Positions 1-64,000 of a stretch of 64,000 nucleotides of DNA are shown in pieces; position 1 is the first letter of the stretch, and each line of letters opens with the position of its first letter. A program made the translations under genes and the position numbers. The notes beneath the pieces are model-generated. The model was not told the DNA's origin, ran no database searches, and saw only the letters and a program-made list of their open reading frames with translations. Source of the stretch: Oleispira antarctica RB-8 (GTDB taxonomy: Bacteria > Pseudomonadota > Gammaproteobacteria > Pseudomonadales > Oceanobacteraceae); assembly GCA_000967895.1 (NCBI GenBank), contig FO203512.1:3657531-3721530 (forward strand), read 5' to 3'.

Positions 1-1476
1 CTATTATTAGTCGGTGGTAGCTTTTATATTTATTCATCATTACCTAGCTCATTTTTACCCAATGAAGATCAAGGTAAAGTGCTTGTCATGGTCAGTCTTC
101 CCAATGGCTCAACGTTGAATCAAACGAATGAAGTCATGACGGAGATTAGAGAGTACTTTGAAGAGAATGAAAGTGACGTGGTAAAAAGAGTATTTACCGT
201 TGCAGGCTTTAACTTTGCAGGCAGAGGACAAAATGCAGCCTTGGCATTTGTGGGTTTAAAAGATTGGTCTGAACGAACCGCAGAAGGTACCGATTTAGAC
301 TCAATTATTCAACGTAGTATGGAGCACTTTTCTACATATAAAAAAGCATCCGTATTTGCATTCAATACCCCTGCTATTCGTGAATTAGGACAAGCCACTG
401 GTTTTAACTTCTACCTGGAAGATATTGGAAATATAGGCCACGATCAATTAATCGAACTTCGTGATCAGCTATTAGGAACATTGGCACAAAGTCCAATGCT
501 AAAAAAAGTAAGATCTAATGGTCTGGAAGATAATGCTCAACTTTATCTTGATATCGACTATGAAAAAGCCAAAGTAATGGGGATCAATATTAGTGATATT
601 AATAATACGCTCTCCATCGCTTGGGGCTCTTCTTATGTGAATGATTTCATTGATAAAGGGCGATCTAAAAAAGTCTATATACAGGCGCAAGCAGAGTTCC
701 GCATGACACCAGAAGATATTAGTCACTGGTATGTTCGCAATAATAAAGGCGAAATGGTCGCTATATCCACATTTACCACGTCACATTGGAGGCAAGGCCC
801 ACCTCAATTAGCACGCTATAACGGTAATTCGGCCGTACAAATATTAGGCGAAGCCAATACGGGATACAGCACCGGAGATGCAATGGATGAGGTAGACCGC
901 ATCGCAAGCGAACTATCAAAAGATATTCAAGTGAGCTGGACAGGCATGTCGTATCAGGAAAAAGAATCAGGTGGCCAAGCACCCATACTCTATGCTGCGT
1001 CATTACTAATGGTTTTTTTATGCTTAGCAGCACTTTATGAAAGCTGGAGTATTCCTTTTGTTATCATTCTAGTGGTACCGTTGGGTATCTTAGGGGCCGC
1101 AGCAGCGATTATGATGCGTGGCTTAGAGAATGATGTGTATTTCCAAGTAGGGTTATTAACTACGATAGGTCTCGCGGCAAAAAATACCATCTTAATCGTT
1201 GAGTTTGCTAAAGATCTTTATGAAAAAGGAATGAGCTTAATGGATGCTACTATTCATGCTTGTGAAATGCGCTTGCGCCCTATCATCATGACATCGTTGG
1301 CCTTCGTATTAGGTGTATTGCCTTTAGTCATTAGCACGGGGGCTGGGGCAAATGCTCGTAATGCAATTGGCACATCCGTGATGGGTGGCATGATTGCGGC
1401 CACTATTTTAGTGATTTACTTTGCACCACTATTTTTTGTACTAATCGTAAAATGGTTCAGCTCTAAAAAAGCATAA
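1..1476 (+). CDS. RND (AcrB/HAE1-type) multidrug efflux permease, 5'-truncated by window edge
   Basis: C-terminal half of an inner-membrane proton-driven RND drug exporter. Frame 1 is open from base 1 without a stop, so the gene begins upstream; about 491 of the roughly 1030 residues usual for the family are present. Visible are the porter-domain signature GFNFAGRGQNAALAFVGL, the ATGFNFYLED stretch, then transmembrane helices 8-12. GLAAKNTILIVEFA carries the conserved proton-relay lysine and RLRPIIMTSLAF follows it. The protein would work in a tripartite complex with a periplasmic adaptor and an outer-membrane channel, probably encoded upstream. A response regulator starts 12 bp after the stop, so the pump is likely part of, or controlled by, that two-component system. 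Substrate cannot be predicted. Confidence 0.95.
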   Translation, partial: LLLVGGSFYIYSSLPSSFLPNEDQGKVLVMVSLPNGSTLNQTNEVMTEIREYFEENESDVVKRVFTVAGFNFAGRGQNAALAFVGLKDWSERTAEGTDLDSIIQRSMEHFSTYKKASVFAFNTPAIRELGQATGFNFYLEDIGNIGHDQLIELRDQLLGTLAQSPMLKKVRSNGLEDNAQLYLDIDYEKAKVMGINISDINNTLSIAWGSSYVNDFIDKGRSKKVYIQAQAEFRMTPEDISHWYVRNNKGEMVAISTFTTSHWRQGPPQLARYNGNSAVQILGEANTGYSTGDAMDEVDRIASELSKDIQVSWTGMSYQEKESGGQAPILYAASLLMVFLCLAALYESWSIPFVIILVVPLGILGAAAAIMMRGLENDVYFQVGLLTTIGLAAKNTILIVEFAKDLYEKGMSLMDATIHACEMRLRPIIMTSLAFVLGVLPLVISTGAGANARNAIGTSVMGGMIAATILVIYFAPLFFVLIVKWFSSKKA

Positions 1477-1488
1477 CATGAGACAACT

Positions 1489-2178
1489 ATGAAATCGGAC
1501 AATTTAATGTTTCTCTTGGTTGAAGATGACCTGGATTTAGCCGCTGCAATAGTTGATTACTTTGAATTAGAGAACATCCAATGTGATCATGCCAGCAACG
1601 GTGTTGCTGGTTTAAACCTAATAAAAAGCAATCAGTATGATGCGATTATATTAGATTTGAATCTGCCCAAAATGAATGGTTTACAAGTCTGTGAGCAATT
1701 GCGTGGATTTGGAATAGATGTCCCTGTGTTGATGTTAACAGCACAGGATACATTAGATGATAAACTCATGGGCTTCTCTAAAGGAGCCGATGATTACTTA
1801 ATAAAACCCTTTGCTATGGAAGAATTGATTGTACGGACTCAAGTATTAGCAAAACGTAGAAGCGGTCAAGTATCACGCCTTACAGTATTTGATGTCGTAT
1901 TAGAAATAAATCAAAAACAAGCTTTTCGAAATAATCAACAATTAAAACTATCCCCCACAGCCCTTAAAATATTAGAAATACTCATGCGGGCAAGCCCAAA
2001 TCCCGTCTCGCGGGAGAAAATTATGCAAGGTATTTGGGGCAACGAACAACCCGACAGCAACAGCCTGAAAGTGCATATTTTTAACTTACGCAAACAAGTT
2101 GATGGGGTTAATTCAAATAAGCTCATTCATACGATATCAGGACTTGGGTTCGCTATTAAAGAGAGCTACAACGTATGA
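1489..2178 (+). CDS. OmpR/PhoB-family response regulator
   Basis: A 229-residue DNA-binding response regulator. The N-terminal receiver domain (about 1-120) has the acidic pocket E12-D13-D14, phosphoacceptor D56 in ILDLNLPKMNG, T84, and K106 in YLIKPFA. The C-terminal winged helix (about 130-225) has the typical end HTISGLGFAI. It follows the RND permease by 12 bp, and its last 4 bases overlap the start of the histidine kinase gene (ATGA), so the two are translationally coupled. The inferred role is control of the adjacent efflux pump in response to an unknown envelope signal. The family assignment is firm; the regulon is inference from position. Confidence 0.95.
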   Translation: MKSDNLMFLLVEDDLDLAAAIVDYFELENIQCDHASNGVAGLNLIKSNQYDAIILDLNLPKMNGLQVCEQLRGFGIDVPVLMLTAQDTLDDKLMGFSKGADDYLIKPFAMEELIVRTQVLAKRRSGQVSRLTVFDVVLEINQKQAFRNNQQLKLSPTALKILEILMRASPNPVSREKIMQGIWGNEQPDSNSLKVHIFNLRKQVDGVNSNKLIHTISGLGFAIKESYNV

Positions 2179-3497
2179 GAATTATGCCAAGTATTCGGCT
2201 CTATGTATTATTATCAATGCTGTTGACTGGAGGAGGCATCATTTGGGGGTTATCTGCGTTAAGCAGTTATTATTTTGTTTCTGGATTAGATATCTCAACG
2301 CGTAACAGCATGCTGGCATTCGCATATCAACAGAAAAATGATAAACAATTTACGTTCGTAACACCAGAAGTAGATTCCATAAAAAAACAAAAAAGAACCA
2401 TCACCTACGGCCTTATAAAAGACTGGAAAAATCTTCCTTTAGTTTTTCAAAATACCTACAAACCTTCTGAATTAGTTCTTGATAAATTTTATAAACATCT
2501 AGAAAAAACCTCATTATTTACCCCCCCTAAAACAGGGTCTTTTATAATAAAAATAATGAAAGATAATGAAATATATTACGCTACGCTTATAATCTCAAAT
2601 GGTGATAAAAAAATAAACAGCATCTCAGATTTAAACAATTTTGTAGTTATTAACTTAACCGCTCTAGCGGTAATTATATTATTCACCTTGATTTTATTAT
2701 TTGTTATGCGACAAGTAACGTTACCAGTAAAACGACTTAAAGATTGGGCAAAAAATCTAAAAAACCAACAATTATCACAAGATATTCCTGATTTTCATTA
2801 CAGTGAACTCAATATACTGGCAAGCTTGATACGTGATAGTTTAGATTCTGTTCAAAAAAGCCTAGAACGTGAAAAGAAATTTTTGGGATATGCAAGTCAT
2901 GAACTTCGTACACCTATTGCAGTATCTCACTCGAACAGTGAACTATTAAAAAAACTTATTGAAAACAACTGCCCTCGCGAAAAACAACTGCAAGTATTAG
3001 CAAGAATTTTTCGAGCTAATTTAACTATGACAAGTTTAACTGAAACCTTACTTTGGCTAAATCGTCGAGAAGGTAAAGAACTTGTAGCACGAGATCTTCA
3101 ACTAGGCATACTCACAGAGCAGCTTGTTAATGAATTAAAATATCTAACGGAAGGTAAAGTTATTACACTCAGTGTGGAAACTGATCATTCATCCAGTGAG
3201 CTTCCAGAAGGCGTATGTCGAATTATCACATCCAACTTAATTCGTAATGCATTTCAACATACGACTGAAGGACGTGTTTTTATAAAACAAGAAGGCTGCC
3301 ATCTTTCTGTTATTAACCAAAACAGTTTAAGCGAAGAGAGAATAGACGTCTTTGAAGGTAATAGTTTGGAAAAAGATAATTTAGGCTTTGGGTTGGGCTT
3401 AAGCTTGACCCAAAGGATTATAGAACAATACCAGTGGCAATATGAAGCAACCGATATAACAGGAGGAAAAAGCGTTTCTGTCATTTTTAAGCGCTGA
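2175..3497 (+). CDS. Membrane sensor histidine kinase, partner of the upstream response regulator
   Basis: A 440-residue inner-membrane kinase. TM1 lies at about residues 10-32 and TM2 at about 155-177, with a periplasmic sensor of roughly 120 residues between them that matches no family I recognise. The HisKA region has phosphoacceptor H242 in YASHELRTP. The GHKL ATPase region has an N-box (SNLIRNAFQHT) and a G-box (GFGLGLSLTQRI). The N-box-to-G-box stretch is compact, and the usual DxGxG G1 motif is not evident (VFEGNSLEKDN stands in its place), so the ATP lid may be atypical. ATG overlaps the regulator stop. The sensor half is rich in AT and lysine. Confidence 0.92.
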   Translation: MRIMPSIRLYVLLSMLLTGGGIIWGLSALSSYYFVSGLDISTRNSMLAFAYQQKNDKQFTFVTPEVDSIKKQKRTITYGLIKDWKNLPLVFQNTYKPSELVLDKFYKHLEKTSLFTPPKTGSFIIKIMKDNEIYYATLIISNGDKKINSISDLNNFVVINLTALAVIILFTLILLFVMRQVTLPVKRLKDWAKNLKNQQLSQDIPDFHYSELNILASLIRDSLDSVQKSLEREKKFLGYASHELRTPIAVSHSNSELLKKLIENNCPREKQLQVLARIFRANLTMTSLTETLLWLNRREGKELVARDLQLGILTEQLVNELKYLTEGKVITLSVETDHSSSELPEGVCRIITSNLIRNAFQHTTEGRVFIKQEGCHLSVINQNSLSEERIDVFEGNSLEKDNLGFGLGLSLTQRIIEQYQWQYEATDITGGKSVSVIFKR

Positions 3498-3587
3498 ATA
3501 TGATTAACCATTCACTCTAAGCTTCTTATATCGTCAAAAAATGTTATTTTATGAACAATAAAAATAACATTGACGGATCACACTAAG

Positions 3588-4676
3588 ATGATAAATAAAG
3601 TAATAAAAAAAATAATCGCTGGCACCACATTGATATTGCTAGGCTATCTAGTTTTCTGGCCTGTAGACGTTGACCCTGTAGCATGGCAGTCACCTGAAAA
3701 TTCAGGATATACGGGTATCTTTTCTCAAAACCAACATCTTAGCCAAATCAAGCGTATCGACTTAAATGGGGATATTGGCCCTGAAGACTTGGCCCTTGGT
3801 GCAGATAATAATGTTTATTTTTCATTATTAAACGGTGATATTAAATTCATCGATGCTAAAGGCCAAATACACTCTTGGGTGAACACGGGTGGTCGTCCAC
3901 TGGGTATTGAATTTGATGGTCAGGGTAATTTATTAGTCGCTGATGCTTTTAAAGGTTTGCTCAGCATTTCGCCTCAAGGCGACATTAGTACTTTAGTAAA
4001 TAGCGTAGAAGGCATTGCTGTTAACTATGCTGATGATGTCGATATTGCAAGCAATGGCAATATTTATTTCTCCGATGCGTCTTCAAAATTCTTTGCTAAA
4101 AAATACGGTACTTACGGGGCTAGCTTGCTCGATATTAATGAGCACGGCGGCCATGGCCGAATCATCGAATACAACCCCAATACAAAAATCTCAATAGTCA
4201 TTGCCCGTGACATTAACTTTGCTAACGGTGTGGCGCTTAGTCATGACGAGCAATATGTATTGTTCAATGAAACCGGTAGCTATCGCATATTACGCTTAGC
4301 ACTCAACGGCGACAAACGTGGCAAGGTCGAAGTCGTGATTGATAGCCTACCTGGCTTTCCTGATAATTTAGCCCGAGGCAGTAATGGATTGTATTGGTTT
4401 GGATTAGTCAGCCCACGCAGCAAGTCGCTGGATATGCTGTCTGACTCACCACGCTTACGCAAAGTTATTCAACGCTTACCTGAGTTTATGCGCCCTAAAG
4501 CGCAACACTATGGTCACATTGTGGCGATCAACGATAGCGGCGAGATTGTATTTAACCTGCAAGATCCTCTTGGTATTTACGGCCAAACCACGGGTGCTTT
4601 AGAAGTGGGCGATAAACTGTACGTTAGTAGCCTGCATGAAACAGCATTAGGGGTAATAACCAACGTGAATGAGTGA
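3588..4676 (+). CDS. SMP-30/strictosidine-synthase-like beta-propeller protein, membrane anchored
   Basis: About 362 residues. A single N-terminal membrane segment (IIAGTTLILLGYLVFWPV) is followed by a six-bladed propeller typical of the SMP-30/gluconolactonase and strictosidine synthase/APMAP superfamily. Characteristic pieces are GPEDLALGADNNVYF, GRPLGIEFDGQGNLLVADA, GIAVNYADDVDIASNGNIYFSDASSKF, FANGVALSHDEQYVLFNETGSYRI and LPGFPDNLARGSNGLYWFGLVSPR. Such proteins are calcium-dependent hydrolases of lactones or esters, but the substrate here is unknown. I chose ATG 3588. A TTG at 3570 extends the frame by six residues but has no better ribosome site. It stands alone downstream of the kinase. 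Confidence 0.85.
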   Translation: MINKVIKKIIAGTTLILLGYLVFWPVDVDPVAWQSPENSGYTGIFSQNQHLSQIKRIDLNGDIGPEDLALGADNNVYFSLLNGDIKFIDAKGQIHSWVNTGGRPLGIEFDGQGNLLVADAFKGLLSISPQGDISTLVNSVEGIAVNYADDVDIASNGNIYFSDASSKFFAKKYGTYGASLLDINEHGGHGRIIEYNPNTKISIVIARDINFANGVALSHDEQYVLFNETGSYRILRLALNGDKRGKVEVVIDSLPGFPDNLARGSNGLYWFGLVSPRSKSLDMLSDSPRLRKVIQRLPEFMRPKAQHYGHIVAINDSGEIVFNLQDPLGIYGQTTGALEVGDKLYVSSLHETALGVITNVNE

Positions 4677-4748
4677 TTAGCGAACGCTATATGAGTGAAG
4701 TAAAACTTGGTCTAAATGAACGTCTGAACATTTTATTCAGATAATGCT

Positions 4749-5501
4749 TTATGCCGAGAACAAGTTAACTTCACTTGCGGTTAAATATCGCCACCGTCCA
4801 ACTTCAACATCGAGTTGGATGTCGCCAATTTTTTCCCGATGCAAAGTCAGTACTCTATTCCCTACCGCGGCGAACATACGCTTAACCTGATGGTATTTGC
4901 CTTCCGTGATGGTAAGCAGTACTTCCTTACTCTCACTGCCTTTGGCAGAAAGCACTTCTAATGTAGCAGGCAAGGTGAGCTGCTGCTCGCCTTGCAACTG
5001 TATACCGTGCTTAAAACGAGCGACAAGCGCTTCGACAGCATCATCAGCAATGCCATAAGATAAACCCACTCGATAAACTTTATGACAGTGTTTGTCGGGG
5101 CGGGTAATGCTATAGGTCCAACGACCGTCATCAGTGATCAATACCAATCCTGTTGTATCAACATCTAAACGACCTGCTATATGCAATTCTGAAATGTTCT
5201 CAAGCCCTCTATCGATAGCTAAATCATTTCCTAATAAGTTGAATAAGGAGGGATAATCGCCATCAGTATTTGAGCAGATTGTCCCCACGGGTTTATGCAT
5301 GAGTATGTAGCGAAATGGTCGTAGTTTTAATCTTTGGCCATTGAGGGTGATTGTATTGTTTTCATGCACCTGTGTTATTTCATCTATTTCGCCCTGCCCA
5401 CTCGCGCAGCCATTAACAATCACATCACCGGCCTGTATGCTCTGAATCGCTTCTGCCTTGGTTAGTTCGGTGCTTTTACAAATAAACTTATCTAGACGCA
5501 T
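4749..5501 (-). CDS. rsuA: 16S rRNA pseudouridine(516) synthase RsuA
   Basis: RNA modification enzyme of the RsuA/RluB/E/F family, 250 residues. An N-terminal S4-like RNA-binding domain (MRLDKFICKST) is followed by the catalytic domain with motif GRLDVDTTGLVL, in which D113 is the predicted nucleophile. RsuA-like sections include TDDGRWTYSITRPDKHCHKVYRV and ITEGKYHQVKRMFAAVGNRVLTLHREKIG. These match E. coli RsuA better than RluB/E/F, so the 16S U516 target is likely but not proven. It is convergent with the propeller gene and monocistronic. Confidence 0.88.
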   Translation of the reverse strand: MRLDKFICKSTELTKAEAIQSIQAGDVIVNGCASGQGEIDEITQVHENNTITLNGQRLKLRPFRYILMHKPVGTICSNTDGDYPSLFNLLGNDLAIDRGLENISELHIAGRLDVDTTGLVLITDDGRWTYSITRPDKHCHKVYRVGLSYGIADDAVEALVARFKHGIQLQGEQQLTLPATLEVLSAKGSESKEVLLTITEGKYHQVKRMFAAVGNRVLTLHREKIGDIQLDVEVGRWRYLTASEVNLFSA

Positions 5502-5807
5502 AGTGGGAACAGCTTAGGGAAATAAGGTTCTATAATAAAGACCTACAATACTAATGAATAGACTTTATATAGCCAGCCCAGAATTTTCCTAAAACTGCAC
5601 GATAGCTTCAGTATCACTAAAGAACTTATTGAGTATTCATACAACACGATGAAAGAGCCGTTAAAAAAACTAATGATCAACAATGAATAATGCTCGATAA
5701 ATATTTTATTCGACGTTCAATGGCTATTTTCAATAAAATCCATAAAATATACCGTATTTACCCCTAATCTCGTCAGGATCAACATATTGAAAAATGAAAA
5801 ATGAAAA
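5502..5807. other. Divergent intergenic region between rsuA and cyclase gene
   Basis: About 305 bp, AT-rich, between two divergent starts, so it should hold both promoters. A plausible -10 for rsuA lies in TATAATAAAG near 5532. No riboswitch-like structure was recognised. The right end carries the 7-bp GAAAAAT tandem repeat described separately. Confidence 0.5.
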
Positions 5808-5814
5808 ATGAAAA
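5788..5814 (+). repeat. 7-bp tandem repeat (GAAAAAT, about 3.5 units) across the cyclase start codon
   Basis: TTGAAAAATG is followed by two more GAAAAAT units. ATGs lie at 5794, 5801 and 5808, each 7 bp apart and each in a different frame. The first two open only 5- and 10-codon ORFs; the third starts the cyclase. An AGGA at about 5775-5778 is spaced for TTG 5787 or ATG 5794 rather than for ATG 5808. Confidence 0.85.
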
Positions 5815-7271
5815 AGTCTATTTTTCCCGTTAATTCACGCATTTTTAGCAACATTCGTTTTCCTTTATTTTGGCAAATGTTATTAGCGATGACGCTTGTT
5901 CTAAGTCTTTCGACTGGCATGTTGTGGGGATATGTGCAATTAAATTTTAGCGATTTAATGCAAAAACAAACAAATACTTTTGCCAATACAATCACACAGC
6001 AGGCTGCTAGCAGTGCCGCTGAAATGTTGATGGCAGATGATCATTTAGCACTGTCATCTATGCTCGAAAATCTTGTGCGCAGTAGTGATAATATTCTTTC
6101 AATTTCTATTCAGGATGATACAAAAAATACCGTTGCCCTGGCGCGAGGCTCAGCCTTGAAATCAGCAGCAGATTTTCCTCAAGCATTAGAAAACAATACT
6201 CAGGCCAATTCAAGTAATGAAAATAACAGCATCGACTATCAGGCTGATATTATCTTTCATGAAGTAAAAGCAGGTTCTATTCAACTCAGTCTTGATAACA
6301 GCGCCATCAGTGATTCACTAACCAAAGCGTTGCGAGCATTGGGGATGATTTTAATTGGCATCGTTTTCTTTACTATCATCAGTAGTATATTAATTGCAAA
6401 AAAATTAACCCGCTCATTGCAGCAACTTCAAATGACAACTCAGCAAGTAGCAAAAGGCAATCTCTATCCCACTCTGCCTAATGTTAACAATAATGAAGTT
6501 GGCGACTTGATTAAAAGTTTTGAACACATGTTGCAAGGCTTGCGTGATAAAGAGTCTATTGAGAAAAAATTCAATTCTTTTATTTCAAAAGACATCGCTA
6601 AAGATATCTTATCGGATCTTGACCAGCTGAAAAAACCATTAAAGAGCGTTAATGGTTCAGTATTATTCGTCGACATTGTTGGTTTTACTCAACTAAGTGA
6701 AAGCCAAAGTCCGCAGGCAATTGCCGATATACTCAACCAATATTATTCACTGCTTCATCAGGTGAGTAAACTTTATTGGGGCAGTGTTGATAACTACATT
6801 GGCGACGGTGCAATGCTCACGTTTGGTGTACATGCTGAGAACCCTAAACACAGTATTAATGCTATTTGTGCGGCAAAAGTATTCATACGTTTAAGCAAGG
6901 CGCTGAATCAACAGCGCCTCAAATACAACCTTCCTGAATTACACTTTAGGTTAGGTTTACATTGCGGTGACATGTTAGCGGGGGCTATAGGGGATCAAGA
7001 GCGAATGCAATTCACGATCAGTGGCGATACGGTCAATGTCGCAGCGCGGCTGTGTGATTTGGCCAGCCCTAATAAATTAATGATCAGCGAAAGTATCTAT
7101 CGGCACCCAGCATGTGATGCATTGCTTATAACAGAACCTAGTGAGAGTTTTAATTTGAAAGGTAAAACTCATCCCGTTAACTGCTTTAGTGTGATTGCCT
7201 TAGCGCCTCAGTTCAATCGCTTACTAATGCAACAAGAAAACGAATTAATAGCGATGCAAAAATATGTTTAA
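5808..7271 (+). CDS. Membrane-bound HAMP/class III adenylate or guanylate cyclase
   Basis: A 487-residue cyclase. TM1 lies at about residues 18-42 and a periplasmic sensor at about 43-170. TM2 (about 172-194) is followed by HAMP (about 195-250). The C-terminal class III catalytic domain (about 283-450) keeps metal-binding D289 (FVDIVGFT) and D333 (IGDGAML), and also GDTVNVAARL with the usual catalytic Asn and Arg. The lysine that normally specifies adenine, just before IGD, is Asn329 here (VDNYIGD), so substrate specificity is uncertain. The start is fixed by an in-frame TGA at 5802, making ATG 5808 the earliest possible. The last 8 bp overlap the next gene, a lipoprotein, so the two products probably work together. 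Confidence 0.9.
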   Translation: MKKSIFPVNSRIFSNIRFPLFWQMLLAMTLVLSLSTGMLWGYVQLNFSDLMQKQTNTFANTITQQAASSAAEMLMADDHLALSSMLENLVRSSDNILSISIQDDTKNTVALARGSALKSAADFPQALENNTQANSSNENNSIDYQADIIFHEVKAGSIQLSLDNSAISDSLTKALRALGMILIGIVFFTIISSILIAKKLTRSLQQLQMTTQQVAKGNLYPTLPNVNNNEVGDLIKSFEHMLQGLRDKESIEKKFNSFISKDIAKDILSDLDQLKKPLKSVNGSVLFVDIVGFTQLSESQSPQAIADILNQYYSLLHQVSKLYWGSVDNYIGDGAMLTFGVHAENPKHSINAICAAKVFIRLSKALNQQRLKYNLPELHFRLGLHCGDMLAGAIGDQERMQFTISGDTVNVAARLCDLASPNKLMISESIYRHPACDALLITEPSESFNLKGKTHPVNCFSVIALAPQFNRLLMQQENELIAMQKYV

Positions 7272-8283
7272 CCGTCCGGCGACTTTTTTCCTGATAGCTT
7301 GCTCTGCACTGTTGAGCGCATGTGCCCACTCGCCGAGCAATTTTTGGCATACCAGTACAGAACAATTGCTTGAAAACCATCGCTATGAAAAAGCGATAGA
7401 GAAAATTAGCGCTGAAATGCCGTTCGACAAAGCCTTATTGCTAAAGGTTAAAAATCAAGCGGCACTACAGTGCAAAAAACAAACAGCCATCATCAATCAA
7501 TTAGTGAAGCAAAAGAAATGGGGAGAAGCTAGAGAGATATTAGAACAACTAAATTCTAATCAACCAAGCCAAACACCGTTCACTCACTTCAATTCGCTGA
7601 TTAATAAGGCTCAACTTGAAGAAGAGCGGCTAATCAATACCCGATTGGCCATGGTAGAAGCTCAATTATTAGACATTCAATTTAATCAGCAAGATCTATA
7701 TGATCGCACCCATCACAATAAAATTAATTGGTTTCCACAATACGATCAGTTAACTGTTAAAAGACAAGCATTGGCTGAAAATCTTTTACATCTTTCTACC
7801 CAGGCATTACGGGTTAAAGACTATAGAAATGCTCAAATAGCCTACAAAAAAGCCATAGAACTTGACCGTGAGCTAGGGACGGGAGAAATAACACAAGCAA
7901 TCAATTCTGGCCTTAGCAAACAGAATACCAAAGCGATTGATGAACGCCGCAACTCGCTGATTAAGCAATTAGACTTTGCTATCTCCACTCAGAATTTTGA
8001 GGCGTTATTAAAAGTTCAAGAGATATTATCCCATGAACCTTTCCATGGAGCTGAAGTTGAAGGTGCATTGAAGAAGGCGAAAAAAACTCGCCTAGAGCAT
8101 GCCCGCAGACTGGATGAAGTGGCATCAAAAGAATATCGAAACGGGAATATTTCTCTTGCGGTCACTCAATGGCAGCAAGCACTGTTATTAACTCCAACTG
8201 ATCTGAAAATACAAGAACGGTTAATAAGAGCGCAAAAAGTACAACGTAAATTAGAGAAACTAACGGCCATTGAAGAAAACTAA
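7264..8283 (+). CDS. TPR-like outer-envelope lipoprotein coupled to the cyclase
   Basis: 339 residues. The signal peptide ends in the lipobox LLSAC (FLIACSALLSACAHSPSN), so the mature protein should be lipidated on Cys20. The rest is almost entirely alpha-helical, with TPR-like helices such as AQIAYKKAIELDRELG near residues 195-210 and AVTQWQQALLLTPTD near 300-315. There is no catalytic motif. Its start lies inside the cyclase gene (8-bp overlap, different frame), suggesting translational coupling. It could be a periplasmic partner for the cyclase sensor domain; that is inference from gene overlap only. Confidence 0.8.
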   Translation: MFNRPATFFLIACSALLSACAHSPSNFWHTSTEQLLENHRYEKAIEKISAEMPFDKALLLKVKNQAALQCKKQTAIINQLVKQKKWGEAREILEQLNSNQPSQTPFTHFNSLINKAQLEEERLINTRLAMVEAQLLDIQFNQQDLYDRTHHNKINWFPQYDQLTVKRQALAENLLHLSTQALRVKDYRNAQIAYKKAIELDRELGTGEITQAINSGLSKQNTKAIDERRNSLIKQLDFAISTQNFEALLKVQEILSHEPFHGAEVEGALKKAKKTRLEHARRLDEVASKEYRNGNISLAVTQWQQALLLTPTDLKIQERLIRAQKVQRKLEKLTAIEEN

Positions 8284-8287
8284 ATAA

Positions 8288-8740
8288 TTATAAGTAACGA
8301 CCTGCCGATGCTACTAATATTGTAAATAATCCTATGACCAAGTTCAGCAGCACCATTTTTCTAATCAAATTCAGATGACCACCTGCACTTGGCCAGTCTT
8401 GCAATGCAACTGCCGCTTTTAAACGTTTAAAAGGCGCAAAATACACATGCATAAATATTCCCATCATGATGTAACCCAAAAGCATCATAATATGAATATG
8501 CTTACCGACATTGGCTAAACCTCCCATTTGTGCGGCCATGTAATGCCCACTAATAATTAAGAAGATAATGGTGAGCCAGACCCAGTTGAAAAATCTTGAA
8601 AATACCTGCACCCAAACGGTTAACCTTAATGGAGGCTCTAACACAGCGGCAGCAACAGGCCTCAAAGAAGTATAAGCGAAGAACATGCCTCCAACCCAAA
8701 TTGTGGCCGCTAAGATATGGAGGCTAATAGCAATAAACAT
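8288..8740 (-). CDS. CopD-like four-TM integral membrane protein
   Basis: 150 residues with about four transmembrane helices. The N-terminal pattern MFIAISLHILAATIWVGGMFFAY is typical of the CopD/YubA-like superfamily, in which His and Trp residues near the membrane face often bind heme or copper. Conserved-looking histidines occur at H8, in HYMAAQMGG, in the HIHI pair and in HVYFAPFKR. Function in this subfamily is unknown. It ends 4 bp from the convergent lipoprotein gene. A start at ATG 8740 with AAGG upstream is plausible. Confidence 0.7.
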   Translation of the reverse strand: MFIAISLHILAATIWVGGMFFAYTSLRPVAAAVLEPPLRLTVWVQVFSRFFNWVWLTIIFLIISGHYMAAQMGGLANVGKHIHIMMLLGYIMMGIFMHVYFAPFKRLKAAVALQDWPSAGGHLNLIRKMVLLNLVIGLFTILVASAGRYL

Positions 8741-8824
8741 AGAATTCCTTAAGGATAATAAAATTATTCACCAAATCTAACATCCCTAATTACTTGCGCC
8801 TACCTATTTTCACAATACATAAAA

Positions 8825-9115
8825 TTAGGCAATAACTGTCATCTCACTTAACGTGAATTCTGTAACAGCGCCTTCAGTGGCTACTATGTATTCAGCTAGA
8901 TGCGTATTAGCCATATGCGCTTGCCAAAGCTCACGGGTTTCCCATTTTTCATAAAACACAAAGTGAGCTGAATTTTCATTATCTTGATGGAGGTCGTAGT
9001 TAATACAACCTTTCTCAGCACGAGTCACTTCAATTAGCTTTAGAAGCTCTGATTTAACCAAATCAATTTTATCGGTATTGGCTTTAATATTAGCGACAAT
9101 TATTAATTGTGTCAT
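8825..9115 (-). CDS. Antibiotic-biosynthesis-monooxygenase (ABM) family protein, putative quinol monooxygenase
   Basis: 96 residues, one ABM ferredoxin-like domain as in YgiN and related proteins. Signature parts are MTQLIIVANIKANTDKIDLVKSELLKLI, EKGCINYDLHQDNEN and FVFYEKWETRELWQAHMANTHL. These small dimeric proteins oxidise quinols or serve as reactive-electrophile detoxifiers. It lies 81 bp downstream of a same-strand MDR dehydrogenase, a common pairing with LysR-controlled quinone or electrophile response genes. Confidence 0.85.
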   Translation of the reverse strand: MTQLIIVANIKANTDKIDLVKSELLKLIEVTRAEKGCINYDLHQDNENSAHFVFYEKWETRELWQAHMANTHLAEYIVATEGAVTEFTLSEMTVIA

Positions 9116-9196
9116 TTTGTACTCTCTACAATCTCATGAGTTGTGTCTAAATTCTTTAACGTCTTATTCTTTAAATTTAGTGCTTTAGGCTTAATA

Positions 9197-10234
9197 TTAA
9201 AAACCTTCTAATACAATTTTACCGATCGATTTTCCTGATTCCAATTCAGCATGGGCGATTTTTAAATTTTCAGCATTAATAGTACCTAGATTTTTACCGG
9301 CTGTTGTTTGGATATAGCCTTGATCAACCAATTCACCAACTCGAGTTAAAAGAAGGCTTTGTTCGTTCATGTCCTTTGCATTAAACATCGATCTTGCAAA
9401 CATAAATTCCCAATGGAAAGACAAGCTTTTCATTTTTATTTTAGAAATATCGATCGCACCGGGGTCATCAATGATGGCAATCTTGCCAAAGGGTACAAGC
9501 AGATCAATATACGCATCAAAGTAACCTCCTGTGCCGTTTAAGCTCGCAACATGCGTCACTTGCCCGATACCTTCGCTTGCAATCAATTTTTCAATTTGTG
9601 GCTGTAACGGCTTACTATGATCAACCACATAATCAGCACCTAACTTAGCGACCCAAGCCTTAGAACTGTCACGTGACGCCGTTGCAATAATAGTGGCTCC
9701 AGTGAGTACTCTAGCCAGCTGTAAAAGAATAGAACCTACGCCGCCTGCAGCGCCTACGACTAAAATAACTTCATCAGACTTATCAGTCGCCCTTGGCATT
9801 TGTTGTTTAAGAGATAAATGTTCAAATAACAATTCCCAAGCAGTAATGGCGGTTAAAGGGAGCGCAGCCGCTTCTGCATTTGATAATGAAGAGGGCTTTT
9901 TACCCACAAGACGCTCATCAACAAGTTGATATTCAGCATTACTGCCTTGACGCATCAAAGCACCCGCATAATAAACGTCATCGCCCACTTTAAACTGTGA
10001 TACAGCATCGCCCGTAGCAATGACTTCGCCCACAGCATCCCAGCCAATCACTTTATGTTCGTCACCTTCGGCAGGCATATTCAAACGGATTTTATAATCT
10101 ACAGGATTAACCGCTATGGCTTTCACCCTAACCAAGAGATCGTGACCCGTAGCGATGGGCTGTGGTATCTCGATATCAACCAATGAATGGGTATCTGTAA
10201 TTGGTAAAGACTTAAGGTATCCAACTGCTTTCAT
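9197..10234 (-). CDS. Zinc-type alcohol dehydrogenase-like / quinone oxidoreductase (MDR superfamily)
   Basis: About 345 residues from MKAVGYLKSLPI. The frame extends 18 codons further to 10288, but MKAVGYL is the family's usual start. The N-terminal GroES-like fold (LLVRVKAIAVNPVDYKIR, VIGWDAVGEV) precedes a Rossmann domain (VVGAAGGVGSILLQLARVL). The zinc-ligand cysteines of classical alcohol dehydrogenases are absent, placing it with the NADPH-dependent quinone oxidoreductases. It is divergent from a LysR gene 132 bp away, which probably controls it, and is followed by the ABM gene. Confidence 0.88.
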   Translation of the reverse strand: MKAVGYLKSLPITDTHSLVDIEIPQPIATGHDLLVRVKAIAVNPVDYKIRLNMPAEGDEHKVIGWDAVGEVIATGDAVSQFKVGDDVYYAGALMRQGSNAEYQLVDERLVGKKPSSLSNAEAAALPLTAITAWELLFEHLSLKQQMPRATDKSDEVILVVGAAGGVGSILLQLARVLTGATIIATASRDSSKAWVAKLGADYVVDHSKPLQPQIEKLIASEGIGQVTHVASLNGTGGYFDAYIDLLVPFGKIAIIDDPGAIDISKIKMKSLSFHWEFMFARSMFNAKDMNEQSLLLTRVGELVDQGYIQTTAGKNLGTINAENLKIAHAELESGKSIGKIVLEGF

Positions 10235-10366
10235 GTAAATGCTCCGATGCTTGTTCAGTACGATTATTGAGTGTGTTTGTTGTTTCATTGGTCGTTATAG
10301 TAGCGCTTGATTACCCTGTTTTAAACAGTATAGTATTTAATACATTCTCAAATATAATTTGACAAT

Positions 10367-11323
10367 ATGCTATTAGAAGATCTTCAAGTTGTACTTAAAG
10401 TGGCTGAGTTTCGCAATATTACGGCAGCAGCTACTCATTTAGACATGCGCATCGCCACTGCAAGCGCCGCCCTTAAGCGGGTTGAGGCAGCTTTAGGGGC
10501 CGAATTATTCATCCGTACAACTCGCCAGCTACGAGTATCCAGCGCGGGGGAAAAGTACATCCCGCAATGTGAACAAGCATTACAGATGTTGGAGCATGCC
10601 AAACAAAATATACAAGGTGAAGCGGGAACGGTAGAAGGTGAGCTGCGCATCGCATTGTCATCAGATCTAGGCCGCAATGTAATTATGCCTTGGCTGGATG
10701 AATTTATGGACGCTAACCCTAAGATTGGATTAAGGATTAATGCCAGTGATTCCAACATCGACTTTTATCGTGATTCAGTCGATATGGCTTTACGCTATGG
10801 TAAGCCAGACGATGCCAACCTCTACGGGTTTAAAATTTGTAATGTACCCGGATTACTTTGCGCGACTCAAGAATACCTGAATAAAAATGGCATACCAAAG
10901 CATCCTGAAGAATTGAAAACTCATAACGGCTTATTTTATCAGCTGCACGATATTATTCACAATATCTGGATATTTTCTAAGAGTACTACTAACAGTAATA
11001 AAGATAACGAAGAATATAAAATAAAAATGAATGGCAATCGTGCATCCAACGATGGTGATTTAGTAAGACGTTGGTGCGTGGCAGGAAAAGGACTCGCGAT
11101 AAAATCTTGCCTAGATATGTCAGCGGAGTTATTAGCCAACAAGGTGATCAGCGTAATGCCAGATTACCAGCCAAGATCAACAGAGCTGTGGCTTATATTT
11201 CCAAGTCGTCAATCTATTACACCAGCGGCTAGATTATTAAGAGACATGCTGAAGCAGAAATGTAACGACGTATTGAAACAGCTGGTTGAAGAAAACGTTT
11301 TAGATAAAAGTACATTAAATTAA
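10367..11323 (+). CDS. LysR-family transcriptional regulator
   Basis: 318 residues. The N-terminal winged HTH (about 1-60) contains FRNITAAATHLDMRIATASAALKRVEAALGAELFIRTTR. The substrate-binding domain (about 90-300) begins at EGELRIALSSDLG. It is transcribed away from the MDR dehydrogenase across a 132-bp spacer, the standard LysR arrangement, so it probably activates or represses that gene and the ABM gene when a small electrophile is sensed. The inducer is unknown. There is no obvious truncation. Confidence 0.93.
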   Translation: MLLEDLQVVLKVAEFRNITAAATHLDMRIATASAALKRVEAALGAELFIRTTRQLRVSSAGEKYIPQCEQALQMLEHAKQNIQGEAGTVEGELRIALSSDLGRNVIMPWLDEFMDANPKIGLRINASDSNIDFYRDSVDMALRYGKPDDANLYGFKICNVPGLLCATQEYLNKNGIPKHPEELKTHNGLFYQLHDIIHNIWIFSKSTTNSNKDNEEYKIKMNGNRASNDGDLVRRWCVAGKGLAIKSCLDMSAELLANKVISVMPDYQPRSTELWLIFPSRQSITPAARLLRDMLKQKCNDVLKQLVEENVLDKSTLN

Positions 11324-11588
11324 TGAGGGCGTATTACTTAGCCAGTTAAAGTGCTCATTGGAAGTAATACTGGCCGCGTTAGCCTCTGTCGTGACATTGA
11401 TACATGTTTGGCAGATTACGAGTATTTCTCTTTTGTTAATCGAACGGTATTGTTATTAATTTCAATAATTATGCGCACATAGATATCAGGCCCGACCATC
11501 ATGCCAAGGTTATGATTAGCATTCATAGCGTCAAGTTTTTGATCTATATTTTGTATATAAAAATTCTGGCTGGCGTTTACTCACGACC
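11324..11588. other. Noncoding stretch with a possible relic reading frame on the minus strand
   Basis: 265 bp between the LysR gene and the TSUP relic. On the minus strand, 11526 down to 11416 can be read as MNANHNLGMMVGPDIYVRII and 16 further residues to a TAA. The frame stays open a little further upstream without a start. It could be the C-terminal remnant of a lost gene, but I recognise no family. Nothing else is visible. Confidence 0.3.
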
Positions 11589-12041
11589 TTGATTCGTTTT
11601 GATGCGGTTTATTTTGGTAATTATTACGACCCTAATCATATTGGCATATCTGTATTAGGCGTTATCAGTGATGACTTTGTTGGGCGGGATCAGGTTTTGG
11701 TGAGCATGGGCATCATTTCTGTATTCAGGTGTTCCACAATCAATATTTACTTGGCAACTCGTCAATTACCAAAACGTAATTGGCTGGCAACCGCCGCAGT
11801 ATTTTTTGCCATAATGAATGTAATTAAAATAATACATTATAGCTTAACGGGTCAATGGCAATCGGACTTGTCTGTTTCTTCGTTATAAATAATTGATCTT
11901 CTATTATTATCGATTAGCCTTATTGGTATATGGCTAGGGTATCGTTTGCATACAAAAACTAGTGAAGAACATTTCATATTCGCCTGTAAGGGCTTACTGT
12001 TTTTCTATGGGGTCGGTTTGCTAAGCAGTGCAATAATATGA
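11589..12041 (+). pseudogene. TSUP (TauE/SafE) family permease relic, 5'-truncated with an in-frame stop
   Basis: Frame 3 encodes a C-terminal half resembling TauE/SafE permeases, including ATRQLPKRNWLATAAVFFAI and then IKIIHYSLTGQW. A TAA at 11886-11888 interrupts it, and the same frame continues with LLLLSISLIGIWLGYRL and FACKGLLFFYGVGLL to TGA at 12039-12041. The frame has no good start (only a TTG), and the N-terminal helices are missing. Truncation plus nonsense mutation indicates a decayed gene. An intact but unrelated-looking TSUP gene lies at 32477-33226. Confidence 0.65.
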
Positions 12042-12103
12042 CAATCGCCTAAACTCAATTAAAGACAATGTATATTTCACTAGATGCTAAATAGAGAGCT
12101 AAA

Positions 12104-12316
12104 ATGCTACCCAAACTGTCCTTACCCGTGTATTTATCGGCCGTAAAAGTTGCCCTAATCGTAGGCACAATATTATTACTGATCAATCAGTATGACGCAT
12201 TATTCTTCGAGGCTGAGATACGCTGGTTTCCTGCTCTATTAACTTACTGCGTCCCTTTTTTAGTGTTTCTACTGGGGCGTAAAAATGCTAATCAGAGCAG
12301 CGAAACTGAGCAATAA
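12104..12316 (+). CDS. NrtS-like small two-TM protein (nitrate/nitrite transporter family)
   Basis: 70 residues, two membrane helices. The pattern VKVALIVGTILLLINQYDAL followed by LLTYCVPFLVFL matches the small NrtS family, which in cyanobacteria was described as a nitrate/nitrite transporter working with a second small subunit. No second subunit or nitrate-assimilation gene is adjacent. The role here is therefore family inference only. It starts with ATG after AGAGAGC, a weak ribosome site, and ends 12 bp before the convergent oxygenase gene. Confidence 0.65.
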   Translation: MLPKLSLPVYLSAVKVALIVGTILLLINQYDALFFEAEIRWFPALLTYCVPFLVFLLGRKNANQSSETEQ

Positions 12317-12328
12317 TTTCAGCCTTTT

Positions 12329-13003
12329 CTATAGCGGTGGATCAACGCGATCCGATACTGAAGTATTGACTCGAAACCAGCCTGCAATAGAGTGCCTATC
12401 GCGCTTCGCGGCTAATACTTCGTGAGGAAACTCTTCGCTTAAAAAAGTAACCAGAGTGCCAAATAATGGCACGACTTTTACTCCCTCTTTGTCATGATCA
12501 TTTTCATAGATCACCAACTCGCCACCGTCTGCCGCCGTCCAGCCCGAATTAAAATAAGCAACCACAGACAAAACTCGATTAGCTTCACCACGAAAGGCAT
12601 CGTAATGACGTTTGTAATAATCACCTGGACCATAATGAGCAAAGTGACTTTCGAACGAGAATAAACCAAGGAATAAGCGACGGTTTAAAAAACGTTGTAG
12701 GCTAGCTGACCAGTCCAACCAGTTTTTGCCCGTTTCTGTTTCACCGTTAATCCAGCAAATCTCATCGGTTCTTACAAATTCATTTTCGAGATAAGCATCA
12801 CCGCGCCCGATGCCTGCTTTTTTAAATTTTTCTGCAGCCAGTGATTGCTGATGATTAAATAGGCTGCTTGCCAGGTCCTCAGGTAATGCACCATGGCGTA
12901 TGCTGTAACCTTGTTTTTCAATATCTTGAGCTATAAGGCCAAACAATGTTTCGTCGTTCGTTCTATTTCCATCAGTTACTGGAAATTGATTTAAAGCTAC
13001 CAA
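12329..13003 (-). CDS. 2-oxoglutarate/Fe(II)-dependent dioxygenase (PKHD/P4H-type)
   Basis: 224 residues of the double-stranded beta-helix dioxygenase fold. Predicted iron ligands are H133 and D135 (KRHYDAF) and H194 (EFPHEVL), with R203 likely binding the 2-oxoglutarate carboxylate just before HSIAGWFRV. The core motif VLSVVAYFNSGWTAADGGELVIY is typical of prolyl-4-hydroxylase-like enzymes. The substrate is unknown; bacterial relatives hydroxylate proteins such as EF-Tu, but this copy is not close enough to name. It is monocistronic and convergent with the NrtS-like gene. Confidence 0.85.
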   Translation of the reverse strand: MVALNQFPVTDGNRTNDETLFGLIAQDIEKQGYSIRHGALPEDLASSLFNHQQSLAAEKFKKAGIGRGDAYLENEFVRTDEICWINGETETGKNWLDWSASLQRFLNRRLFLGLFSFESHFAHYGPGDYYKRHYDAFRGEANRVLSVVAYFNSGWTAADGGELVIYENDHDKEGVKVVPLFGTLVTFLSEEFPHEVLAAKRDRHSIAGWFRVNTSVSDRVDPPL

Positions 13004-13230
13004 GGTATATACCTTCTAAAATAAATAATTTATGTGGGGCAATTGATAAAGCGAGTCGTCTTTATACAGATTTATAGCTAAATTTGAATAAAAGATACGA
13101 ATGATAGAAATTTACACAGAATTAGGGATACAAATAAGTGTCGTGCATTAGAAAATGAACAGAAATTATATTTAACGAAATTTGGAGGAAATAAAGATTG
13201 TAACTATTGGAAGATATAAAAATAGGAGGT

Positions 13231-13273
13231 GCACAAAGCAGTGGGCGGCAAGCCGACCAACTGCTTCACGTGC
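13231..13273 (-). terminator. Probable terminator hairpin downstream of the cold-shock gene
   Basis: Read on the minus strand, GCAC, AAGCAGT and CGGC arms pair with GCCG, ACTGCTT and GTGC across a short loop, giving a long GC-rich hairpin just 13 bp after the csp stop. The following T-run is weak, so the hairpin could also protect the mRNA 3' end. Confidence 0.55.
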
Positions 13274-13285
13274 TTAGGCTGGAGC

Positions 13286-13492
13286 TTAGATAGCTACAAC
13301 TTTATTTGCACAAGGGCCTTTCTGACCTTCGCCAACTTCAAATTCAACAGCCTGGCCGTCGTTCAAAGTTGCGTAACCGCCACCAGCTTGGATTTCTGAA
13401 TGGTGTACAAAAAGATCCTTGCTGCCATCTTCAGGTGTAATAAAACCGAAACCTTTATCGGCATTAAACCACTTAACGATACCTTTACTCAT
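13286..13492 (-). CDS. Cold-shock-domain protein (CspA family)
   Basis: 68 residues, a single OB-fold that binds single-stranded RNA/DNA as an RNA chaperone. RNP1 (KGFGFI) and RNP2 (LFVHH) are intact in [20 protein letters not shown] and [10 protein letters not shown]. The 385 bp upstream to the next gene is AT-rich and could contain the long structured 5' leader typical of cold-inducible csp genes, though I cannot show that. A hairpin follows the stop. Confidence 0.95.
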
Positions 13493-13823
13493 GCTCTTTA
13501 CTCTTCATTATTGGTGAAATATTTAAGTTATACCCGAATTCACCAGTTCGTGTATAAAGACGTGACAAAGAGCCATAATCAAGTTGGAGTACAACCTGAT
13601 CAGATTCATTTACCTTAATCTAACTAGACAATCACATATTTATGCTCAACATACAACCACTTGATGCATTAAACATGCGACTAAACTTCATTTTCGCTAA
13701 AAAAACCTAATATAGGTTCAATATAGAACAAATTTGGGCACAAACTTTCGTATTAATAGATTAACCGAGGAGAATGAGAGCACTGGCTGCTTTACTACAA
13801 ATTCGCCTTTATTCATAAAAACG
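13493..13823. other. Upstream region of the cold-shock gene
   Basis: About 330 bp without a credible gene, AT-rich, immediately 5' of csp on the minus strand. It should carry the csp promoter and leader. I see no confident cold-box or named riboswitch. Confidence 0.4.
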
Positions 13824-13855
13824 TTGACCTGTGTGTAGGTCATAAGAATTATACT
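13824..13855 (+). promoter_or_regulatory. MerR-family-type promoter (20-bp spacer with central dyad)
   Basis: TTGACC at 13824-13829 and TATACT at 13850-13855 are separated by 20 bp, too long for ordinary sigma70 but characteristic of MerR-regulated metal promoters. The spacer carries the inverted repeat GACCT (13826-13830), GTGTGT, AGGTC (13837-13841). It drives the metal-efflux-type permease starting at 13878. No merR-type gene is adjacent. Confidence 0.7.
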
Positions 13856-13877
13856 AAGCAATGCTTATTAAAAGAGA

Positions 13878-14891
13878 ATGTTCATTATGATGGTACTGCT
13901 CGATAATTTTATTTTACTGTTCACCGAATCGGCCCCGTATTTATTATTGGGGCTATTACTCGCGGGCATTATTCGCATGCTGGTTCCCGATAGCTGGATC
14001 ACTAAGTTTTTAGGCGAAAAAAGCTCAGTAGTGACAGCAGCCATCATTGGTACACCTTTGCCACTTTGCTCATGCTCGGTTATTCCTACCGCCATAGGGA
14101 TTCGACGCGCTGGCGCTAGTAAGGCGAGCACCGCAAGCTTTATGGTATCGACACCTGAAACGGGGGTGGACTCTATTGGCGTCACATTAGCGCTTATGGG
14201 ACCCGTAATGGCGATTGCGCGCCCTATCTCAGCCATCATTTCAGCCATAGTAGCGGGAACCCTTGTGCGCCTTTGGGATACCGAGACTCCTCCCATTCAA
14301 GAGGAAGCCGTTAAAAGTTGCTGTGGTGGCAAGAAGGAAGTATTGGGATTCGGCCAAAAGATGAAAAACGCTGTGGTATATGGTTATGGGAAATTGCTAT
14401 CTGACTTTATGGGCTGGTTGTTGATCGGTATCGGATTTGCCGCCTTGATTCAAACTTATGTTCCACCAACGCTCTTAAGCGAATACGGCAATGGCATTTT
14501 TGCCATGTTGATCGCGGTAGTGATTTCTATTCCTATGTATATCTGCGCAACAGCCTCAACACCCGTTGCTGCAGGCTTAATGTTATCGGGAATTTCACCC
14601 GGCGCAGCGCTGGTATTCATGCTGACAGGCCCAGCCACTAATATTGCAACCCTGATGATAGTCAAGAATGAGTTAGGCATACGGTCGCTAATGGCTTATT
14701 TAACCGGAGTCATCGTTACGGCTCTTGCGATGGGCCTAACCCTGGACTGGATAGTTGAGTATTTCCAACTCACCATTGAAGTGAGCCAAGGGGAACACGG
14801 AGATATGACGTCTCTACTCTATTCCGCCTCAGCGATTATTTTAGCCGGTTTGATTATTTGGCAATATGGGAAGAAGTTGAAAGTAAATTAA
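13878..14891 (+). CDS. SO_0444-family Cu/Zn efflux permease (ArsP/DUF318-related)
   Basis: About 337 residues and 8-10 membrane helices in two repeats. The first repeat contains the CxC motif in TPLPLCSCSVIPTAIGIRRAGASK. A cytoplasmic loop has a CCGG cluster (VKSCCGGKKE). The second repeat has PMYICATASTPVAAGLMLSG and LTGPATNIATL. This arrangement matches the SO_0444 Cu/Zn exporter and ArsP-like permease superfamily. Cys pairs likely handle the thiophilic metal. ATG 13878 is used; ATG 13887 is equally possible and sits better behind AAGAGA. The upstream MerR-type promoter supports a metal-induced role. The exact ion is unproven. Confidence 0.85.
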   Translation: MFIMMVLLDNFILLFTESAPYLLLGLLLAGIIRMLVPDSWITKFLGEKSSVVTAAIIGTPLPLCSCSVIPTAIGIRRAGASKASTASFMVSTPETGVDSIGVTLALMGPVMAIARPISAIISAIVAGTLVRLWDTETPPIQEEAVKSCCGGKKEVLGFGQKMKNAVVYGYGKLLSDFMGWLLIGIGFAALIQTYVPPTLLSEYGNGIFAMLIAVVISIPMYICATASTPVAAGLMLSGISPGAALVFMLTGPATNIATLMIVKNELGIRSLMAYLTGVIVTALAMGLTLDWIVEYFQLTIEVSQGEHGDMTSLLYSASAIILAGLIIWQYGKKLKVN

Positions 14892-15691
14892 TCTCTCGAT
14901 GGTGCAGCAGAGCTTCCCGCAAGAATGCCACCATCGATATTTAGCTCTATGCCTGTAACATAGTGTGATTCATCGGAAGCGAGATATGCCGCACCATATG
15001 CAACATCTAACGACGTTCCCATTCTTTTAAGTGGCACATCGGCAGCTACCTTTTTAATGGCCGTTTCACGCTGATCACCCTCGCCCAACATAGAATCCCA
15101 CATAGGGGTTAGAATTGCGCCAGGGTGAATGGAATTACAACGAATGGGATACCCCTTTTCCGCACAATATAACGCCACAGACTTCGTATGATTCCTAACC
15201 GCCGCTTTGCTCGATGCATAAGCTGTGGCAGCTGGAATACCGACAATTCCTGATCGTGACGAGATATTAACGATACTCGCCGCCACTGCCGACTTCATTA
15301 ATTTGATGCCGTATTTACAGCCTAATGCCACACCATCTAAATTGGTTTTATGCACAGTATGCCAACTATCCATATCTAGATTTTCTGGATCGTGGGGGCC
15401 AGAGGATTCAAAAAAACCAGTGATACCCGCATTGTTTACCAATACATCAATTTTTCCATATTGTTTTTCAATGTTATTGCTCAGTAGTTGCCACTGCGCC
15501 TCTTGAGATACATCTAAGTGAAAATACTGAGCTTGTTCGCCGATCGCTGATGCAACCGCTCTACCCAGTTCATCATTAATATCGGTCACGATAACCTGCG
15601 CGCCTTCATCTGCAAATAACTCAGCAATGGCTTGGCCAATCCCCCTCGCAGCTCCCGTAATCAAGGCTACTTTCCCATGAAGTCTTGGCAT
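14888..15691 (-). CDS. Short-chain dehydrogenase/reductase (SDR), alcohol/steroid type
   Basis: 267 residues, classical SDR. NAD(P)-binding TGAARGIGQA is near residue 13, NNAGITG near 88, catalytic Ser in IVNISSRSG, and YASSK is the active-site Tyr-Lys pair. The C-terminus VTGIELNIDGGILAGSS is typical of glucose-1-dehydrogenase or cyclohexanol dehydrogenase-like enzymes. An acidic D38 after the second beta strand (VTDIND) suggests NAD rather than NADP. The stop overlaps the convergent permease end by 4 bp. The substrate is unknown. Confidence 0.9.
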   Translation of the reverse strand: MPRLHGKVALITGAARGIGQAIAELFADEGAQVIVTDINDELGRAVASAIGEQAQYFHLDVSQEAQWQLLSNNIEKQYGKIDVLVNNAGITGFFESSGPHDPENLDMDSWHTVHKTNLDGVALGCKYGIKLMKSAVAASIVNISSRSGIVGIPAATAYASSKAAVRNHTKSVALYCAEKGYPIRCNSIHPGAILTPMWDSMLGEGDQRETAIKKVAADVPLKRMGTSLDVAYGAAYLASDESHYVTGIELNIDGGILAGSSAAPSRD

Positions 15692-15866
15692 ATATACTCT
15701 CCCTTATCGCTTTAATATCACTCTTATATTTTGAAGCTAAACACAACTAAATAATATAAAGCAAACCAGTGATAGTTTTACCCATAAAATTAAAACCAAA
15801 AAGCTCGTACGTCCGTATAGAAAGAAGAACACGCTCCGGCGACCAACTGATTAGTAGAAATTTGTT

Positions 15867-16877
15867 ATGATGCTAAATATTGAAACCCTTCTCGATGGCG
15901 AAAAAGCGTTAGCTAATGCACCCAAAGCGGTATTAGCCGATGGTCGCTTCTGTATTCCACAACACTATTTAAGTTACCAACATAGTTTATCGTCTGTAGA
16001 GCAATTACTACTGGATATTGATTTTGACCCTCGCTACCCCATATTTGCCAGCCAAGATGAAACTGGAATCTATGTACAGGTCGGTATTATTGGTGTCGAT
16101 AATTATAAATCCAATACTAACTCACAAGAGAAAGTAGTTTATGGGCGCAAGTGGCGAGTAGAGCCTCAGCTGCCATCTTCAGAGATTATACAAACTGTAT
16201 TTTTAGCGCTAAAGAAGGCTCGTGAGCATGAAATTCGTGAACTGTTTCGTTTAGAGCATAACAACAAGATGACGACCCCTTTCAATAATCATCATGACTT
16301 ACCCTTACTCACAAATAGTCGAGAGCGTTTACAGCCAACAGCAAGCAAGGCTCAAGCATTATTCTGTACTGAAATAGAAAAAATTCTTAAAACCATTCGC
16401 TATGATGGTATGCAGTTTGAATTATTGAGCTTTCTGCTTCGCCCAACCGGTGAATACCTAGTTGAGCTAAAACTGTTGCCACAAGCTGGCGATCAGCTAG
16501 CTGAACTAACAGGCACCGAATACATCAGCTTTATGCTGGCCAAGCCGACTATTAATTATTTTACCCACCAGCTTATGCAGCACCTTATTCAATTAAGTGA
16601 TCGCTATATTGATGAACAATTTCGTTACCGTGGTTTTAATCGCTTTAGCTGGGAAAATGAAGTCAGCGCCATTGCGCAGTTATCAACAGAGGTTCGTCAA
16701 CTGCATAAATCAGCGGACTTAGACGGTTTCAACCAACACTGGCAACAGAGTAATTATGAAACTGATCGCAGCCGTATTCCTGTTGTTTCTTCTGGAGCGC
16801 TGTGGAGTAAGTTAAAAAATCAATTAGATTCGTTTTCGCCGATTGCAAGTACACTTCCAATTAATAACAGGCTTTAA
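15867..16877 (+). CDS. Conserved-looking protein of unknown function
   Basis: 336 residues that I do not recognise. It is soluble and mixed alpha/beta, with no signal peptide or membrane segment. Notable parts are FDPRYPIFASQDETGIYVQVGIIG followed by VVYGRKWRVEPQLPSSEIIQTVFLALKKAREHEIRELF, then an acidic C-terminal half with ISFMLAKPTINYFTHQLMQHLIQLS. The last 4 bp overlap the end of the convergent AraC gene. The start could be 15867 or 15870. Codon use resembles its neighbours, so it is probably a real native gene. Confidence 0.75.
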   Translation: MMLNIETLLDGEKALANAPKAVLADGRFCIPQHYLSYQHSLSSVEQLLLDIDFDPRYPIFASQDETGIYVQVGIIGVDNYKSNTNSQEKVVYGRKWRVEPQLPSSEIIQTVFLALKKAREHEIRELFRLEHNNKMTTPFNNHHDLPLLTNSRERLQPTASKAQALFCTEIEKILKTIRYDGMQFELLSFLLRPTGEYLVELKLLPQAGDQLAELTGTEYISFMLAKPTINYFTHQLMQHLIQLSDRYIDEQFRYRGFNRFSWENEVSAIAQLSTEVRQLHKSADLDGFNQHWQQSNYETDRSRIPVVSSGALWSKLKNQLDSFSPIASTLPINNRL

Positions 16878-17914
16878 CTATCATTAATGCTCGCCCGGTA
16901 ATCGCTAGGCGTCTTCCCTGACCATTTTTTGAAGGCGCGACAAAAAACAGTAGAATTGCTAATACCCACGTGATTAGCAATCTGTTTAGTCGACTTACTC
17001 GACTGATATAACATCTGCTTCGCCATGGAGAAACGGACTTCATCCAATAGCCCCTGAAACGATATACCTTCAGATTTTAGTTTACGAGTCAGCGTTCTGT
17101 GAGAGCAAGATAATAAATCTGCGAGCTGGTCGCGGTTCAGAAACCGTCCTTGCTTTGCCTGATGGTGCATTATCCTGCGTGCTTGAAAAGCAATATTACT
17201 TTGTTGCTCATACTTCGTTTTTTCAATATCCAGCTGGGCAATATAAAAAGTCTGCATAGAAGAATTGGGGTTTTTAACTTTCTGCGCTAAAGCTGATCGA
17301 GGAATGCGTATTTTATTAATAGGCGATAAACTGTGCACAAGGCATTGAAACTGCCTTTCTAACTGAGTTTCATAGCCCGTCGCGTCATGACAGAAAAAAT
17401 ATTCAGCTTGTGTATCTAATCCTGAACGCTTGGCATAAAAATCAAAAGCGCAAAAGATTAACTCAATGAAACTGGCTTCTATTTTTTTAAAATTAGCTAA
17501 AGGCAAGATTTCAATGTCGAGATACCTATCGCTATAGTTCATGCTGAAATCAAAGCCGGGAATAAAAAGTTCGGTATATTTTTGAAATAACATTAAAGCT
17601 TGCTCAGCATCATCTGCATTAATAATCGCTAAGCCCAGCATGCCTAAAGTATCTTCTTTGAAGTGCTGTACTATTTGCAAGCTAAAAGGTGTGTCTTTTT
17701 TTGCTAGCATGTGGCCAAGGGTTAATAACAGGCATATTTGATCACCATCTAAACGGGCATCTGGATCTTGCAGAATATTTACTGGAATATTGAGTAGTTC
17801 CAAGCCTTTAGCGATGGAAAAGTTGATCGCTGACCCTTCAGTAATGGTATCAATGAAGTCTTTTGCTAGTTGGCTATAAATTGCCGGAAATTTTAATTGG
17901 CTGAGTTCACTCAT
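16874..17914 (-). CDS. AraC-family transcriptional regulator (arabinose-binding-like N-domain)
   Basis: 346 residues. The N-terminal ligand-sensing domain (about 20-205) belongs to the Arabinose_bd class common in OruR/ArgR-type regulators of fatty-acid or lipid metabolism. The C-terminal double HTH (about 245-342) contains DQLADLLSCSHRTLTRKLKSEGISFQ and the signature ANHVGISNSTVFCRAFKKWSGKTPSDYR. It lies 48 bp downstream of a predicted metal-dependent hydrolase on the same strand and may control it. The inducer is unknown. Confidence 0.92.
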   Translation of the reverse strand: MSELSQLKFPAIYSQLAKDFIDTITEGSAINFSIAKGLELLNIPVNILQDPDARLDGDQICLLLTLGHMLAKKDTPFSLQIVQHFKEDTLGMLGLAIINADDAEQALMLFQKYTELFIPGFDFSMNYSDRYLDIEILPLANFKKIEASFIELIFCAFDFYAKRSGLDTQAEYFFCHDATGYETQLERQFQCLVHSLSPINKIRIPRSALAQKVKNPNSSMQTFYIAQLDIEKTKYEQQSNIAFQARRIMHHQAKQGRFLNRDQLADLLSCSHRTLTRKLKSEGISFQGLLDEVRFSMAKQMLYQSSKSTKQIANHVGISNSTVFCRAFKKWSGKTPSDYRASINDS

Positions 17915-17962
17915 GCTACACAGTTTCTTATTGTTTCCGGCAGAATAAGGGCATTCCGCAGA

Positions 17963-18787
17963 TTACGCAATCCCTAAACGATCCATTGCTTTTCCTACCA
18001 GACCCGACTCATCAATATTATTAGGATGGAAGCTTGGCTTGAAATACGCCCTCAAATCTTTCCCCAAATTCTTATGTTTAAGTAGCATACTTTTTTGAGT
18101 TTCTTTTAAAAGTTTACGCGCCTCTTTTTTGCTGTAGCCATCTTGTAATAAGAAACTCTTCATCAAGCTATTAGAGGTTATATGAATAAACAGCATGGCA
18201 CTAATATAACCAAGGATACGCAACAAATAATTGCCATTACTTTCTTGGTAAACATCGAACGCAATGGCTTTATGTTCGATTTCTTCAATCGCATGCCACT
18301 GAATCAAATCCCGCATAGCAGGATGCGATTTCTCAATATCGTCATCAACCAAAGTCGCAGCCCCCAGTACAGCCGTCAGATGCTCAGCTCCGGCTGTCAT
18401 AGAAAGGCGTAAACCAGCAGGTAATACATCGCGCATTTTCAAAATAAACTTATCCAGCTTCTTCAGTTTATCGCGAAATACATAGCCGTTTTGCTCGAGT
18501 ACATCAAAAAACTTTTCATGCTCTATCGCATGCTGAGTTTCTTGACCAAAAAAACCTCGTGCTTGCTGCTTTAAATCTGGGTTGTCGATTTTGTTAAGGC
18601 CATCACGTACCGCGCGCATAAAGAAGCGCTCACCTTCAGGAAATAACAGATTTAAACCATCAAATAGATGGCTCTTCGCCAAACTGCCATTCATATAGTC
18701 TTTTGGCACATTAGAAAAATCGAAGCTCATCTTGCGTACAGGGATGGTTGAATCACCACTTAATTTTGTACTTAAAACCTTACTCAT
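17963..18787 (-). CDS. Predicted metal-dependent hydrolase (PF10118-like, ferritin-like helical bundle)
   Basis: 274 residues. Acidic and His clusters typical of di-iron helical proteins are visible: FPEGERFFMRAVRDG, GQETQHAIEHEKFFDVLEQNG, TAGAEHLTAVLGA and WHAIEEIEHKAIAFDVYQ. The ExxH/EH pairs are the likely metal ligands. Similar proteins are annotated as metal-dependent hydrolases, often beside AraC regulators and lipid genes, but their chemistry is unknown. A possible operon with the AraC gene (48-bp gap). Confidence 0.8.
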   Translation of the reverse strand: MSKVLSTKLSGDSTIPVRKMSFDFSNVPKDYMNGSLAKSHLFDGLNLLFPEGERFFMRAVRDGLNKIDNPDLKQQARGFFGQETQHAIEHEKFFDVLEQNGYVFRDKLKKLDKFILKMRDVLPAGLRLSMTAGAEHLTAVLGAATLVDDDIEKSHPAMRDLIQWHAIEEIEHKAIAFDVYQESNGNYLLRILGYISAMLFIHITSNSLMKSFLLQDGYSKKEARKLLKETQKSMLLKHKNLGKDLRAYFKPSFHPNNIDESGLVGKAMDRLGIA

Positions 18788-18970
18788 TTGACTACCCTCA
18801 CCGTCATTATTATTGTTATCGTATCGATACTAAGGAGATTAGCCTAAGCACCTAGGGTTTAAGTGACAAGGTATGTGCATATTGTGCCAATAGTATACCG
18901 TAAGCTGATTGACGATCGGTTTTTGCTTTGCCAATATAGCCACACTTTTAATTATTCAAAGCAGGCTACT

Positions 18971-19756
18971 ATGCGCAAGCTGTTGATCGCTTTACCTTTA
19001 ATGTTATTTGGCATGACGGCTTGGGGTCATGGCATGTCAGAGGAAGATAAGCTCAGAATCCTCGATGCGGGGTTCTTGGAATACATTGAGCTTGGGGCTA
19101 TGCATATGGTCACGGGCTATGACCACCTGCTGTTTATTTTTGCGGTAATCTTTTTCTTAAGCCGCTTCATCGATATCGTTAAGTTCATTACCGCCTTCAC
19201 CCTTGGCCATTCAATTACCTTATTGTTTGCAACACTATGGGGGATTCAAGCAAATTTCTATTTGATTGATGCCGTCATCGCATTAACGGTTTGTTATAAA
19301 GCCTTCGATAATCTCGACGGATTCAAAAAGCATCTTGATATCAAACCACCCAATTTAATGTGGATGGTCTTTATCTTTGGCTTGATTCATGGCTTTGGAC
19401 TATCGACTCGGTTGCAGGAATTGCCATTAGGGGATGAGGGATTGGTGGTTAAAATATTATCCTTCAATCTCGGGGTAGAACTGGGGCAAATTGTAGCCTT
19501 ATCTTTTATGCTGGTAGCACTTGCAGGCTGGCGTCAAACGGAATCCTTTGCCAAGTTTTCTAAACTGGCCAATTGGCTTCTAATGATTTTAGGCGCGTTG
19601 TTATTATTGATGCAGTTACACAGTTATCAGCATGCAGAATATGCCGATGATTTCCCATTGAATAAAGATGATCATAGCCATGTGCATGATGATATGCGTA
19701 AGGCAGAATCTGGTTTATCGGGCTATAAAAAACAATTTAACTTTCATCAGGAATAA
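18971..19756 (+). CDS. HupE/UreJ-type membrane protein with His-rich tail
   Basis: About 261 residues from MRKLLIALPLMLFGMTAWGHG. The frame extends upstream to 18863, but ATG 18971 has AGG 7 bp before it and opens a clean signal peptide. About six further membrane helices follow, with the HupE/UreJ hallmarks MVTGYDHLLFIFAVIFF, FTLGHSITLLFATL and FGLIHGFGLSTRLQ, whose His/Asp residues are thought to bind nickel or cobalt. The C-terminus is rich in His and Asp (KDDHSHVHDDM), another metal-handling sign. It is six bases from the next gene, which encodes a small exported protein. The metal is unproven. Confidence 0.85.
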   Translation: MRKLLIALPLMLFGMTAWGHGMSEEDKLRILDAGFLEYIELGAMHMVTGYDHLLFIFAVIFFLSRFIDIVKFITAFTLGHSITLLFATLWGIQANFYLIDAVIALTVCYKAFDNLDGFKKHLDIKPPNLMWMVFIFGLIHGFGLSTRLQELPLGDEGLVVKILSFNLGVELGQIVALSFMLVALAGWRQTESFAKFSKLANWLLMILGALLLLMQLHSYQHAEYADDFPLNKDDHSHVHDDMRKAESGLSGYKKQFNFHQE

Positions 19757-19762
19757 TCAACT

Positions 19763-20143
19763 ATGAAACAGCTAATCTTCTTAAAGCAATCCCTTAACTT
19801 AAAGCACATAGCCGCTTTAATCATCAGCAGTATTTTATTTTCAGCCAGCGCTTTTGGCCACGGCGGCAGTCACGAGCCAATTTCTGCAGAGAAAGCACAA
19901 GTAGTCGCCACTAAGGTTGCCAATCAATTCACCGCCATGGATCCAGGATTAGGATTTGGTAAGTTGCCGTTAAACTGGTTGGATTTACCGACAGAGCAAT
20001 CATCACTGCACACATCAGGAAAGGGCTATTACATCATCAAGTTAGATAATAGCGATGAGAAAAAAAGCCTGTATGTTTTGATGTCGATTACCGGTGAAGT
20101 GTACGACGCAAATTTCACCGGCGAGTTCGAAAACTTAAAATAA
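19763..20143 (+). CDS. Small exported protein, DUF6488-like, paired with the HupE-like permease
   Basis: 126 residues. The N-terminal signal peptide (LIISSILFSASAFGHG) is followed by mature GGSHEPISAEKAQVVATKVANQF and a C-terminal beta-rich part (YYIIKLDNSDEKKSLYVLMSITGEVYDANFTGEF), resembling PepSY-like or DUF6488 periplasmic proteins. The HGGSH motif at the mature N-terminus could bind metal. It starts 6 bp after the HupE-like stop, a clear two-gene operon. The function is probably a periplasmic metal-delivery accessory; that is inference. Confidence 0.7.
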   Translation: MKQLIFLKQSLNLKHIAALIISSILFSASAFGHGGSHEPISAEKAQVVATKVANQFTAMDPGLGFGKLPLNWLDLPTEQSSLHTSGKGYYIIKLDNSDEKKSLYVLMSITGEVYDANFTGEFENLK

Positions 20144-20165
20144 ACACTGCCGCTCTATAAGAGCG

Positions 20166-20196
20166 AGGGCATCGATAATTCAACATACGATGCCCT
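20166..20196. terminator. Bidirectional hairpin between convergent genes
   Basis: AGGGCATCG (20166-20174) pairs perfectly with CGATGCCCT (20188-20196) around a 13-nt loop. It lies between the stop of the small exported protein and the convergent acyl-CoA dehydrogenase stop. The T-run is weak. Confidence 0.55.
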
Positions 20197-20210
20197 AATA
20201 GACCTCTTCA

Positions 20211-21368
20211 TTAACTAATTTCTTTCAGTAACTCTCTAGCAATAATTACTCGTTGAATTTCGCTGGTACCTTCGTAAATGGTAGTAATACGCACATCACG
20301 ACTGTAGCGCTCTAGTGGGAATTCTTTTATGTAACCGTACCCGCCCATTAACTGTAATGCGGTATAGCAGGCTTTGTTAGCCTTTTCAGAAGCGAAGAGT
20401 TTTGCCATGGACGCTTCTTTGGAAAACGGCAAGCCTTTCGCTTTGGTATCGGCAGCATTCATCAATAATAATCGAGCAGCTTCTAAGTCGGTATAAGCAT
20501 CAGCCATCATCCATTGTAAGCCCTGGAAATTGGCAAGTGCTTGACCAAACTGCTCGCGTTCACTGATATAAACTCGGGCATAGTCCATAGCGGCTAAACC
20601 TATGCCTAAGGCCATTGAGCCAACGCCAATACGTCCACCGGCAAGTTCGCCTACTGCGACTTTAAAGCCTTGGTTAAGCTCGCCCATTAAGGCATCTTTT
20701 GGTATGCGGCAATTTTCAAAGACGACTTCGTTGGTTGCTGAGGCATTTTGCCCCATCTTTTCTTCGGCCTTTGAGATCGACAACCCTGGTGCATCTTTTT
20801 CGACGATAAAGCAGGAAATGCCTTTACCACGTCCCAACGATTTATCAGTCACTGCCCATACAATAAAGAGTCCCGCATATTCAGCGCTGGTAATAAACTG
20901 CTTACTGCCATTAAGCAGCCATTCTTCACCGTCTAAAATGGCGCTGGTTTTCATGTTGGATGGATCTGAACCGGCAGTGGTTTCGGTTAAGCAAAAACAA
21001 CCCGCGGGATATTCACCGCTGCATAACTTAGGTAAGTACTTTTCTTTCTGCTCTGCAGAGGCAACCGCTTGCATCACTTCGGCCACCATATTGTTCACCG
21101 ACATGGTCACGGCCGTTGAAGCACACGCTTTGGCAATTTCAGTAATGGCTAAACTAAAAACAACGGTGCCTGCTTCTGCGCCACCGTATTGGCTATCAAT
21201 ATTCAGCCCCATGAAACCCAGTTCAGCAAGCTGCTTTAAATTGGCTAGAAATATTGCGCGACCGCTTTCCCCCGTTAATTTGTCGGCGACGGGTAATAGT
21301 TCGGTTTGTGCAAATTTTTTCGCCAGCTGTTGAATCATCTGCTGGTCGTCATTCAGTGTCATATCCAT
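20211..21368 (-). CDS. Acyl-CoA dehydrogenase, short/medium-chain type
   Basis: 385 residues, FAD-dependent alpha,beta-oxidation of acyl-CoA with electrons passed to ETF. Signatures CFCLTETTAGSDPSNMKTSA and QLMGGYGYIKEFPLERYSRDVRITTIYEGTSEIQR are complete. The Glu of YEGT near residue 367 is the standard catalytic base of the SCAD/MCAD/SBCAD group. The AraC-type regulator gene lies 72 bp upstream on the same strand. It is divergent from the thiolase/FadB-like cluster, so it likely supplies the first step of that pathway. Chain-length preference is not readable from sequence. Confidence 0.95.
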   Translation of the reverse strand: MDMTLNDDQQMIQQLAKKFAQTELLPVADKLTGESGRAIFLANLKQLAELGFMGLNIDSQYGGAEAGTVVFSLAITEIAKACASTAVTMSVNNMVAEVMQAVASAEQKEKYLPKLCSGEYPAGCFCLTETTAGSDPSNMKTSAILDGEEWLLNGSKQFITSAEYAGLFIVWAVTDKSLGRGKGISCFIVEKDAPGLSISKAEEKMGQNASATNEVVFENCRIPKDALMGELNQGFKVAVGELAGGRIGVGSMALGIGLAAMDYARVYISEREQFGQALANFQGLQWMMADAYTDLEAARLLLMNAADTKAKGLPFSKEASMAKLFASEKANKACYTALQLMGGYGYIKEFPLERYSRDVRITTIYEGTSEIQRVIIARELLKEIS

Positions 21369-21440
21369 GGAGTATTTCTCTTGTTATATTTTTTATCGTT
21401 TTATTCTTTAAATAATTTTTAATTAGTTGAACATCACATA

Positions 21441-22454
21441 TCAATCACGACGTTCATCTCGCCCATGCTCTCGATAATGACGCGGAGATTGTCCCGTCCA
21501 TTGTTTAAAGGCTCTAGTGAACGCAGCGGGTTCATTAAATCCTACTTCTCGCGCGACTTGGTTAATCGCAACATCTTTATTATTAAGTAATTTCATCGCA
21601 TGATCCTGACGTAAGGAATCTTTTATATTTTGGTAGCTGCTATTTTCTTCTTTTAATCGTCGACGTAAGTTACGCGAGCTCATATTAAAATAGCCTGCGA
21701 CTTGTTCGATCAGTGGCATAGCCTCTGTTGTGCTTTCCCCCATATAGTTCATCACTTGGGTTGTGAAAGTACTGTGGAACATGGGCTTACTGAGTAAGTC
21801 GGCGGGAGAGTTTTTGAGGAACTGCTTTAATTCACGTTCTTGTTGTTTTATTGGCAGTGATAATGCACTGCGATCAAATACGATGCTATTTTCGTTTTGA
21901 TTGAATCGACAATGACAAGGGAAGAACAAGCTGTATTCTTTAACATGGTCAGGCACTGAATATTTAAAGTTGGCGTATTTTAGTGGCACCTTCTGCCCCA
22001 CCAGCCAAATAGAAAATCGATGCCAGATTAATAGAAAAAATTCGACAATAAAATGGTCTGGATCTAGCGACTCATCTTTTAAATAAAAACTTAATACCGC
22101 TTCTTCACCTTGCTCTTGAAAGCCAATACCCACGTCATTGCGAATCAAATCGTAAAAGTGCACCCCTTGGATCAAGGCGTCACGTAATGTCTGACAATGA
22201 ATTACTTGCTGCGCCATAATGGCAAATACACCCTGCTTGCAGCGCTGCTCGGTGAAGCCCATGAATTCGTCATCCATCGTCTTCCATACCGAGCGGATGA
22301 GATGGGTAACTTTTTCTGGTGCGAGTCTTTCTGAGCCGAGCGGATCTAAACCAGCCGCTTGTAACAAAGTATCGGTATCATAATTTAGCCGTTTAGCGCC
22401 TCGTATGACCGCAGCTTGGTAATAGGGAGAAATGGTATGAGTCTTTTTATTCAT
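21441..22454 (-). CDS. AraC-family regulator of the acyl-CoA locus
   Basis: 337 residues. The N-terminal ligand-binding domain is of the Arabinose_bd type (about 20-205). The C-terminal HTH pair contains QVAGYFNMSSRNLRRRLKEENSSYQ and the signature AREVGFNEPAAFTRAFKQWTGQSPRHYR. It is co-directional with the acyl-CoA dehydrogenase (72 bp) and divergent from the SDR-thiolase operon. The intervening 200 bp carries two identical TGTCCGTTTA decamers exactly 52 bp apart, the likely binding sites. By family it probably senses an acyl-CoA or fatty acid. Confidence 0.92.
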   Translation of the reverse strand: MNKKTHTISPYYQAAVIRGAKRLNYDTDTLLQAAGLDPLGSERLAPEKVTHLIRSVWKTMDDEFMGFTEQRCKQGVFAIMAQQVIHCQTLRDALIQGVHFYDLIRNDVGIGFQEQGEEAVLSFYLKDESLDPDHFIVEFFLLIWHRFSIWLVGQKVPLKYANFKYSVPDHVKEYSLFFPCHCRFNQNENSIVFDRSALSLPIKQQERELKQFLKNSPADLLSKPMFHSTFTTQVMNYMGESTTEAMPLIEQVAGYFNMSSRNLRRRLKEENSSYQNIKDSLRQDHAMKLLNNKDVAINQVAREVGFNEPAAFTRAFKQWTGQSPRHYREHGRDERRD

Positions 22455-22490
22455 TACTCGCGGCTCATCAGTTATCGATACACGCTAAAG

Positions 22491-22552
22491 TGTCCGTTTA
22501 AGATACTTATACTAGGATAACTAGATTTCAATTCATACCCAATGTCCGTTTA
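22491..22552 (+). promoter_or_regulatory. Paired direct repeats TGTCCGTTTA, candidate AraC operator
   Basis: TGTCCGTTTA occurs at 22491-22500 and 22543-22552. The 52-bp offset is about five helical turns, so both copies face the same side of the DNA. They sit in the divergent spacer between the AraC-type gene and the SDR gene, as expected for control of both directions. Confidence 0.65.
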
Positions 22553-22654
22553 TGGTAATAAGTCAGCCTTTTATGACATTGCCTGCCTCCACTATTTTCG
22601 CCACTATCTATGCCATGATTCAAATTCTAAAAATATAAAAATAGGGTTGTTGAA

Positions 22655-23416
22655 ATGGATATTAAAGGTGTTCCTGCTGTCGTTACCGGTGGTGCTTCTG
22701 GTTTAGGTGAAGCAACCGCAAGATTTTTAGCCAGCCAAGGCGCTAAGGTTGCTTTGTTTGATGTGCAAATGGATAAAGCACAAGCCGTTGCTAAAGAAAT
22801 TGGCGGTATCGCTGTTTATTGCGACGTCACCAGCGCAGAGAGTGCTGAACAAGCAATGCAAACAGCGAAAGAAGCTCATGGCGATTGTGGTATTGCGGTG
22901 AACTGTGCGGGTATTGGTAACCCTGGTCGCATCATTGGTCGTGAAGGCCCGATGACTTTGGATTTTTTTAGTAAGGTGATCCAAGTAAATCTGATTGGCT
23001 CTTTCAACATTTTACGATTAGCCGCAGACCAAATGAAAAATCGTAAAGCCAACGATAATGGTGAGCGCGGTGTGATTATTTCTACGGCTTCTGTTGCTGC
23101 TTTTGAAGGACAGATTGGACAAGCCGCTTACGCTGCCTCTAAAGGTGGCATTGTTGCAATGACCTTACCCGCTGCGCGTGAGCTGGCTAAATTTGGCGTA
23201 CGTGTTTTAGCCATTGCTCCGGGTCTGTTTATGACGCCAATGATGGAGTCTTTCTCACAAGAAATTCAAGACAGTCTCGCGTCTACTCTGCCTTTCCCAT
23301 CTCGCTTAGGTAAGCCTGCTGAGTTTGCTCGCTTAGTCAGAGACATTGTTGAGAACCCAATACTTAATGGCGAAGTCATTCGAATCGACTCCGCTTTGCG
23401 TATGGCGCCGAAGTAA
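22655..23416 (+). CDS. 3-hydroxyacyl-CoA dehydrogenase type 2 (HSD10-like SDR)
   Basis: 253 residues. NAD-binding TGGASGLGEATARFLASQGAKVALFD, NCAGIGNPG, catalytic STASVAAFEG and YAASKGG are all present. The insertion around GREGPMTLDFFSKVIQVNLIGSFN and the end VIRIDSALRMAPK are typical of HSD17B10-like enzymes, which oxidise 3-hydroxyacyl-CoA and, in branched-chain pathways, 2-methyl-3-hydroxyacyl-CoA. It is the first gene of the plus-strand cluster; a repeat element and 180 bp separate it from the thiolase. Confidence 0.9.
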   Translation: MDIKGVPAVVTGGASGLGEATARFLASQGAKVALFDVQMDKAQAVAKEIGGIAVYCDVTSAESAEQAMQTAKEAHGDCGIAVNCAGIGNPGRIIGREGPMTLDFFSKVIQVNLIGSFNILRLAADQMKNRKANDNGERGVIISTASVAAFEGQIGQAAYAASKGGIVAMTLPAARELAKFGVRVLAIAPGLFMTPMMESFSQEIQDSLASTLPFPSRLGKPAEFARLVRDIVENPILNGEVIRIDSALRMAPK

Positions 23417-23442
23417 TATCTTTCGATAAATAGAAGAGAGGA

Positions 23443-23543
23443 ATGACTAGGTAATTGTGAAGCAAATATGAGAGGCAGGGATTGCCGAATCTAAGGCTAC
23501 AGGGAAGTATTCATGCCGTTTTGTGGAATAAATACCTATTCAT
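23443..23543 (+). repeat. Dispersed CTACAGGGA element, copy A
   Basis: Core GGCTACAGGGAAGTATT at 23494-23510, preceded by GAGGCAGGGATTGCCGAA and followed by GCCGTTTTGTGGAATAAATAC. Outer arms 23443-23466 and 23520-23543 are inverted repeats (about 17 of 24 positions, with ATGA.TAGGTA shared). It sits between the SDR and thiolase genes. Confidence 0.75.
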
Positions 23544-23596
23544 GGATCGTTTTATAAACCTAATAAATAGTTACTCATTTTTTACGAGATATTTCT

Positions 23597-24805
23597 ATGA
23601 CAGCTGAAGCTTATATTTTTGATGCGATTCGTACTCCACGCGGGCGTGGTAAAGCGAGTGGTGCTTTGCACGAAGTTAAACCGATTACTCTGCTCAGCGA
23701 TTTATTGATTAGTCTGCAAGAGCGTAATCAATTTGATACTGCAGCAGTCGATGACATTGTCATGGGCTGCGTGACCGCTGTCGGTGACCAAGGCGCGGTG
23801 ATTGCCAAAACGGCCGCTTTGGCTGCTGGCTGGAATGAGGACGTAGCAGGTGTTGTGCTGAATCGTTTTTGCGCATCAGGATTAGAAGCCGTGAATATTG
23901 CGGCGATGAAAGTACGTTCTGGCTGGGAACACTTGGTTGTCGCTGGCGGTGTTGAATCGATGTCTCGAGTGCCAATGGGCAGCGATGGTGGCGCGTGGGC
24001 GATGGACCCAGAAACCAATGTTGCCACGGGTTTTATGCCACAAGGGATTGGCGCAGATTTGATTGGTACCTTGGGCGGTTACTCGCGTGAAGATGTGGAT
24101 GCTTTTGCTATGCGTTCGCACCATAAAGCCGCAGCCGCTTGGAAAAAGAACGCCTTCCAAAAATCGATTATTCCAGTTACAGATCGCAACGGCCTTATCT
24201 TACTTGAGCATGATGAATTAATTCGTGCTGAAAGCTCAGTAGAGACATTGGGTAAACTTAAGCCCTCTTTTAAGATGATGGGCGACATGGGTTTTGATAA
24301 CGTGGCGAAAGAACGTTATCCACAGGTTGAGTTTATTAATCATATTCATAGCCCGGGTAATTCATCGGGCATTGTTGATGGTGCAGCGGTGGTATTGATT
24401 GGCAGCGCCGCAGCAGGCAAGCAATTTAATATGACTCCTCGTGCCCGTATTGTAGCGACCGCGGTTGTTGGCGCTGAACCGACCATCATGTTAACCGGCC
24501 CCGCTCCGGCAGCGCGTAAAGCGTTAAAAGTGGCGGGCATGGATGTTTCTGATATTGATTTGTTTGAAGTGAATGAAGCCTTTGCTTCTGTCGTGATGCG
24601 CTTTATTGATGAGATGGGAATCAGTGAAGATATTGTTAACGTCAATGGTGGTTCTATTGCGATGGGTCATCCATTAGGTGCAACGGGTGCGATGATTTTA
24701 GGCACCTTGTTAGATGAGCTAGAAGCGAGAGATTTGAAGACGGGTCTAGTGACCTTGTGTGTCGGTGGCGGCATGGGCATCGCAACGATTATTGAACGCG
24801 TTTAA
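23597..24805 (+). CDS. Acetyl-CoA C-acyltransferase (thiolase)
   Basis: 402 residues, degradative thiolase II-like enzyme that cleaves 3-ketoacyl-CoA. Active-site Cys lies in [12 protein letters not shown] near residue 94, the His motif in [16 protein letters not shown], and the second Cys in [19 protein letters not shown] and [12 protein letters not shown] are also standard. It starts 12 bp before the FadB-like gene, forming a fadA/fadB-style pair, although the order is reversed compared with E. coli fadBA. Preferred chain length is unknown. Confidence 0.95.
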
Positions 24806-24817
24806 GGGGATAATATA

Positions 24818-26989
24818 ATGACGACCAATTCTGTGATTTATGAAAAAGATCAGCACAACATTGTTCACCTAATTCTTGATAAGCCGAATGCTGGTGCCAA
24901 CTTAATGGACAATGAGTTTACCGACTCGTTAACCGCAGCTGTAGAAAAACTCCGACAAGACGATTATGCCGGTATTATTTTCCGCTCGGCGAAGTCGACC
25001 TTCTTTGCCGGGGGTAATCTCGACGATTTATTTACGACGCACAAAGAAAACGCCGATGTTTTGTATGACATGGTGAATCGTTTAAAACTGGCCATGCGTG
25101 AATTAGAAACACAGGGCAAGCCAGTCGTTGCCTGTATTAATGGCGCAGCATTAGGTGGTGGTTGGGAGCTGGCACTATCAGCTCATTATCGAGTTGCGTT
25201 AAATAAAGGCGTTATCTTGGGCCTGCCTGAAGTCACTCTGGGTTTATTACCGGGCGGCGGCGGTATCATTAGAATGACCCGCTTATTAGGTGTGCAAGCG
25301 GCCATGCCTTATTTACTGGAAGGTAAGCAATTCAAACCAGAAAAAGGTTTGAAACTTGGTTTAATTAACGAAGTTGTTGATTCGCCTGCAGCAATGCTGC
25401 AATCGGCTATTCAGTGGATTAAAGCTAATTCCTCAGCCGATTGTAATGTCCAGCAGCCTTATGATGTTAAAGGCCATAAGGTGCCAGGCGGACTACCCCA
25501 CCAGCCAGCCTTAGCAAAGATGCTACCGATTGCTCCAACCCTAATTCGCGCTAAAACCAAAGGCACCTTGCCTGCGCCAGAGTCGATTTTGGCTGTTATG
25601 GTGGAAGGTTTACAAGTCGATATCGATACGGCGATGCGTATTGAATCACGCTATTTCGTTGAATTGGTTTGCAGCCAAGTCGCCAAGAATATGATCGGTA
25701 CTTTTTGGTATCAGATGAACGAAATTAAAGCGGGCGCTGCCCGTCCGAAAAACATTGAACGTAAGAAGGTTAACAAACTTGGAGTCCTTGGCGCTGGTAT
25801 GATGGGCGCAGGTATTGCGTATTCATCAGCTATGAAAGGCATTGACGTTGTTTTAAAGGATGTGGATATTGAAAGTGCTGAAAAAGGCAAAGCGTACTCT
25901 GAAAACATTGTGAATAAAAAAGTAAAGCAAGGTCGTTTAAGCCAAGACAAAGCGGATGCATTATTGAGTGCGATATTAGCCACTGATAATGCTCAGCATT
26001 TAGCGGGTTGTGATTTAGTCATTGAAGCGGTTTTTGAAAACCGTGAGTTAAAAGCCAAGGTCACTCAAGAAGCCGAAGTTCAGTTATCAACTCAAGCTGT
26101 TTTTGCATCGAATACCTCTACTCTGCCTATTACCGGTTTAGCTCAAGCATCAGCACGCCCTCAGAATTTTATTGGTCTGCATTTCTTTTCTCCTGTAGAC
26201 AAGATGCCACTGGTAGAGATTATTTGCGGTGAAAAAACCTCTGATGAAACCTTAGCCCTAGCGTACGATTATGTTCAGCAAATTGGCAAAATACCAATTG
26301 TTGTCAACGACAGTCGTGGCTTTTACACCTCCCGAGTATTTGGCACCTTCGCTAACGAAGGTATTGCCATGTTAGGTGAAGGTATTCCTGCGGCAGCGAT
26401 TGAGAACGCGGCTTTCTTAACGGGTTTCCCTGTGGGCCCTTTGGCGGTTACTGATGAAGTTAGCTTAACGCTGGTCGAAAAAATTCGTAAGCAGACCATG
26501 CTGGATATGGCAGCAGAAGGTAAAGATTTTGTTCATCACCCTGGTGAAAAAACAGTTGATAAAATGCTGGCGATGGAACGTGCTGGCAAGTTAGCAGGCG
26601 CTGGGTTCTATGACTATCCCCAAAGTGATTCTAAAGAGAATAAAAAGAAACATCTTTGGGCAGGTTTAAAAGACACATTTGAAGACAATACGGTTGCTTT
26701 CGATCTGGCAGAAATCAAAGATCGCTTACTCTACATTCAGGCGATCGAAACTGTACGCTGCTTTGAAGAAAATGTATTAACCAGTGTGCGCGATGCCAAC
26801 ATCGGTTCCATCATGGGCATTGGTTTCCCAGTTTGGACCGGCGGTATTTTGCAGTTTATAAATCAAACGGGATTCGATGCTTTTATCGAGCGCGCTGAGT
26901 ATTTGTTTGAAACCTGCGGCGAGCGTTTCCGCGTGCCGAACTTGCTCAAAGACATGGCGAAAGACAATCGAGTATTTAAAGATAATTGA
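24818..26989 (+). CDS. Bifunctional enoyl-CoA hydratase/3-hydroxyacyl-CoA dehydrogenase (FadB/FadJ-like)
   Basis: 723 residues. The N-terminal crotonase domain (about 1-190) has INGAALGGGWELALSAHYRV and LGLPEVTLGLLPGGGG, which hold the two catalytic Glu residues. The central Rossmann domain (about 317-500) begins at LGVLGAGMMGAGIAYSSAMKG and has the catalytic His in IGLHFFSPVDKMPLVEI. The C-terminal helical domains (500-723) complete it. It performs hydration and NAD-dependent oxidation of the beta-oxidation spiral. It follows the thiolase by 12 bp. Together they should form a multifunctional complex. It looks closer to the FadJ-like group than to E. coli FadB. Confidence 0.93.
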   Translation: MTTNSVIYEKDQHNIVHLILDKPNAGANLMDNEFTDSLTAAVEKLRQDDYAGIIFRSAKSTFFAGGNLDDLFTTHKENADVLYDMVNRLKLAMRELETQGKPVVACINGAALGGGWELALSAHYRVALNKGVILGLPEVTLGLLPGGGGIIRMTRLLGVQAAMPYLLEGKQFKPEKGLKLGLINEVVDSPAAMLQSAIQWIKANSSADCNVQQPYDVKGHKVPGGLPHQPALAKMLPIAPTLIRAKTKGTLPAPESILAVMVEGLQVDIDTAMRIESRYFVELVCSQVAKNMIGTFWYQMNEIKAGAARPKNIERKKVNKLGVLGAGMMGAGIAYSSAMKGIDVVLKDVDIESAEKGKAYSENIVNKKVKQGRLSQDKADALLSAILATDNAQHLAGCDLVIEAVFENRELKAKVTQEAEVQLSTQAVFASNTSTLPITGLAQASARPQNFIGLHFFSPVDKMPLVEIICGEKTSDETLALAYDYVQQIGKIPIVVNDSRGFYTSRVFGTFANEGIAMLGEGIPAAAIENAAFLTGFPVGPLAVTDEVSLTLVEKIRKQTMLDMAAEGKDFVHHPGEKTVDKMLAMERAGKLAGAGFYDYPQSDSKENKKKHLWAGLKDTFEDNTVAFDLAEIKDRLLYIQAIETVRCFEENVLTSVRDANIGSIMGIGFPVWTGGILQFINQTGFDAFIERAEYLFETCGERFRVPNLLKDMAKDNRVFKDN

Positions 26990-27053
26990 TGCCCACCAAC
27001 TCTTATCTTCAAACTGATTACACATAATTTTAAAAATAAAAAAGGTAATGAAT

Positions 27054-28199
27054 ATGATTAAACGTACTGTATTTGATTCTGAGCAAGATATGTTTCGCGA
27101 TAGCTTCCGTAAATTCTTATTAGAAGAAGCGGTTCCTCATCATGAACAGTGGGAAAAAGACGGGCAGGTATCGCGTGAGTTCTGGAAAAAAGCTGGAGAG
27201 ATGGGTTATTTAAGCCCTACTGTACCTGAAGCTTACGGCGGTGTAGAAGTTGATTTCCGTTATAACGCAGTGGTTGCTGAAGAAGTTGCGAACTTTGGTT
27301 TAACTGGCATTGGCTTTGGTTTGCATTCTGATATCGCGGTACCTTACATAATGGCGTACGGTACAGAAGAGCAAAAGCAAAAATATTTACCGGGTTGTGT
27401 GAATGGCGATATTATTACAGCGATTGCAATGACAGAGCCGGGTACAGGTTCCGATTTACAAGGTGTTAAAACCAGCGCTGTTTTGAGCGACGATGGTGAA
27501 CACTATATCCTTAATGGTTCTAAAACTTTTATCACCAACGGTCAGCTTGCCGATCTTGTTATTGTGGTTGCGAAAACCGATCCTAGTGCGGGCGCAAAAG
27601 GCACCAGTTTATTATTGCTAGAAGCGGGGACGGAAGGATTTGTTAAAGGCCAAAACCTTCATAAAATTGGTATGAAGGCTCAAGATACCTCTGAGTTATT
27701 TTTCCAAGATGTGAAGGTGCCTAAAGCCAACTTATTAGGCACCGAAGGCATGGGCTTTATCTACCTAATGCAAGAGCTTCCACAAGAACGTTTGTCTGTT
27801 TCGTTATCGGCTATTGCCTGTGCTGAATCTATTCTTGAGCAAACAGTAACGTATGTGAAAGATCGTAAAGCCTTTGGAAAATCCATCGCATCTTTTCAAA
27901 ATACTCAGTTTAAACTCGCTGAAATGTCTTCCACTGTCACGATGGCCCGCGTCTTTATTGATAAATGTTTAGAGCTGCATTTAGAAAAAGAGTTAGATGA
28001 TGTTACCGCGGCCAAATTGAAATTACTCTCTACCGATATTCAATGCGATGTTGTTGATGAGTGCTTACAGCTACACGGTGGTTATGGCTATATGTGGGAA
28101 TACCCTGTTGCTCGTGCCTATGCAGATGCTCGTGTGCAAAAGATTTATGCGGGTACTAACGAAATCATGAAGCTAATCATTGGTCGCTCAATGGTTTAA
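27054..28199 (+). CDS. Acyl-CoA dehydrogenase, long-chain/isovaleryl type
   Basis: About 381 residues. ATG 27054 has AAGG 8 bp upstream; ATG 27048 is too close to that site. FAD/acyl motifs TAIAMTEPGTGSDLQGVKTSA and LQLHGGYGYMWEYPVARAYAD are present. The C-terminal site reads IYAGTNEIMKLI, with Ala where SCAD/MCAD have their catalytic Glu. As in LCAD and isovaleryl-CoA dehydrogenase, the base is predicted to be a Glu in an earlier helix (within AIACAESILEQTVTYVKDRKAFG). It therefore differs in substrate class from the 20211-21368 enzyme and probably accepts branched or long acyl-CoA. Confidence 0.93.
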   Translation: MIKRTVFDSEQDMFRDSFRKFLLEEAVPHHEQWEKDGQVSREFWKKAGEMGYLSPTVPEAYGGVEVDFRYNAVVAEEVANFGLTGIGFGLHSDIAVPYIMAYGTEEQKQKYLPGCVNGDIITAIAMTEPGTGSDLQGVKTSAVLSDDGEHYILNGSKTFITNGQLADLVIVVAKTDPSAGAKGTSLLLLEAGTEGFVKGQNLHKIGMKAQDTSELFFQDVKVPKANLLGTEGMGFIYLMQELPQERLSVSLSAIACAESILEQTVTYVKDRKAFGKSIASFQNTQFKLAEMSSTVTMARVFIDKCLELHLEKELDDVTAAKLKLLSTDIQCDVVDECLQLHGGYGYMWEYPVARAYADARVQKIYAGTNEIMKLIIGRSMV

Positions 28200-28236
28200 T
28201 AGTTTCTGATTTTTAAGATTAAATACAATCTGCATG

Positions 28237-28270
28237 AATGCTAGTGAGCCCTCCACTCCCTAGCATTTTT
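28237..28270 (+). terminator. Rho-independent terminator after the acyl-CoA dehydrogenase gene
   Basis: AATGCTAG (28237-28244) pairs with CTAGCATT (28260-28267), followed by TTTTT. It closes the SDR/thiolase/FadB-like/ACAD unit before the CaiB-type gene. Confidence 0.8.
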
Positions 28271-28341
28271 TATATTTAAAATTTATTTTAAAATATTATT
28301 TCTATAATTTATAACCATTACTTACTTTGGATCTTGTCATT

Positions 28342-29526
28342 ATGTCTCTGCCTCTAGCCGGTATAAAAATCCTTGATTTTACCACTTTATTACCTGGACC
28401 TTATGCTACTCAGATTTTAGCCGACATGGGAGCCGAGGTACTTCGAGTTGAATCACCGACACGCGCTGACTTGGTTAAATTTATGCCTCCTTATATTGGT
28501 AATGGCATGGATCGAGTTTCTGCAGCTCATGCAACGCTGAATCGCAACAAACAAAGCATCGCCATCGACTTAAAAAAAGAAGGCGCGCAAGAGATTATTC
28601 ATAAGCTTCTGCCAAAGTACGACATTGTCATTGAGCAATTTAGACCGGGCGTAATGAAGCGATTAGGTTTGGACTTTGCAACATTAAAAGAGACTCAGCC
28701 AAACTTAATTTATTGCTCCATTACAGGCTATGGTCAAACAGGTCCTCTGAAAGATCGAGCAGGACACGACATTAATTATTTAGCACTATCAGGGCTTGCC
28801 AGTTTTTCTGGGCGTGAAGAAACAGGACCCGTATTGTCGGGGGCTCAAATCGCTGATGTTGCGGGTGGCTCACATAATGCCGTTATGGCGATTTTGGCCG
28901 CGATTATTCAGCGTACGACGACCAACCAAGGTCAATACCTTGATATCAGCATGAGCGATGCTGCTATGGCTTTAACGACTATGGCCGGTGCTAATGCATT
29001 AACCAGTGGCGAAGATCCAGATTATGGCACTGATATGCTGAATGGTGGTTTATTTTACAACTACTATAAAACTTCAGACGATCGTTATATTTCGGTTGGA
29101 AGCTTAGAGCCTAACTTTGCATTAGCGCTTCTATCCTTACTTGAATTAGAAGAATGGAAAAGCAAGATTGGGGATCAAAGCCCAGCCATGCAAAAACAGA
29201 TTAGTGAAGCAATCAGTGAAAAAGTAGGTGCCCAGCCGCTAACACATTGGCAGGCCGAATTTGCTAAGATCGATGCCTGCGTAGAGCCCGTATTAACCAT
29301 GAACGAAGCGTTTAAACATCCACATTTTATTGAACGCGGCATGGTTACTCGAGCAATCGGTAACAACAATAGTGAGATTAAACAAATTAATACGGCCTTG
29401 CCATTTAAGCGACAAGAAGCTCACAAGGCAGGAGGGAAACTCGGAGCTGATACGCTCAGTATTATGCAAAGCTTGGGTTATAGCGATGAGCAAATATCAG
29501 TCTTAAAAGAGAATCGCTGCATATAG
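28342..29526 (+). CDS. CaiB/BaiF-type CoA transferase / alpha-methylacyl-CoA racemase
   Basis: About 394 residues from MSLPLAGIKILDFTTLLPGPYATQ. A TTG at 28327 would add five residues. The class III CoA-transferase fold shows DMGAEVLRVESP, HATLNRNKQSIAIDLKK, EQFRPGVMKRLGLD, YCSITGYGQTGPLKDRAGHDINYLALSG (catalytic Asp in GHD) and PVLSGAQIADVAGG. Family members move CoA between acids or epimerise 2-methylacyl-CoA. Next to an HSD10-like SDR and an isovaleryl-type ACAD, racemase activity on branched acyl-CoA is the more attractive reading. It has its own upstream spacer and follows a terminator. Confidence 0.88.
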   Translation: MSLPLAGIKILDFTTLLPGPYATQILADMGAEVLRVESPTRADLVKFMPPYIGNGMDRVSAAHATLNRNKQSIAIDLKKEGAQEIIHKLLPKYDIVIEQFRPGVMKRLGLDFATLKETQPNLIYCSITGYGQTGPLKDRAGHDINYLALSGLASFSGREETGPVLSGAQIADVAGGSHNAVMAILAAIIQRTTTNQGQYLDISMSDAAMALTTMAGANALTSGEDPDYGTDMLNGGLFYNYYKTSDDRYISVGSLEPNFALALLSLLELEEWKSKIGDQSPAMQKQISEAISEKVGAQPLTHWQAEFAKIDACVEPVLTMNEAFKHPHFIERGMVTRAIGNNNSEIKQINTALPFKRQEAHKAGGKLGADTLSIMQSLGYSDEQISVLKENRCI

Positions 29527-29547
29527 AGTACCCAAGGTTTTAAACTT

Positions 29548-29604
29548 GGCTATACTGAGTAGTAATGATTTTCATGTTTCATTACTACTCAGGGATAGCC
29601 TTTT
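29548..29604 (+). terminator. Strong hairpin terminator
   Basis: A perfect 14-bp stem (CTGAGTAGTAATGA at 29555-29568 with TCATTACTACTCAG at 29579-29592) is extended by GGCTAT/ATAGCC outer arms and followed by TTTT. It lies 22 bp after the CaiB-type stop and before the binding-protein gene. Confidence 0.75.
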
Positions 29605-29610
29605 ACAACT

Positions 29611-30399
29611 ATGATTTTTGCACCCGCATTCTTCACCTCAATGTTCTCACTAAAACGGCTAACGACAATTACTGTCTTCATGCTGTTACTTATCATTGGA
29701 TCAACCGCTCAGGCTGATAATAGCAAAACTAACTCTGTCGTTTTAGCGGTAGAAGACAGCTGGCCTCCGTATGCAGATGCCAATGGCCAAGGCATCGCCA
29801 CAAATATTGTTCAGCAAGCATTTGCTGCGGTTGGTATTAAGCTATTTTTAAAAGTATCACCTTATGCCAGAGTATTAGATATTGTTGAAAAAGGCCTTGT
29901 AGTGGGTGGCTACAATGTTACTCGCCAAACCTCTACCGAAGAGAAATTTTTATTTGGTCAACAAGCTTTACTTACAGCTTCCGCTTCTTTTTATTTTCCT
30001 GCCAGTAACTGTCAAGTATTTAAATATAAAAGTATTGCCGACATCCCAGATGGCACTCGTGTTGGAATTATAATCAATTATGAATACGGTAATAGCTTTG
30101 AACAACACAAACATCGATTTAAGCAAGTACGAGTCTCTAACCAGACTCAAATTATTAATATGCTTAAATTAAACAGAATCGATAGCGCTATCATGTTTGA
30201 TGAAGTTGCTAATTACACAATTAAATCTATGGGATTAGATGAGAAATCAATAAAAAAAGGCCCCTTAAATCATACGAGTGAAATTTACGTCGCTTTTTCT
30301 CGCGCTCATGAAAATGCTCGATTCTTTGCAGATAAACTAGATCAAGGGCTTTTATACATTAAGGAAAGCGGTCAATACGCTAAATTATTACCGCATTAG
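29611..30399 (+). CDS. Periplasmic solute-binding-like protein (SBP_bac_3 family)
   Basis: 262 residues with an N-terminal signal peptide (TTITVFMLLLIIGSTAQAD) if ATG 29611 is used; ATG 29641 is also possible. The mature part resembles extracellular solute-binding proteins family 3: VVLAVEDSWPPYADANGQGIATNIVQQAFAAVGI, YARVLDIVEKGLVVGGYNVTRQTSTEEKFLFGQ and GTRVGIIINYEYG. No ABC permease or ATPase is adjacent. It is followed by a chemoreceptor, so it may serve as a sensor ligand-binding partner rather than in uptake. The ligand is unknown, possibly an amino-acid-like molecule. Confidence 0.8.
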   Translation: MIFAPAFFTSMFSLKRLTTITVFMLLLIIGSTAQADNSKTNSVVLAVEDSWPPYADANGQGIATNIVQQAFAAVGIKLFLKVSPYARVLDIVEKGLVVGGYNVTRQTSTEEKFLFGQQALLTASASFYFPASNCQVFKYKSIADIPDGTRVGIIINYEYGNSFEQHKHRFKQVRVSNQTQIINMLKLNRIDSAIMFDEVANYTIKSMGLDEKSIKKGPLNHTSEIYVAFSRAHENARFFADKLDQGLLYIKESGQYAKLLPH

Positions 30400-30483
30400 G
30401 GGAATTTCCCAAAACAATACTGCAATCTGCCAAGTCAACTTCTACACTTAACGATACCCACTCATATTATTGGATATTTTGTA

Positions 30484-32355
30484 ATGAAGTTTGCCCATAA
30501 AATTGTTGCTGCTGCCAGCCTCATTCTGCTTTTATCTCTTGGTCTTCTATCGGGTTATCAGTATTTTCAGGTAAAAACCGAAATTAATAATCAGGTCAAT
30601 GCCAGTACTGAAGAGCTGGTCGCTTCTCTTAGCCAAAGTATTGAAGCTGTCATGGCAACAAAATCTGACCTCACGAGCTACGCGGCTAACCTCATTGGCG
30701 ATGACCTCTCACTAGAACATATTTCCGAAGTGATCGATCAGCCGATAATCAAGAAGCATTTTTTACTAGCAGGCGTTGGTGTAGAAGCCACAGGGGTGAC
30801 TATTGGTAACGACCCGGGCTGGAATCCCCCTTCTGATTACGACCCTAGAAAACGTACCTGGTACATGGATGCAAAAAAACATAAGAAAACCCTTTTTACT
30901 GCACCTTACAGCGATGCTGATACGGGCGAAATTCTAATTTCAGCGGCTACTCCGCTAAATATTAATGGTCAATTTTCCGGTGCTTTATTTACGGATTTAA
31001 GCCTAAAAAGCCTTGCCGACATCAGTAATAGTGCTGAATTATTTGGTGCGGGCTTTGCCTTCATTGTAAGTAAAGATGGTAATTTCATTGCCCATCCAGA
31101 CAGTAAGTACAACGGTAAGCCAATGTCGGATGCTTTTAAGGCGGGTCTGCAATTGAAAACAGGGACACAAGAAACTGTTATTGATGGCGCTAAAAATCTG
31201 ATTGTTTTCACTTTATTAGAAGATTTGGACTGGTATCTCGGTGTTGCACTTAATGAAGATATAATTTTTGCCCCCGTCAACAAACTGCGCCGTGATGCCA
31301 TTGTATATTCTCTATTAGCGCTCATCATTGCCGTTCTCGCCTTAGGTGCCATTATTAAACAACTTATGCAGCCTCTTAAAATTCTCAATGACGCAATGAG
31401 CGATGTTGCCACAGGCGAAGGTGACCTTACGCGTCGCCTCGATACTAATACTGATGAAGAATTCTCTAATCTAGCGAAAAGCTTTAATAGTTTTGCTGAA
31501 AAACTACAAACCATGATTAGAGAGGTAAAGGTCATTGGCACCAGCATGATGTTAAGTACCGAACAAACAGCTCAAGGTGCGAGCATAGCAACTGGAGCAA
31601 TGGAACAACAAAACGAAGAAGTTGAACAGCTCGCGACGGCAATGAACGAAATGGCCTGCACGGCCTTAGAAGTCGCCAGTAACGCACAAACAGCGGCGAG
31701 TGCTGTGCAACAAGCCGATGATGCTGTTATTCAAGGTGTCGATGCGATTAATGAAACGACCCTCGTTATATCCCAATTATCAGGCCAAATTGACGAGGCC
31801 GTTATTGCAGTACAAGAACTTGAAAGTGATACCGCGAGTATTGAATCTATTCTCGGCGTAATTACCAGCATCGCAGAGCAAACCAACCTATTGGCATTGA
31901 ATGCTGCCATCGAAGCCGCTAGAGCTGGAGAGATGGGCCGAGGCTTTGCTGTGGTTGCTGATGAAGTAAGAAACTTAGCAGCCAGAACACAACAATCAAC
32001 GTCTGAAATTCGTGAAAAAATAGAAAAATTACAATCAGGTGTTATTGCCGTGGTTACTGTAATGAACAACAGCAAGCAAACCACCACTATCACTGTTCAA
32101 AAATCACAACAAGCCAACGCCACCAATGAATTAATCAGTGAAAGTATTCGCAAGATCACCGACATGAACCTACAAATTGCAAGTGCCGCTGAAGAGCAGA
32201 GTCAGGTTGCCGAAGAAATGAATCGTAATACGTCTAATATCCGCGACCTTTCTCAACAAGTCATGGAGAACTCCAGTCAAACGAACAAAACAATGAAAAT
32301 TCAGGTTAAACAAGTCGGCGATCAAGAAAAGCTATTGAGCCAATTTATTGTCTGA
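30484..32355 (+). CDS. Methyl-accepting chemotaxis protein with dCache sensor
   Basis: 623 residues. TM1 lies at about 7-28; a periplasmic double-Cache domain (about 35-270) contains [40 protein letters not shown] and the membrane-distal [16 protein letters not shown]2 (about 278-298) leads to HAMP (about 300-352). The cytoplasmic signalling domain has the conserved tip [35 protein letters not shown]. dCache receptors commonly sense amino acids, organic acids or purines; the ligand cannot be told here. It follows the periplasmic binding protein by 84 bp. No che genes are present in the window. Confidence 0.95.
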
Positions 32356-32365
32356 TTTAGTACGC

Positions 32366-32399
32366 AGGCGATTGTTTAATTCATGTTAAGCGATCGCCT
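32366..32399 (+). terminator. Hairpin after the chemoreceptor gene
   Basis: AGGCGAT (32366-32372) pairs with ATCGCCT (32393-32399), extended inward through two G-U pairs to TTAA/TTAA, a 14-bp stem with a 6-nt loop. No strong T-run. Confidence 0.5.
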
Positions 32400-32476
32400 A
32401 AATAACTGACTGATATGATTTTCGCTCAAATGAGCTATCATTAGCAACTCATCGCTGACGGTTGATTATTCGCTTT

Positions 32477-33226
32477 ATGGATTATAGTTTTGAGTTACTA
32501 GGGATTTTATCTTTAGTCGCAGTTGCTGCTGGATTTATTGATGCCATCGCTGGCGGTGGTGGACTACTCACAATACCTGCCCTTCTTCTTACCGGCATGT
32601 CTCCCGTACAAGCCATTGCTACCAATAAGTTACAAGCTTGCTTTGGTAGCTTTACCGCAACTCGGTATTTCATAAAACAAAACCTAGTATCACCTAAAAA
32701 ACAAATCTGGGGAATTGTGGCCGCTGGGATAGGCGCTATATTTGGCGCTATCGCTATTCAGCTATTTGATTCAAGTCTATTAATCACCCTATTGCCTTTC
32801 GCTTTAATTGTGATCGCTGTGTATTTAGTACTGGCAAAAAACTTTGGACAATCTTCTGACAAACCCAAGCTGAATGAAAAAAAGTTTAATGCCTCTTTTA
32901 TTACGGGCATTGGATTTTATGATGGTTTTTTTGGCCCAGGTACAGGTACATTTTTTACTTTAAGTTATTGCAAGATGAGAGCTTTGAATTTAATTCAAGC
33001 AACTGCCCACGCGAAGCTAATGAACTTCACAACCAATATTGTTTCTTTGCTTATATTCATTTTATCTGACCAAATTATTTGGCAGATTGGGCTAGCGATG
33101 GCTTTAGGACAAATAATTGGAGCACGTATTGGAGCAGCAACAGCGATTAAGCAAGGGACCAACTTTATACGCTATATGACGGTTGCGGTTTGTATTGCAA
33201 TGAGTATTAGCCTGCTATTAAAGTAA
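32477..33226 (+). CDS. TSUP-family (TauE/SafE, YfcA-like) membrane transporter
   Basis: About 249 residues from MDYSFELLGILSLVAVAAGFIDA. A TTG at 32462 adds five residues but has no better support. There are about eight membrane helices in two repeats, with repeat motifs AGFIDAIAGGGGLLTIPALLLTGMSPVQAIATNKLQ and GFYDGFFGPGTGTFFTL. YfcA-type proteins export sulfite, sulfonates or other small organic anions. The neighbouring purine cluster does not clarify the substrate. It is convergent with puuD; a bidirectional terminator separates them. Confidence 0.9.
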   Translation: MDYSFELLGILSLVAVAAGFIDAIAGGGGLLTIPALLLTGMSPVQAIATNKLQACFGSFTATRYFIKQNLVSPKKQIWGIVAAGIGAIFGAIAIQLFDSSLLITLLPFALIVIAVYLVLAKNFGQSSDKPKLNEKKFNASFITGIGFYDGFFGPGTGTFFTLSYCKMRALNLIQATAHAKLMNFTTNIVSLLIFILSDQIIWQIGLAMALGQIIGARIGAATAIKQGTNFIRYMTVAVCIAMSISLLLK

Positions 33227-33274
33227 TCTCTGCACCATCACTCATATTAATAAGTAATGGAAAAACAGAAAAAT

Positions 33275-33320
33275 CCCTTTATTGGCTAGTCTAGGAAATG
33301 ACTCAATAAAGGGCTTTTTT
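33275..33320. terminator. Bidirectional rho-independent terminator
   Basis: CCCTTTATTG (33275-33284) pairs with CAATAAAGGG (33304-33313), followed by CTTTTTT. The left flank is A-rich, so it can also terminate the minus-strand purine operon ending at 33379. Confidence 0.85.
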
Positions 33321-33378
33321 ATACTTGCTTACAAAGCATTATAATTTACAGCTTTGCTAAACTAGCGACTTACTAACA

Positions 33379-34554
33379 TTACTTAGATAACCAAACCATG
33401 ACTTGCTGACGTTCTTTATCGGTCATTTTAGTTAAGTTCCCTAATGGCATATAACCCGTTTGCAGTGCTGGAATCATTTTATCTTTCACCGTGAGAACCT
33501 GCTCAACAGTTTCTAGAATGATACCCGCTGGTGCCGAAGCAAAGCCTGCATGGGTTGGATTCACGGCATGGCACGAAATACAACGCTGACCAATAATCGT
33601 CATCGCTTGAGTATCAGTTAAGATAGTTTCGCCCTTCTGTGCTTCTATCTTAGCAGGCACCATTGCGGCTGCTAAAGCGGCCAACATAATCGCTGAAATC
33701 ACCAAGATACTCGGCTTACTGACACCTTGATTTTTCAAGTTAAAAAAGTGACGAGCATAAGCAGAGATGAAACCAATCGCCACCAAGACCAACCAACCCT
33801 GTTCATGACCATAGGTCATTGGGTAATGGTTGCTGATCATGATGAAAATGATGGGCAAGGTGAAGTAGTTATTGTGGGTTGAACGCAATTTTGCAAACGC
33901 GCCGTATTTAGGATCGGGCGATTCACCACGTTGCACGGCATCTACTAAAGCTCGTTGCGCTGGCATAATCCCTAAAAATACATTGCCCGCCATAATCGTT
34001 CCTAATATCGCACCGACATGGATATAGGCACCACGAGCAGAGAATATTTGGAAAGCAAACCACGACATGAAAATTAAAAAGGCGAATAATATTAAGCCGA
34101 ATACTTTACCGTTATGGCGTAATGGAGAACGCACCATCGCTTCATAAACCGCGACACCTGCGATAATGAAACCCATGCCTGCGGCAATCGCTTCGCCTTG
34201 AGTAAAGTCCATACGCGCGCTATCAATTAAGAAACTTTCAGCGCCGATGTAATACACGATCCAGAGCATCACCATACCGGTTAACCAGGTGGTATAGGCT
34301 TCCCACTTAAACCAGTGTAAGTTCTCAGGCATCTTCTCAGGCCCTAACTTATATTTCGCCACTTCGTAGAAACCGCCACCGTGAATCGCCCACAAGTCGC
34401 CGCCAATACCTTTATCTTTCTTCCACTGCGGTGGATTTTCTAGGCTGTTATCCAACCAAACGAAATAGAATGAGGCGCCAATCCAAGCGACACCCGCTAT
34501 TACGTGGAACCAACGGAAGAACATGTTCAGCCATTCTAAAAAATACGCTTCCAT
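33379..34554 (-). CDS. puuD: Membrane urate hydroxylase PuuD with C-terminal cytochrome c domain
   Basis: 391 residues. The N-terminal seven- to nine-helix domain starts MEAYFLEWLNMFFRWFHVIAGVAWIGASFYFVW and contains WAIHGGGFYEVAKYKLGPEKMPENLHWFKWE, the urate oxidase N-terminal signature. The C-terminal periplasmic cytochrome c (about 315-391) has one heme site, RCISCH, with a Met in YMPLGNLTKM as likely distal ligand. PuuD oxidises urate to 5-hydroxyisourate and passes electrons to the respiratory chain, replacing soluble uricase and avoiding peroxide. Its ATG overlaps the guaD stop by one base (TAATG). It is the last gene of the minus-strand purine cluster. Confidence 0.93.
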   Translation of the reverse strand: MEAYFLEWLNMFFRWFHVIAGVAWIGASFYFVWLDNSLENPPQWKKDKGIGGDLWAIHGGGFYEVAKYKLGPEKMPENLHWFKWEAYTTWLTGMVMLWIVYYIGAESFLIDSARMDFTQGEAIAAGMGFIIAGVAVYEAMVRSPLRHNGKVFGLILFAFLIFMSWFAFQIFSARGAYIHVGAILGTIMAGNVFLGIMPAQRALVDAVQRGESPDPKYGAFAKLRSTHNNYFTLPIIFIMISNHYPMTYGHEQGWLVLVAIGFISAYARHFFNLKNQGVSKPSILVISAIMLAALAAAMVPAKIEAQKGETILTDTQAMTIIGQRCISCHAVNPTHAGFASAPAGIILETVEQVLTVKDKMIPALQTGYMPLGNLTKMTDKERQQVMVWLSK

Positions 34555-35909
34555 TATTTTTCTCCAGCGCTATTAATATTTACATCGCTATGAATAGTTA
34601 CATCACGATCATGAACGCAATTACCAGCAACATAGGTTGCCTGTACTGCACGGTCGTCACCTAAAATAATCATGGCAAATAATTTCTCGGCCAACGTTTT
34701 ACACTTGCCTTGCTTCAATGCCATTAGTGGGGTGCTATTAAAATCTAATACGGCAAAGTCTGCTTCGTTACCCGTTTTGAATGAGCCAATTTTATCGTCT
34801 AGCTGAAGTGTTTTCGCATTACCTAAAGTCGCAAGGTACAAGCTCTTCAATGCTGATAATTTATTGCCATTCAATTGCGTTACTTTGTAAGCTTCGCTGA
34901 GTGTTTGCAACATAGAGAAACTCGTACCACCACCGACGTCTGTGGCAACACTGTAAGCTACTTGCTGCTCTTCTAGTTCTTTAATGTCTAACAAACCGCT
35001 GCCTAAGAATAGGTTTGAGGTTGGGCAAAAAGAAACACTGGAGCCCGTTTCACGGAAACGCTGGTGTTCACGTTCGTTTAAGTGAATGCCGTGAGCAAAT
35101 ACGCTGCGCTTACCGAGTAAGTTATATTGGTCGTAGACATCAAGGTAGTCTTTAGCATCTGGAAATAATTCCGCTACGAAAGCCATTTCATCTTTGTTTT
35201 CCGAGATGTGTGTTTGCAAGTACACATCAGGATATTCTTGCATCAACTGCTCTGCTTTTTGCAGCTGTTCGTGCGTCGATGTAATCGCAAAGCGTGGAGT
35301 TACCGCATAAAGTTGACGACCGTTATTGTGCCAAGTATCGATCAACGATTTACTATCTTCGTAGCTGCTTTCAGGGGTATCGCACAAGAACTCTGGTGCG
35401 TTACGATCCATCATGACCTTACCGCAGATCATACGGGTATTACGTGCTTCAGAGGCTTCGAAGAAAGCTTCTACTGATTGCTTATGCACGGTACCAAAAA
35501 CCAATGCTGTGGTTGTGCCGCATTTTAGTAGTTCGTCGAGAAAGAAGTTCGCGATGTTGCTGGCGTATTCTTTATCTTCAAACTGGCGCTCAGCGGGGAA
35601 GGTATAGTTATTCAACCAATCCAAGAGTTGTTCACCGTAAGAGGCAATCACTTCGACTTGTGGATAATGAATATGTGTATCGATCATACCTGGAATAATT
35701 AGGTGATCTTTGTATTCAACTATTTTCACGCCTGCTGCCAGTGTTGCTAATATTTCACTGGCTTCGCCTAGATTGGCAACCTTGCCATTTTCAATGACTA
35801 ATGCGCCATCTTGAAAAAATTGATAAGCATCTTCACCGTCGATATCTGGATCGGACAGAAAGTTAAGTATAGCGGCTCGATAGACAGTCGTGCTCTGTGT
35901 GCTGGTCAT
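34554..35909 (-). CDS. guaD: Guanine deaminase
   Basis: 451 residues, amidohydrolase that converts guanine to xanthine. Zinc-site motifs are visible: MIDTHIHYPQVEVIASYGEQLLDWL (HxH), LQTHISENKDE (His), FAHGIHLNERE (His) and SYSVATDVGGGTSFSM (Asp). CPTSNLFLGSG and GNEADFAVLDF are standard GuaD sequence. It shares a base with the puuD start, so guanine and urate breakdown are translationally coupled. It supplies xanthine to XdhABC. A 250-bp spacer containing a repeat element separates it from allA. Confidence 0.94.
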   Translation of the reverse strand: MTSTQSTTVYRAAILNFLSDPDIDGEDAYQFFQDGALVIENGKVANLGEASEILATLAAGVKIVEYKDHLIIPGMIDTHIHYPQVEVIASYGEQLLDWLNNYTFPAERQFEDKEYASNIANFFLDELLKCGTTTALVFGTVHKQSVEAFFEASEARNTRMICGKVMMDRNAPEFLCDTPESSYEDSKSLIDTWHNNGRQLYAVTPRFAITSTHEQLQKAEQLMQEYPDVYLQTHISENKDEMAFVAELFPDAKDYLDVYDQYNLLGKRSVFAHGIHLNEREHQRFRETGSSVSFCPTSNLFLGSGLLDIKELEEQQVAYSVATDVGGGTSFSMLQTLSEAYKVTQLNGNKLSALKSLYLATLGNAKTLQLDDKIGSFKTGNEADFAVLDFNSTPLMALKQGKCKTLAEKLFAMIILGDDRAVQATYVAGNCVHDRDVTIHSDVNINSAGEK

Positions 35910-35973
35910 AATGTTATATTCTCATTCAAACTTTTAAAGAAACAGTATTGGTTTTTAAATCGATGCAAAATTA

Positions 35974-36085
35974 AGTAATTGCTTCCACAAAACGGCGTAA
36001 ATACTTCCCTGTAGCCTTGGGCTCGGCCAGTCGTTGCAGGTTTTCACGCCGCTACGCTCCATGCCTCACACATTTGTTCCACAAA
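35974..36085 (-). repeat. Dispersed CTACAGGGA element, copy B
   Basis: On the minus strand: GTTTGTGGAACAAATGTGTG, GAGGCATGGAGC, an insert not present in the other copies, then CCCAAGGCTACAGGGAAGTA and TTTACGCCGTTTTGTGGAAG. The arms are weaker inverted repeats than in the other copies. It sits between allA and guaD. Confidence 0.7.
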
Positions 36086-36158
36086 CACTCAATCCTGCCT
36101 CTTATGAATTCATAAAATTCAATAATGTTTCTTTTTCAAAATTTCTAATAGTTACTTA

Positions 36159-36719
36159 TTAACAAGTAATCTGAATTTTTACATCTTCACCGAAGAAATA
36201 TTCTTCACAATTATTACCACCACCTTTACGATCGACCACAAGGAAATCACATACCTTGTTCAATCCTAATACTGGGTGATGCCAAGTATTTTTGTGGTAA
36301 TTAATACCTTGGTCGGCACGGGCAATAAACAAGTGAAGATTTTCAGGGGTTAGCTCTTCAACCGCATCGGCCACCAGCACCAAATACTCTTCACCAGAAA
36401 GCGGGTGAAAAGATTGGCTACCAAACGGATGACGTTCAACCATTTCGATATCCATGGCTAAATCTTTAGAGACTGGGCGAGGCTGCGCACGGAAGATATT
36501 AATCACAGCGTGAGTTTCACTCTTGCCACCAGCCGCTTCTAATTCAACATTTACCAAAGAGTCATAACGTTCGGTATTGCCACCATTAATCATGATCAGG
36601 CTGCTATCAGCAGAACCATCTTGCGCACTTTGTTTTGCATCTGGCACTTCAACCACATCACCAAAAGCAGCAAACGCTTCTTTGGTTAATGGCAGGGGCG
36701 TTAATTTATATTCTTTCAC
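36159..36719 (-). CDS. allA: Ureidoglycolate lyase
   Basis: 186 residues, cupin-fold enzyme releasing urea and glyoxylate from ureidoglycolate. Recognisable parts are LTKEAFAAFGDVVEVPDA, MVERHPFGSQSFHPLSGEEYLVLVA, HLFIARADQGINYHKNTWHHPVLGL and CDFLVVDRKGGGNNCEEYFF. It is the last step of the allantoate branch with Alc. It is in line with uraH (36-bp gap), so probably co-transcribed. E. coli AllA is about 160 residues; this one is somewhat longer. Confidence 0.93.
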   Translation of the reverse strand: MKEYKLTPLPLTKEAFAAFGDVVEVPDAKQSAQDGSADSSLIMINGGNTERYDSLVNVELEAAGGKSETHAVINIFRAQPRPVSKDLAMDIEMVERHPFGSQSFHPLSGEEYLVLVADAVEELTPENLHLFIARADQGINYHKNTWHHPVLGLNKVCDFLVVDRKGGGNNCEEYFFGEDVKIQITC

Positions 36720-36755
36720 AATTATTCTCTTTAAAAGAAATTTCTTAACTAGAAG

Positions 36756-37100
36756 CTAGCTACCACGGTACGTAGAGATGCCGAATGCAGAAACCAATAG
36801 AGGCACATGATAATGCTCATCTGGGTTTTCGATACGGAAATCAAAAGTAACTGTTGGGAAAAAACAAGACTTACCCTGTTTTTCAAAGTACGGGTCCGTC
36901 GCAAATTCGATGCGGTAGATACCCGCTTCGCGTTGCTGCCCCTCCATCCAATCAACTATGCGGCCATCTTTATTGGTTTCACCAGCAGCAATCTTTTGAT
37001 ACTGCTTATCTGCGTCTAGTTTAAAAAGTACTACTGCTACACCCACAGCAGGTTTGCCAAGGTTGGTATCTAAAACGTGAGTCGTAATTGGGCTGGCCAT
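36756..37100 (-). CDS. uraH: 5-hydroxyisourate hydrolase (transthyretin-like)
   Basis: 114 residues. The N-terminal ITTHVLDTNLGKPA and C-terminal YHVPLLVSAFGISTYRGS are the diagnostic HIUase motifs. The catalytic His10-equivalent is in TTHV, an Arg in the central sheet, and the His and Tyr-Arg-Gly-Ser at the end. It hydrolyses the 5-hydroxyisourate made by PuuD. No signal peptide, so it acts in the cytoplasm. It follows uraD after a spacer carrying repeat copy C. Confidence 0.96.
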   Translation of the reverse strand: MASPITTHVLDTNLGKPAVGVAVVLFKLDADKQYQKIAAGETNKDGRIVDWMEGQQREAGIYRIEFATDPYFEKQGKSCFFPTVTFDFRIENPDEHYHVPLLVSAFGISTYRGS

Positions 37101-37150
37101 GTTCTTACTCTTCTTTTTAAGTTCGTATTTCTAATTAACCAATAAGAAAA

Positions 37151-37282
37151 CATTATTATGTGTTTGTGTAGCGAATATGCGAGGCATGGAGGCCGAACCT
37201 AAGGCTACAGGGAGCGCCAGCGCTATGAATACATACAATAGCTGGTATTTACGCCGTTTCGCGGAATAAATACATAATAATG
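37151..37282 (+). repeat. Dispersed CTACAGGGA element, copy C, with long inverted arms
   Basis: Inverted arms 37151-37175 and 37258-37282 match at about 20 of 25 positions (CATTATTATGT shared exactly). The core holds GAGGCATGGAGGCCGAACC, AAGGCTACAGGGAGCGCCAG and GTATTTACGCCGTTTCGCGG. It sits between uraD and uraH. Confidence 0.8.
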
Positions 37283-37317
37283 CTTTCGTTTCTATCGATG
37301 AAATTCATCTAATTATT

Positions 37318-37848
37318 CTAGCCATTCGGGATTAATTTATTAATTCGAATGGCGGTGATTTTTGCTTGCTCTGCAGCAGAATTTTTTAACTCTTCAGCAC
37401 GGTCATTCGGTAGACGTTGGTTTAATAATTCCAACATTTCCGCAGCGCTTTTACCGGTGGCGCAAACGATGAAGATAAAACCATTCTTCACTTCATACGC
37501 GGTATTGCCTGCAGATAACGCTTGAATAACTTCTTCACTGGCTTCATCAACAGAAGACTGTTCACCAGACGCGAGCTTTTTAGTGTGCGCATATTTTTCA
37601 CGTAGGCTGGTTACATCACCAATTTTTGGATGACCTTCAAACGCTTGTAAAAAATCTTGCTCGCCTAAACCAGCCCAAACCGATAACGCAATTTCATGAC
37701 ACTGCTCTAACGAAATAAACGGACGCGCGGCAACCATGCCATCGTTCCAAGCTTGTGAAGTACAACAGTTAGAGAATGCTATTTTGGCATCCTCATCTGA
37801 AAGGGTATTTAATTGGCTCAACGAATAATTTAATTCAGTCATATTCAA
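37318..37848 (-). CDS. uraD: 2-oxo-4-hydroxy-4-carboxy-5-ureidoimidazoline decarboxylase
   Basis: 176 residues, all-helical OHCU decarboxylase. Motifs CCTSQAWNDGMVAARPF, FEGHPKIGDVTSLREKYA (the catalytic His in GHPKIG) and NGFIFIVCATGKSAAEML are typical. It makes the S-allantoin enantiomer from the UraH product. It follows alc by 22 bp, so it is in the same transcript. The order uraD-uraH is conserved with other proteobacterial urate clusters. Confidence 0.95.
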   Translation of the reverse strand: MNMTELNYSLSQLNTLSDEDAKIAFSNCCTSQAWNDGMVAARPFISLEQCHEIALSVWAGLGEQDFLQAFEGHPKIGDVTSLREKYAHTKKLASGEQSSVDEASEEVIQALSAGNTAYEVKNGFIFIVCATGKSAAEMLELLNQRLPNDRAEELKNSAAEQAKITAIRINKLIPNG

Positions 37849-37870
37849 TTCCTTGTCTCATTGTTTCTTA

Positions 37871-38998
37871 TTAAAGAGACTCTGAGAATCCCCATAAACG
37901 AATACGGCTAATGCCACCATCAGGGAACATTTTCAAACGAACGTGAGTAAAGCTTTGTCCTTTGGCGGTCACTTCATCTTTAAACGTATGCTCACGATCG
38001 GCAAACAAGGCAGTACGTTCGATGATTGATATCCACTCAATTCCTAATTCGTCTTTTCCACCCGTCTTATCAAAACGTGCCTCTAAATGAGAATCTGCTG
38101 TTAATGCCGTGATATTCGCCGCTTGCTCTGAGGTTAATACCGCACCTTCTAAAGCGAAAGCATTCGGATAGTTGCCTTTAAAGTGACAAGTATCGATTAA
38201 TATTTTTTCGATATTGCCGCGAGTAGCTAATTGTAGAATTAACCAGTCGTTACCACGATCGACTTCAACATCACCTATGGTACGACGACGCTTCGTTTCC
38301 CAGCCGTCACCCATATTGGCACCACGTTCTGGCATCAATACATTTTCAGGGGCGCTGAAGAACATATCAGAACACGCTACTGGACGAGCACCGTTCTTGA
38401 TGTAAGCAAGATCTAATGGCTCGCCTTGCAAGAACCAGCTATGGTCTGCAACGATTTCGCCATAGATGTTTAAACGGGCAACACCACCATCAGGGAACAT
38501 GTTAAAACGTACGTGAGTCCAAACTTGTTCTGCCGCAGGATTGGCAGCATCTACGTCGATTAAATTATCACTACCTGGGTTAACCGCAGTAATGTCGATT
38601 AACGGCGTCCACACTGTACTCTCCGTTGGCTCGCCTTGAATATTGCAGACTTCCAAAGAAACCTGCTGCGGTGCATTACCCAAAAAGTGAGCCGTATTGG
38701 CATTGATGCCGCGGATGATACCTTGAGAGCCGAGTTTGATAATGCACCAGTCAAAGTTCAAACCATCATCAGAAGTACCATCGGGTAAAAAGCGACGGCG
38801 GCGGCTTTCCCAGCCATCCATAATTTGTCCACGTTCGGTAAAAACACCCGGCTGGAAAAGAGGGGCTTCTGCTTTTAATAGATTTTCCATTTCAGCAAAA
38901 AAATCATTGCTACACAAAAGTGCCTGACCACCTAAGCGACGAGCAGCTAGGTCAGTATATTGTGTAGATAGACGATTACCTTTAGCGACTAAACTCAT
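37871..38998 (-). CDS. alc: Allantoicase
   Basis: 375 residues made of two homologous jelly-roll repeats. Repeat 1 has DGWESRRRR, DWCIIKLG and VRFNMFPDGGVARLNIYG; repeat 2 has DGWETKRRR, DWLILQLA and VRLKMFPDGGISRIRLWG. The duplication is the family hallmark. It hydrolyses allantoate to urea and ureidoglycolate, the substrate of AllA. Neighbours xdhC upstream and uraD downstream place it in the purine operon. The allantoinase needed to make its substrate is not in the window. Confidence 0.96.
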   Translation of the reverse strand: MSLVAKGNRLSTQYTDLAARRLGGQALLCSNDFFAEMENLLKAEAPLFQPGVFTERGQIMDGWESRRRRFLPDGTSDDGLNFDWCIIKLGSQGIIRGINANTAHFLGNAPQQVSLEVCNIQGEPTESTVWTPLIDITAVNPGSDNLIDVDAANPAAEQVWTHVRFNMFPDGGVARLNIYGEIVADHSWFLQGEPLDLAYIKNGARPVACSDMFFSAPENVLMPERGANMGDGWETKRRRTIGDVEVDRGNDWLILQLATRGNIEKILIDTCHFKGNYPNAFALEGAVLTSEQAANITALTADSHLEARFDKTGGKDELGIEWISIIERTALFADREHTFKDEVTAKGQSFTHVRLKMFPDGGISRIRLWGFSESL

Positions 38999-39104
38999 TT
39001 TTTCATGTCCTATTAGTTCTTTGCACTTTAATTTTCACCTTTAAATTTTAGATATGATTTTTCATAAAATTAATATCTAAAAGGTTACTTGTTTAGCTCT
39101 TTGG

Positions 39105-40166
39105 TTATTTTTTTTGACTATCAACATCAGTGATCTTGCCAAGGTGCAATACGGTTCCTTGGCCTTTACTATCAAGTTCGCCATTCAGCTGCTGCTTGAT
39201 CTCTTGCCAAGCTAGACCTCTGCTTTTTTTGGCTGTTTCACGGCTTTGATTGTCCGAATTAACACGACTATTAGAACCAGCATTCGCGCCGATCTCTTCC
39301 GTCACTTGATGGCTAGCATGATCGATGGCGATTAATTCACCTACAATAGAAACCGCAACTTCCATTGGAAGTTTACCCGGCACCGAACTTAACCCTACAG
39401 GACAGCGAATCGATTTGATTTGCTCGTCTATTGTTTTCTTTATTAGGGTTTGAGGATCTTGGTCAAGTAAGCGATCAGATAACCGCTTCTGAAAACGTAA
39501 CGCCTTGGTCTGTGAACCAATAAGGCCAATCGAGCGCAGTTGCTGCAGCGGATTACGGTTACGTTTTAACGCTGTAAGGCACAGCTCAAAATCTAGCTGA
39601 TGGTTGTGGGTTAAAATTAGTATGTCACTGCCATTTGGCAAGTCTGCTAATTCGTCACAAGGTTCAGCCGTTACAATCTTATGGACATTTGCAGGAATTT
39701 CCAGTGGAAATTCATCTTCTCGTGAATCTATCCAGCTAACCTTACAGGCTAATCCTGATAAAATTGTCACAATTGACTTAGCCACATGTCCTGCGCCAAA
39801 AATAGCAACATGAAATTGACAAGCAGCGAAGGTTTCAATTAATACCGTCGCACTGCCACCACAGCATTGTCCCAATGAAGCGCCAAGCGGAAAGTGATGA
39901 ATTTCTTGTTCAACCTTATTGGTTTTTGCATTGCTCGCAATAATCGCCCGAGCTTTTTTCATTACGAGAAATTCAAGATGGCCACCACCAATAGTATCGA
40001 AGGTCTGCTCTGCGGTGATCACCATTTTACTGCTATGATCTCGAGGAGTAGAACCTGTGCACCCTAATACCGTCACCAGAGCGTATGCATCACCGCGGTG
40101 CTGTATTGATTGCACGGCATCGAACCACTGATTTTTACCGTCTATGTAATGCTTAGGCGCAGACAT
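39105..40166 (-). CDS. xdhC: Xanthine dehydrogenase accessory protein XdhC
   Basis: 353 residues. The XdhC/CoxI N-terminal motif GCTGSTPRDHSSKM and GGGHLEFLVMKKA are present, then a Rossmann-like domain (HVAIFGAGHVAKSIVTIL) and QLDFELCLTALKR. XdhC binds molybdenum cofactor, helps its sulfuration and inserts it into XdhB. It begins 2 bp after the xdhB stop. The C-terminal tail (residues about 300-353) is low-complexity and polar, longer than in many homologues. Confidence 0.93.
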   Translation of the reverse strand: MSAPKHYIDGKNQWFDAVQSIQHRGDAYALVTVLGCTGSTPRDHSSKMVITAEQTFDTIGGGHLEFLVMKKARAIIASNAKTNKVEQEIHHFPLGASLGQCCGGSATVLIETFAACQFHVAIFGAGHVAKSIVTILSGLACKVSWIDSREDEFPLEIPANVHKIVTAEPCDELADLPNGSDILILTHNHQLDFELCLTALKRNRNPLQQLRSIGLIGSQTKALRFQKRLSDRLLDQDPQTLIKKTIDEQIKSIRCPVGLSSVPGKLPMEVAVSIVGELIAIDHASHQVTEEIGANAGSNSRVNSDNQSRETAKKSRGLAWQEIKQQLNGELDSKGQGTVLHLGKITDVDSQKK

Positions 40167-40168
40167 AA

Positions 40169-42655
40169 TTAAACCTTTTGTCCTTTAGCGATTGCATTTT
40201 TATTGCGCATAAAGTCTTTGGTATTGTGTACCGATTTTAGAATTTCTTCAGGAGTCGCCGGTGTATCCATCGGTGCGCTGTAGTTATAATCGGCGAGACT
40301 GGCAACAGCATCACGAATTGCAGACCAAACAGAAATACCTAGCATGAACGGTGGCTCACCGACCGCTTTTGAACGGTAGATAGTTTCTTCACGATTTGGA
40401 CGATCCTCTAACAAGTTCACATTGAACTCGAATGGTGTATCCCCTACCGCTGGAATTTTATACGTGGCAGGACCATTGGATAATAAGCGGCCTTGATCAT
40501 TCCATTTTAATTCTTCGGTCGTTAACCAACCCATACCCTGAATGAAAGCGCCTTCAATTTGGCCTTTATCAATGGCAGGATTTAAAGAACGACCGACGTC
40601 GTGCAAAATGTCGGTACGGACTAAACGGCTTTCGCCCGTCAGAGTATCAACCAAGACTTCGCTGACAGAAGCACCGTTGGCGTAATAGTAAAAAGGACGA
40701 CCTTTGCCCGTTTCACGATCGTAATGAATTTTAGGGGTTTTGTAGAAGCCGGTAGAAGAAAGTGGCACACGCCCCATGTAGGCTTGCTGCACAAAATCGG
40801 CAAAAGGAATGCGCAGCTTTTCTTCAGAGGCACTTTCTTTGTCAGAGTCTTTTATTACCACCAAATGATTATCATCAAAATAAATATTTTCTTCTGCAGC
40901 ACCATAATGTTCCGCAGCAAAGGTCAGCATGCCAGCTTTGATTCGTAAGCAAGCATCACGAGCCGCCATGCCATTTAAATCGGTGCCCGACGATGCCGCT
41001 GTCGGCGAAGTGTTGGGTACTTTCTCGGTATTGGTAGCTGAAACTTGAATGGTATCAAGATCAACTTGGAATTCTTCCGCAACGACTTGCGCCACTTTAA
41101 CGAACAGGCCTTGACCCATTTCCGTGCCACCATGGTTTAAGTGAATACTGCCGTCAGTATAAATATGAACGAGCGCTCCGGCCTGATTCAAAAATTGTAC
41201 CGTGAAAGAAATACCAAATTTAACGGGGGTTAATGACAACCCTTTTTTCAAGAAAGGACTATTGGCATTGAATTGTTTAATTTCTTCGCGACGCTGCCAG
41301 TAGTTAGAGGTTTGTTCTAACTCTTCGATTAATTCAGGTAAAACTTTTTGTTCAACGGTTTGACCATAGTGAGTTTGGTTACGCGGGTCGACTTCGCCAG
41401 CAGCCGTACGAATATGATCATGCTTGATGCCGTATAAATTACGCTTTCGAATCGTTAATGGATCTTCACCTAAATGACGAGCGATATCATCCATCATTAA
41501 TTCTGCAAGGATGACACCCTGAGGGCCGCCAAAACCACGATAGGCCGTATTCGATATAGTATGGGTTTTACAGCGATGACCTGTAACCGTCGCATTATTT
41601 AGATAGTAGGCGTTGTCTGAATGGAACATAGCGCGGTCGACAATAGCATCGGATAAATCAGGGGAGTTACCACAGTTACCCGCAACCATGATGTCACTGC
41701 CTAACATGATGCCTTGGTCATCAAAGCCAACATCATAGCGATTAAAAAATGGGTGACGCTTGCCTGTCATGACCATGTCGTCGGTGCGAGACATGCGGTA
41801 TTTAACGGGTCGTCCTGTTTTGTTAGCCACAATGGCGGCGATGCACGCCAGTGGCGCTGCTTGGGTTTCTTTACCGCCAAAACCACCGCCCATACGGCGA
41901 ATTTCTACTTTTACTTTGTTGATGGAGATATCTAATACTTCCGCCACCAGCTTCTGCACTTCGGTTGGATGCTGAGTAGAACTGTATACTGTCATGCCAC
42001 CATCTTCGGTCGGTAATACAGAACAGACTTGGCCTTCTAAATAGAAGTGCTCTTGGCCATTCACATGCTGCTGACCTTGGATTCGATGGGGTGCGGCGGC
42101 GAGTGCTTTGGCAGAATCGCCTCGTACATGTTGATGAGTTGGACGTACAAAAAATTTATCGGCTAATGCTTTTTCTACATTAAGTGTGGGCTCTAATACG
42201 TCGTATTCGATGCTTGCTTTAGCCACTGCAGCTTTCGCAATTTCCATGGTATTGGCGGCGACGGCGAAAATTGGCTGACCCACATATTCGCACAGCTCTT
42301 CCACCAGCACAGGGTCTCCAGAAAAAACGGGGCCGATGTCAACATGTCCAGGTACATCGTGTACCGTGATCACATCAACGACCCCCAAAGTTTCTCTAAC
42401 TGAAGTGAGATCGATCGACTTAATTTTCGCGTGGGCGTAAGCACTACCACCCACTGCGATGTGCAACTGGTTGGGATATTCTGGCATGTCATCGACATAC
42501 ACAGCTTTACCGGTAACATGTTTTTCTGCACTGTCGTGCTTCATGCTCTGTCCCGTCTGGCCTTTACTTTTAACTTTTCCAGGTCGGGTACGCTGTTCGT
42601 TTTTTAATGCTTGCTCTGGATTTTTAGAGTGATGAGTATCGATTAATTTACGCAT
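40169..42655 (-). CDS. xdhB: Xanthine dehydrogenase molybdopterin-binding large subunit
   Basis: 828 residues of the molybdenum hydroxylase family. Mo-cofactor motifs are MGGGFGGKETQA, AYRGFGGPQGVILAE, GGTEMGQGLFVKVAQ and EGAFIQGMGWLTTEE. The catalytic Glu is in GEPPFMLGISVWSAIRDA near residue 774. Residues about 1-35 precede the usual SAEKHVTGKAVYVDDMPE start. It oxidises hypoxanthine to xanthine and xanthine to urate. The first 8 bp overlap xdhA, and xdhC follows by 2 bp. Note the symbol convention: some genomes call this subunit xdhB and others xdhA. Confidence 0.96.
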   Translation of the reverse strand: MRKLIDTHHSKNPEQALKNEQRTRPGKVKSKGQTGQSMKHDSAEKHVTGKAVYVDDMPEYPNQLHIAVGGSAYAHAKIKSIDLTSVRETLGVVDVITVHDVPGHVDIGPVFSGDPVLVEELCEYVGQPIFAVAANTMEIAKAAVAKASIEYDVLEPTLNVEKALADKFFVRPTHQHVRGDSAKALAAAPHRIQGQQHVNGQEHFYLEGQVCSVLPTEDGGMTVYSSTQHPTEVQKLVAEVLDISINKVKVEIRRMGGGFGGKETQAAPLACIAAIVANKTGRPVKYRMSRTDDMVMTGKRHPFFNRYDVGFDDQGIMLGSDIMVAGNCGNSPDLSDAIVDRAMFHSDNAYYLNNATVTGHRCKTHTISNTAYRGFGGPQGVILAELMMDDIARHLGEDPLTIRKRNLYGIKHDHIRTAAGEVDPRNQTHYGQTVEQKVLPELIEELEQTSNYWQRREEIKQFNANSPFLKKGLSLTPVKFGISFTVQFLNQAGALVHIYTDGSIHLNHGGTEMGQGLFVKVAQVVAEEFQVDLDTIQVSATNTEKVPNTSPTAASSGTDLNGMAARDACLRIKAGMLTFAAEHYGAAEENIYFDDNHLVVIKDSDKESASEEKLRIPFADFVQQAYMGRVPLSSTGFYKTPKIHYDRETGKGRPFYYYANGASVSEVLVDTLTGESRLVRTDILHDVGRSLNPAIDKGQIEGAFIQGMGWLTTEELKWNDQGRLLSNGPATYKIPAVGDTPFEFNVNLLEDRPNREETIYRSKAVGEPPFMLGISVWSAIRDAVASLADYNYSAPMDTPATPEEILKSVHNTKDFMRNKNAIAKGQKV

Positions 42656-44258
42656 GGTTAGCTACCTCTGCATTAACTTCGCTCAGGGATAGCTCACTCT
42701 TATCAAGCGATTCTATTCTTGTGACTGCGTTCGGATTAGAAAGTTCAAAGGCACATTTCTGAATAAGATTTTGCGCGACTTGCATGCGGTAAGCCGATGT
42801 TGCACGCACATCACTCATAGGATTAAAGTCTTGCTCTAATACCTGTGCGGCTTGTTCAAATGCAGCCATGGAAACTTGTTGGTTTAATAATGTTTGCTCA
42901 AGATGCATTGCGGCTTTTGGTATGCCCGCCATGCCACCAAAACCTGAAGTAACTGCCGTGACGGTTTGCGCCCCAACCTTTCCTTCTAAAGTAAATTTAA
43001 AGGCGGCTAATACGGCTGAGATATCATCTTCAAGGCGCTTGGATATTTTATAAACTTTCAATACTTGGTTAGCTTGCAGACGCGGGATACGAATCATGCG
43101 TAAATATTCACCCGGCTTTTGCTGCGTTTTTTTATAATCTAAAAAGAAGTCATGCAACGCCAGCCAACGACTACCTTCAGCGCTGGCTAATTCAATACAC
43201 GCACCTAACGCTAATAATACGGGTGGTGTATCTCCGATAGGGGATGCGTTGGCGACATTGCCACCCATAGTGCCGTTATTACGCACTTGGCGCGATGCGA
43301 AGCGATGCAATAGTTGTCCAAATTCTGGGAAGTGTTCATTCAATGTCGCTTCCATCTGGCTGTAGGTTACGCCCGCGCCGATCATGATGGATTCGTCTTC
43401 TATCACGATTGTTTTCAAACTCGCAATATCATTGATGGCAATTAGCTGAGGTATACGACGATTCATCTGAGTGACTTCAAGCGCGATATCGGTAGCCCCC
43501 GCAACCATACGTGCTTGAGGATGTTGAGCTAACAATACTTTCAATTCGTCTTCAGTCTTGGGAGACCAGCTTTGGCTTTCAATATCGATCTTTGAAGCCG
43601 TATGTATCAGACCTGATTTAGTATCGGCGGACGCATCATGATTCATGGCAGGCTGCCAAATACCTACCTGCCCTACATCAACACTATTATTGTGATAGTT
43701 GTTCATATTTTCAGCCGCTTCGATGATCGGCCGATAACCTGTGCAACGACATAAGTTGCCAGACAGTGCATCGATAATTTGATGATGATCAGCAGGTTCG
43801 CTGTTTTTATTAATACGTTGATTTTCGTGCAGCGCAGCCAGAGACATAACGATGCCTGGTGTGCAGAAACCACATTGAGAGCCGTGATAATCGACCATGG
43901 CTTGCTGGGCAGGGTGTAATTGATCGCCCTCTTTATCTTTAGCAGAACCTTTGGTTGCTAAGGCATCAACCGTAATCAGGCTTTTACCATCGAGCTGTGC
44001 GATAAAGGTAATGCAGCCGTTAATAGCTTGATAGTGCCACTGCCCTTCACTGCTTTCATTTGCAGTGTCATCAGCAATACGCTCACCCAATAATACTGAG
44101 CAGGCACCGCAATCACCAGAACCGCAACCTTCTTTGGTTCCAGCTAAAATTTGCTGCGTGCGTAAATAGCGCAGAACGGTCATGTCGCTTGTGACGGCTG
44201 TTTCTTCGATCCAGCGGCCATTTAAACAAAATTTAATCACGGGCTTACTCATATTCAT
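42648..44258 (-). CDS. xdhA: Xanthine dehydrogenase small subunit (2Fe-2S and FAD)
   Basis: About 536 residues. The N-terminal plant-type ferredoxin cluster (CGSGDCGACSVLLG) is followed by the second 2Fe-2S domain (HGSQCGFCTPGIVMSLAAL, LSGNLCRCTGYRPI). The C-terminal FAD domain (about 220-500) has ARMVAGATDIALEVTQMNR and NNGTMGGNVANASPIGDTPPVLLALGA. The frame begins at GTG 44261; ATG 44258 or 44252 are likelier starts. It passes electrons from the Mo centre to NAD. It is the first gene of the minus-strand purine cluster, divergent from the ABC importer. Confidence 0.95.
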   Translation of the reverse strand: MNMSKPVIKFCLNGRWIEETAVTSDMTVLRYLRTQQILAGTKEGCGSGDCGACSVLLGERIADDTANESSEGQWHYQAINGCITFIAQLDGKSLITVDALATKGSAKDKEGDQLHPAQQAMVDYHGSQCGFCTPGIVMSLAALHENQRINKNSEPADHHQIIDALSGNLCRCTGYRPIIEAAENMNNYHNNSVDVGQVGIWQPAMNHDASADTKSGLIHTASKIDIESQSWSPKTEDELKVLLAQHPQARMVAGATDIALEVTQMNRRIPQLIAINDIASLKTIVIEDESIMIGAGVTYSQMEATLNEHFPEFGQLLHRFASRQVRNNGTMGGNVANASPIGDTPPVLLALGACIELASAEGSRWLALHDFFLDYKKTQQKPGEYLRMIRIPRLQANQVLKVYKISKRLEDDISAVLAAFKFTLEGKVGAQTVTAVTSGFGGMAGIPKAAMHLEQTLLNQQVSMAAFEQAAQVLEQDFNPMSDVRATSAYRMQVAQNLIQKCAFELSNPNAVTRIESLDKSELSLSEVNAEVANHA

Positions 44259-44310
44259 CACATATCATGTCGCGCATTATTACGCGAAAGATTCGACTAA
44301 TCAAATATCC

Positions 44311-44324
44311 TGACCAGCCGGACA
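44311..44324. promoter_or_regulatory. Weaker RutR-like operator near xdhA
   Basis: TGACCAGCCGGACA matches 10 of the 12 specified bases of the RutR consensus TGACCAnnTGGTCA. It is extended by CC/GG on both sides into an 18-bp imperfect palindrome. It lies about 55 bp upstream of the xdhA start. Confidence 0.45.
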
Positions 44325-44502
44325 GGTTTTATTAATATAATTTAATGTATCAAGAATAGTACCAACCTAGCCAGGCCCCACATTACACTGAGCGTTCAGC
44401 TATTGTTCGTTTTTTTAAACCCTACTTTTAAACAGAAAAAAGTAAGAAAGAGAATATAAGTAGCACCGCGTAATTCCCAAACTGGCTTTATATGACCAAT
44501 TA

Positions 44503-44520
44503 CATGACCAGATAGTCATG
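44503..44520. promoter_or_regulatory. RutR-like operator palindrome
   Basis: CATGACCAGATAGTCATG, an 18-bp near-palindrome. TGACCAnnTaGTCA matches 11 of 12 specified positions of the E. coli RutR site. An extra TGACCA half-site lies at 44492-44498. It sits about 250 bp from both divergent starts. The RutR-like regulator is encoded at 49774-50418. Confidence 0.6.
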
Positions 44521-44773
44521 TTTTGCACTTTAATGGCCCTACAACGTGAGCCAACGCACTGACATAGAGCACATATCGGTTACTGATTTAGTATAGCTAG
44601 GTTAATTAATAACCTCATATCGATTTAATATGTAACCATTTCAGCTTATTCACTGAATATAAGCTGACCTTCTGAACAATTTTTTGAGAAATTATCATTT
44701 TTATCGCATTATAGTCTGAGTTTTGGCAAACATATTGCTTAATAAAACTGGCTAATTGGTCAAGAATTTTAAT

Positions 44774-46306
44774 ATGAATCAGATTGAACTAAACAATATA
44801 ACCAAGCGCTACCCTGGCTGTGTCGCCAACCAATCAGTCGAACTGAAGGTTGGCGCTGGCGAGATACATGCCTTGCTTGGAGAGAATGGCGCAGGTAAAA
44901 GCACCTTGATGAAAATCATTTATGGTGTGGTAAAACCTGACGAAGGCATCATGCGCTGGCAGGGAGAAGAGATTTCCGTTAAAGGTCCCGCACACGCCCG
45001 TGAATTAGGCATAGGGATGGTTTTCCAGCATTTTTCATTATTTGAAACGTTAACGGTCGCGGAAAATATCGCGCTGAGTCTGCCTAAAGCAGAATCGGCT
45101 TCGATGGATGTTCTTAAACAGCGCATTATAGAAGTGTCCGAACACTACGGAATGAAGCTTGACCCTAATCGCTATGTGCACACCCTATCAATTGGTGAGC
45201 AACAGCGCGTTGAGATCGTGCGTTGTCTTTTACAAGATGTGAAACTATTAATTCTTGATGAGCCAACTTCTGTATTAACTCCACAAGAAGTAGAAACCCT
45301 TTTTAAGACCCTCCGCCTCTTGTCTGGCGAAGGTTGCAGTATCTTGTTTATCTCTCATAAGCTTGATGAAGTTCGCGCCTTGTGTGATCACGCAACAATC
45401 TTAAAAGCAGGCCAAGTCAGCGGTCATTGCATACCGAAAGATACTACGACTGAAGAACTTGCCCGTTTAATGGTGGGTGACGATACACCGCTTACCGAAG
45501 ACTATAAAAAAGCAGAAGGGGCTGAAACTTTTCTATCGATTGTCAATTTAAGCCATCAATCTAACGATCCTTTTGCTTGTGCTCTTAAAAACATTTCATT
45601 AGAAGTCAGAGCTGGTGAAATTTTAGGGATTGCAGGCGTGGCGGGCAACGGCCAGGAAGAATTACTGAACCTTATCAGTGGTGAAGATACCAGCGCTAAA
45701 GAAACCGTCTTGTTTGCTCAAAAAGCGGTCGGGAATTTAACCCCAGAGAAACGCCGTATTTTAGGCTTAGGGTTTGTACCAGAAGAACGTCTGGGTCGCG
45801 GTGCTGTACCTGACATGTCATTGCAAGATAATGGTTTATTAACGGGCTATCAAGGCGAATTAACCAAGAACGGCATTATCAATACGAGCAAGGTAAAAGC
45901 GTTCGCACAAAAAATTATTGAAAAGTTTAATGTTAAAGCGGCGGGTATTCATGCTCAAGCCAAATCGTTATCGGGCGGTAATTTACAGAAGTATATTATT
46001 GGCCGCGAAATTTTACAGAATCCCAAACTACTCGTTTGTTCTCACCCAACGTGGGGCGTTGATATTGGCGCGGCCATTTTAATTCGTCATGAATTAATTA
46101 AATTGCGTGACGAGGGCTGTGCGATATTGGTTGTTTCGGAAGATATTGATGAGTTGTATTCTATCAGTGATCGTATTTGTGCGATTTGTGATGGCGAACT
46201 CTCTCCTATTGCCCCGACTCATGACGTTTCTATTAATCAGCTGGGCATGTGGATGGCTGGTGATTTTCATGCGCTGAATAATGATAGTGAAGGTGCGATT
46301 AAATAA
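44774..46306 (+). CDS. ABC importer ATPase, BMP/purine-nucleoside type (two ABC domains)
   Basis: About 510 residues from MNQIELNNITKRYPG; the longer frame starts at TTG 44756. The first ABC domain has Walker A GENGAGKST, signature LSIGEQQRV and Walker B LLILDEPTSVL. The second is degenerate at Walker A (GVAGNGQEELL), as in this family, with LSGGNLQKYIIGR and PTWGVDIGAA. It resembles YufO/NupO/RbsA-like ATPases of nucleoside and purine importers. Genes for two permeases and a BMP-family lipoprotein-like binding protein follow. The start codon of the permease overlaps its stop (TAATG). Confidence 0.93.
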   Translation: MNQIELNNITKRYPGCVANQSVELKVGAGEIHALLGENGAGKSTLMKIIYGVVKPDEGIMRWQGEEISVKGPAHARELGIGMVFQHFSLFETLTVAENIALSLPKAESASMDVLKQRIIEVSEHYGMKLDPNRYVHTLSIGEQQRVEIVRCLLQDVKLLILDEPTSVLTPQEVETLFKTLRLLSGEGCSILFISHKLDEVRALCDHATILKAGQVSGHCIPKDTTTEELARLMVGDDTPLTEDYKKAEGAETFLSIVNLSHQSNDPFACALKNISLEVRAGEILGIAGVAGNGQEELLNLISGEDTSAKETVLFAQKAVGNLTPEKRRILGLGFVPEERLGRGAVPDMSLQDNGLLTGYQGELTKNGIINTSKVKAFAQKIIEKFNVKAAGIHAQAKSLSGGNLQKYIIGREILQNPKLLVCSHPTWGVDIGAAILIRHELIKLRDEGCAILVVSEDIDELYSISDRICAICDGELSPIAPTHDVSINQLGMWMAGDFHALNNDSEGAIK

Positions 46307-47409
46307 TGTTGAATATTACGTTAGAAAAAAGACCGTCTGATTCAAAACTCATGTCTTATTTATCGCCATTGTTTGCGATTCTATTAACCTTGCTTAGTGG
46401 TGGTTTGTTATTTACAGCATTAGGTCAAGACCCTTTTCACGCCCTGTATACTTTTTTTGTTTTACCTTTAACCGATGTATATGGCTGGACAGAGCTGGGC
46501 GTTAAAGTCGCACCTCTTACCTTGTGTGCCATGGGTTTAATGCTGTGCTTTAAAGCAAGAATCTGGAATATCGGCGCTGAAGGCCAGTTCATTCTTGGTG
46601 GCTTGGGCGGTGGTTACATTGCATTAGAACTCATGGACGCTGAAGGTTTCTGGGTTTTACCTTTAGTTTTATTTTTTGGTGCTTTATCCGGTTTATTCTG
46701 GGGGGCCCTCACTGCCTTGCTAAAAACTCGTTTTGGCGCTAACGAAATTCTCACTACGATTATGCTGAACTACATTGCTCTTAATTGGCTGTTATATGGC
46801 GTACACGGGCCGTTGAAAGACCCTGAAGGTTTTAACTTTCCAGAGTCAGCAATGTTCTCAGATTTCGCAACACTACCGGTTTTATCCGATGATTATCGGC
46901 TGAATATCAGTATATTCTTTGCTTTATTTGCCGTTGCCGCAATCTGGGCATTAATGTCGAAAACCTTATTAGGCTTTCAAATTTCTGTTTTAGGCGAAGA
47001 TAAAGCCGCCGCTCGTTTTGCAGGCTTTAAAGAAGAACGCTTAACTTGGTTTGTATTATTAGCGTGTGGTGCTCTTGCAGGCCTTGCAGGGGTAAGCGAA
47101 GTAACGGGGTCAATTGGTCAGCTTAATCCTTATATTTCTCCTGGCTATGGGTACGCAGCGATTATTGTTGTTTTCTTAGGCCGCATGCATCCTGTAGGCA
47201 TAGTCTTTGCCAGTATGTTGTTAGCGTTGACTTATATGGGTGGAGAAATGGCTCAGATGGACTTAGCACTTCCTAAATCGTTAACCGGTTTATTCCAAGG
47301 CATGCTGTTATTTTATTTATTAGCCTGTGATTTATTAATTAGCTATCGCATTGTGCGTAAGCCTGCTGCCCGCTCTATCGGCAGCTCTTCCAACTCTGCA
47401 CAAGCATAA
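46306..47409 (+). CDS. ABC importer permease 1 (BMP/purine type)
   Basis: 367 residues, about ten membrane helices of the BPD_transp_2 family. The N-terminal leader is long. Signature regions are FKARIWNIGAEGQFILGGLGGGYIAL, FGANEILTTIMLNYIALNWLLYG and the cytoplasmic coupling stretch ISVLGEDKAAARFAGFKEER. GVSEVTGSIGQLNPYISPGYGYAAIIVVFLGRMHP matches YufP/NupP-like permeases. Its start overlaps the ATPase stop by one base, and the second permease follows by 12 bp. Confidence 0.92.
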   Translation: MLNITLEKRPSDSKLMSYLSPLFAILLTLLSGGLLFTALGQDPFHALYTFFVLPLTDVYGWTELGVKVAPLTLCAMGLMLCFKARIWNIGAEGQFILGGLGGGYIALELMDAEGFWVLPLVLFFGALSGLFWGALTALLKTRFGANEILTTIMLNYIALNWLLYGVHGPLKDPEGFNFPESAMFSDFATLPVLSDDYRLNISIFFALFAVAAIWALMSKTLLGFQISVLGEDKAAARFAGFKEERLTWFVLLACGALAGLAGVSEVTGSIGQLNPYISPGYGYAAIIVVFLGRMHPVGIVFASMLLALTYMGGEMAQMDLALPKSLTGLFQGMLLFYLLACDLLISYRIVRKPAARSIGSSSNSAQA

Positions 47410-47421
47410 GAGGCTAGTACT

Positions 47422-48348
47422 ATGGATTTTGAATTATTCACCAATATTTTATTCGCAACATTACGCACCGGTACGCCACTTATTTTAATAGCACTGGGGG
47501 AAATGGTCTGTGAGAAATCAGGCGTATTAAACCTTGGCCAAGAAGGCATGGTATTGATGGGCGCAGCGCTAGGTTTCATTGCAGCTGTCGTAACAGGTCA
47601 TGCAGGTCTTGGCATTATTGCCGCAATTCTTGCGGGTATGATGATGTCGGTTCTATTCGCATTCTTGGCCGTAACATTAGTCTCCAATCAGGTCGCAACG
47701 GGGTTGGCGTTAACCATTTTTGGTACCGGACTCAGTGGCTTTTTAGGCGCTGGTTATGTCGGCATGGCGATTGATGGAATTGCGCCTTTCCCAATTCCAT
47801 TATTAAGTGACATTCCTTTTATCGGAAAAGTTTTATTTTCTCATGATCCTTTGGTTTATCTATCTTGGGTCATGTTTGCATTAATTTTTTGGTGCTTCCG
47901 CAGTACTCGCTTGGGCTTAACCATTCGTGCTGTTGGTGAAAACCCAGAAGCGGCTAATGCCATTGGTATTCCAGTAATGAAAGTTCGCTATGGCGCTATT
48001 TTATTTGGTGGTGCTATGGCAGGTTTAGCGGGTGCTTACCTTTCTTTGGTTTATACACCGATGTGGAGCGAAGGCATGTCTGCCGGACGCGGGTGGATTG
48101 CGTTGGCTTTGGTCGTATTTGCCAGCTGGAAAGCTGAACGCATTCTATTGGGTGCTTATTTGTTTGGTGCTGCGAGCATCATGCATTTGGTTCTACAAGG
48201 GCTTGGTTTTGAAGCGTCTCCAAACCTTCTTGCTATGCTACCTTATGGTGCCACCATTATTGTTTTGGTTATTATCGCAAGCGATGCCGCTAAAGCAAAA
48301 TTAAGTACACCGCTTGCATTAGGTCAGCCTTATAGACCGCAAGTGTAG
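47422..48348 (+). CDS. ABC importer permease 2 (BMP/purine type)
   Basis: 308 residues, about eight membrane helices, YufQ/NupQ-like. Characteristic sequence: TGTPLILIALGEMVCEKSGVLNLGQEGMVLMGA, NQVATGLALTIFGTGLSGFLG and LTIRAVGENPEAANAIGIPVMKVRYGAILFGGAMAGLAGAYLS. It forms a heterodimeric channel with permease 1. A 93-bp spacer with a CGCCAC/GTGGCG hairpin separates it from the binding-protein gene. Confidence 0.92.
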   Translation: MDFELFTNILFATLRTGTPLILIALGEMVCEKSGVLNLGQEGMVLMGAALGFIAAVVTGHAGLGIIAAILAGMMMSVLFAFLAVTLVSNQVATGLALTIFGTGLSGFLGAGYVGMAIDGIAPFPIPLLSDIPFIGKVLFSHDPLVYLSWVMFALIFWCFRSTRLGLTIRAVGENPEAANAIGIPVMKVRYGAILFGGAMAGLAGAYLSLVYTPMWSEGMSAGRGWIALALVVFASWKAERILLGAYLFGAASIMHLVLQGLGFEASPNLLAMLPYGATIIVLVIIASDAAKAKLSTPLALGQPYRPQV

Positions 48349-48373
48349 TTTTTATCTAAGCATACTTTGGTAT

Positions 48374-48392
48374 CGCCACAATAATAGTGGCG
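48374..48392 (+). promoter_or_regulatory. Intercistronic hairpin before the binding-protein gene
   Basis: CGCCAC (48374-48379) pairs with GTGGCG (48387-48392) around AATAATA. Without a T-run it may be a processing or stability element that lets the binding protein be made in excess of the membrane parts. Confidence 0.4.
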
Positions 48393-48441
48393 GACCTATA
48401 TTATTGAATCTAACTGAAGTGAACTAAAAGGAAGCATAACC

Positions 48442-49521
48442 ATGTATTTAAATAAACTAACCAAGCTAGCCATGACGGCAGCTTTAGCATTTGGGGCTAG
48501 TCTCGCCACGGCAGAAGATCCATTAAAAGTCGGCTTTGTTTATGTTGGCCCAACGGGTGATGCTGGCTGGTCTTTTGGTCATGATGAAGGCCGTAAATAC
48601 ATTGTTGAAAAGTTCGGTGATAAAATCGAAACAAACTATGTTGAAAGTGTTGCTGAAGGTGCTGACTCTGAACGCGTTATTCGTCAGTTAGCCGCCAAAG
48701 GCCACGAGTTAATTTTCACGACTTCGTTTGGTTATATGAACCCTACTTTAAAAGTAGCGAAAAGATTTAAGAAAGTTAAATTCGAACACGCTACAGGCTA
48801 CAAGCGTAGTAAAAATGTCGGTACTTATTTTGCTCGTGCTTATCAAGGTCGTTACCTTACGGGTTTAATCGCGGGTAAAATGACTAAGTCTAACGTGATT
48901 GGATATGTAGGATCTTTTCCTATTCCTGAAGTGATTCGTGGCATTAATGCTTTCACGAAAGGTGCGATGGAAGCCAACCCAAATATCACCGTAAAAGTTG
49001 TGTGGGCGTCTACTTGGTATGACCCTGCAAAAGAACGTGAAGCGGCTGAAACATTAATGCTACAAGGCGCCGATGTTTTAACTCAGCATACTGACTCAGC
49101 TGCCGTTATTCAGGCCGCAGAATCGAAAGGCAACTACGCCATTGGTTATCACTCTGATATGAGTGCCTATGGTGAAAAAGCTCATTTAACGTCGACTATT
49201 CACAACTGGGGTCCATTATACGCTGCAAAAGTACAAGCGGTTATGGATGGCACTTGGAAGTCTGAAGATTTATGGCCGGGTATTGCGGAAGGCGTTACTG
49301 ACCTAGCACCATTAAACGATGCGATCCCTGCTGATGTTAAAGCGCTTGTCGCTAAGAAGAAACAAGCAATCAAAGACGGCTCTATGCGCGTATTTGATGG
49401 CCCTATCTTTGATCAGTCTGGCAAAGAAGTGATTGGCGCAGGCGCAACGATGGATGACGCGGCTCTAAAAAACTTTAACTGGTACGTTAAAGGCGTTGAA
49501 GGCAAGCTACCTAAGAGCTAG
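48442..49521 (+). CDS. BMP-family ABC substrate-binding protein (purine/nucleoside)
   Basis: 359 residues. The Sec signal peptide is MTAALAFGASLATAE followed by DPLKVGFVYVGPTGDAGWSFGHDEGRKYI, the BMP/PnrA start. Ligand-pocket elements are HELIFTTSFGYMNP, VKFEHATGYK, GRYLTGLIAGKMTKSNVIGYVGSFPIPEV, LTQHTDSAAVIQAAESKG and AIGYHSDM. PnrA-like proteins bind purine nucleosides or bases; within a purine-degradation locus a base such as xanthine, urate or guanine is likely. No lipobox Cys is seen, so it is a soluble periplasmic protein. Confidence 0.92.
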   Translation: MYLNKLTKLAMTAALAFGASLATAEDPLKVGFVYVGPTGDAGWSFGHDEGRKYIVEKFGDKIETNYVESVAEGADSERVIRQLAAKGHELIFTTSFGYMNPTLKVAKRFKKVKFEHATGYKRSKNVGTYFARAYQGRYLTGLIAGKMTKSNVIGYVGSFPIPEVIRGINAFTKGAMEANPNITVKVVWASTWYDPAKEREAAETLMLQGADVLTQHTDSAAVIQAAESKGNYAIGYHSDMSAYGEKAHLTSTIHNWGPLYAAKVQAVMDGTWKSEDLWPGIAEGVTDLAPLNDAIPADVKALVAKKKQAIKDGSMRVFDGPIFDQSGKEVIGAGATMDDAALKNFNWYVKGVEGKLPKS

Positions 49522-49549
49522 CGCTCTTAATCATTGTTTGATTTGCTCG

Positions 49550-49577
49550 AGTTACTGCTGGTTAACCAGCAGTAACT
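49550..49577. terminator. 28-bp perfect palindrome after the importer operon
   Basis: AGTTACTGCTGGTT at 49550-49563 is exactly mirrored by AACCAGCAGTAACT at 49564-49577. The RNA would form an 11- to 12-bp hairpin with a TTAA loop, 29 bp after the stop; the following sequence is AT-rich. It is probably the operon terminator. Confidence 0.65.
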
Positions 49578-49773
49578 ATTTAAATAATATTTATTATTAA
49601 TCGCTTTTATGACCCGCTATTGATCAATCAAGAAGAGATTGCTCACTTTAGCTTGATACACATCGTATTATTCGTTGATGTATTTTTTCGTTCATCATCA
49701 CATTCTGTTATAATCGATATTCGTATTATTCATCGGATGATGTCACCTTATACTGTTACTAACGAGGCTTTTG

Positions 49774-50418
49774 GTGAGCGTAACTAAGAAGTACAAACCG
49801 GGTAAAATCCGCGAACAGAACAGTTTGAAGATTCTTCAAGCGGCTGAAGTCGAATTTGTTAAGCATGGATACAAGGGCACTAGCATGCAGTCTATTTCAG
49901 ACGCGGCTGGATTACCTAAAGCTAATCTTCATTATTATTTTACTAATAAGGCGAAACTGTACAATGCGGTATTAGAAGACATTGTTCAGCGCTGGAATGA
50001 AGTTCTGACCGATATCACTGAAGACGATGATCCAACTGAGACTTTAGAATTTTATATTCGAACCAAAGTTGAGCTGGCGATTCGCTATCCTAACGCCTCT
50101 AAAATATTTGCTACCGAAATTATTCAAGGTGCGCCAAATGTTAAGGAATACTTACGCACAGATTTACGCACTTGGTTAAGAGCAAAGACTAAAATTATCG
50201 AAACCTGGATCGAGCAAGGTAAGATGAACAAGGTTGATCCTGAGCACTTATTTTTTATGATTTGGTCAACGACTCAGCACTATGCAGATTTCGAAGCTCA
50301 AATTTTAACCATTACGAATAAGCTTGAATATGAAGCAGATGACATTGAACGCATCAGTCGTTTTTTGTGTCACATGATTTTAACGGGCTGCGGCTTAACC
50401 CCGACACATAAACTTTAA
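49774..50418 (+). CDS. RutR-like TetR-family regulator
   Basis: About 214 residues. The N-terminal TetR HTH contains AAEVEFVKHGYKGTSMQSISDAAGLPKANLHYYFTNKAKLYNAVL. The C-terminal ligand domain is of the RutR type: EYIRTKVE-like FYIRTKVELAIRYPNASKIFATEIIQGAP and HLFFMIWSTTQHYADFEAQI, which aligns closely with E. coli RutR. RutR senses uracil/thymine and also controls purine genes in E. coli. There is no ATG. GTG 49774 has GAGG 6 bp upstream; TTG 49771 is the alternative. Its likely sites are the RutR-like palindromes between xdhA and the importer. Confidence 0.88.
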   Translation: MSVTKKYKPGKIREQNSLKILQAAEVEFVKHGYKGTSMQSISDAAGLPKANLHYYFTNKAKLYNAVLEDIVQRWNEVLTDITEDDDPTETLEFYIRTKVELAIRYPNASKIFATEIIQGAPNVKEYLRTDLRTWLRAKTKIIETWIEQGKMNKVDPEHLFFMIWSTTQHYADFEAQILTITNKLEYEADDIERISRFLCHMILTGCGLTPTHKL

Positions 50419-50460
50419 ACAGCCTTCATAGCTGTAAAAATTTCTTGGCAGATTAACACG

Positions 50461-50505
50461 CAAGTCACTGCTATTACTGTACTGCTCGCAGAACAGGGTG
50501 ACTTG
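50461..50505 (+). promoter_or_regulatory. Inverted repeat between the rutR-like and 8-oxoguanine deaminase genes
   Basis: CAAGTCAC (50461-50468) and GTGACTTG (50498-50505) are perfect inverted arms around a 29-nt loop that itself contains CTG/CAG pairs. It is either a terminator of the regulator gene or a leader structure ahead of the deaminase start at 50574. Confidence 0.45.
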
Positions 50506-50573
50506 ACGTGATTATTATCGATAATTTTCTTTTCAATCTCTTGTCTCTGTTGGCACTTTTAAAAGGTGACAAC

Positions 50574-51959
50574 ATGTCCAACTCTTTATTTATAAATAAG
50601 TCTCTGCTAACAAAAAAGACTCTCTGGATTAAAAACCCTTTGTCGGTATTTACAGCGAACCAACAAGATGCCAGCAATGGCATTGTAATTCGCGATGGCA
50701 TAATCATTGAACTCGTCGCTAAAGACGCTAAACCAAAGAATGATATAAACCAAGTATTTGATGCCAGCCGTCATGTCTTACTTCCTGGATTAGTGAATAC
50801 TCACCACCATCTTTATCAGACCCTCACTCGAGCTTTTCCCCCCGCATTAAATAAGCGTCTATTCCCTTGGCTGCAAACCCTCTATCCCGTTTGGGCTAAA
50901 CTACAACCTGATATGCTGCATGCAGCAACTGAGCTTGGGTTGGCGGAATTAATGTTATCGGGCTGCACAACGGTCGCTGATCATCATTATTTATTTCCAC
51001 AAGCCTTAACTGAAGCGATTGATATTCAAGTATCTGCCGCACGAAAAATTGGTAATCGTGTCATGCTGACTCGTGGCTCCATGAGCTTGGGACAAGATGA
51101 TGGTGGCTTACCACCTCAGTCCACTGTGCAAACCGATGCGGCTATTTTAGATGACTGCCAACGGGTTATTAGTCAATTTCATCAAGCTGGGCCTGGTGCT
51201 ATGGTTCAGCTTGCATTAGCGCCCTGCTCACCATTTTCAGTGACGACGGACTTAATGAGAGAAACGGCGACGTTAGCACGCGCTAATAATGTACGCTTAC
51301 ATACTCATTTAGCGGAAACTGAAGATGAAAATGACTTCTGCCTGCAATCTTTTGGTTTACGCCCATTAGATTATTTAGAGTCAGTCAACTGGTTAGCCGG
51401 TGATGTTTGGCTAGCTCACGGCATTCATTTCAATGACGATGAAATTAAACGCTTAGGTAAGGCCAAAGTAGGCATAGCCCACTGCCCTTCTTCAAATATG
51501 ATTTTAGCTTCTGGTATTTGCCGTACCAAAGAATTGCAAGCCGCTGGAGTGCATGTTGGCTTAGGGGTTGATGGCTCAGCGTCTAATGATGGCTCAAATA
51601 TGATTCAAGAAGTTCGCCAAGCTTTATTAATTAATCGCTTACGCTATCAAGCCGATGAAGTTACTCATCAAGATGTACTCTATTGGGCCACAAAAGGCTC
51701 TGCAAAGGTATTAGGGCGCAATGACATCGGTGAGCTGGCTGTCGGAAAGCAAGCAGACATCGCTTTATTTAATCTGGATGAACCTCGCTTTTCTGGTTCC
51801 CACGATCCATTAGCCGCTCTCATATTGTGTGGCGCTCATAGTGCAGATTACGTGATGGTAGGAGGAAAATGGAAAGTTGAGCAAGGTAGATTATTAACGG
51901 GAGATATTGATGAAATTCAAGTGCGTCATAAAGCCTCAGCCCTCTCATTGGTAAATTAA
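50574..51959 (+). CDS. 8-oxoguanine deaminase
   Basis: About 461 residues from MSNSLFINKSLL, preceded by AAGGTGAC. The frame runs upstream to 50508, but that start has no ribosome site. Amidohydrolase zinc motifs: LVNTHHHLYQTLTRAFPPAL, RLHTHLAETEDEND, WLAHGIHFNDDE and GLGVDGSASNDGSNM. The H-H-H cluster and the PPALNKRLFPWLQTLYPVWAKL segment fit 8-oxoguanine deaminases rather than guanine deaminase, and a true GuaD is present at 34554-35909. It would convert 8-oxoguanine to urate directly. Placement behind the RutR-like gene puts it in the purine regulon. Confidence 0.88.
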   Translation: MSNSLFINKSLLTKKTLWIKNPLSVFTANQQDASNGIVIRDGIIIELVAKDAKPKNDINQVFDASRHVLLPGLVNTHHHLYQTLTRAFPPALNKRLFPWLQTLYPVWAKLQPDMLHAATELGLAELMLSGCTTVADHHYLFPQALTEAIDIQVSAARKIGNRVMLTRGSMSLGQDDGGLPPQSTVQTDAAILDDCQRVISQFHQAGPGAMVQLALAPCSPFSVTTDLMRETATLARANNVRLHTHLAETEDENDFCLQSFGLRPLDYLESVNWLAGDVWLAHGIHFNDDEIKRLGKAKVGIAHCPSSNMILASGICRTKELQAAGVHVGLGVDGSASNDGSNMIQEVRQALLINRLRYQADEVTHQDVLYWATKGSAKVLGRNDIGELAVGKQADIALFNLDEPRFSGSHDPLAALILCGAHSADYVMVGGKWKVEQGRLLTGDIDEIQVRHKASALSLVN

Positions 51960-52055
51960 TGATTTCCAAGCTGCCTTTTATATCACTCAAGATGCAAATA
52001 CCTGACCACTCTGTTATCATTTTAAATTAACAGAAACAGCCATAAACCCAATCAA

Positions 52056-52169
52056 TGACTTAGTGGAGATGTTGTACGCTAAGTCAGCAAAAGAATCGCA
52101 CCCTAAATAGGCTGACTAATCCGTTAGCTTAGCGACTGATAAAGCAATACAGGACGTATTGCTTTATCA
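52056..52169. other. Nested and alternative hairpins between convergent genes
   Basis: TGACTTAG (52056-52063) can pair with CTAAGTCA (52079-52086). The same CTAAGTCA segment can instead pair downstream (CGCTAAG 52077-52083 with CTTAGCG 52128-52134, and TCAGC 52084-52088 with GCTGA 52111-52115). A separate perfect 13-bp hairpin follows (TGATAAAGCAATA 52137-52149 with TATTGCTTTATCA 52157-52169). Only this last one looks like a terminator, without a T-run. Confidence 0.5.
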
Positions 52170-52192
52170 AACTCTTTCATTTCGAGCGGTGC

Positions 52193-53311
52193 CTACTTTC
52201 CTTTTACTTCTTCAGCGACTTCTTCATTAAGTTCGCGAAATACGAATACTCGCGCTGCCATAAAGTTAAAGCCCATTCCCATAATCACGCCGATAATAAA
52301 AGCCATAAATGGTTTTTCAATAAAGAAAGGAACGTATTCTGTTAATAAGGTGTAGCTACCAAAGTTAATTGCAAAGCCGCCTAATGACGTCATCACAAAT
52401 GATAACCACTGAGTGAGCTTTTTTGATTTATCTCTATCAGTGAAAGTAACTGTACGGTTCCAAAACCAGTTCCAAGTAACCGCTGGCCAGAATGAAATCG
52501 CACGAGCAACAGTGTGGTTAAGGCCTAAGAATAACTGCAGACCAAAATAAATAAGACTGTCCACAATAAAGCCCGTGCCTCCTACTAAACCAAACTGTAA
52601 GAACTCTGAAGCCGTTGGGAATTTAAATTTATACAATCGACGCAAATGTTTTAGATACAAAAGCTGTTCTTTGAAATCCAGCTTACTCTCGCCAAACTCA
52701 CGATCTTTAAAGTGTATAGGCTGCTCGGCAGGTGAAGCAAACTCACCCTTCACCATAATCTCTAAGCCGATTTTATAACCTGTTGGGGCAAGATCTTTTG
52801 TACTTCCTAGACGCTCGCGCTCAAAGGAGAAAAAACCAGACATTGGATCTTTAACATGGCATAAAGGTAATGCTAGCCAAGTCGCAACCTTTGAGTTCAA
52901 TAATCTTAAGAATCCCCAATCTTCATCAAAAGACCCGCCTTCGACATAACGAGAACCAACAACAAAGTCCGCTTCATTAGTCTTTAGCTTTTCAACCATG
53001 TGAGGAATAGCCGTCGCTGGGTGAGATAGATCGCAGTCCATCACAACAATGTATTTACCAACCGCTTCGTCGATGCCGCGAATTACCGCTGTAGATAAAC
53101 CGCGTTCCTCTGTCCGTACGATAATACGCGCAGGGATTTCATGAGACAGCTTTGCGACCGCATCAAAAGAACCGTCTTGGGAATCATCATCCACATAGAT
53201 AATTTCAAAGCTTTCACCCGCCAGCGCAGTATTAATTTCTGCTGCTATTAGGGGAATATTCTCTACTTCTTGATAAGTAGGAATAACGATAGATATATTT
53301 ACATCCGACAT
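52193..53311 (-). CDS. GT2 glycosyltransferase fused to a GtrA-type membrane domain
   Basis: 372 residues. The N-terminal GT-A domain (about 1-225) is dolichol-phosphate-mannose-synthase-like: ISIVIPTYQEVENIPLIAAEI, EIIYVDDDSQDGSFDAV, IVMDCDLSHPATAIPHMVEKL and DFVVGSRYVEGG. The C-terminal GtrA-like region (about 235-360) has four membrane helices with FLQFGLVGGTGFIVDSLIYFGL, ITFTD-like RTVTFTDRDKSKK and MGFNFMAARVFVF. It probably makes an undecaprenyl-phosphate-linked sugar and moves it across the inner membrane. It follows the GT39 gene by 42 bp, its likely acceptor enzyme. Confidence 0.9.
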   Translation of the reverse strand: MSDVNISIVIPTYQEVENIPLIAAEINTALAGESFEIIYVDDDSQDGSFDAVAKLSHEIPARIIVRTEERGLSTAVIRGIDEAVGKYIVVMDCDLSHPATAIPHMVEKLKTNEADFVVGSRYVEGGSFDEDWGFLRLLNSKVATWLALPLCHVKDPMSGFFSFERERLGSTKDLAPTGYKIGLEIMVKGEFASPAEQPIHFKDREFGESKLDFKEQLLYLKHLRRLYKFKFPTASEFLQFGLVGGTGFIVDSLIYFGLQLFLGLNHTVARAISFWPAVTWNWFWNRTVTFTDRDKSKKLTQWLSFVMTSLGGFAINFGSYTLLTEYVPFFIEKPFMAFIIGVIMGMGFNFMAARVFVFRELNEEVAEEVKGK

Positions 53312-53352
53312 ATTTTTAAACCACTTTTACTAGCGCTGTCATCAACAGCACC

Positions 53353-54810
53353 TTATTGACTATTAACTGCTTCTTTAGTGACCGCTTCTTTATTGCCCGT
53401 ACCCATATAATGGTCACATCGATAAAGTTTGAAATAGTTCACATATGAAGATTCTATTTTTATTTCTAATTCATCTTTAAATTCGCAGTGTGAAAACTGT
53501 TTCAACAGTTTTTCTTTGAATCCTTTATGGTCGGCATGAAGTAATAATATTCCAGAATCACCCACCTCAGCGGATCCAAACCAAAGATCAAACTGATCAA
53601 ATCTTGAATCCAGTACTTTAACAGGCATTGGACGCGCATACCATGCAACTCGAGAGGCGTGTGACCAGTTGGGTATAAATACATTATCCCCCTCCTTGGC
53701 CAAAGATGTGATACGAGATGAAACCTCTTTCCACCCCATTAAATCTGCTAATGGGTGGCGATAATCATCAAAAGCAATTTTAGGATAAGTAAGAAGAACT
53801 TGTACAACCAAGGTTAACAACAAGCTGAAACTGGCTAGACTTATAAAAATTCGCTTTTGTATTTTACTGCCTAAAGATGAAAGAATTACTTTCGCGATCA
53901 ATGGCAGCATAAAAATAACGCCTAACTCAGTCCAATGAGGCAATGAGCGACCTTTTGCCGATAAGATAGAAAACAAAATCAAAATAGGTAAGGCGAAAAT
54001 CAGCCAGATTTTAGCGCCGTTATTAGCCCGCAACTTCCATATGGCCAATAAGCCCACGATATAGATTAAAGGTCCGAAAGCAGCAAATTGAGTTACTTGC
54101 ATACGTAATGCAGCGGCTAAACTATATTCTGATTTTCCGGCACTATGATTTAACTGGTATAAAAATGAAATCCAGTCATTGTGCATGTTCCAATACAACA
54201 CAGGAAAAATACAAATAGCGGCAATAATCCCTGCAAGATACAGCCCTACTTGCGAAAACAAACGCGCTTTGAATTGTAAATACAGCACTATAAAAGTAGA
54301 CACAGCCAGCGTCACGCCAGTGTATTTACTTAACCCAGCGGCACCTAATATTAAACCAAGCAATAGCCAATCTTTAAGTTGATGCCCTTCATTTATTTGA
54401 ATCCTTTTTAAGATCCAGATATTTAATAAGCCCGCCAAAATTAGAGGGGTTTCTGGGATCATACCAAAAGGAAGTACTTGTAAAATAGGCGCGCTGATAA
54501 ACAGCAAGATCGTTAGCTGCGCTGTTTTTTCACCAAAGTCTTTTTTAGCTAGATGGAATAATACACACAATGAAAGTCCACTCAGAATAATTGGGATTAC
54601 TCTCAAGGAGAACTCGGAACTTGAGAATAATAAAGCGATCGATTGAAGCCAGCCAACCATAGGAGGATGATCAAAATAAGACCAATCTAAAAAGCTCCCA
54701 TATAAGGCATAGTGAGCCTCATCGGCAGAAAAAGGGAGGGACCAGGCGTGGAGCAATGCCAATAAACTATAAAGGCCTAGAAAACTGAGAGTGATGATTC
54801 TTAGCGACAT
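53353..54810 (-). CDS. GT39/ArnT-like polyprenyl-phosphate sugar transferase
   Basis: 485 residues, about eleven or twelve membrane helices. The catalytic first periplasmic loop has the ArnT/PMT_2 pattern LPFSADEAHYALYGSFLDWSYFDHPPMVGWL, with the Asp-Glu pair near residue 29, followed by PETPLILAGLLNIWIL. A soluble C-terminal region of about 110 residues follows. It would transfer a sugar from the lipid-linked donor made by the downstream GT2-GtrA protein to lipid A, a glycolipid or a protein. The acceptor is unknown. Its promoter should lie in the 330 bp before the rRNA terminator. Confidence 0.87.
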   Translation of the reverse strand: MSLRIITLSFLGLYSLLALLHAWSLPFSADEAHYALYGSFLDWSYFDHPPMVGWLQSIALLFSSSEFSLRVIPIILSGLSLCVLFHLAKKDFGEKTAQLTILLFISAPILQVLPFGMIPETPLILAGLLNIWILKRIQINEGHQLKDWLLLGLILGAAGLSKYTGVTLAVSTFIVLYLQFKARLFSQVGLYLAGIIAAICIFPVLYWNMHNDWISFLYQLNHSAGKSEYSLAAALRMQVTQFAAFGPLIYIVGLLAIWKLRANNGAKIWLIFALPILILFSILSAKGRSLPHWTELGVIFMLPLIAKVILSSLGSKIQKRIFISLASFSLLLTLVVQVLLTYPKIAFDDYRHPLADLMGWKEVSSRITSLAKEGDNVFIPNWSHASRVAWYARPMPVKVLDSRFDQFDLWFGSAEVGDSGILLLHADHKGFKEKLLKQFSHCEFKDELEIKIESSYVNYFKLYRCDHYMGTGNKEAVTKEAVNSQ

Positions 54811-55140
54811 GATGCCTACGCTGCTTTTATTAATGTTTTTGAGGAATGCTATTGTAATCTAATGGGGCTTCACACGTCATGCTAATGGGTAAAGATTTGT
54901 CTCAGTTTATGGCTGTAACATTCACAGCAAGATGTTTTTAAGAAAACCGATTTTGGATTCTAGAATAAGAGCCTCAATAGACGTAACGTTTACCCTACAA
55001 TCAAACGGGAAGAGCCCACAGTGACCACTATGGATGGTGGAAATGCAGAGCTATCCTCTGCCAGCTAGTGGGTATCGAGAGAAATTCATCGTCATTATTC
55101 TAAAAATTTTAATTTGTCTGCCATCACACTTTTCTCTAGG
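54811..55140. other. Spacer between the rRNA operon terminator and the GT39 gene
   Basis: 330 bp with no credible gene. ATTCTAGAATAAGAGCC at 54957-54973 resembles the trailer that follows both 5S genes (TTTAGAATAAGAGC) although no 5S is next to it. A compact three-stem structure lies at 55015-55072 and is described separately. The rest is AT-rich. Confidence 0.5.
55015..55072. other. Structured three-way-junction-like RNA/DNA element
   Basis: P1 pairs CCCAC (55015-55019) with GTGGG (55068-55072). P2 pairs CCAC (55025-55028) with GTGG (55037-55040). P3 pairs GCAGAG (55045-55050) with CTCTGC (55056-55061). The fold is possible on either strand. It matches no riboswitch or ribozyme core I know. 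Confidence 0.4.
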
Positions 55141-55143
55141 CGA

Positions 55144-55177
55144 AAAAAAACCCTAATAGACGACCTATTAGGGTTTT
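55144..55177. terminator. Bidirectional rRNA operon terminator
   Basis: CCCTAATAG and CTATTAGGG flank a 5-nt loop. AAAAAAAA on the left and TTTT on the right make it functional in both directions. It lies 8 bp downstream of the second 5S gene on the minus strand. Confidence 0.85.
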
Positions 55178-55185
55178 AGAATAAG

Positions 55186-55304
55186 AGCTTGACGATGACC
55201 TACTCTCACATGGGGAAACCCCACACTACCATCGGCGCTACTGCGTTTCACTTCTGAGTTCGGGATGGGTTCAGGTGGTTCCACAGTGCTATTGTTGTCA
55301 AACA
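55186..55304 (-). rRNA. rrf: 5S rRNA, second (distal) copy
   Basis: 119 nt. Conserved 5S core is clear, including the complement of GGTAGTGTGGGG and CCATGTGAGAGTAGG. The 5' and 3' ends (TGTTTGACAAC and the trailer AAGCTCTTATTC) pair. It differs from copy 1 at only a few bases near the 5' end. It lies behind a terminator of its own. Confidence 0.93.
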
Positions 55305-55411
55305 AACTTTGATGCTTTGTTCGTGTCTTATGCGCTTCTCTTATGAGTGGCTGCATTCACTTGGCAAATAGGGTCATACACAGTTGGTTTTTCTAAACCA
55401 ATCTTTACTGA

Positions 55412-55462
55412 AAAAAAATCCCCAACACACTCTCTATTTAAAGAGAATCTGTTGGGGATTTT
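55412..55462 (-). terminator. Terminator between the two 5S genes
   Basis: AATCCCCAACA and TGTTGGGGATT arms pair around an AT-rich loop that contains a second small CTCT/AGAG pairing. On the minus strand the hairpin is followed by a run of eight T. Confidence 0.8.
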
Positions 55463-55470
55463 AGAATAAG

Positions 55471-55589
55471 AGCTTGACGATGACCTACTCTCACATGGGG
55501 AAACCCCACACTACCATCGGCGCTACTGCGTTTCACTTCTGAGTTCGGGATGGGTTCAGGTGGTTCCACAGCGCTATTGTCGTCAAGCA
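55471..55589 (-). rRNA. rrf: 5S rRNA, first (proximal) copy
   Basis: 119 nt with the canonical gammaproteobacterial 5S sequence. Ends TGCTTGACGACAATAGCGC and GGTCATCGTCAAGCT pair to form helix I. It is 224 bp downstream of the 23S 3' end on the same transcript. Confidence 0.95.
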
Positions 55590-55812
55590 AACCTTGATGC
55601 TTAGTGATTGTCTTATTGCACTTCTCTTGCGAGTGGCAGCAATCGTTCAGCAAATAGGGTCGGATACATGATGTGGTTTTATCTTAGTGTTAATTCTCTG
55701 CTTCGACTTGCGTCTTCAGCTTAATATTAGAGTGTGTGCTTATCAGTTGTTCTGATCTTACAACACCACCGCTTGTCTTTACCTTGGTATAGACGCGCAG
55801 TTTTGGTGTTAT

Positions 55813-58702
<2,890 letters not shown>

Positions 58703-59087
58703 ATATAACCCAAAACCACCTCGACAATCACAAGAGACTGTGGAAGTATTAACGCTAAGGGTGATATTATTTGATCAACTAACTGAGTTTGCTTATCACT
58801 TTAATATTTTTTTCTTTTACACAAGCATCAAACCTTAGACTGTTGATCGAAACCAACAATTCAAAATTTAATACGTATAAATAGAGAATTAGCACTGAGA
58901 TAAATAATCAATTCGCTTAGTACAATCAAACTTGGGTAAACCCAACCTCAATCAAACCTTACGAGTTAATCAATAACTCATATCATGTATCCTAATTTTT
59001 AAAGAACGAGCAAAAGCCTTAGCTTTTGCTAATCGTATTCAAACAATTCGTGTGAGCACTTAACCAAGATTGGTGAAGAATATCGTT
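58703..59087 (-). other. 16S-23S internal transcribed spacer without tRNA genes
   Basis: 385 bp. It carries a boxA-like antitermination motif (minus strand GTTCTTTAAAAATT, about 58996-59010) and the 3' arm of the 16S processing stem at 59047-59072. No tRNA-Ile or tRNA-Ala, nor any tRNA arm pattern, is present. Confidence 0.8.
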
Positions 59088-60626
<1,539 letters not shown>

Positions 60627-60752
60627 TAAATCTTACTCAAAATAAAAACTAACTTTTATACTCACCAAATTAATGTAGAGTTCGTAAGTTCTTACTTTGT
60701 TTTATGCTTTGATGTCATCCTAACAGCGAACTGTTAAGTGACTGTCTCCACT

Positions 60753-60805
60753 CAATCAAGGTAAGCACCCACACGAATTATCTGAATATGTTTTTAAAGA
60801 ACGTT
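60753..60805 (-). promoter_or_regulatory. rRNA leader: 16S processing stem arm and boxA
   Basis: 60753-60777 is nearly complementary to 59047-59072 in the spacer (TTCGTGTG and CTTA blocks shared), forming the presumed RNase III stem around 16S. Just upstream, minus strand CGTTCTTTAAAAA (about 60791-60803) is a boxA-like antitermination site, repeated in the internal spacer. Confidence 0.7.
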
Positions 60806-60835
60806 TCCACTGAGCTTTACTCGAAGTGGGCGCAC

Positions 60836-60863
60836 ATTATATATTGTGCGGTTTCGAAGTCAA
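60836..60863 (-). promoter_or_regulatory. rrn promoter, proximal
   Basis: On the minus strand TTGACT (60858-60863), 16-bp spacer, TATAAT (60836-60841), followed by the GC-rich discriminator GTGCGCCC. A 16-bp spacer and GC discriminator are the hallmarks of stringently controlled rrn P1 promoters. AT-rich DNA upstream could act as an UP element. Confidence 0.85.
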
Positions 60864-60994
60864 GGATTATTTTCAATTAACTTTCAGAGAAAGTAGAAGA
60901 AAAACAACATCTTATCTTCAATGCTTAAAGTGATTTAAAAGTAACTTCTTACTAAAAAGAAGAGGCTTTCAAAGTCTCTCTGAGCAGGCTGCGT

Positions 60995-61022
60995 ATCTTA
61001 AAGACTTCAGCCAGAGAGTCAA
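60995..61022 (-). promoter_or_regulatory. rrn promoter, middle
   Basis: Minus strand TTGACT (61017-61022), 16-bp spacer, TAAGAT (60995-61000), then ACGCAGCCTGCTCAGA. Same architecture as the proximal promoter; the initial transcribed GCCTGCTCAGA is shared with the distal one. Confidence 0.75.
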
Positions 61023-61124
61023 GTGATTATTTTCAGAAAGATTTCAAAAAAACCTTTAAAAACAACACCTTATCTCAACTCAGCCACAAATCCCCAAAGG
61101 TCTTTCTGTCTGAGCAGGCGGCGA

Positions 61125-61152
61125 ATAATACGCTTATCCTCAGCCCCGTCAA
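61125..61152 (-). promoter_or_regulatory. rrn promoter, distal
   Basis: Minus strand TTGACG (61147-61152), 16-bp spacer, TATTAT (61125-61130), then TCGCCGCCTGCTCAGA. Third promoter in the tandem set, about 500 bp upstream of 16S. Confidence 0.75.
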
Positions 61153-61442
61153 CCGATTCCTGTAAATATATTACAAAAGAGTGAAATGAATTCAAAAACC
61201 ACCAAAACTGCTTAGTTATCGTACGAATTCTGGCTAGGAACTAGAGGATAGTTGGGATTTGAGTAGATTCAAGGTGGCTTCAAGATGGTGTCAAGAAAGA
61301 TGAATGTATTTTAAAAAAATTCAAAAACAAATACCTAGTGCGAAAATAAGTACCTATATCTATATAGACGCACATCTACCTAAAAAAGACTTATACGCTT
61401 TTGTAATCCTAAAAAACGCCGTAATTCAACGTTTTGGTATGC
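61153..61442. other. AT-rich region upstream of the rrn promoters
   Basis: 290 bp with no credible gene. At 61268-61300 there are three consecutive 11-mers of the type TTCAAG(G/A)TGG, the third degenerate, one helical turn apart. A possible factor-binding region upstream of the rRNA promoters. Confidence 0.4.
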
Positions 61443-61561
61443 GCTGTATCGGGTAATTCCTTTTCTGGGACGCCGTAAATACGCCGCTTCGCTCTCCCTG
61501 TAGGCTTGGCCCCCGCATCCCTGCGGCGTGAACACCCATAAAACGAACCACCCGATACAGC
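61443..61561 (-). repeat. Dispersed CTACAGGGA element, copy D, with 27-bp inverted arms
   Basis: Arms 61443-61469 and 61535-61561 match at 23 of 27 positions (GCTGTATCGGGT shared exactly). On the minus strand the core has GCAGGGATGCGGG, AAGCCTACAGGGAG and GCGGCGTATTTACGGCGT. The inner GCCGC/GCGGC pairing extends the hairpin. Confidence 0.8.
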
Positions 61562-61685
61562 ACCACAAATTCTTATATAAGCGCAAGGAAGGTTTATTAT
61601 TCTAAATAAAGACGGCTTATCATTTACCGATAAGCTGCGTTGCTATAAAGAGAAAGGCTTTTTCAGATTTCTAAAGCAGAAGTGA

Positions 61686-61843
61686 TTTGCGGTGAGTGAT
61701 GGAGATTAATTTTGTAGGACGTCTAAAAGAGGGATCTTTTAGCGAGCTACAGGGAGCGCTAGCGCCGTGAATTCCTGGAGCGGCTGGTACCTTGCAGCGC
61801 TCCGTACAAAATTCAATCTCCATCGCGAACGCAAGCAAATTGC
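61686..61843 (+). repeat. Dispersed CTACAGGGA element, copy E, with long inverted arms
   Basis: GATGGAGATTAATTTTGTA (61698-61716) is mirrored by TACAAAATTCAATCTCCATC (61805-61824), and the similarity continues outward through ATTTGC (left) and GCAAAT (right). The core GCTACAGGGAGCGCTAGCGC and GGCTGGTA parallels copy C. An additional internal hairpin CTAAAAGA/TCTTTTAG lies at 61723-61742. Confidence 0.8.
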
Positions 61844-61920
61844 GAGCAGAAAACCAAAAGCCCAGAATCAACCCACAAGCAGCGCTTCAACCAAAACAAA
61901 ACAAAAAGCCACAAACAAAA

Positions 61921-61954
61921 AAGGCGCTAACCGTTTCCAGTTAGCGCCTTTTTT
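61921..61954. terminator. Bidirectional terminator after pnp
   Basis: AAGGCGCTAA (61921-61930) pairs with TTAGCGCCTT (61941-61950), flanked by A-run on the left and TTTT on the right. It lies 22 bp downstream of the pnp stop on the minus strand. Confidence 0.88.
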
Positions 61955-61976
61955 AGATCAAATGATCAATCAGAGA

Positions 61977-64000
61977 TTACGCTTCTTGCGCAACACCCTT
62001 CATGGTCAACTTGATACGGCCCTTAGGATCAACGTCTAATACATTAACGTTAACCTCTTGGCCTTCTTTCAAGTAATCAGCAACGTTCTCTACACGCTCT
62101 TCAGAGATCTGAGAGATGTGAACCAAACCGTCTTTACCTGGGATAATGTTAACAAAAGCACCGAAATCGGCTAGCTTCATAACTTTACCACGGTAGATCT
62201 TGCCAACTTCAGCTTCAGCCGTAATGCCTTCGATCATTGCTTTAGCTGCATCAGATGCTTCTTTACCAGCCGCGAAGATCTTGATGTTACCGCTATCATC
62301 GATATCGATGTCTGCACCAGTCTGCTCAGTGATTGAACGGATAGTCGCGCCGCCTTTACCAATAACGTCACGGATCTTATCAGGATCGATTTTGATCGTG
62401 CTCATAGTAGGTGCGTTATCAGCCATCTCAGCAGCAGGAGTCGCAATACAAGCATTCATAGACGCAAGAATCGTCATACGAGCTGTGTTTGCTTTCTGCA
62501 ATGCGATATCCATAATCTCTTCAGTGATACCTTGAATCTTGATATCCATCTGTAGAGCAGTAATACCTTGATCAGTACCAGCTACTTTAAAGTCCATGTC
62601 GCCTAAGTGATCTTCATCACCCAAGATATCAGTCAATACAGCAAAACCGTTGTCTTCTTTGATAAGACCCATTGCGATACCCGCAACTGGAGCTTTCATT
62701 GGTACGCCAGCTGCCATCAATGCCATAGAAGCACCACAAACAGAAGCCATAGAAGAAGAACCGTTAGATTCTGTAATTTCAGATACGACACGAATTGAAT
62801 AAGGGAAATCTTCGTGCTTAGGCATCATCGCTTGGATACCACGACGCGCTAGACGACCGTGACCAATTTCGCGACGACCAACACCGCCCATACGTCCGGC
62901 TTCACCTACAGAATAAGGAGGGAAGTTGTACTGGAACATAAATGGATCTTCAGTACGACCGAACAACGTATCAACCATCTGAGCATCACGACCAGAACCT
63001 AGAGTTGCAGTAACGATTGCTTGAGTTTCACCACGAGTGAACAAAGCAGAACCGTGAACATTTCCTAGAACGCCCGTTTCAACCGTAATCGCACGAACAG
63101 TATCGTTATCACGACCATCGATGCGAGGCTCACCAGCAACACTGCGCTGACGAACGATATTCTTTTGGATCTTAGAAATCATGCCGGCAATATCGTCTGC
63201 AGACGGTTTGCCTTCTTCTTCGCCACACAAAGCTTCAACCGCTGCTTTCTTAGCCGCATCGATTTTGCTATAACGCTCCATCTTATCAGTCGTAAGATAT
63301 GCGTCACCAATAGCAGCACCGGCTTGTGCACTAACAGCATCAAATAATGCAGTATCAAACTCAGGAGCAGTCCATTCCCATACTGGTGTATTAACAGTCG
63401 CAGCAAATTCAGCTACAGCAGTAACAACACACTGGTATTCTTGGTGAGCGAATAATACAGCGCCCAACATTTCATCTTCAGTCAGCTCATCTGCTTCAGA
63501 TTCAACCATCAATACAGCGTCGTTAGTACCAGCAACAACCATATCCAATAATGAATTTTCTAAAACTTCATAGCTTGGGTTTAATACGTAGCCTTTCTCT
63601 TCATTGAAAGCAACACGGGCTGCGCCGATTGGTCCACTGAAAGGAATACCAGAAATAGAGATAGCAGCAGAAGTACCGATCATGGCTGCGATATCTGGAT
63701 CAACGTTCTTGTCTGCAGAAATCACAGTACAAACAACCTGAACTTCGCTCATGTAACCCTTAGGGAATAATGGACGAATTGGACGGTCAATAAGACGAGA
63801 AGTCAGAGTTTCTTTTTCAGAAGGACGACCTTCACGCTTCAGGTAACCACCAGGGATACGACCTGCAGCATAAGTCTTTTCAATGTAGTGAACAGACAGT
63901 GGGAAAAAGTCTTGTCCTGGCTTAGTAGATTTAGCACCAACCACTGTGGTTAATACTTGAGTCTTACCAATGGTAACTAAAACAGCACCAGAAGCCTGAC
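61977..64000 (-). CDS. pnp: Polyribonucleotide nucleotidyltransferase (PNPase), 5' part beyond window
   Basis: About 674 residues present; the frame runs off the right edge (the visible N-end reads [24 protein letters not shown], where E. coli Pnp has [23 protein letters not shown]). About 35 residues are missing. Two RNase PH domains are seen, with [29 protein letters not shown] and FNFPPYS-like [26 protein letters not shown], then IIPGK- and [17 protein letters not shown] (KH domain) and [21 protein letters not shown] (S1 domain). It degrades RNA 3' to 5' as a trimer in the degradosome. Usually rpsO lies just upstream, outside this window. Confidence 0.97.

What the first reader, a model, noticed from the sequence alone, without database searches (positions are those of the whole stretch)
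37151..37282. Each repeat copy has long inverted arms whose sequence is unique to that copy
In copies A, C, D and E the core is bracketed by inverted repeats of 19-27 bp: A shares TAGGTA, C shares CATTATTATGT, D shares GCTGTATCGGGT, E shares GATGGAGATT. Arms match each other within a copy but not between copies. Ordinary transposon ends would be conserved across copies. Either the elements insert into pre-existing palindromes such as terminators, or the hairpin shape is preserved while sequence drifts (compensating change or template-switch repair). Structure-guided insertion of a small element would be unusual.
Basis: partly seen in the sequence, partly recalled or inferred. Interest (0 to 1): 0.75.

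Follow-up and report, generated by a model that had tools for sequence, protein, structure and literature searches.

The report
Mobile hairpin repeats resembling CsrA-binding RNA
These repeats look like members of a family of small mobile DNA pieces, related to a known Yersinia repeat, whose RNA would fold into a long stem topped by two hairpins shaped like docking sites for the bacterial regulator CsrA; the matching arms belong to the element and change together to keep the stem paired.

Summary
The arms are real. C, D and E beat 100 of 100 shuffles; A and B alone are weak. 'Unique to each copy' is only partly right: C, D and E differ, but A shares arms with two copies outside the window, D has an identical twin, and young families share arms.
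The repeats belong to a large gammaproteobacterial family: a variable outer stem (the arms) around two hairpins, P2 and P3, both of the CsrA/RsmA type (ANGGA loops), usually 20 nt apart. Covariation is strong. Across diverged copies arm wobbles are G-U, not A-C (83:29), pointing to RNA pairing on one strand; 40 young units show no such excess (19:31).
Arms travel with the unit: at one Methylotuvimicrobium site the empty allele has no palindrome, and two differently ended units carry the same core. Close neighbours lie head-to-head (24 of 30).
The published Yersinia YPAL/RU-2 repeat contains the core; Rfam TwoAYGGAY, a predicted CsrA binder, scores below threshold.
Best reading: a mobile RNA module presenting a dual CsrA site. 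Binding, expression and effect are inferred; window copies are partly degenerate.

The parts
37151..37168 (+). copy C, left arm (P1, 5' strand)
   Evidence: sequence; fold; arm test; orthologues in G002, G003, G004
37183..37194 (+). copy C, hairpin P2, GGC-AUGGAG-GCC (intact ANGGAN hexaloop)
37203..37255 (+). copy C, hairpin P3 (GGC-UAC-AGGGA ... GUA-UUUAC-GCC), split by about 31 nt (37214-37244) after AGGGA; the insert is absent in the orthologues in G002, G003 and G004
37265..37282 (+). copy C, right arm (P1, 3' strand)
23440..23560 (+). copy A (model match 23452-23532, 50.7 bits); arms and outer flank shared with own-genome copies F and G; arms weak alone
35955..36110 (-). copy B (model match 35979-36087, 48.9 bits); P2 split by about 31 nt (36027-36057) after AUGGA; P3 intact (UAC-AGGGAA-GUA); arms weak alone, plus an outer inverted repeat
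61438..61565 (-). copy D (model match 61457-61549, 58.8 bits); P2 intact (CCGC-AGGGAU-GCGG), P3 split by 12 nt (61483-61494) after AGGGA; head-to-head with E, upstream of an rRNA operon
61690..61840 (+). copy E; P2 intact (CUAAAAG-AGGGAU-CUUUUAG, closed by G-C), P3 remodelled; not matched by the model itself, but its paralogues at 1117.4 kb and 455.2 kb score 55.9 and 53.8 bits

Best explanation
Each repeat is one copy of a structured RNA module carried by small non-autonomous mobile elements in Gammaproteobacteria. P2 and P3 each match the CsrA/RsmA recognition hairpin, and their GGA motifs usually lie 20 nt apart, so one CsrA dimer could bridge both. P1 holds the two together; mainly its pairing matters, so its sequence drifts with compensating and G-U changes and looks unique in old copies. 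Shown here: the structure, covariation, G-U bias in diverged copies, arms that travel with the unit, one insertion into a site without a palindrome, and one core shared by units with different ends. Inferred: CsrA binding, transcription, and the effect (a decoy for CsrA, or an RNA landing site on transcripts that cross the insertion).
For: Covariation in 74 aligned copies: 89.7% of cells paired against 63.4% shuffled, 594 doubly changed cells against 185, 0 of 500 shuffles as high. P2 loop GGA in 74 of 74 and A before N in 72 of 74; P2 was not in the search pattern. In the window's genus, where P3 was not fixed by the pattern, apical and basal triplets are complementary in all 33 recognised of 41 copies, five and four types. 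CsrA SELEX consensus RUACARGGAUGU, mostly six-nt loops; bridging at 10-63 nt with an optimum over 18 nt (PMC7652899, passages); [quoted passage not shown] GGA-GGA spacing 20 nt in 62 of 74. G-U 83 against A-C 29, p = 3e-7 on cells; 38 copies with more G-U, 7 with fewer, 26 ties. The CTACAGGGA strand folds better than its complement in 9 of 9 own-genome copies tested. csrA found in 53 of 54 module-bearing genomes against 189 of the other 222. Empty and filled alleles and two unit types at one locus. Yersinia YPAL has the same core plan.
Against: No expression or binding data. In 40 distinct young type-1 units, departures from the majority arm pair give G-U 19 and A-C 31 (end repeats 8 and 13, core 16 and 7), so no RNA-level bias shows in the arms of young copies. 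Orientation against neighbouring genes is random (++13, --14, +-15, -+12 of the 54 copies that lie clear of a predicted ORF and have both neighbours), so many copies would be transcribed only as antisense unless they have promoters of their own; I did not look for these. The Rfam sRNA family Ysr224 matches the opposite strand. No window copy keeps both loops clean: B has an insert in P2, C and D in P3, E's P3 is remodelled, A's P2 loop is 7 nt. Element-bearing G218 has no csrA hit (draft). The conserved UUYACGGCGU in and after P3 is not explained by CsrA. 21 of 95 non-redundant copies were left out of the alignment by hand, and at least three of these lack GGA in P2, so 74 of 74 leans in favour. 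csrA-less genomes are few, so the csrA tally is weak support.
Confidence: 0.67

Rival explanations
1. A core-only element inserts into pre-existing palindromes (terminators or other dyads), so each copy inherits its arms from its target.
For: Arms differ between most copies. YPAL targets are said to span or adjoin areas of dyad symmetry (PMC2229807, passages). G003 has a small palindrome without a core where G002 has an element.
Against: Young units share arms inside shared outer ends. The empty site in G323 has no palindrome. G-U bias in diverged copies. The coreless palindrome in G322 appears to keep a remnant of the left arm, as a deletion product would. No preference for gene ends: flanking orientations random.
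Confidence: 0.1
2. A REP/REPIN-like DNA repeat moved by a RAYT (Y1) transposase; the hairpins matter as single-stranded DNA.
For: Head-to-head doublets (18 of 19 close pairs in the genus; 24 of 30 in other loci) recall REP dimers; GTAG lies beside P2 on the minus strand; 5 of 6 genomes of the genus, but not the window's, have a Y1 match, and these five have more copies.
Against: CTAC/GTAG is replaced with compensation (CCC/GGG, TAT/ATA, CTC/GAG, TCC/GGA). None of the six fetched loci with Y1 matches (about 1.5 kb flanks) contains the module. The G-U bias favours the other strand.
Confidence: 0.06
3. The stems act only as long RNA hairpins (RNase III sites, mRNA stabilisers or insulators), and the ANGGA loops are coincidental or bind another protein.
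For: Long stems; YPAL might influence upstream RNA stability according to a review. The conserved UUYACGGCGU lies outside any known CsrA site.
Against: Two separate loops keep ANGGAN on closed stems while the stems change, with spacing suited to a CsrA dimer.
Confidence: 0.17

Closest known systems
YPAL / RU-2 (Yersinia palindromic sequence, 167-168 bp; De Gregorio 2006, Delihas 2007)
   Same: The printed RU-2 sequence holds the same core: P1 GUAAAG/CUUUAC, P2 CCGCGCC-AAGGAU-GGCGCGG, P3 GCC-UAC-AUGGAU-GUA-UUUAC-GGC (fold). Mobile, intergenic, inverted repeats internal.
   Different: Outer sequence differs from the window copies and from both Methylotuvimicrobium unit types. The passages read mention neither CsrA, nor this core in the genera seen here, nor head-to-head pairs; De Gregorio 2006 itself was not seen.
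TwoAYGGAY RNA (Rfam RF01731)
   Same: Poorly conserved outer stem plus two ANGGAN hairpins; proposed CsrA-binding RNA (PMC4333381, passages).
   Different: The one copy that matches (L104) scores 36.4 bits, under the gathering score of 43; no match in the window copies. P3 architecture differs; not described as mobile in the passages read.
Ysr224 (Rfam RF02770, Yersinia sRNA)
   Same: Covers the module: L091 51.2 bits, L029 48.7 bits. Listed among the most prevalent bacterial sRNAs and as temperature-responsive (PMC9029176, passages).
   Different: Modelled on the opposite strand; matches here are below its gathering score of 70.
REPIN / GTAG-tagged REP dimers
   Same: Head-to-head doublets of palindromic repeats (PMC3733652, passages).
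   Different: No fixed GTAG, no Y1 gene found nearby, RNA-type covariation.
CsrB/RsmZ-type sponge RNAs
   Same: A(N)GGAX loops on C-G closed stems (RsmZ).
   Different: Only two sites per unit, dispersed and mobile; no promoter or terminator looked for or shown.

Membership tests
YPAL/RU-2 superfamily (same core) | P1-P2-P3 core with ANGGA loops and UUYACGGCGU | tested here: met
   Sequence printed in PMC2759123 Table 1b compared by eye and by fold; window copies A-D match model R1, E does not itself
YPAL/RU-2 superfamily (same core) | same 168-bp outer sequence as YPAL | tested here: not met
   Outer ends read differently in the window copies, Methylotuvimicrobium types 1 and 2 and G102 (by eye)
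YPAL/RU-2 superfamily (same core) | mobility with empty and filled sites | tested here: met
   One locus in Methylotuvimicrobium, five species; for the window copies only inferred
Rfam TwoAYGGAY RF01731 | score at or above gathering threshold | tested here: not met
   36.4 of 43 bits for L104; none in window
CsrA-binding RNA | ANGGA in hairpin loops, in pairs | tested here: met
   for the family; the window copies have one clean loop each
CsrA-binding RNA | binds CsrA/RsmA | not testable with these tools
   needs gel shift or CLIP
REP/REPIN | conserved GTAG tag at hairpin foot | tested here: not met
REP/REPIN | associated RAYT gene | tested here: not met
   no Y1 match in the window genome; no module in the six loci with Y1 matches in the genus
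MITE | terminal inverted repeats and target duplication | tested here: met
   Methylotuvimicrobium type 1 (TTAG, CTAA) and type 2 (TA); own copies F and G show only candidate ends

The most novel reading that the evidence does not exclude
Unrelated miniature transposons across Gammaproteobacteria have repeatedly taken up the same dual CsrA-binding RNA module, so that some genomes carry tens of dispersed CsrA landing sites: a distributed sink or insertion-taming device that ties transposon load to the Csr/Rsm network.
Probability: 0.3. Interest if true: 0.85.

Novelty: new variant of a known kind. Interest (0 to 1): 0.62.

Why it matters
It joins three things kept apart in the papers seen here: Yersinia YPAL repeats, the predicted CsrA-binding TwoAYGGAY RNA, and anonymous hairpin repeats of many gammaproteobacterial genomes. 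If CsrA binds, mobile elements would be a large unrecognised set of Csr/Rsm targets, and the question why small repeats persist becomes testable. It also shows how 'unique' arms can arise by drift under pairing, without insertion into palindromes.

Tried and rejected
Terminator or 3'-UTR element: neighbouring gene orientation is random. RAYT-moved REP: no Y1 match in the window genome, no module near Y1 matches in sister species, CTAC not conserved. Rfam on the window: only rRNA at gathering score; nothing meaningful at relaxed score around B, C, D and E. Plasmids: no match for copy C or for the Pantoea pair. E. coli: 5 of 5426 genomes, partial matches; the three looked at lie in a block beside IS genes, no use for empty sites. 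Viral contigs: one hit, L024, without P2, taken as chance. Paper search for a core 15-mer: none.

Selections and mends that affect counts. From 95 non-redundant copies I left out 21 by hand, mostly for irregular P2 or spacing; by eye L088, L097 and the second L113 copy lack GGA in P2 and L033 is irregular. Searches used 116 copies, including the probable chance hits L024 and L115; one search dropped these two, kept 88 of 114, and used the 71 of them with arm score 12 or more. In one search the loop ANGGAN was required by the pattern, the complementarity of the triplets was not; 8 of 41 copies were not recognised. In one search four of 74 spacings (8 or 13 nt) are probably mis-picked GGAs. The pair count (26 of 31) included an overlapping pair and a partner with E = 4.2 and missed one '++' pair; one search gives 24 of 30. 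One search's B score came from an outer inverted repeat; one search tests the near arms. One search counted wobbles against L228, which is atypical at one pair; one search counts against the majority. Copy numbers are lower bounds (150, 16 and 40 candidates scored per genome). One search counted 40 distinct rows of 42. My confidence went from 0.70 to 0.67 because young units show no G-U excess.

Full report
Observation. The window is a 64-kb stretch of a one-contig 4.41-Mb genome. Copy C at 37151-37282 has the stated arms and folds far better than shuffles (z -4.3). Five copies lie in the window: A 23.45 kb (+), B 36.0 kb (-), C 37.2 kb (+), D 61.5 kb (-), E 61.75 kb (+). With 42-nt flanks, no shuffle of 100 reaches the arm score of C, D, E, or of F, G, H, J elsewhere in the genome; 3 do for A and 4 for B. 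The covariance model finds 13 matches in the whole genome (A-D among them, E not).

Are arms unique? Between C, D and E yes. But A shares arms and further flank with F and G, D has a copy identical over 121 bp, and sister-species orthologues of C have the same arms with changes. So arms are inherited with the element.

What the repeat is. A pattern from the core found 119 stretches in genome contigs before the scan stopped; the 80 titles shown all name gammaproteobacterial groups (taxonomy recalled). Aligned (74 of 95 non-redundant copies; 21 left out by hand), they give an outer stem P1, hairpin P2 and hairpin P3. All 13 P1 pairs and all 10 P2 pairs have double changes; 594 doubly changed cells against 185 in shuffles. 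P2 ends in C-ANGGAN-G: GGA 74 of 74, A before N 72 of 74, closing pair C-G in 69 of 74, while its stem varies freely; columns 17/45 covary, CG 43 and UA 26. In the genus, with P3 not fixed by a pattern, apical triplets are UAC/GUA 24, CCC/GGG 4, UAU/AUA 3, CUC/GAG 1, UCC/GGA 1 and basal ones GCC/GGC 13, GGC/GCC 13, GCU/AGC 5, GUC/GAC 2, in 33 recognised of 41 copies.

Strand. In arms of 71 non-redundant diverged copies, wobbles are G-U 83 and A-C 29 (p = 3e-7 if cells are independent; 38 copies with more G-U, 7 fewer, 26 ties). In the nine own-genome copies they are 24 and 1 (42-nt flanks). A DNA palindrome gives no reason for this. The CTACAGGGA strand folds better than its complement in 9 of 9 own-genome copies. 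Against this, 40 distinct young type-1 units show 19 G-U and 31 A-C departures from the majority arm pair: there the bias is absent. I read this as drift in young copies and selection in old ones, but that is an inference.

CsrA. The SELEX site is RUACARGGAUGU, mostly with a six-nt loop, and CsrA bridges two sites 10-63 nt apart with an optimum over 18 nt (PMC7652899, passages); ANGGAX hexaloops directly on a stem contribute to high-affinity RsmE binding (PMC4005645, passages). P3 is typically UACAGGGANGUA; the two GGAs are 20 nt apart in 62 of 74. In a sample of 276 genomes of the window's class, 54 have the module, and csrA is found in 53 of these and in 189 of the other 222. This is a match of form; binding is not shown.

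Mobility. One locus in five species: G323 empty, without a palindrome; G262 with the type-1 unit flanked by TTAG; G319 with a type-2 unit at a TA about 20 bp away, with other ends and the same P2-P3 core; G322 with what looks like a deletion derivative at that TA, keeping the ends and perhaps a piece of the left arm; G320 with no element at either site. The likeness of type 1 to IS5 and of type 2 to IS630/Tc1 is recalled, not tested. Within 42 type-1 units arms are nearly the same, and one arm pair is T-A in 26 and C-G in 16, never mixed. G102 units have yet another outer sequence.

Pairs. Neighbours within 400 bp are head-to-head in 18 of 19 pairs in the genus (on 154 listed matches) and in 24 of 30 among L025-L143. 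Flanking genes show no preferred orientation, around pairs (+-7, --6, ++5, -+4, four open; the 26 pairs) or single copies. The reason for the pairing is unknown.

Window copies. None keeps both loops clean: C, D and E have P3 enlarged after AGGGA, B has P2 enlarged after AUGGA, A has a 7-nt P2 loop. C's orthologues in G002, G003 and G004 lack the insert. The window shows partly decayed or remodelled members.

Known relatives. The RU-2/YPAL sequence printed for Yersinia contains the core (PMC2759123, passages including Table 1b; fold). A review says YPAL makes duplications of 3-26 bp, that its targets span or adjoin dyad symmetry, and that it is recently mobile (PMC2229807, passages). TwoAYGGAY was proposed as CsrA-binding (PMC4333381, passages; table row in PMC2864571); the one module copy that matches it falls below threshold. 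Ysr224 matches on the opposite strand. I found no paper that links YPAL to CsrA: none of the 12 listed holds YPAL (110 held three of the five terms, so this is not exhaustive), and one search gave one unrelated paper; most subscription papers were not searchable.

Verdict. The arms are the outer helix of a mobile RNA module and co-evolve. The module looks made to bind CsrA. Why miniature transposons carry it is open.

Noticed in passing
61438-61840 and own genome 455.2 kb, 1117.4-1117.7 kb, 1380.4 kb: Copies sit about 0.8 kb upstream of 16S genes at four places (D/E, L146, L144, L151), and one lies about 0.3 kb downstream of a 5S gene (L148).
   Followed up: partly
37214-37244, 36027-36057, 61483-61494: Inserts that begin GCG or GAGCG lie at the same place, just after the AGGGA/AUGGA loop, in copies B, C, D, F and H; L233 has a different insert in a P2 loop.
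   Followed up: no
35955-37290: Copies B (-) and C (+) flank two minus-strand ORFs (36159-36719 and 36756-37100, purine-catabolism genes by recall) about 1.07 kb apart; the same arrangement recurs in G003 (L184).
   Followed up: partly
L183:1393-1472: G002 carries an extra minus-strand element 54 bp from copy C's orthologue, in a tail-to-tail pair; G003 has a short palindrome there instead.
   Followed up: partly
55171-55616: Two 5S rRNA genes in tandem (94% identical repeat, spacing 285) at the end of the rRNA operon.
   Followed up: no
L217, L218, L219: Five wastewater E. coli records carry one copy; in the three fetched it lies beside an alcohol dehydrogenase gene, a threonine ammonia-lyase gene and IS genes.
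   Followed up: no
window genus, G000-G005: The window genome has the fewest module copies of its genus sample (13 against 25-59, lower bounds) and is the only one of six without a Y1_Tnp match.
   Followed up: partly
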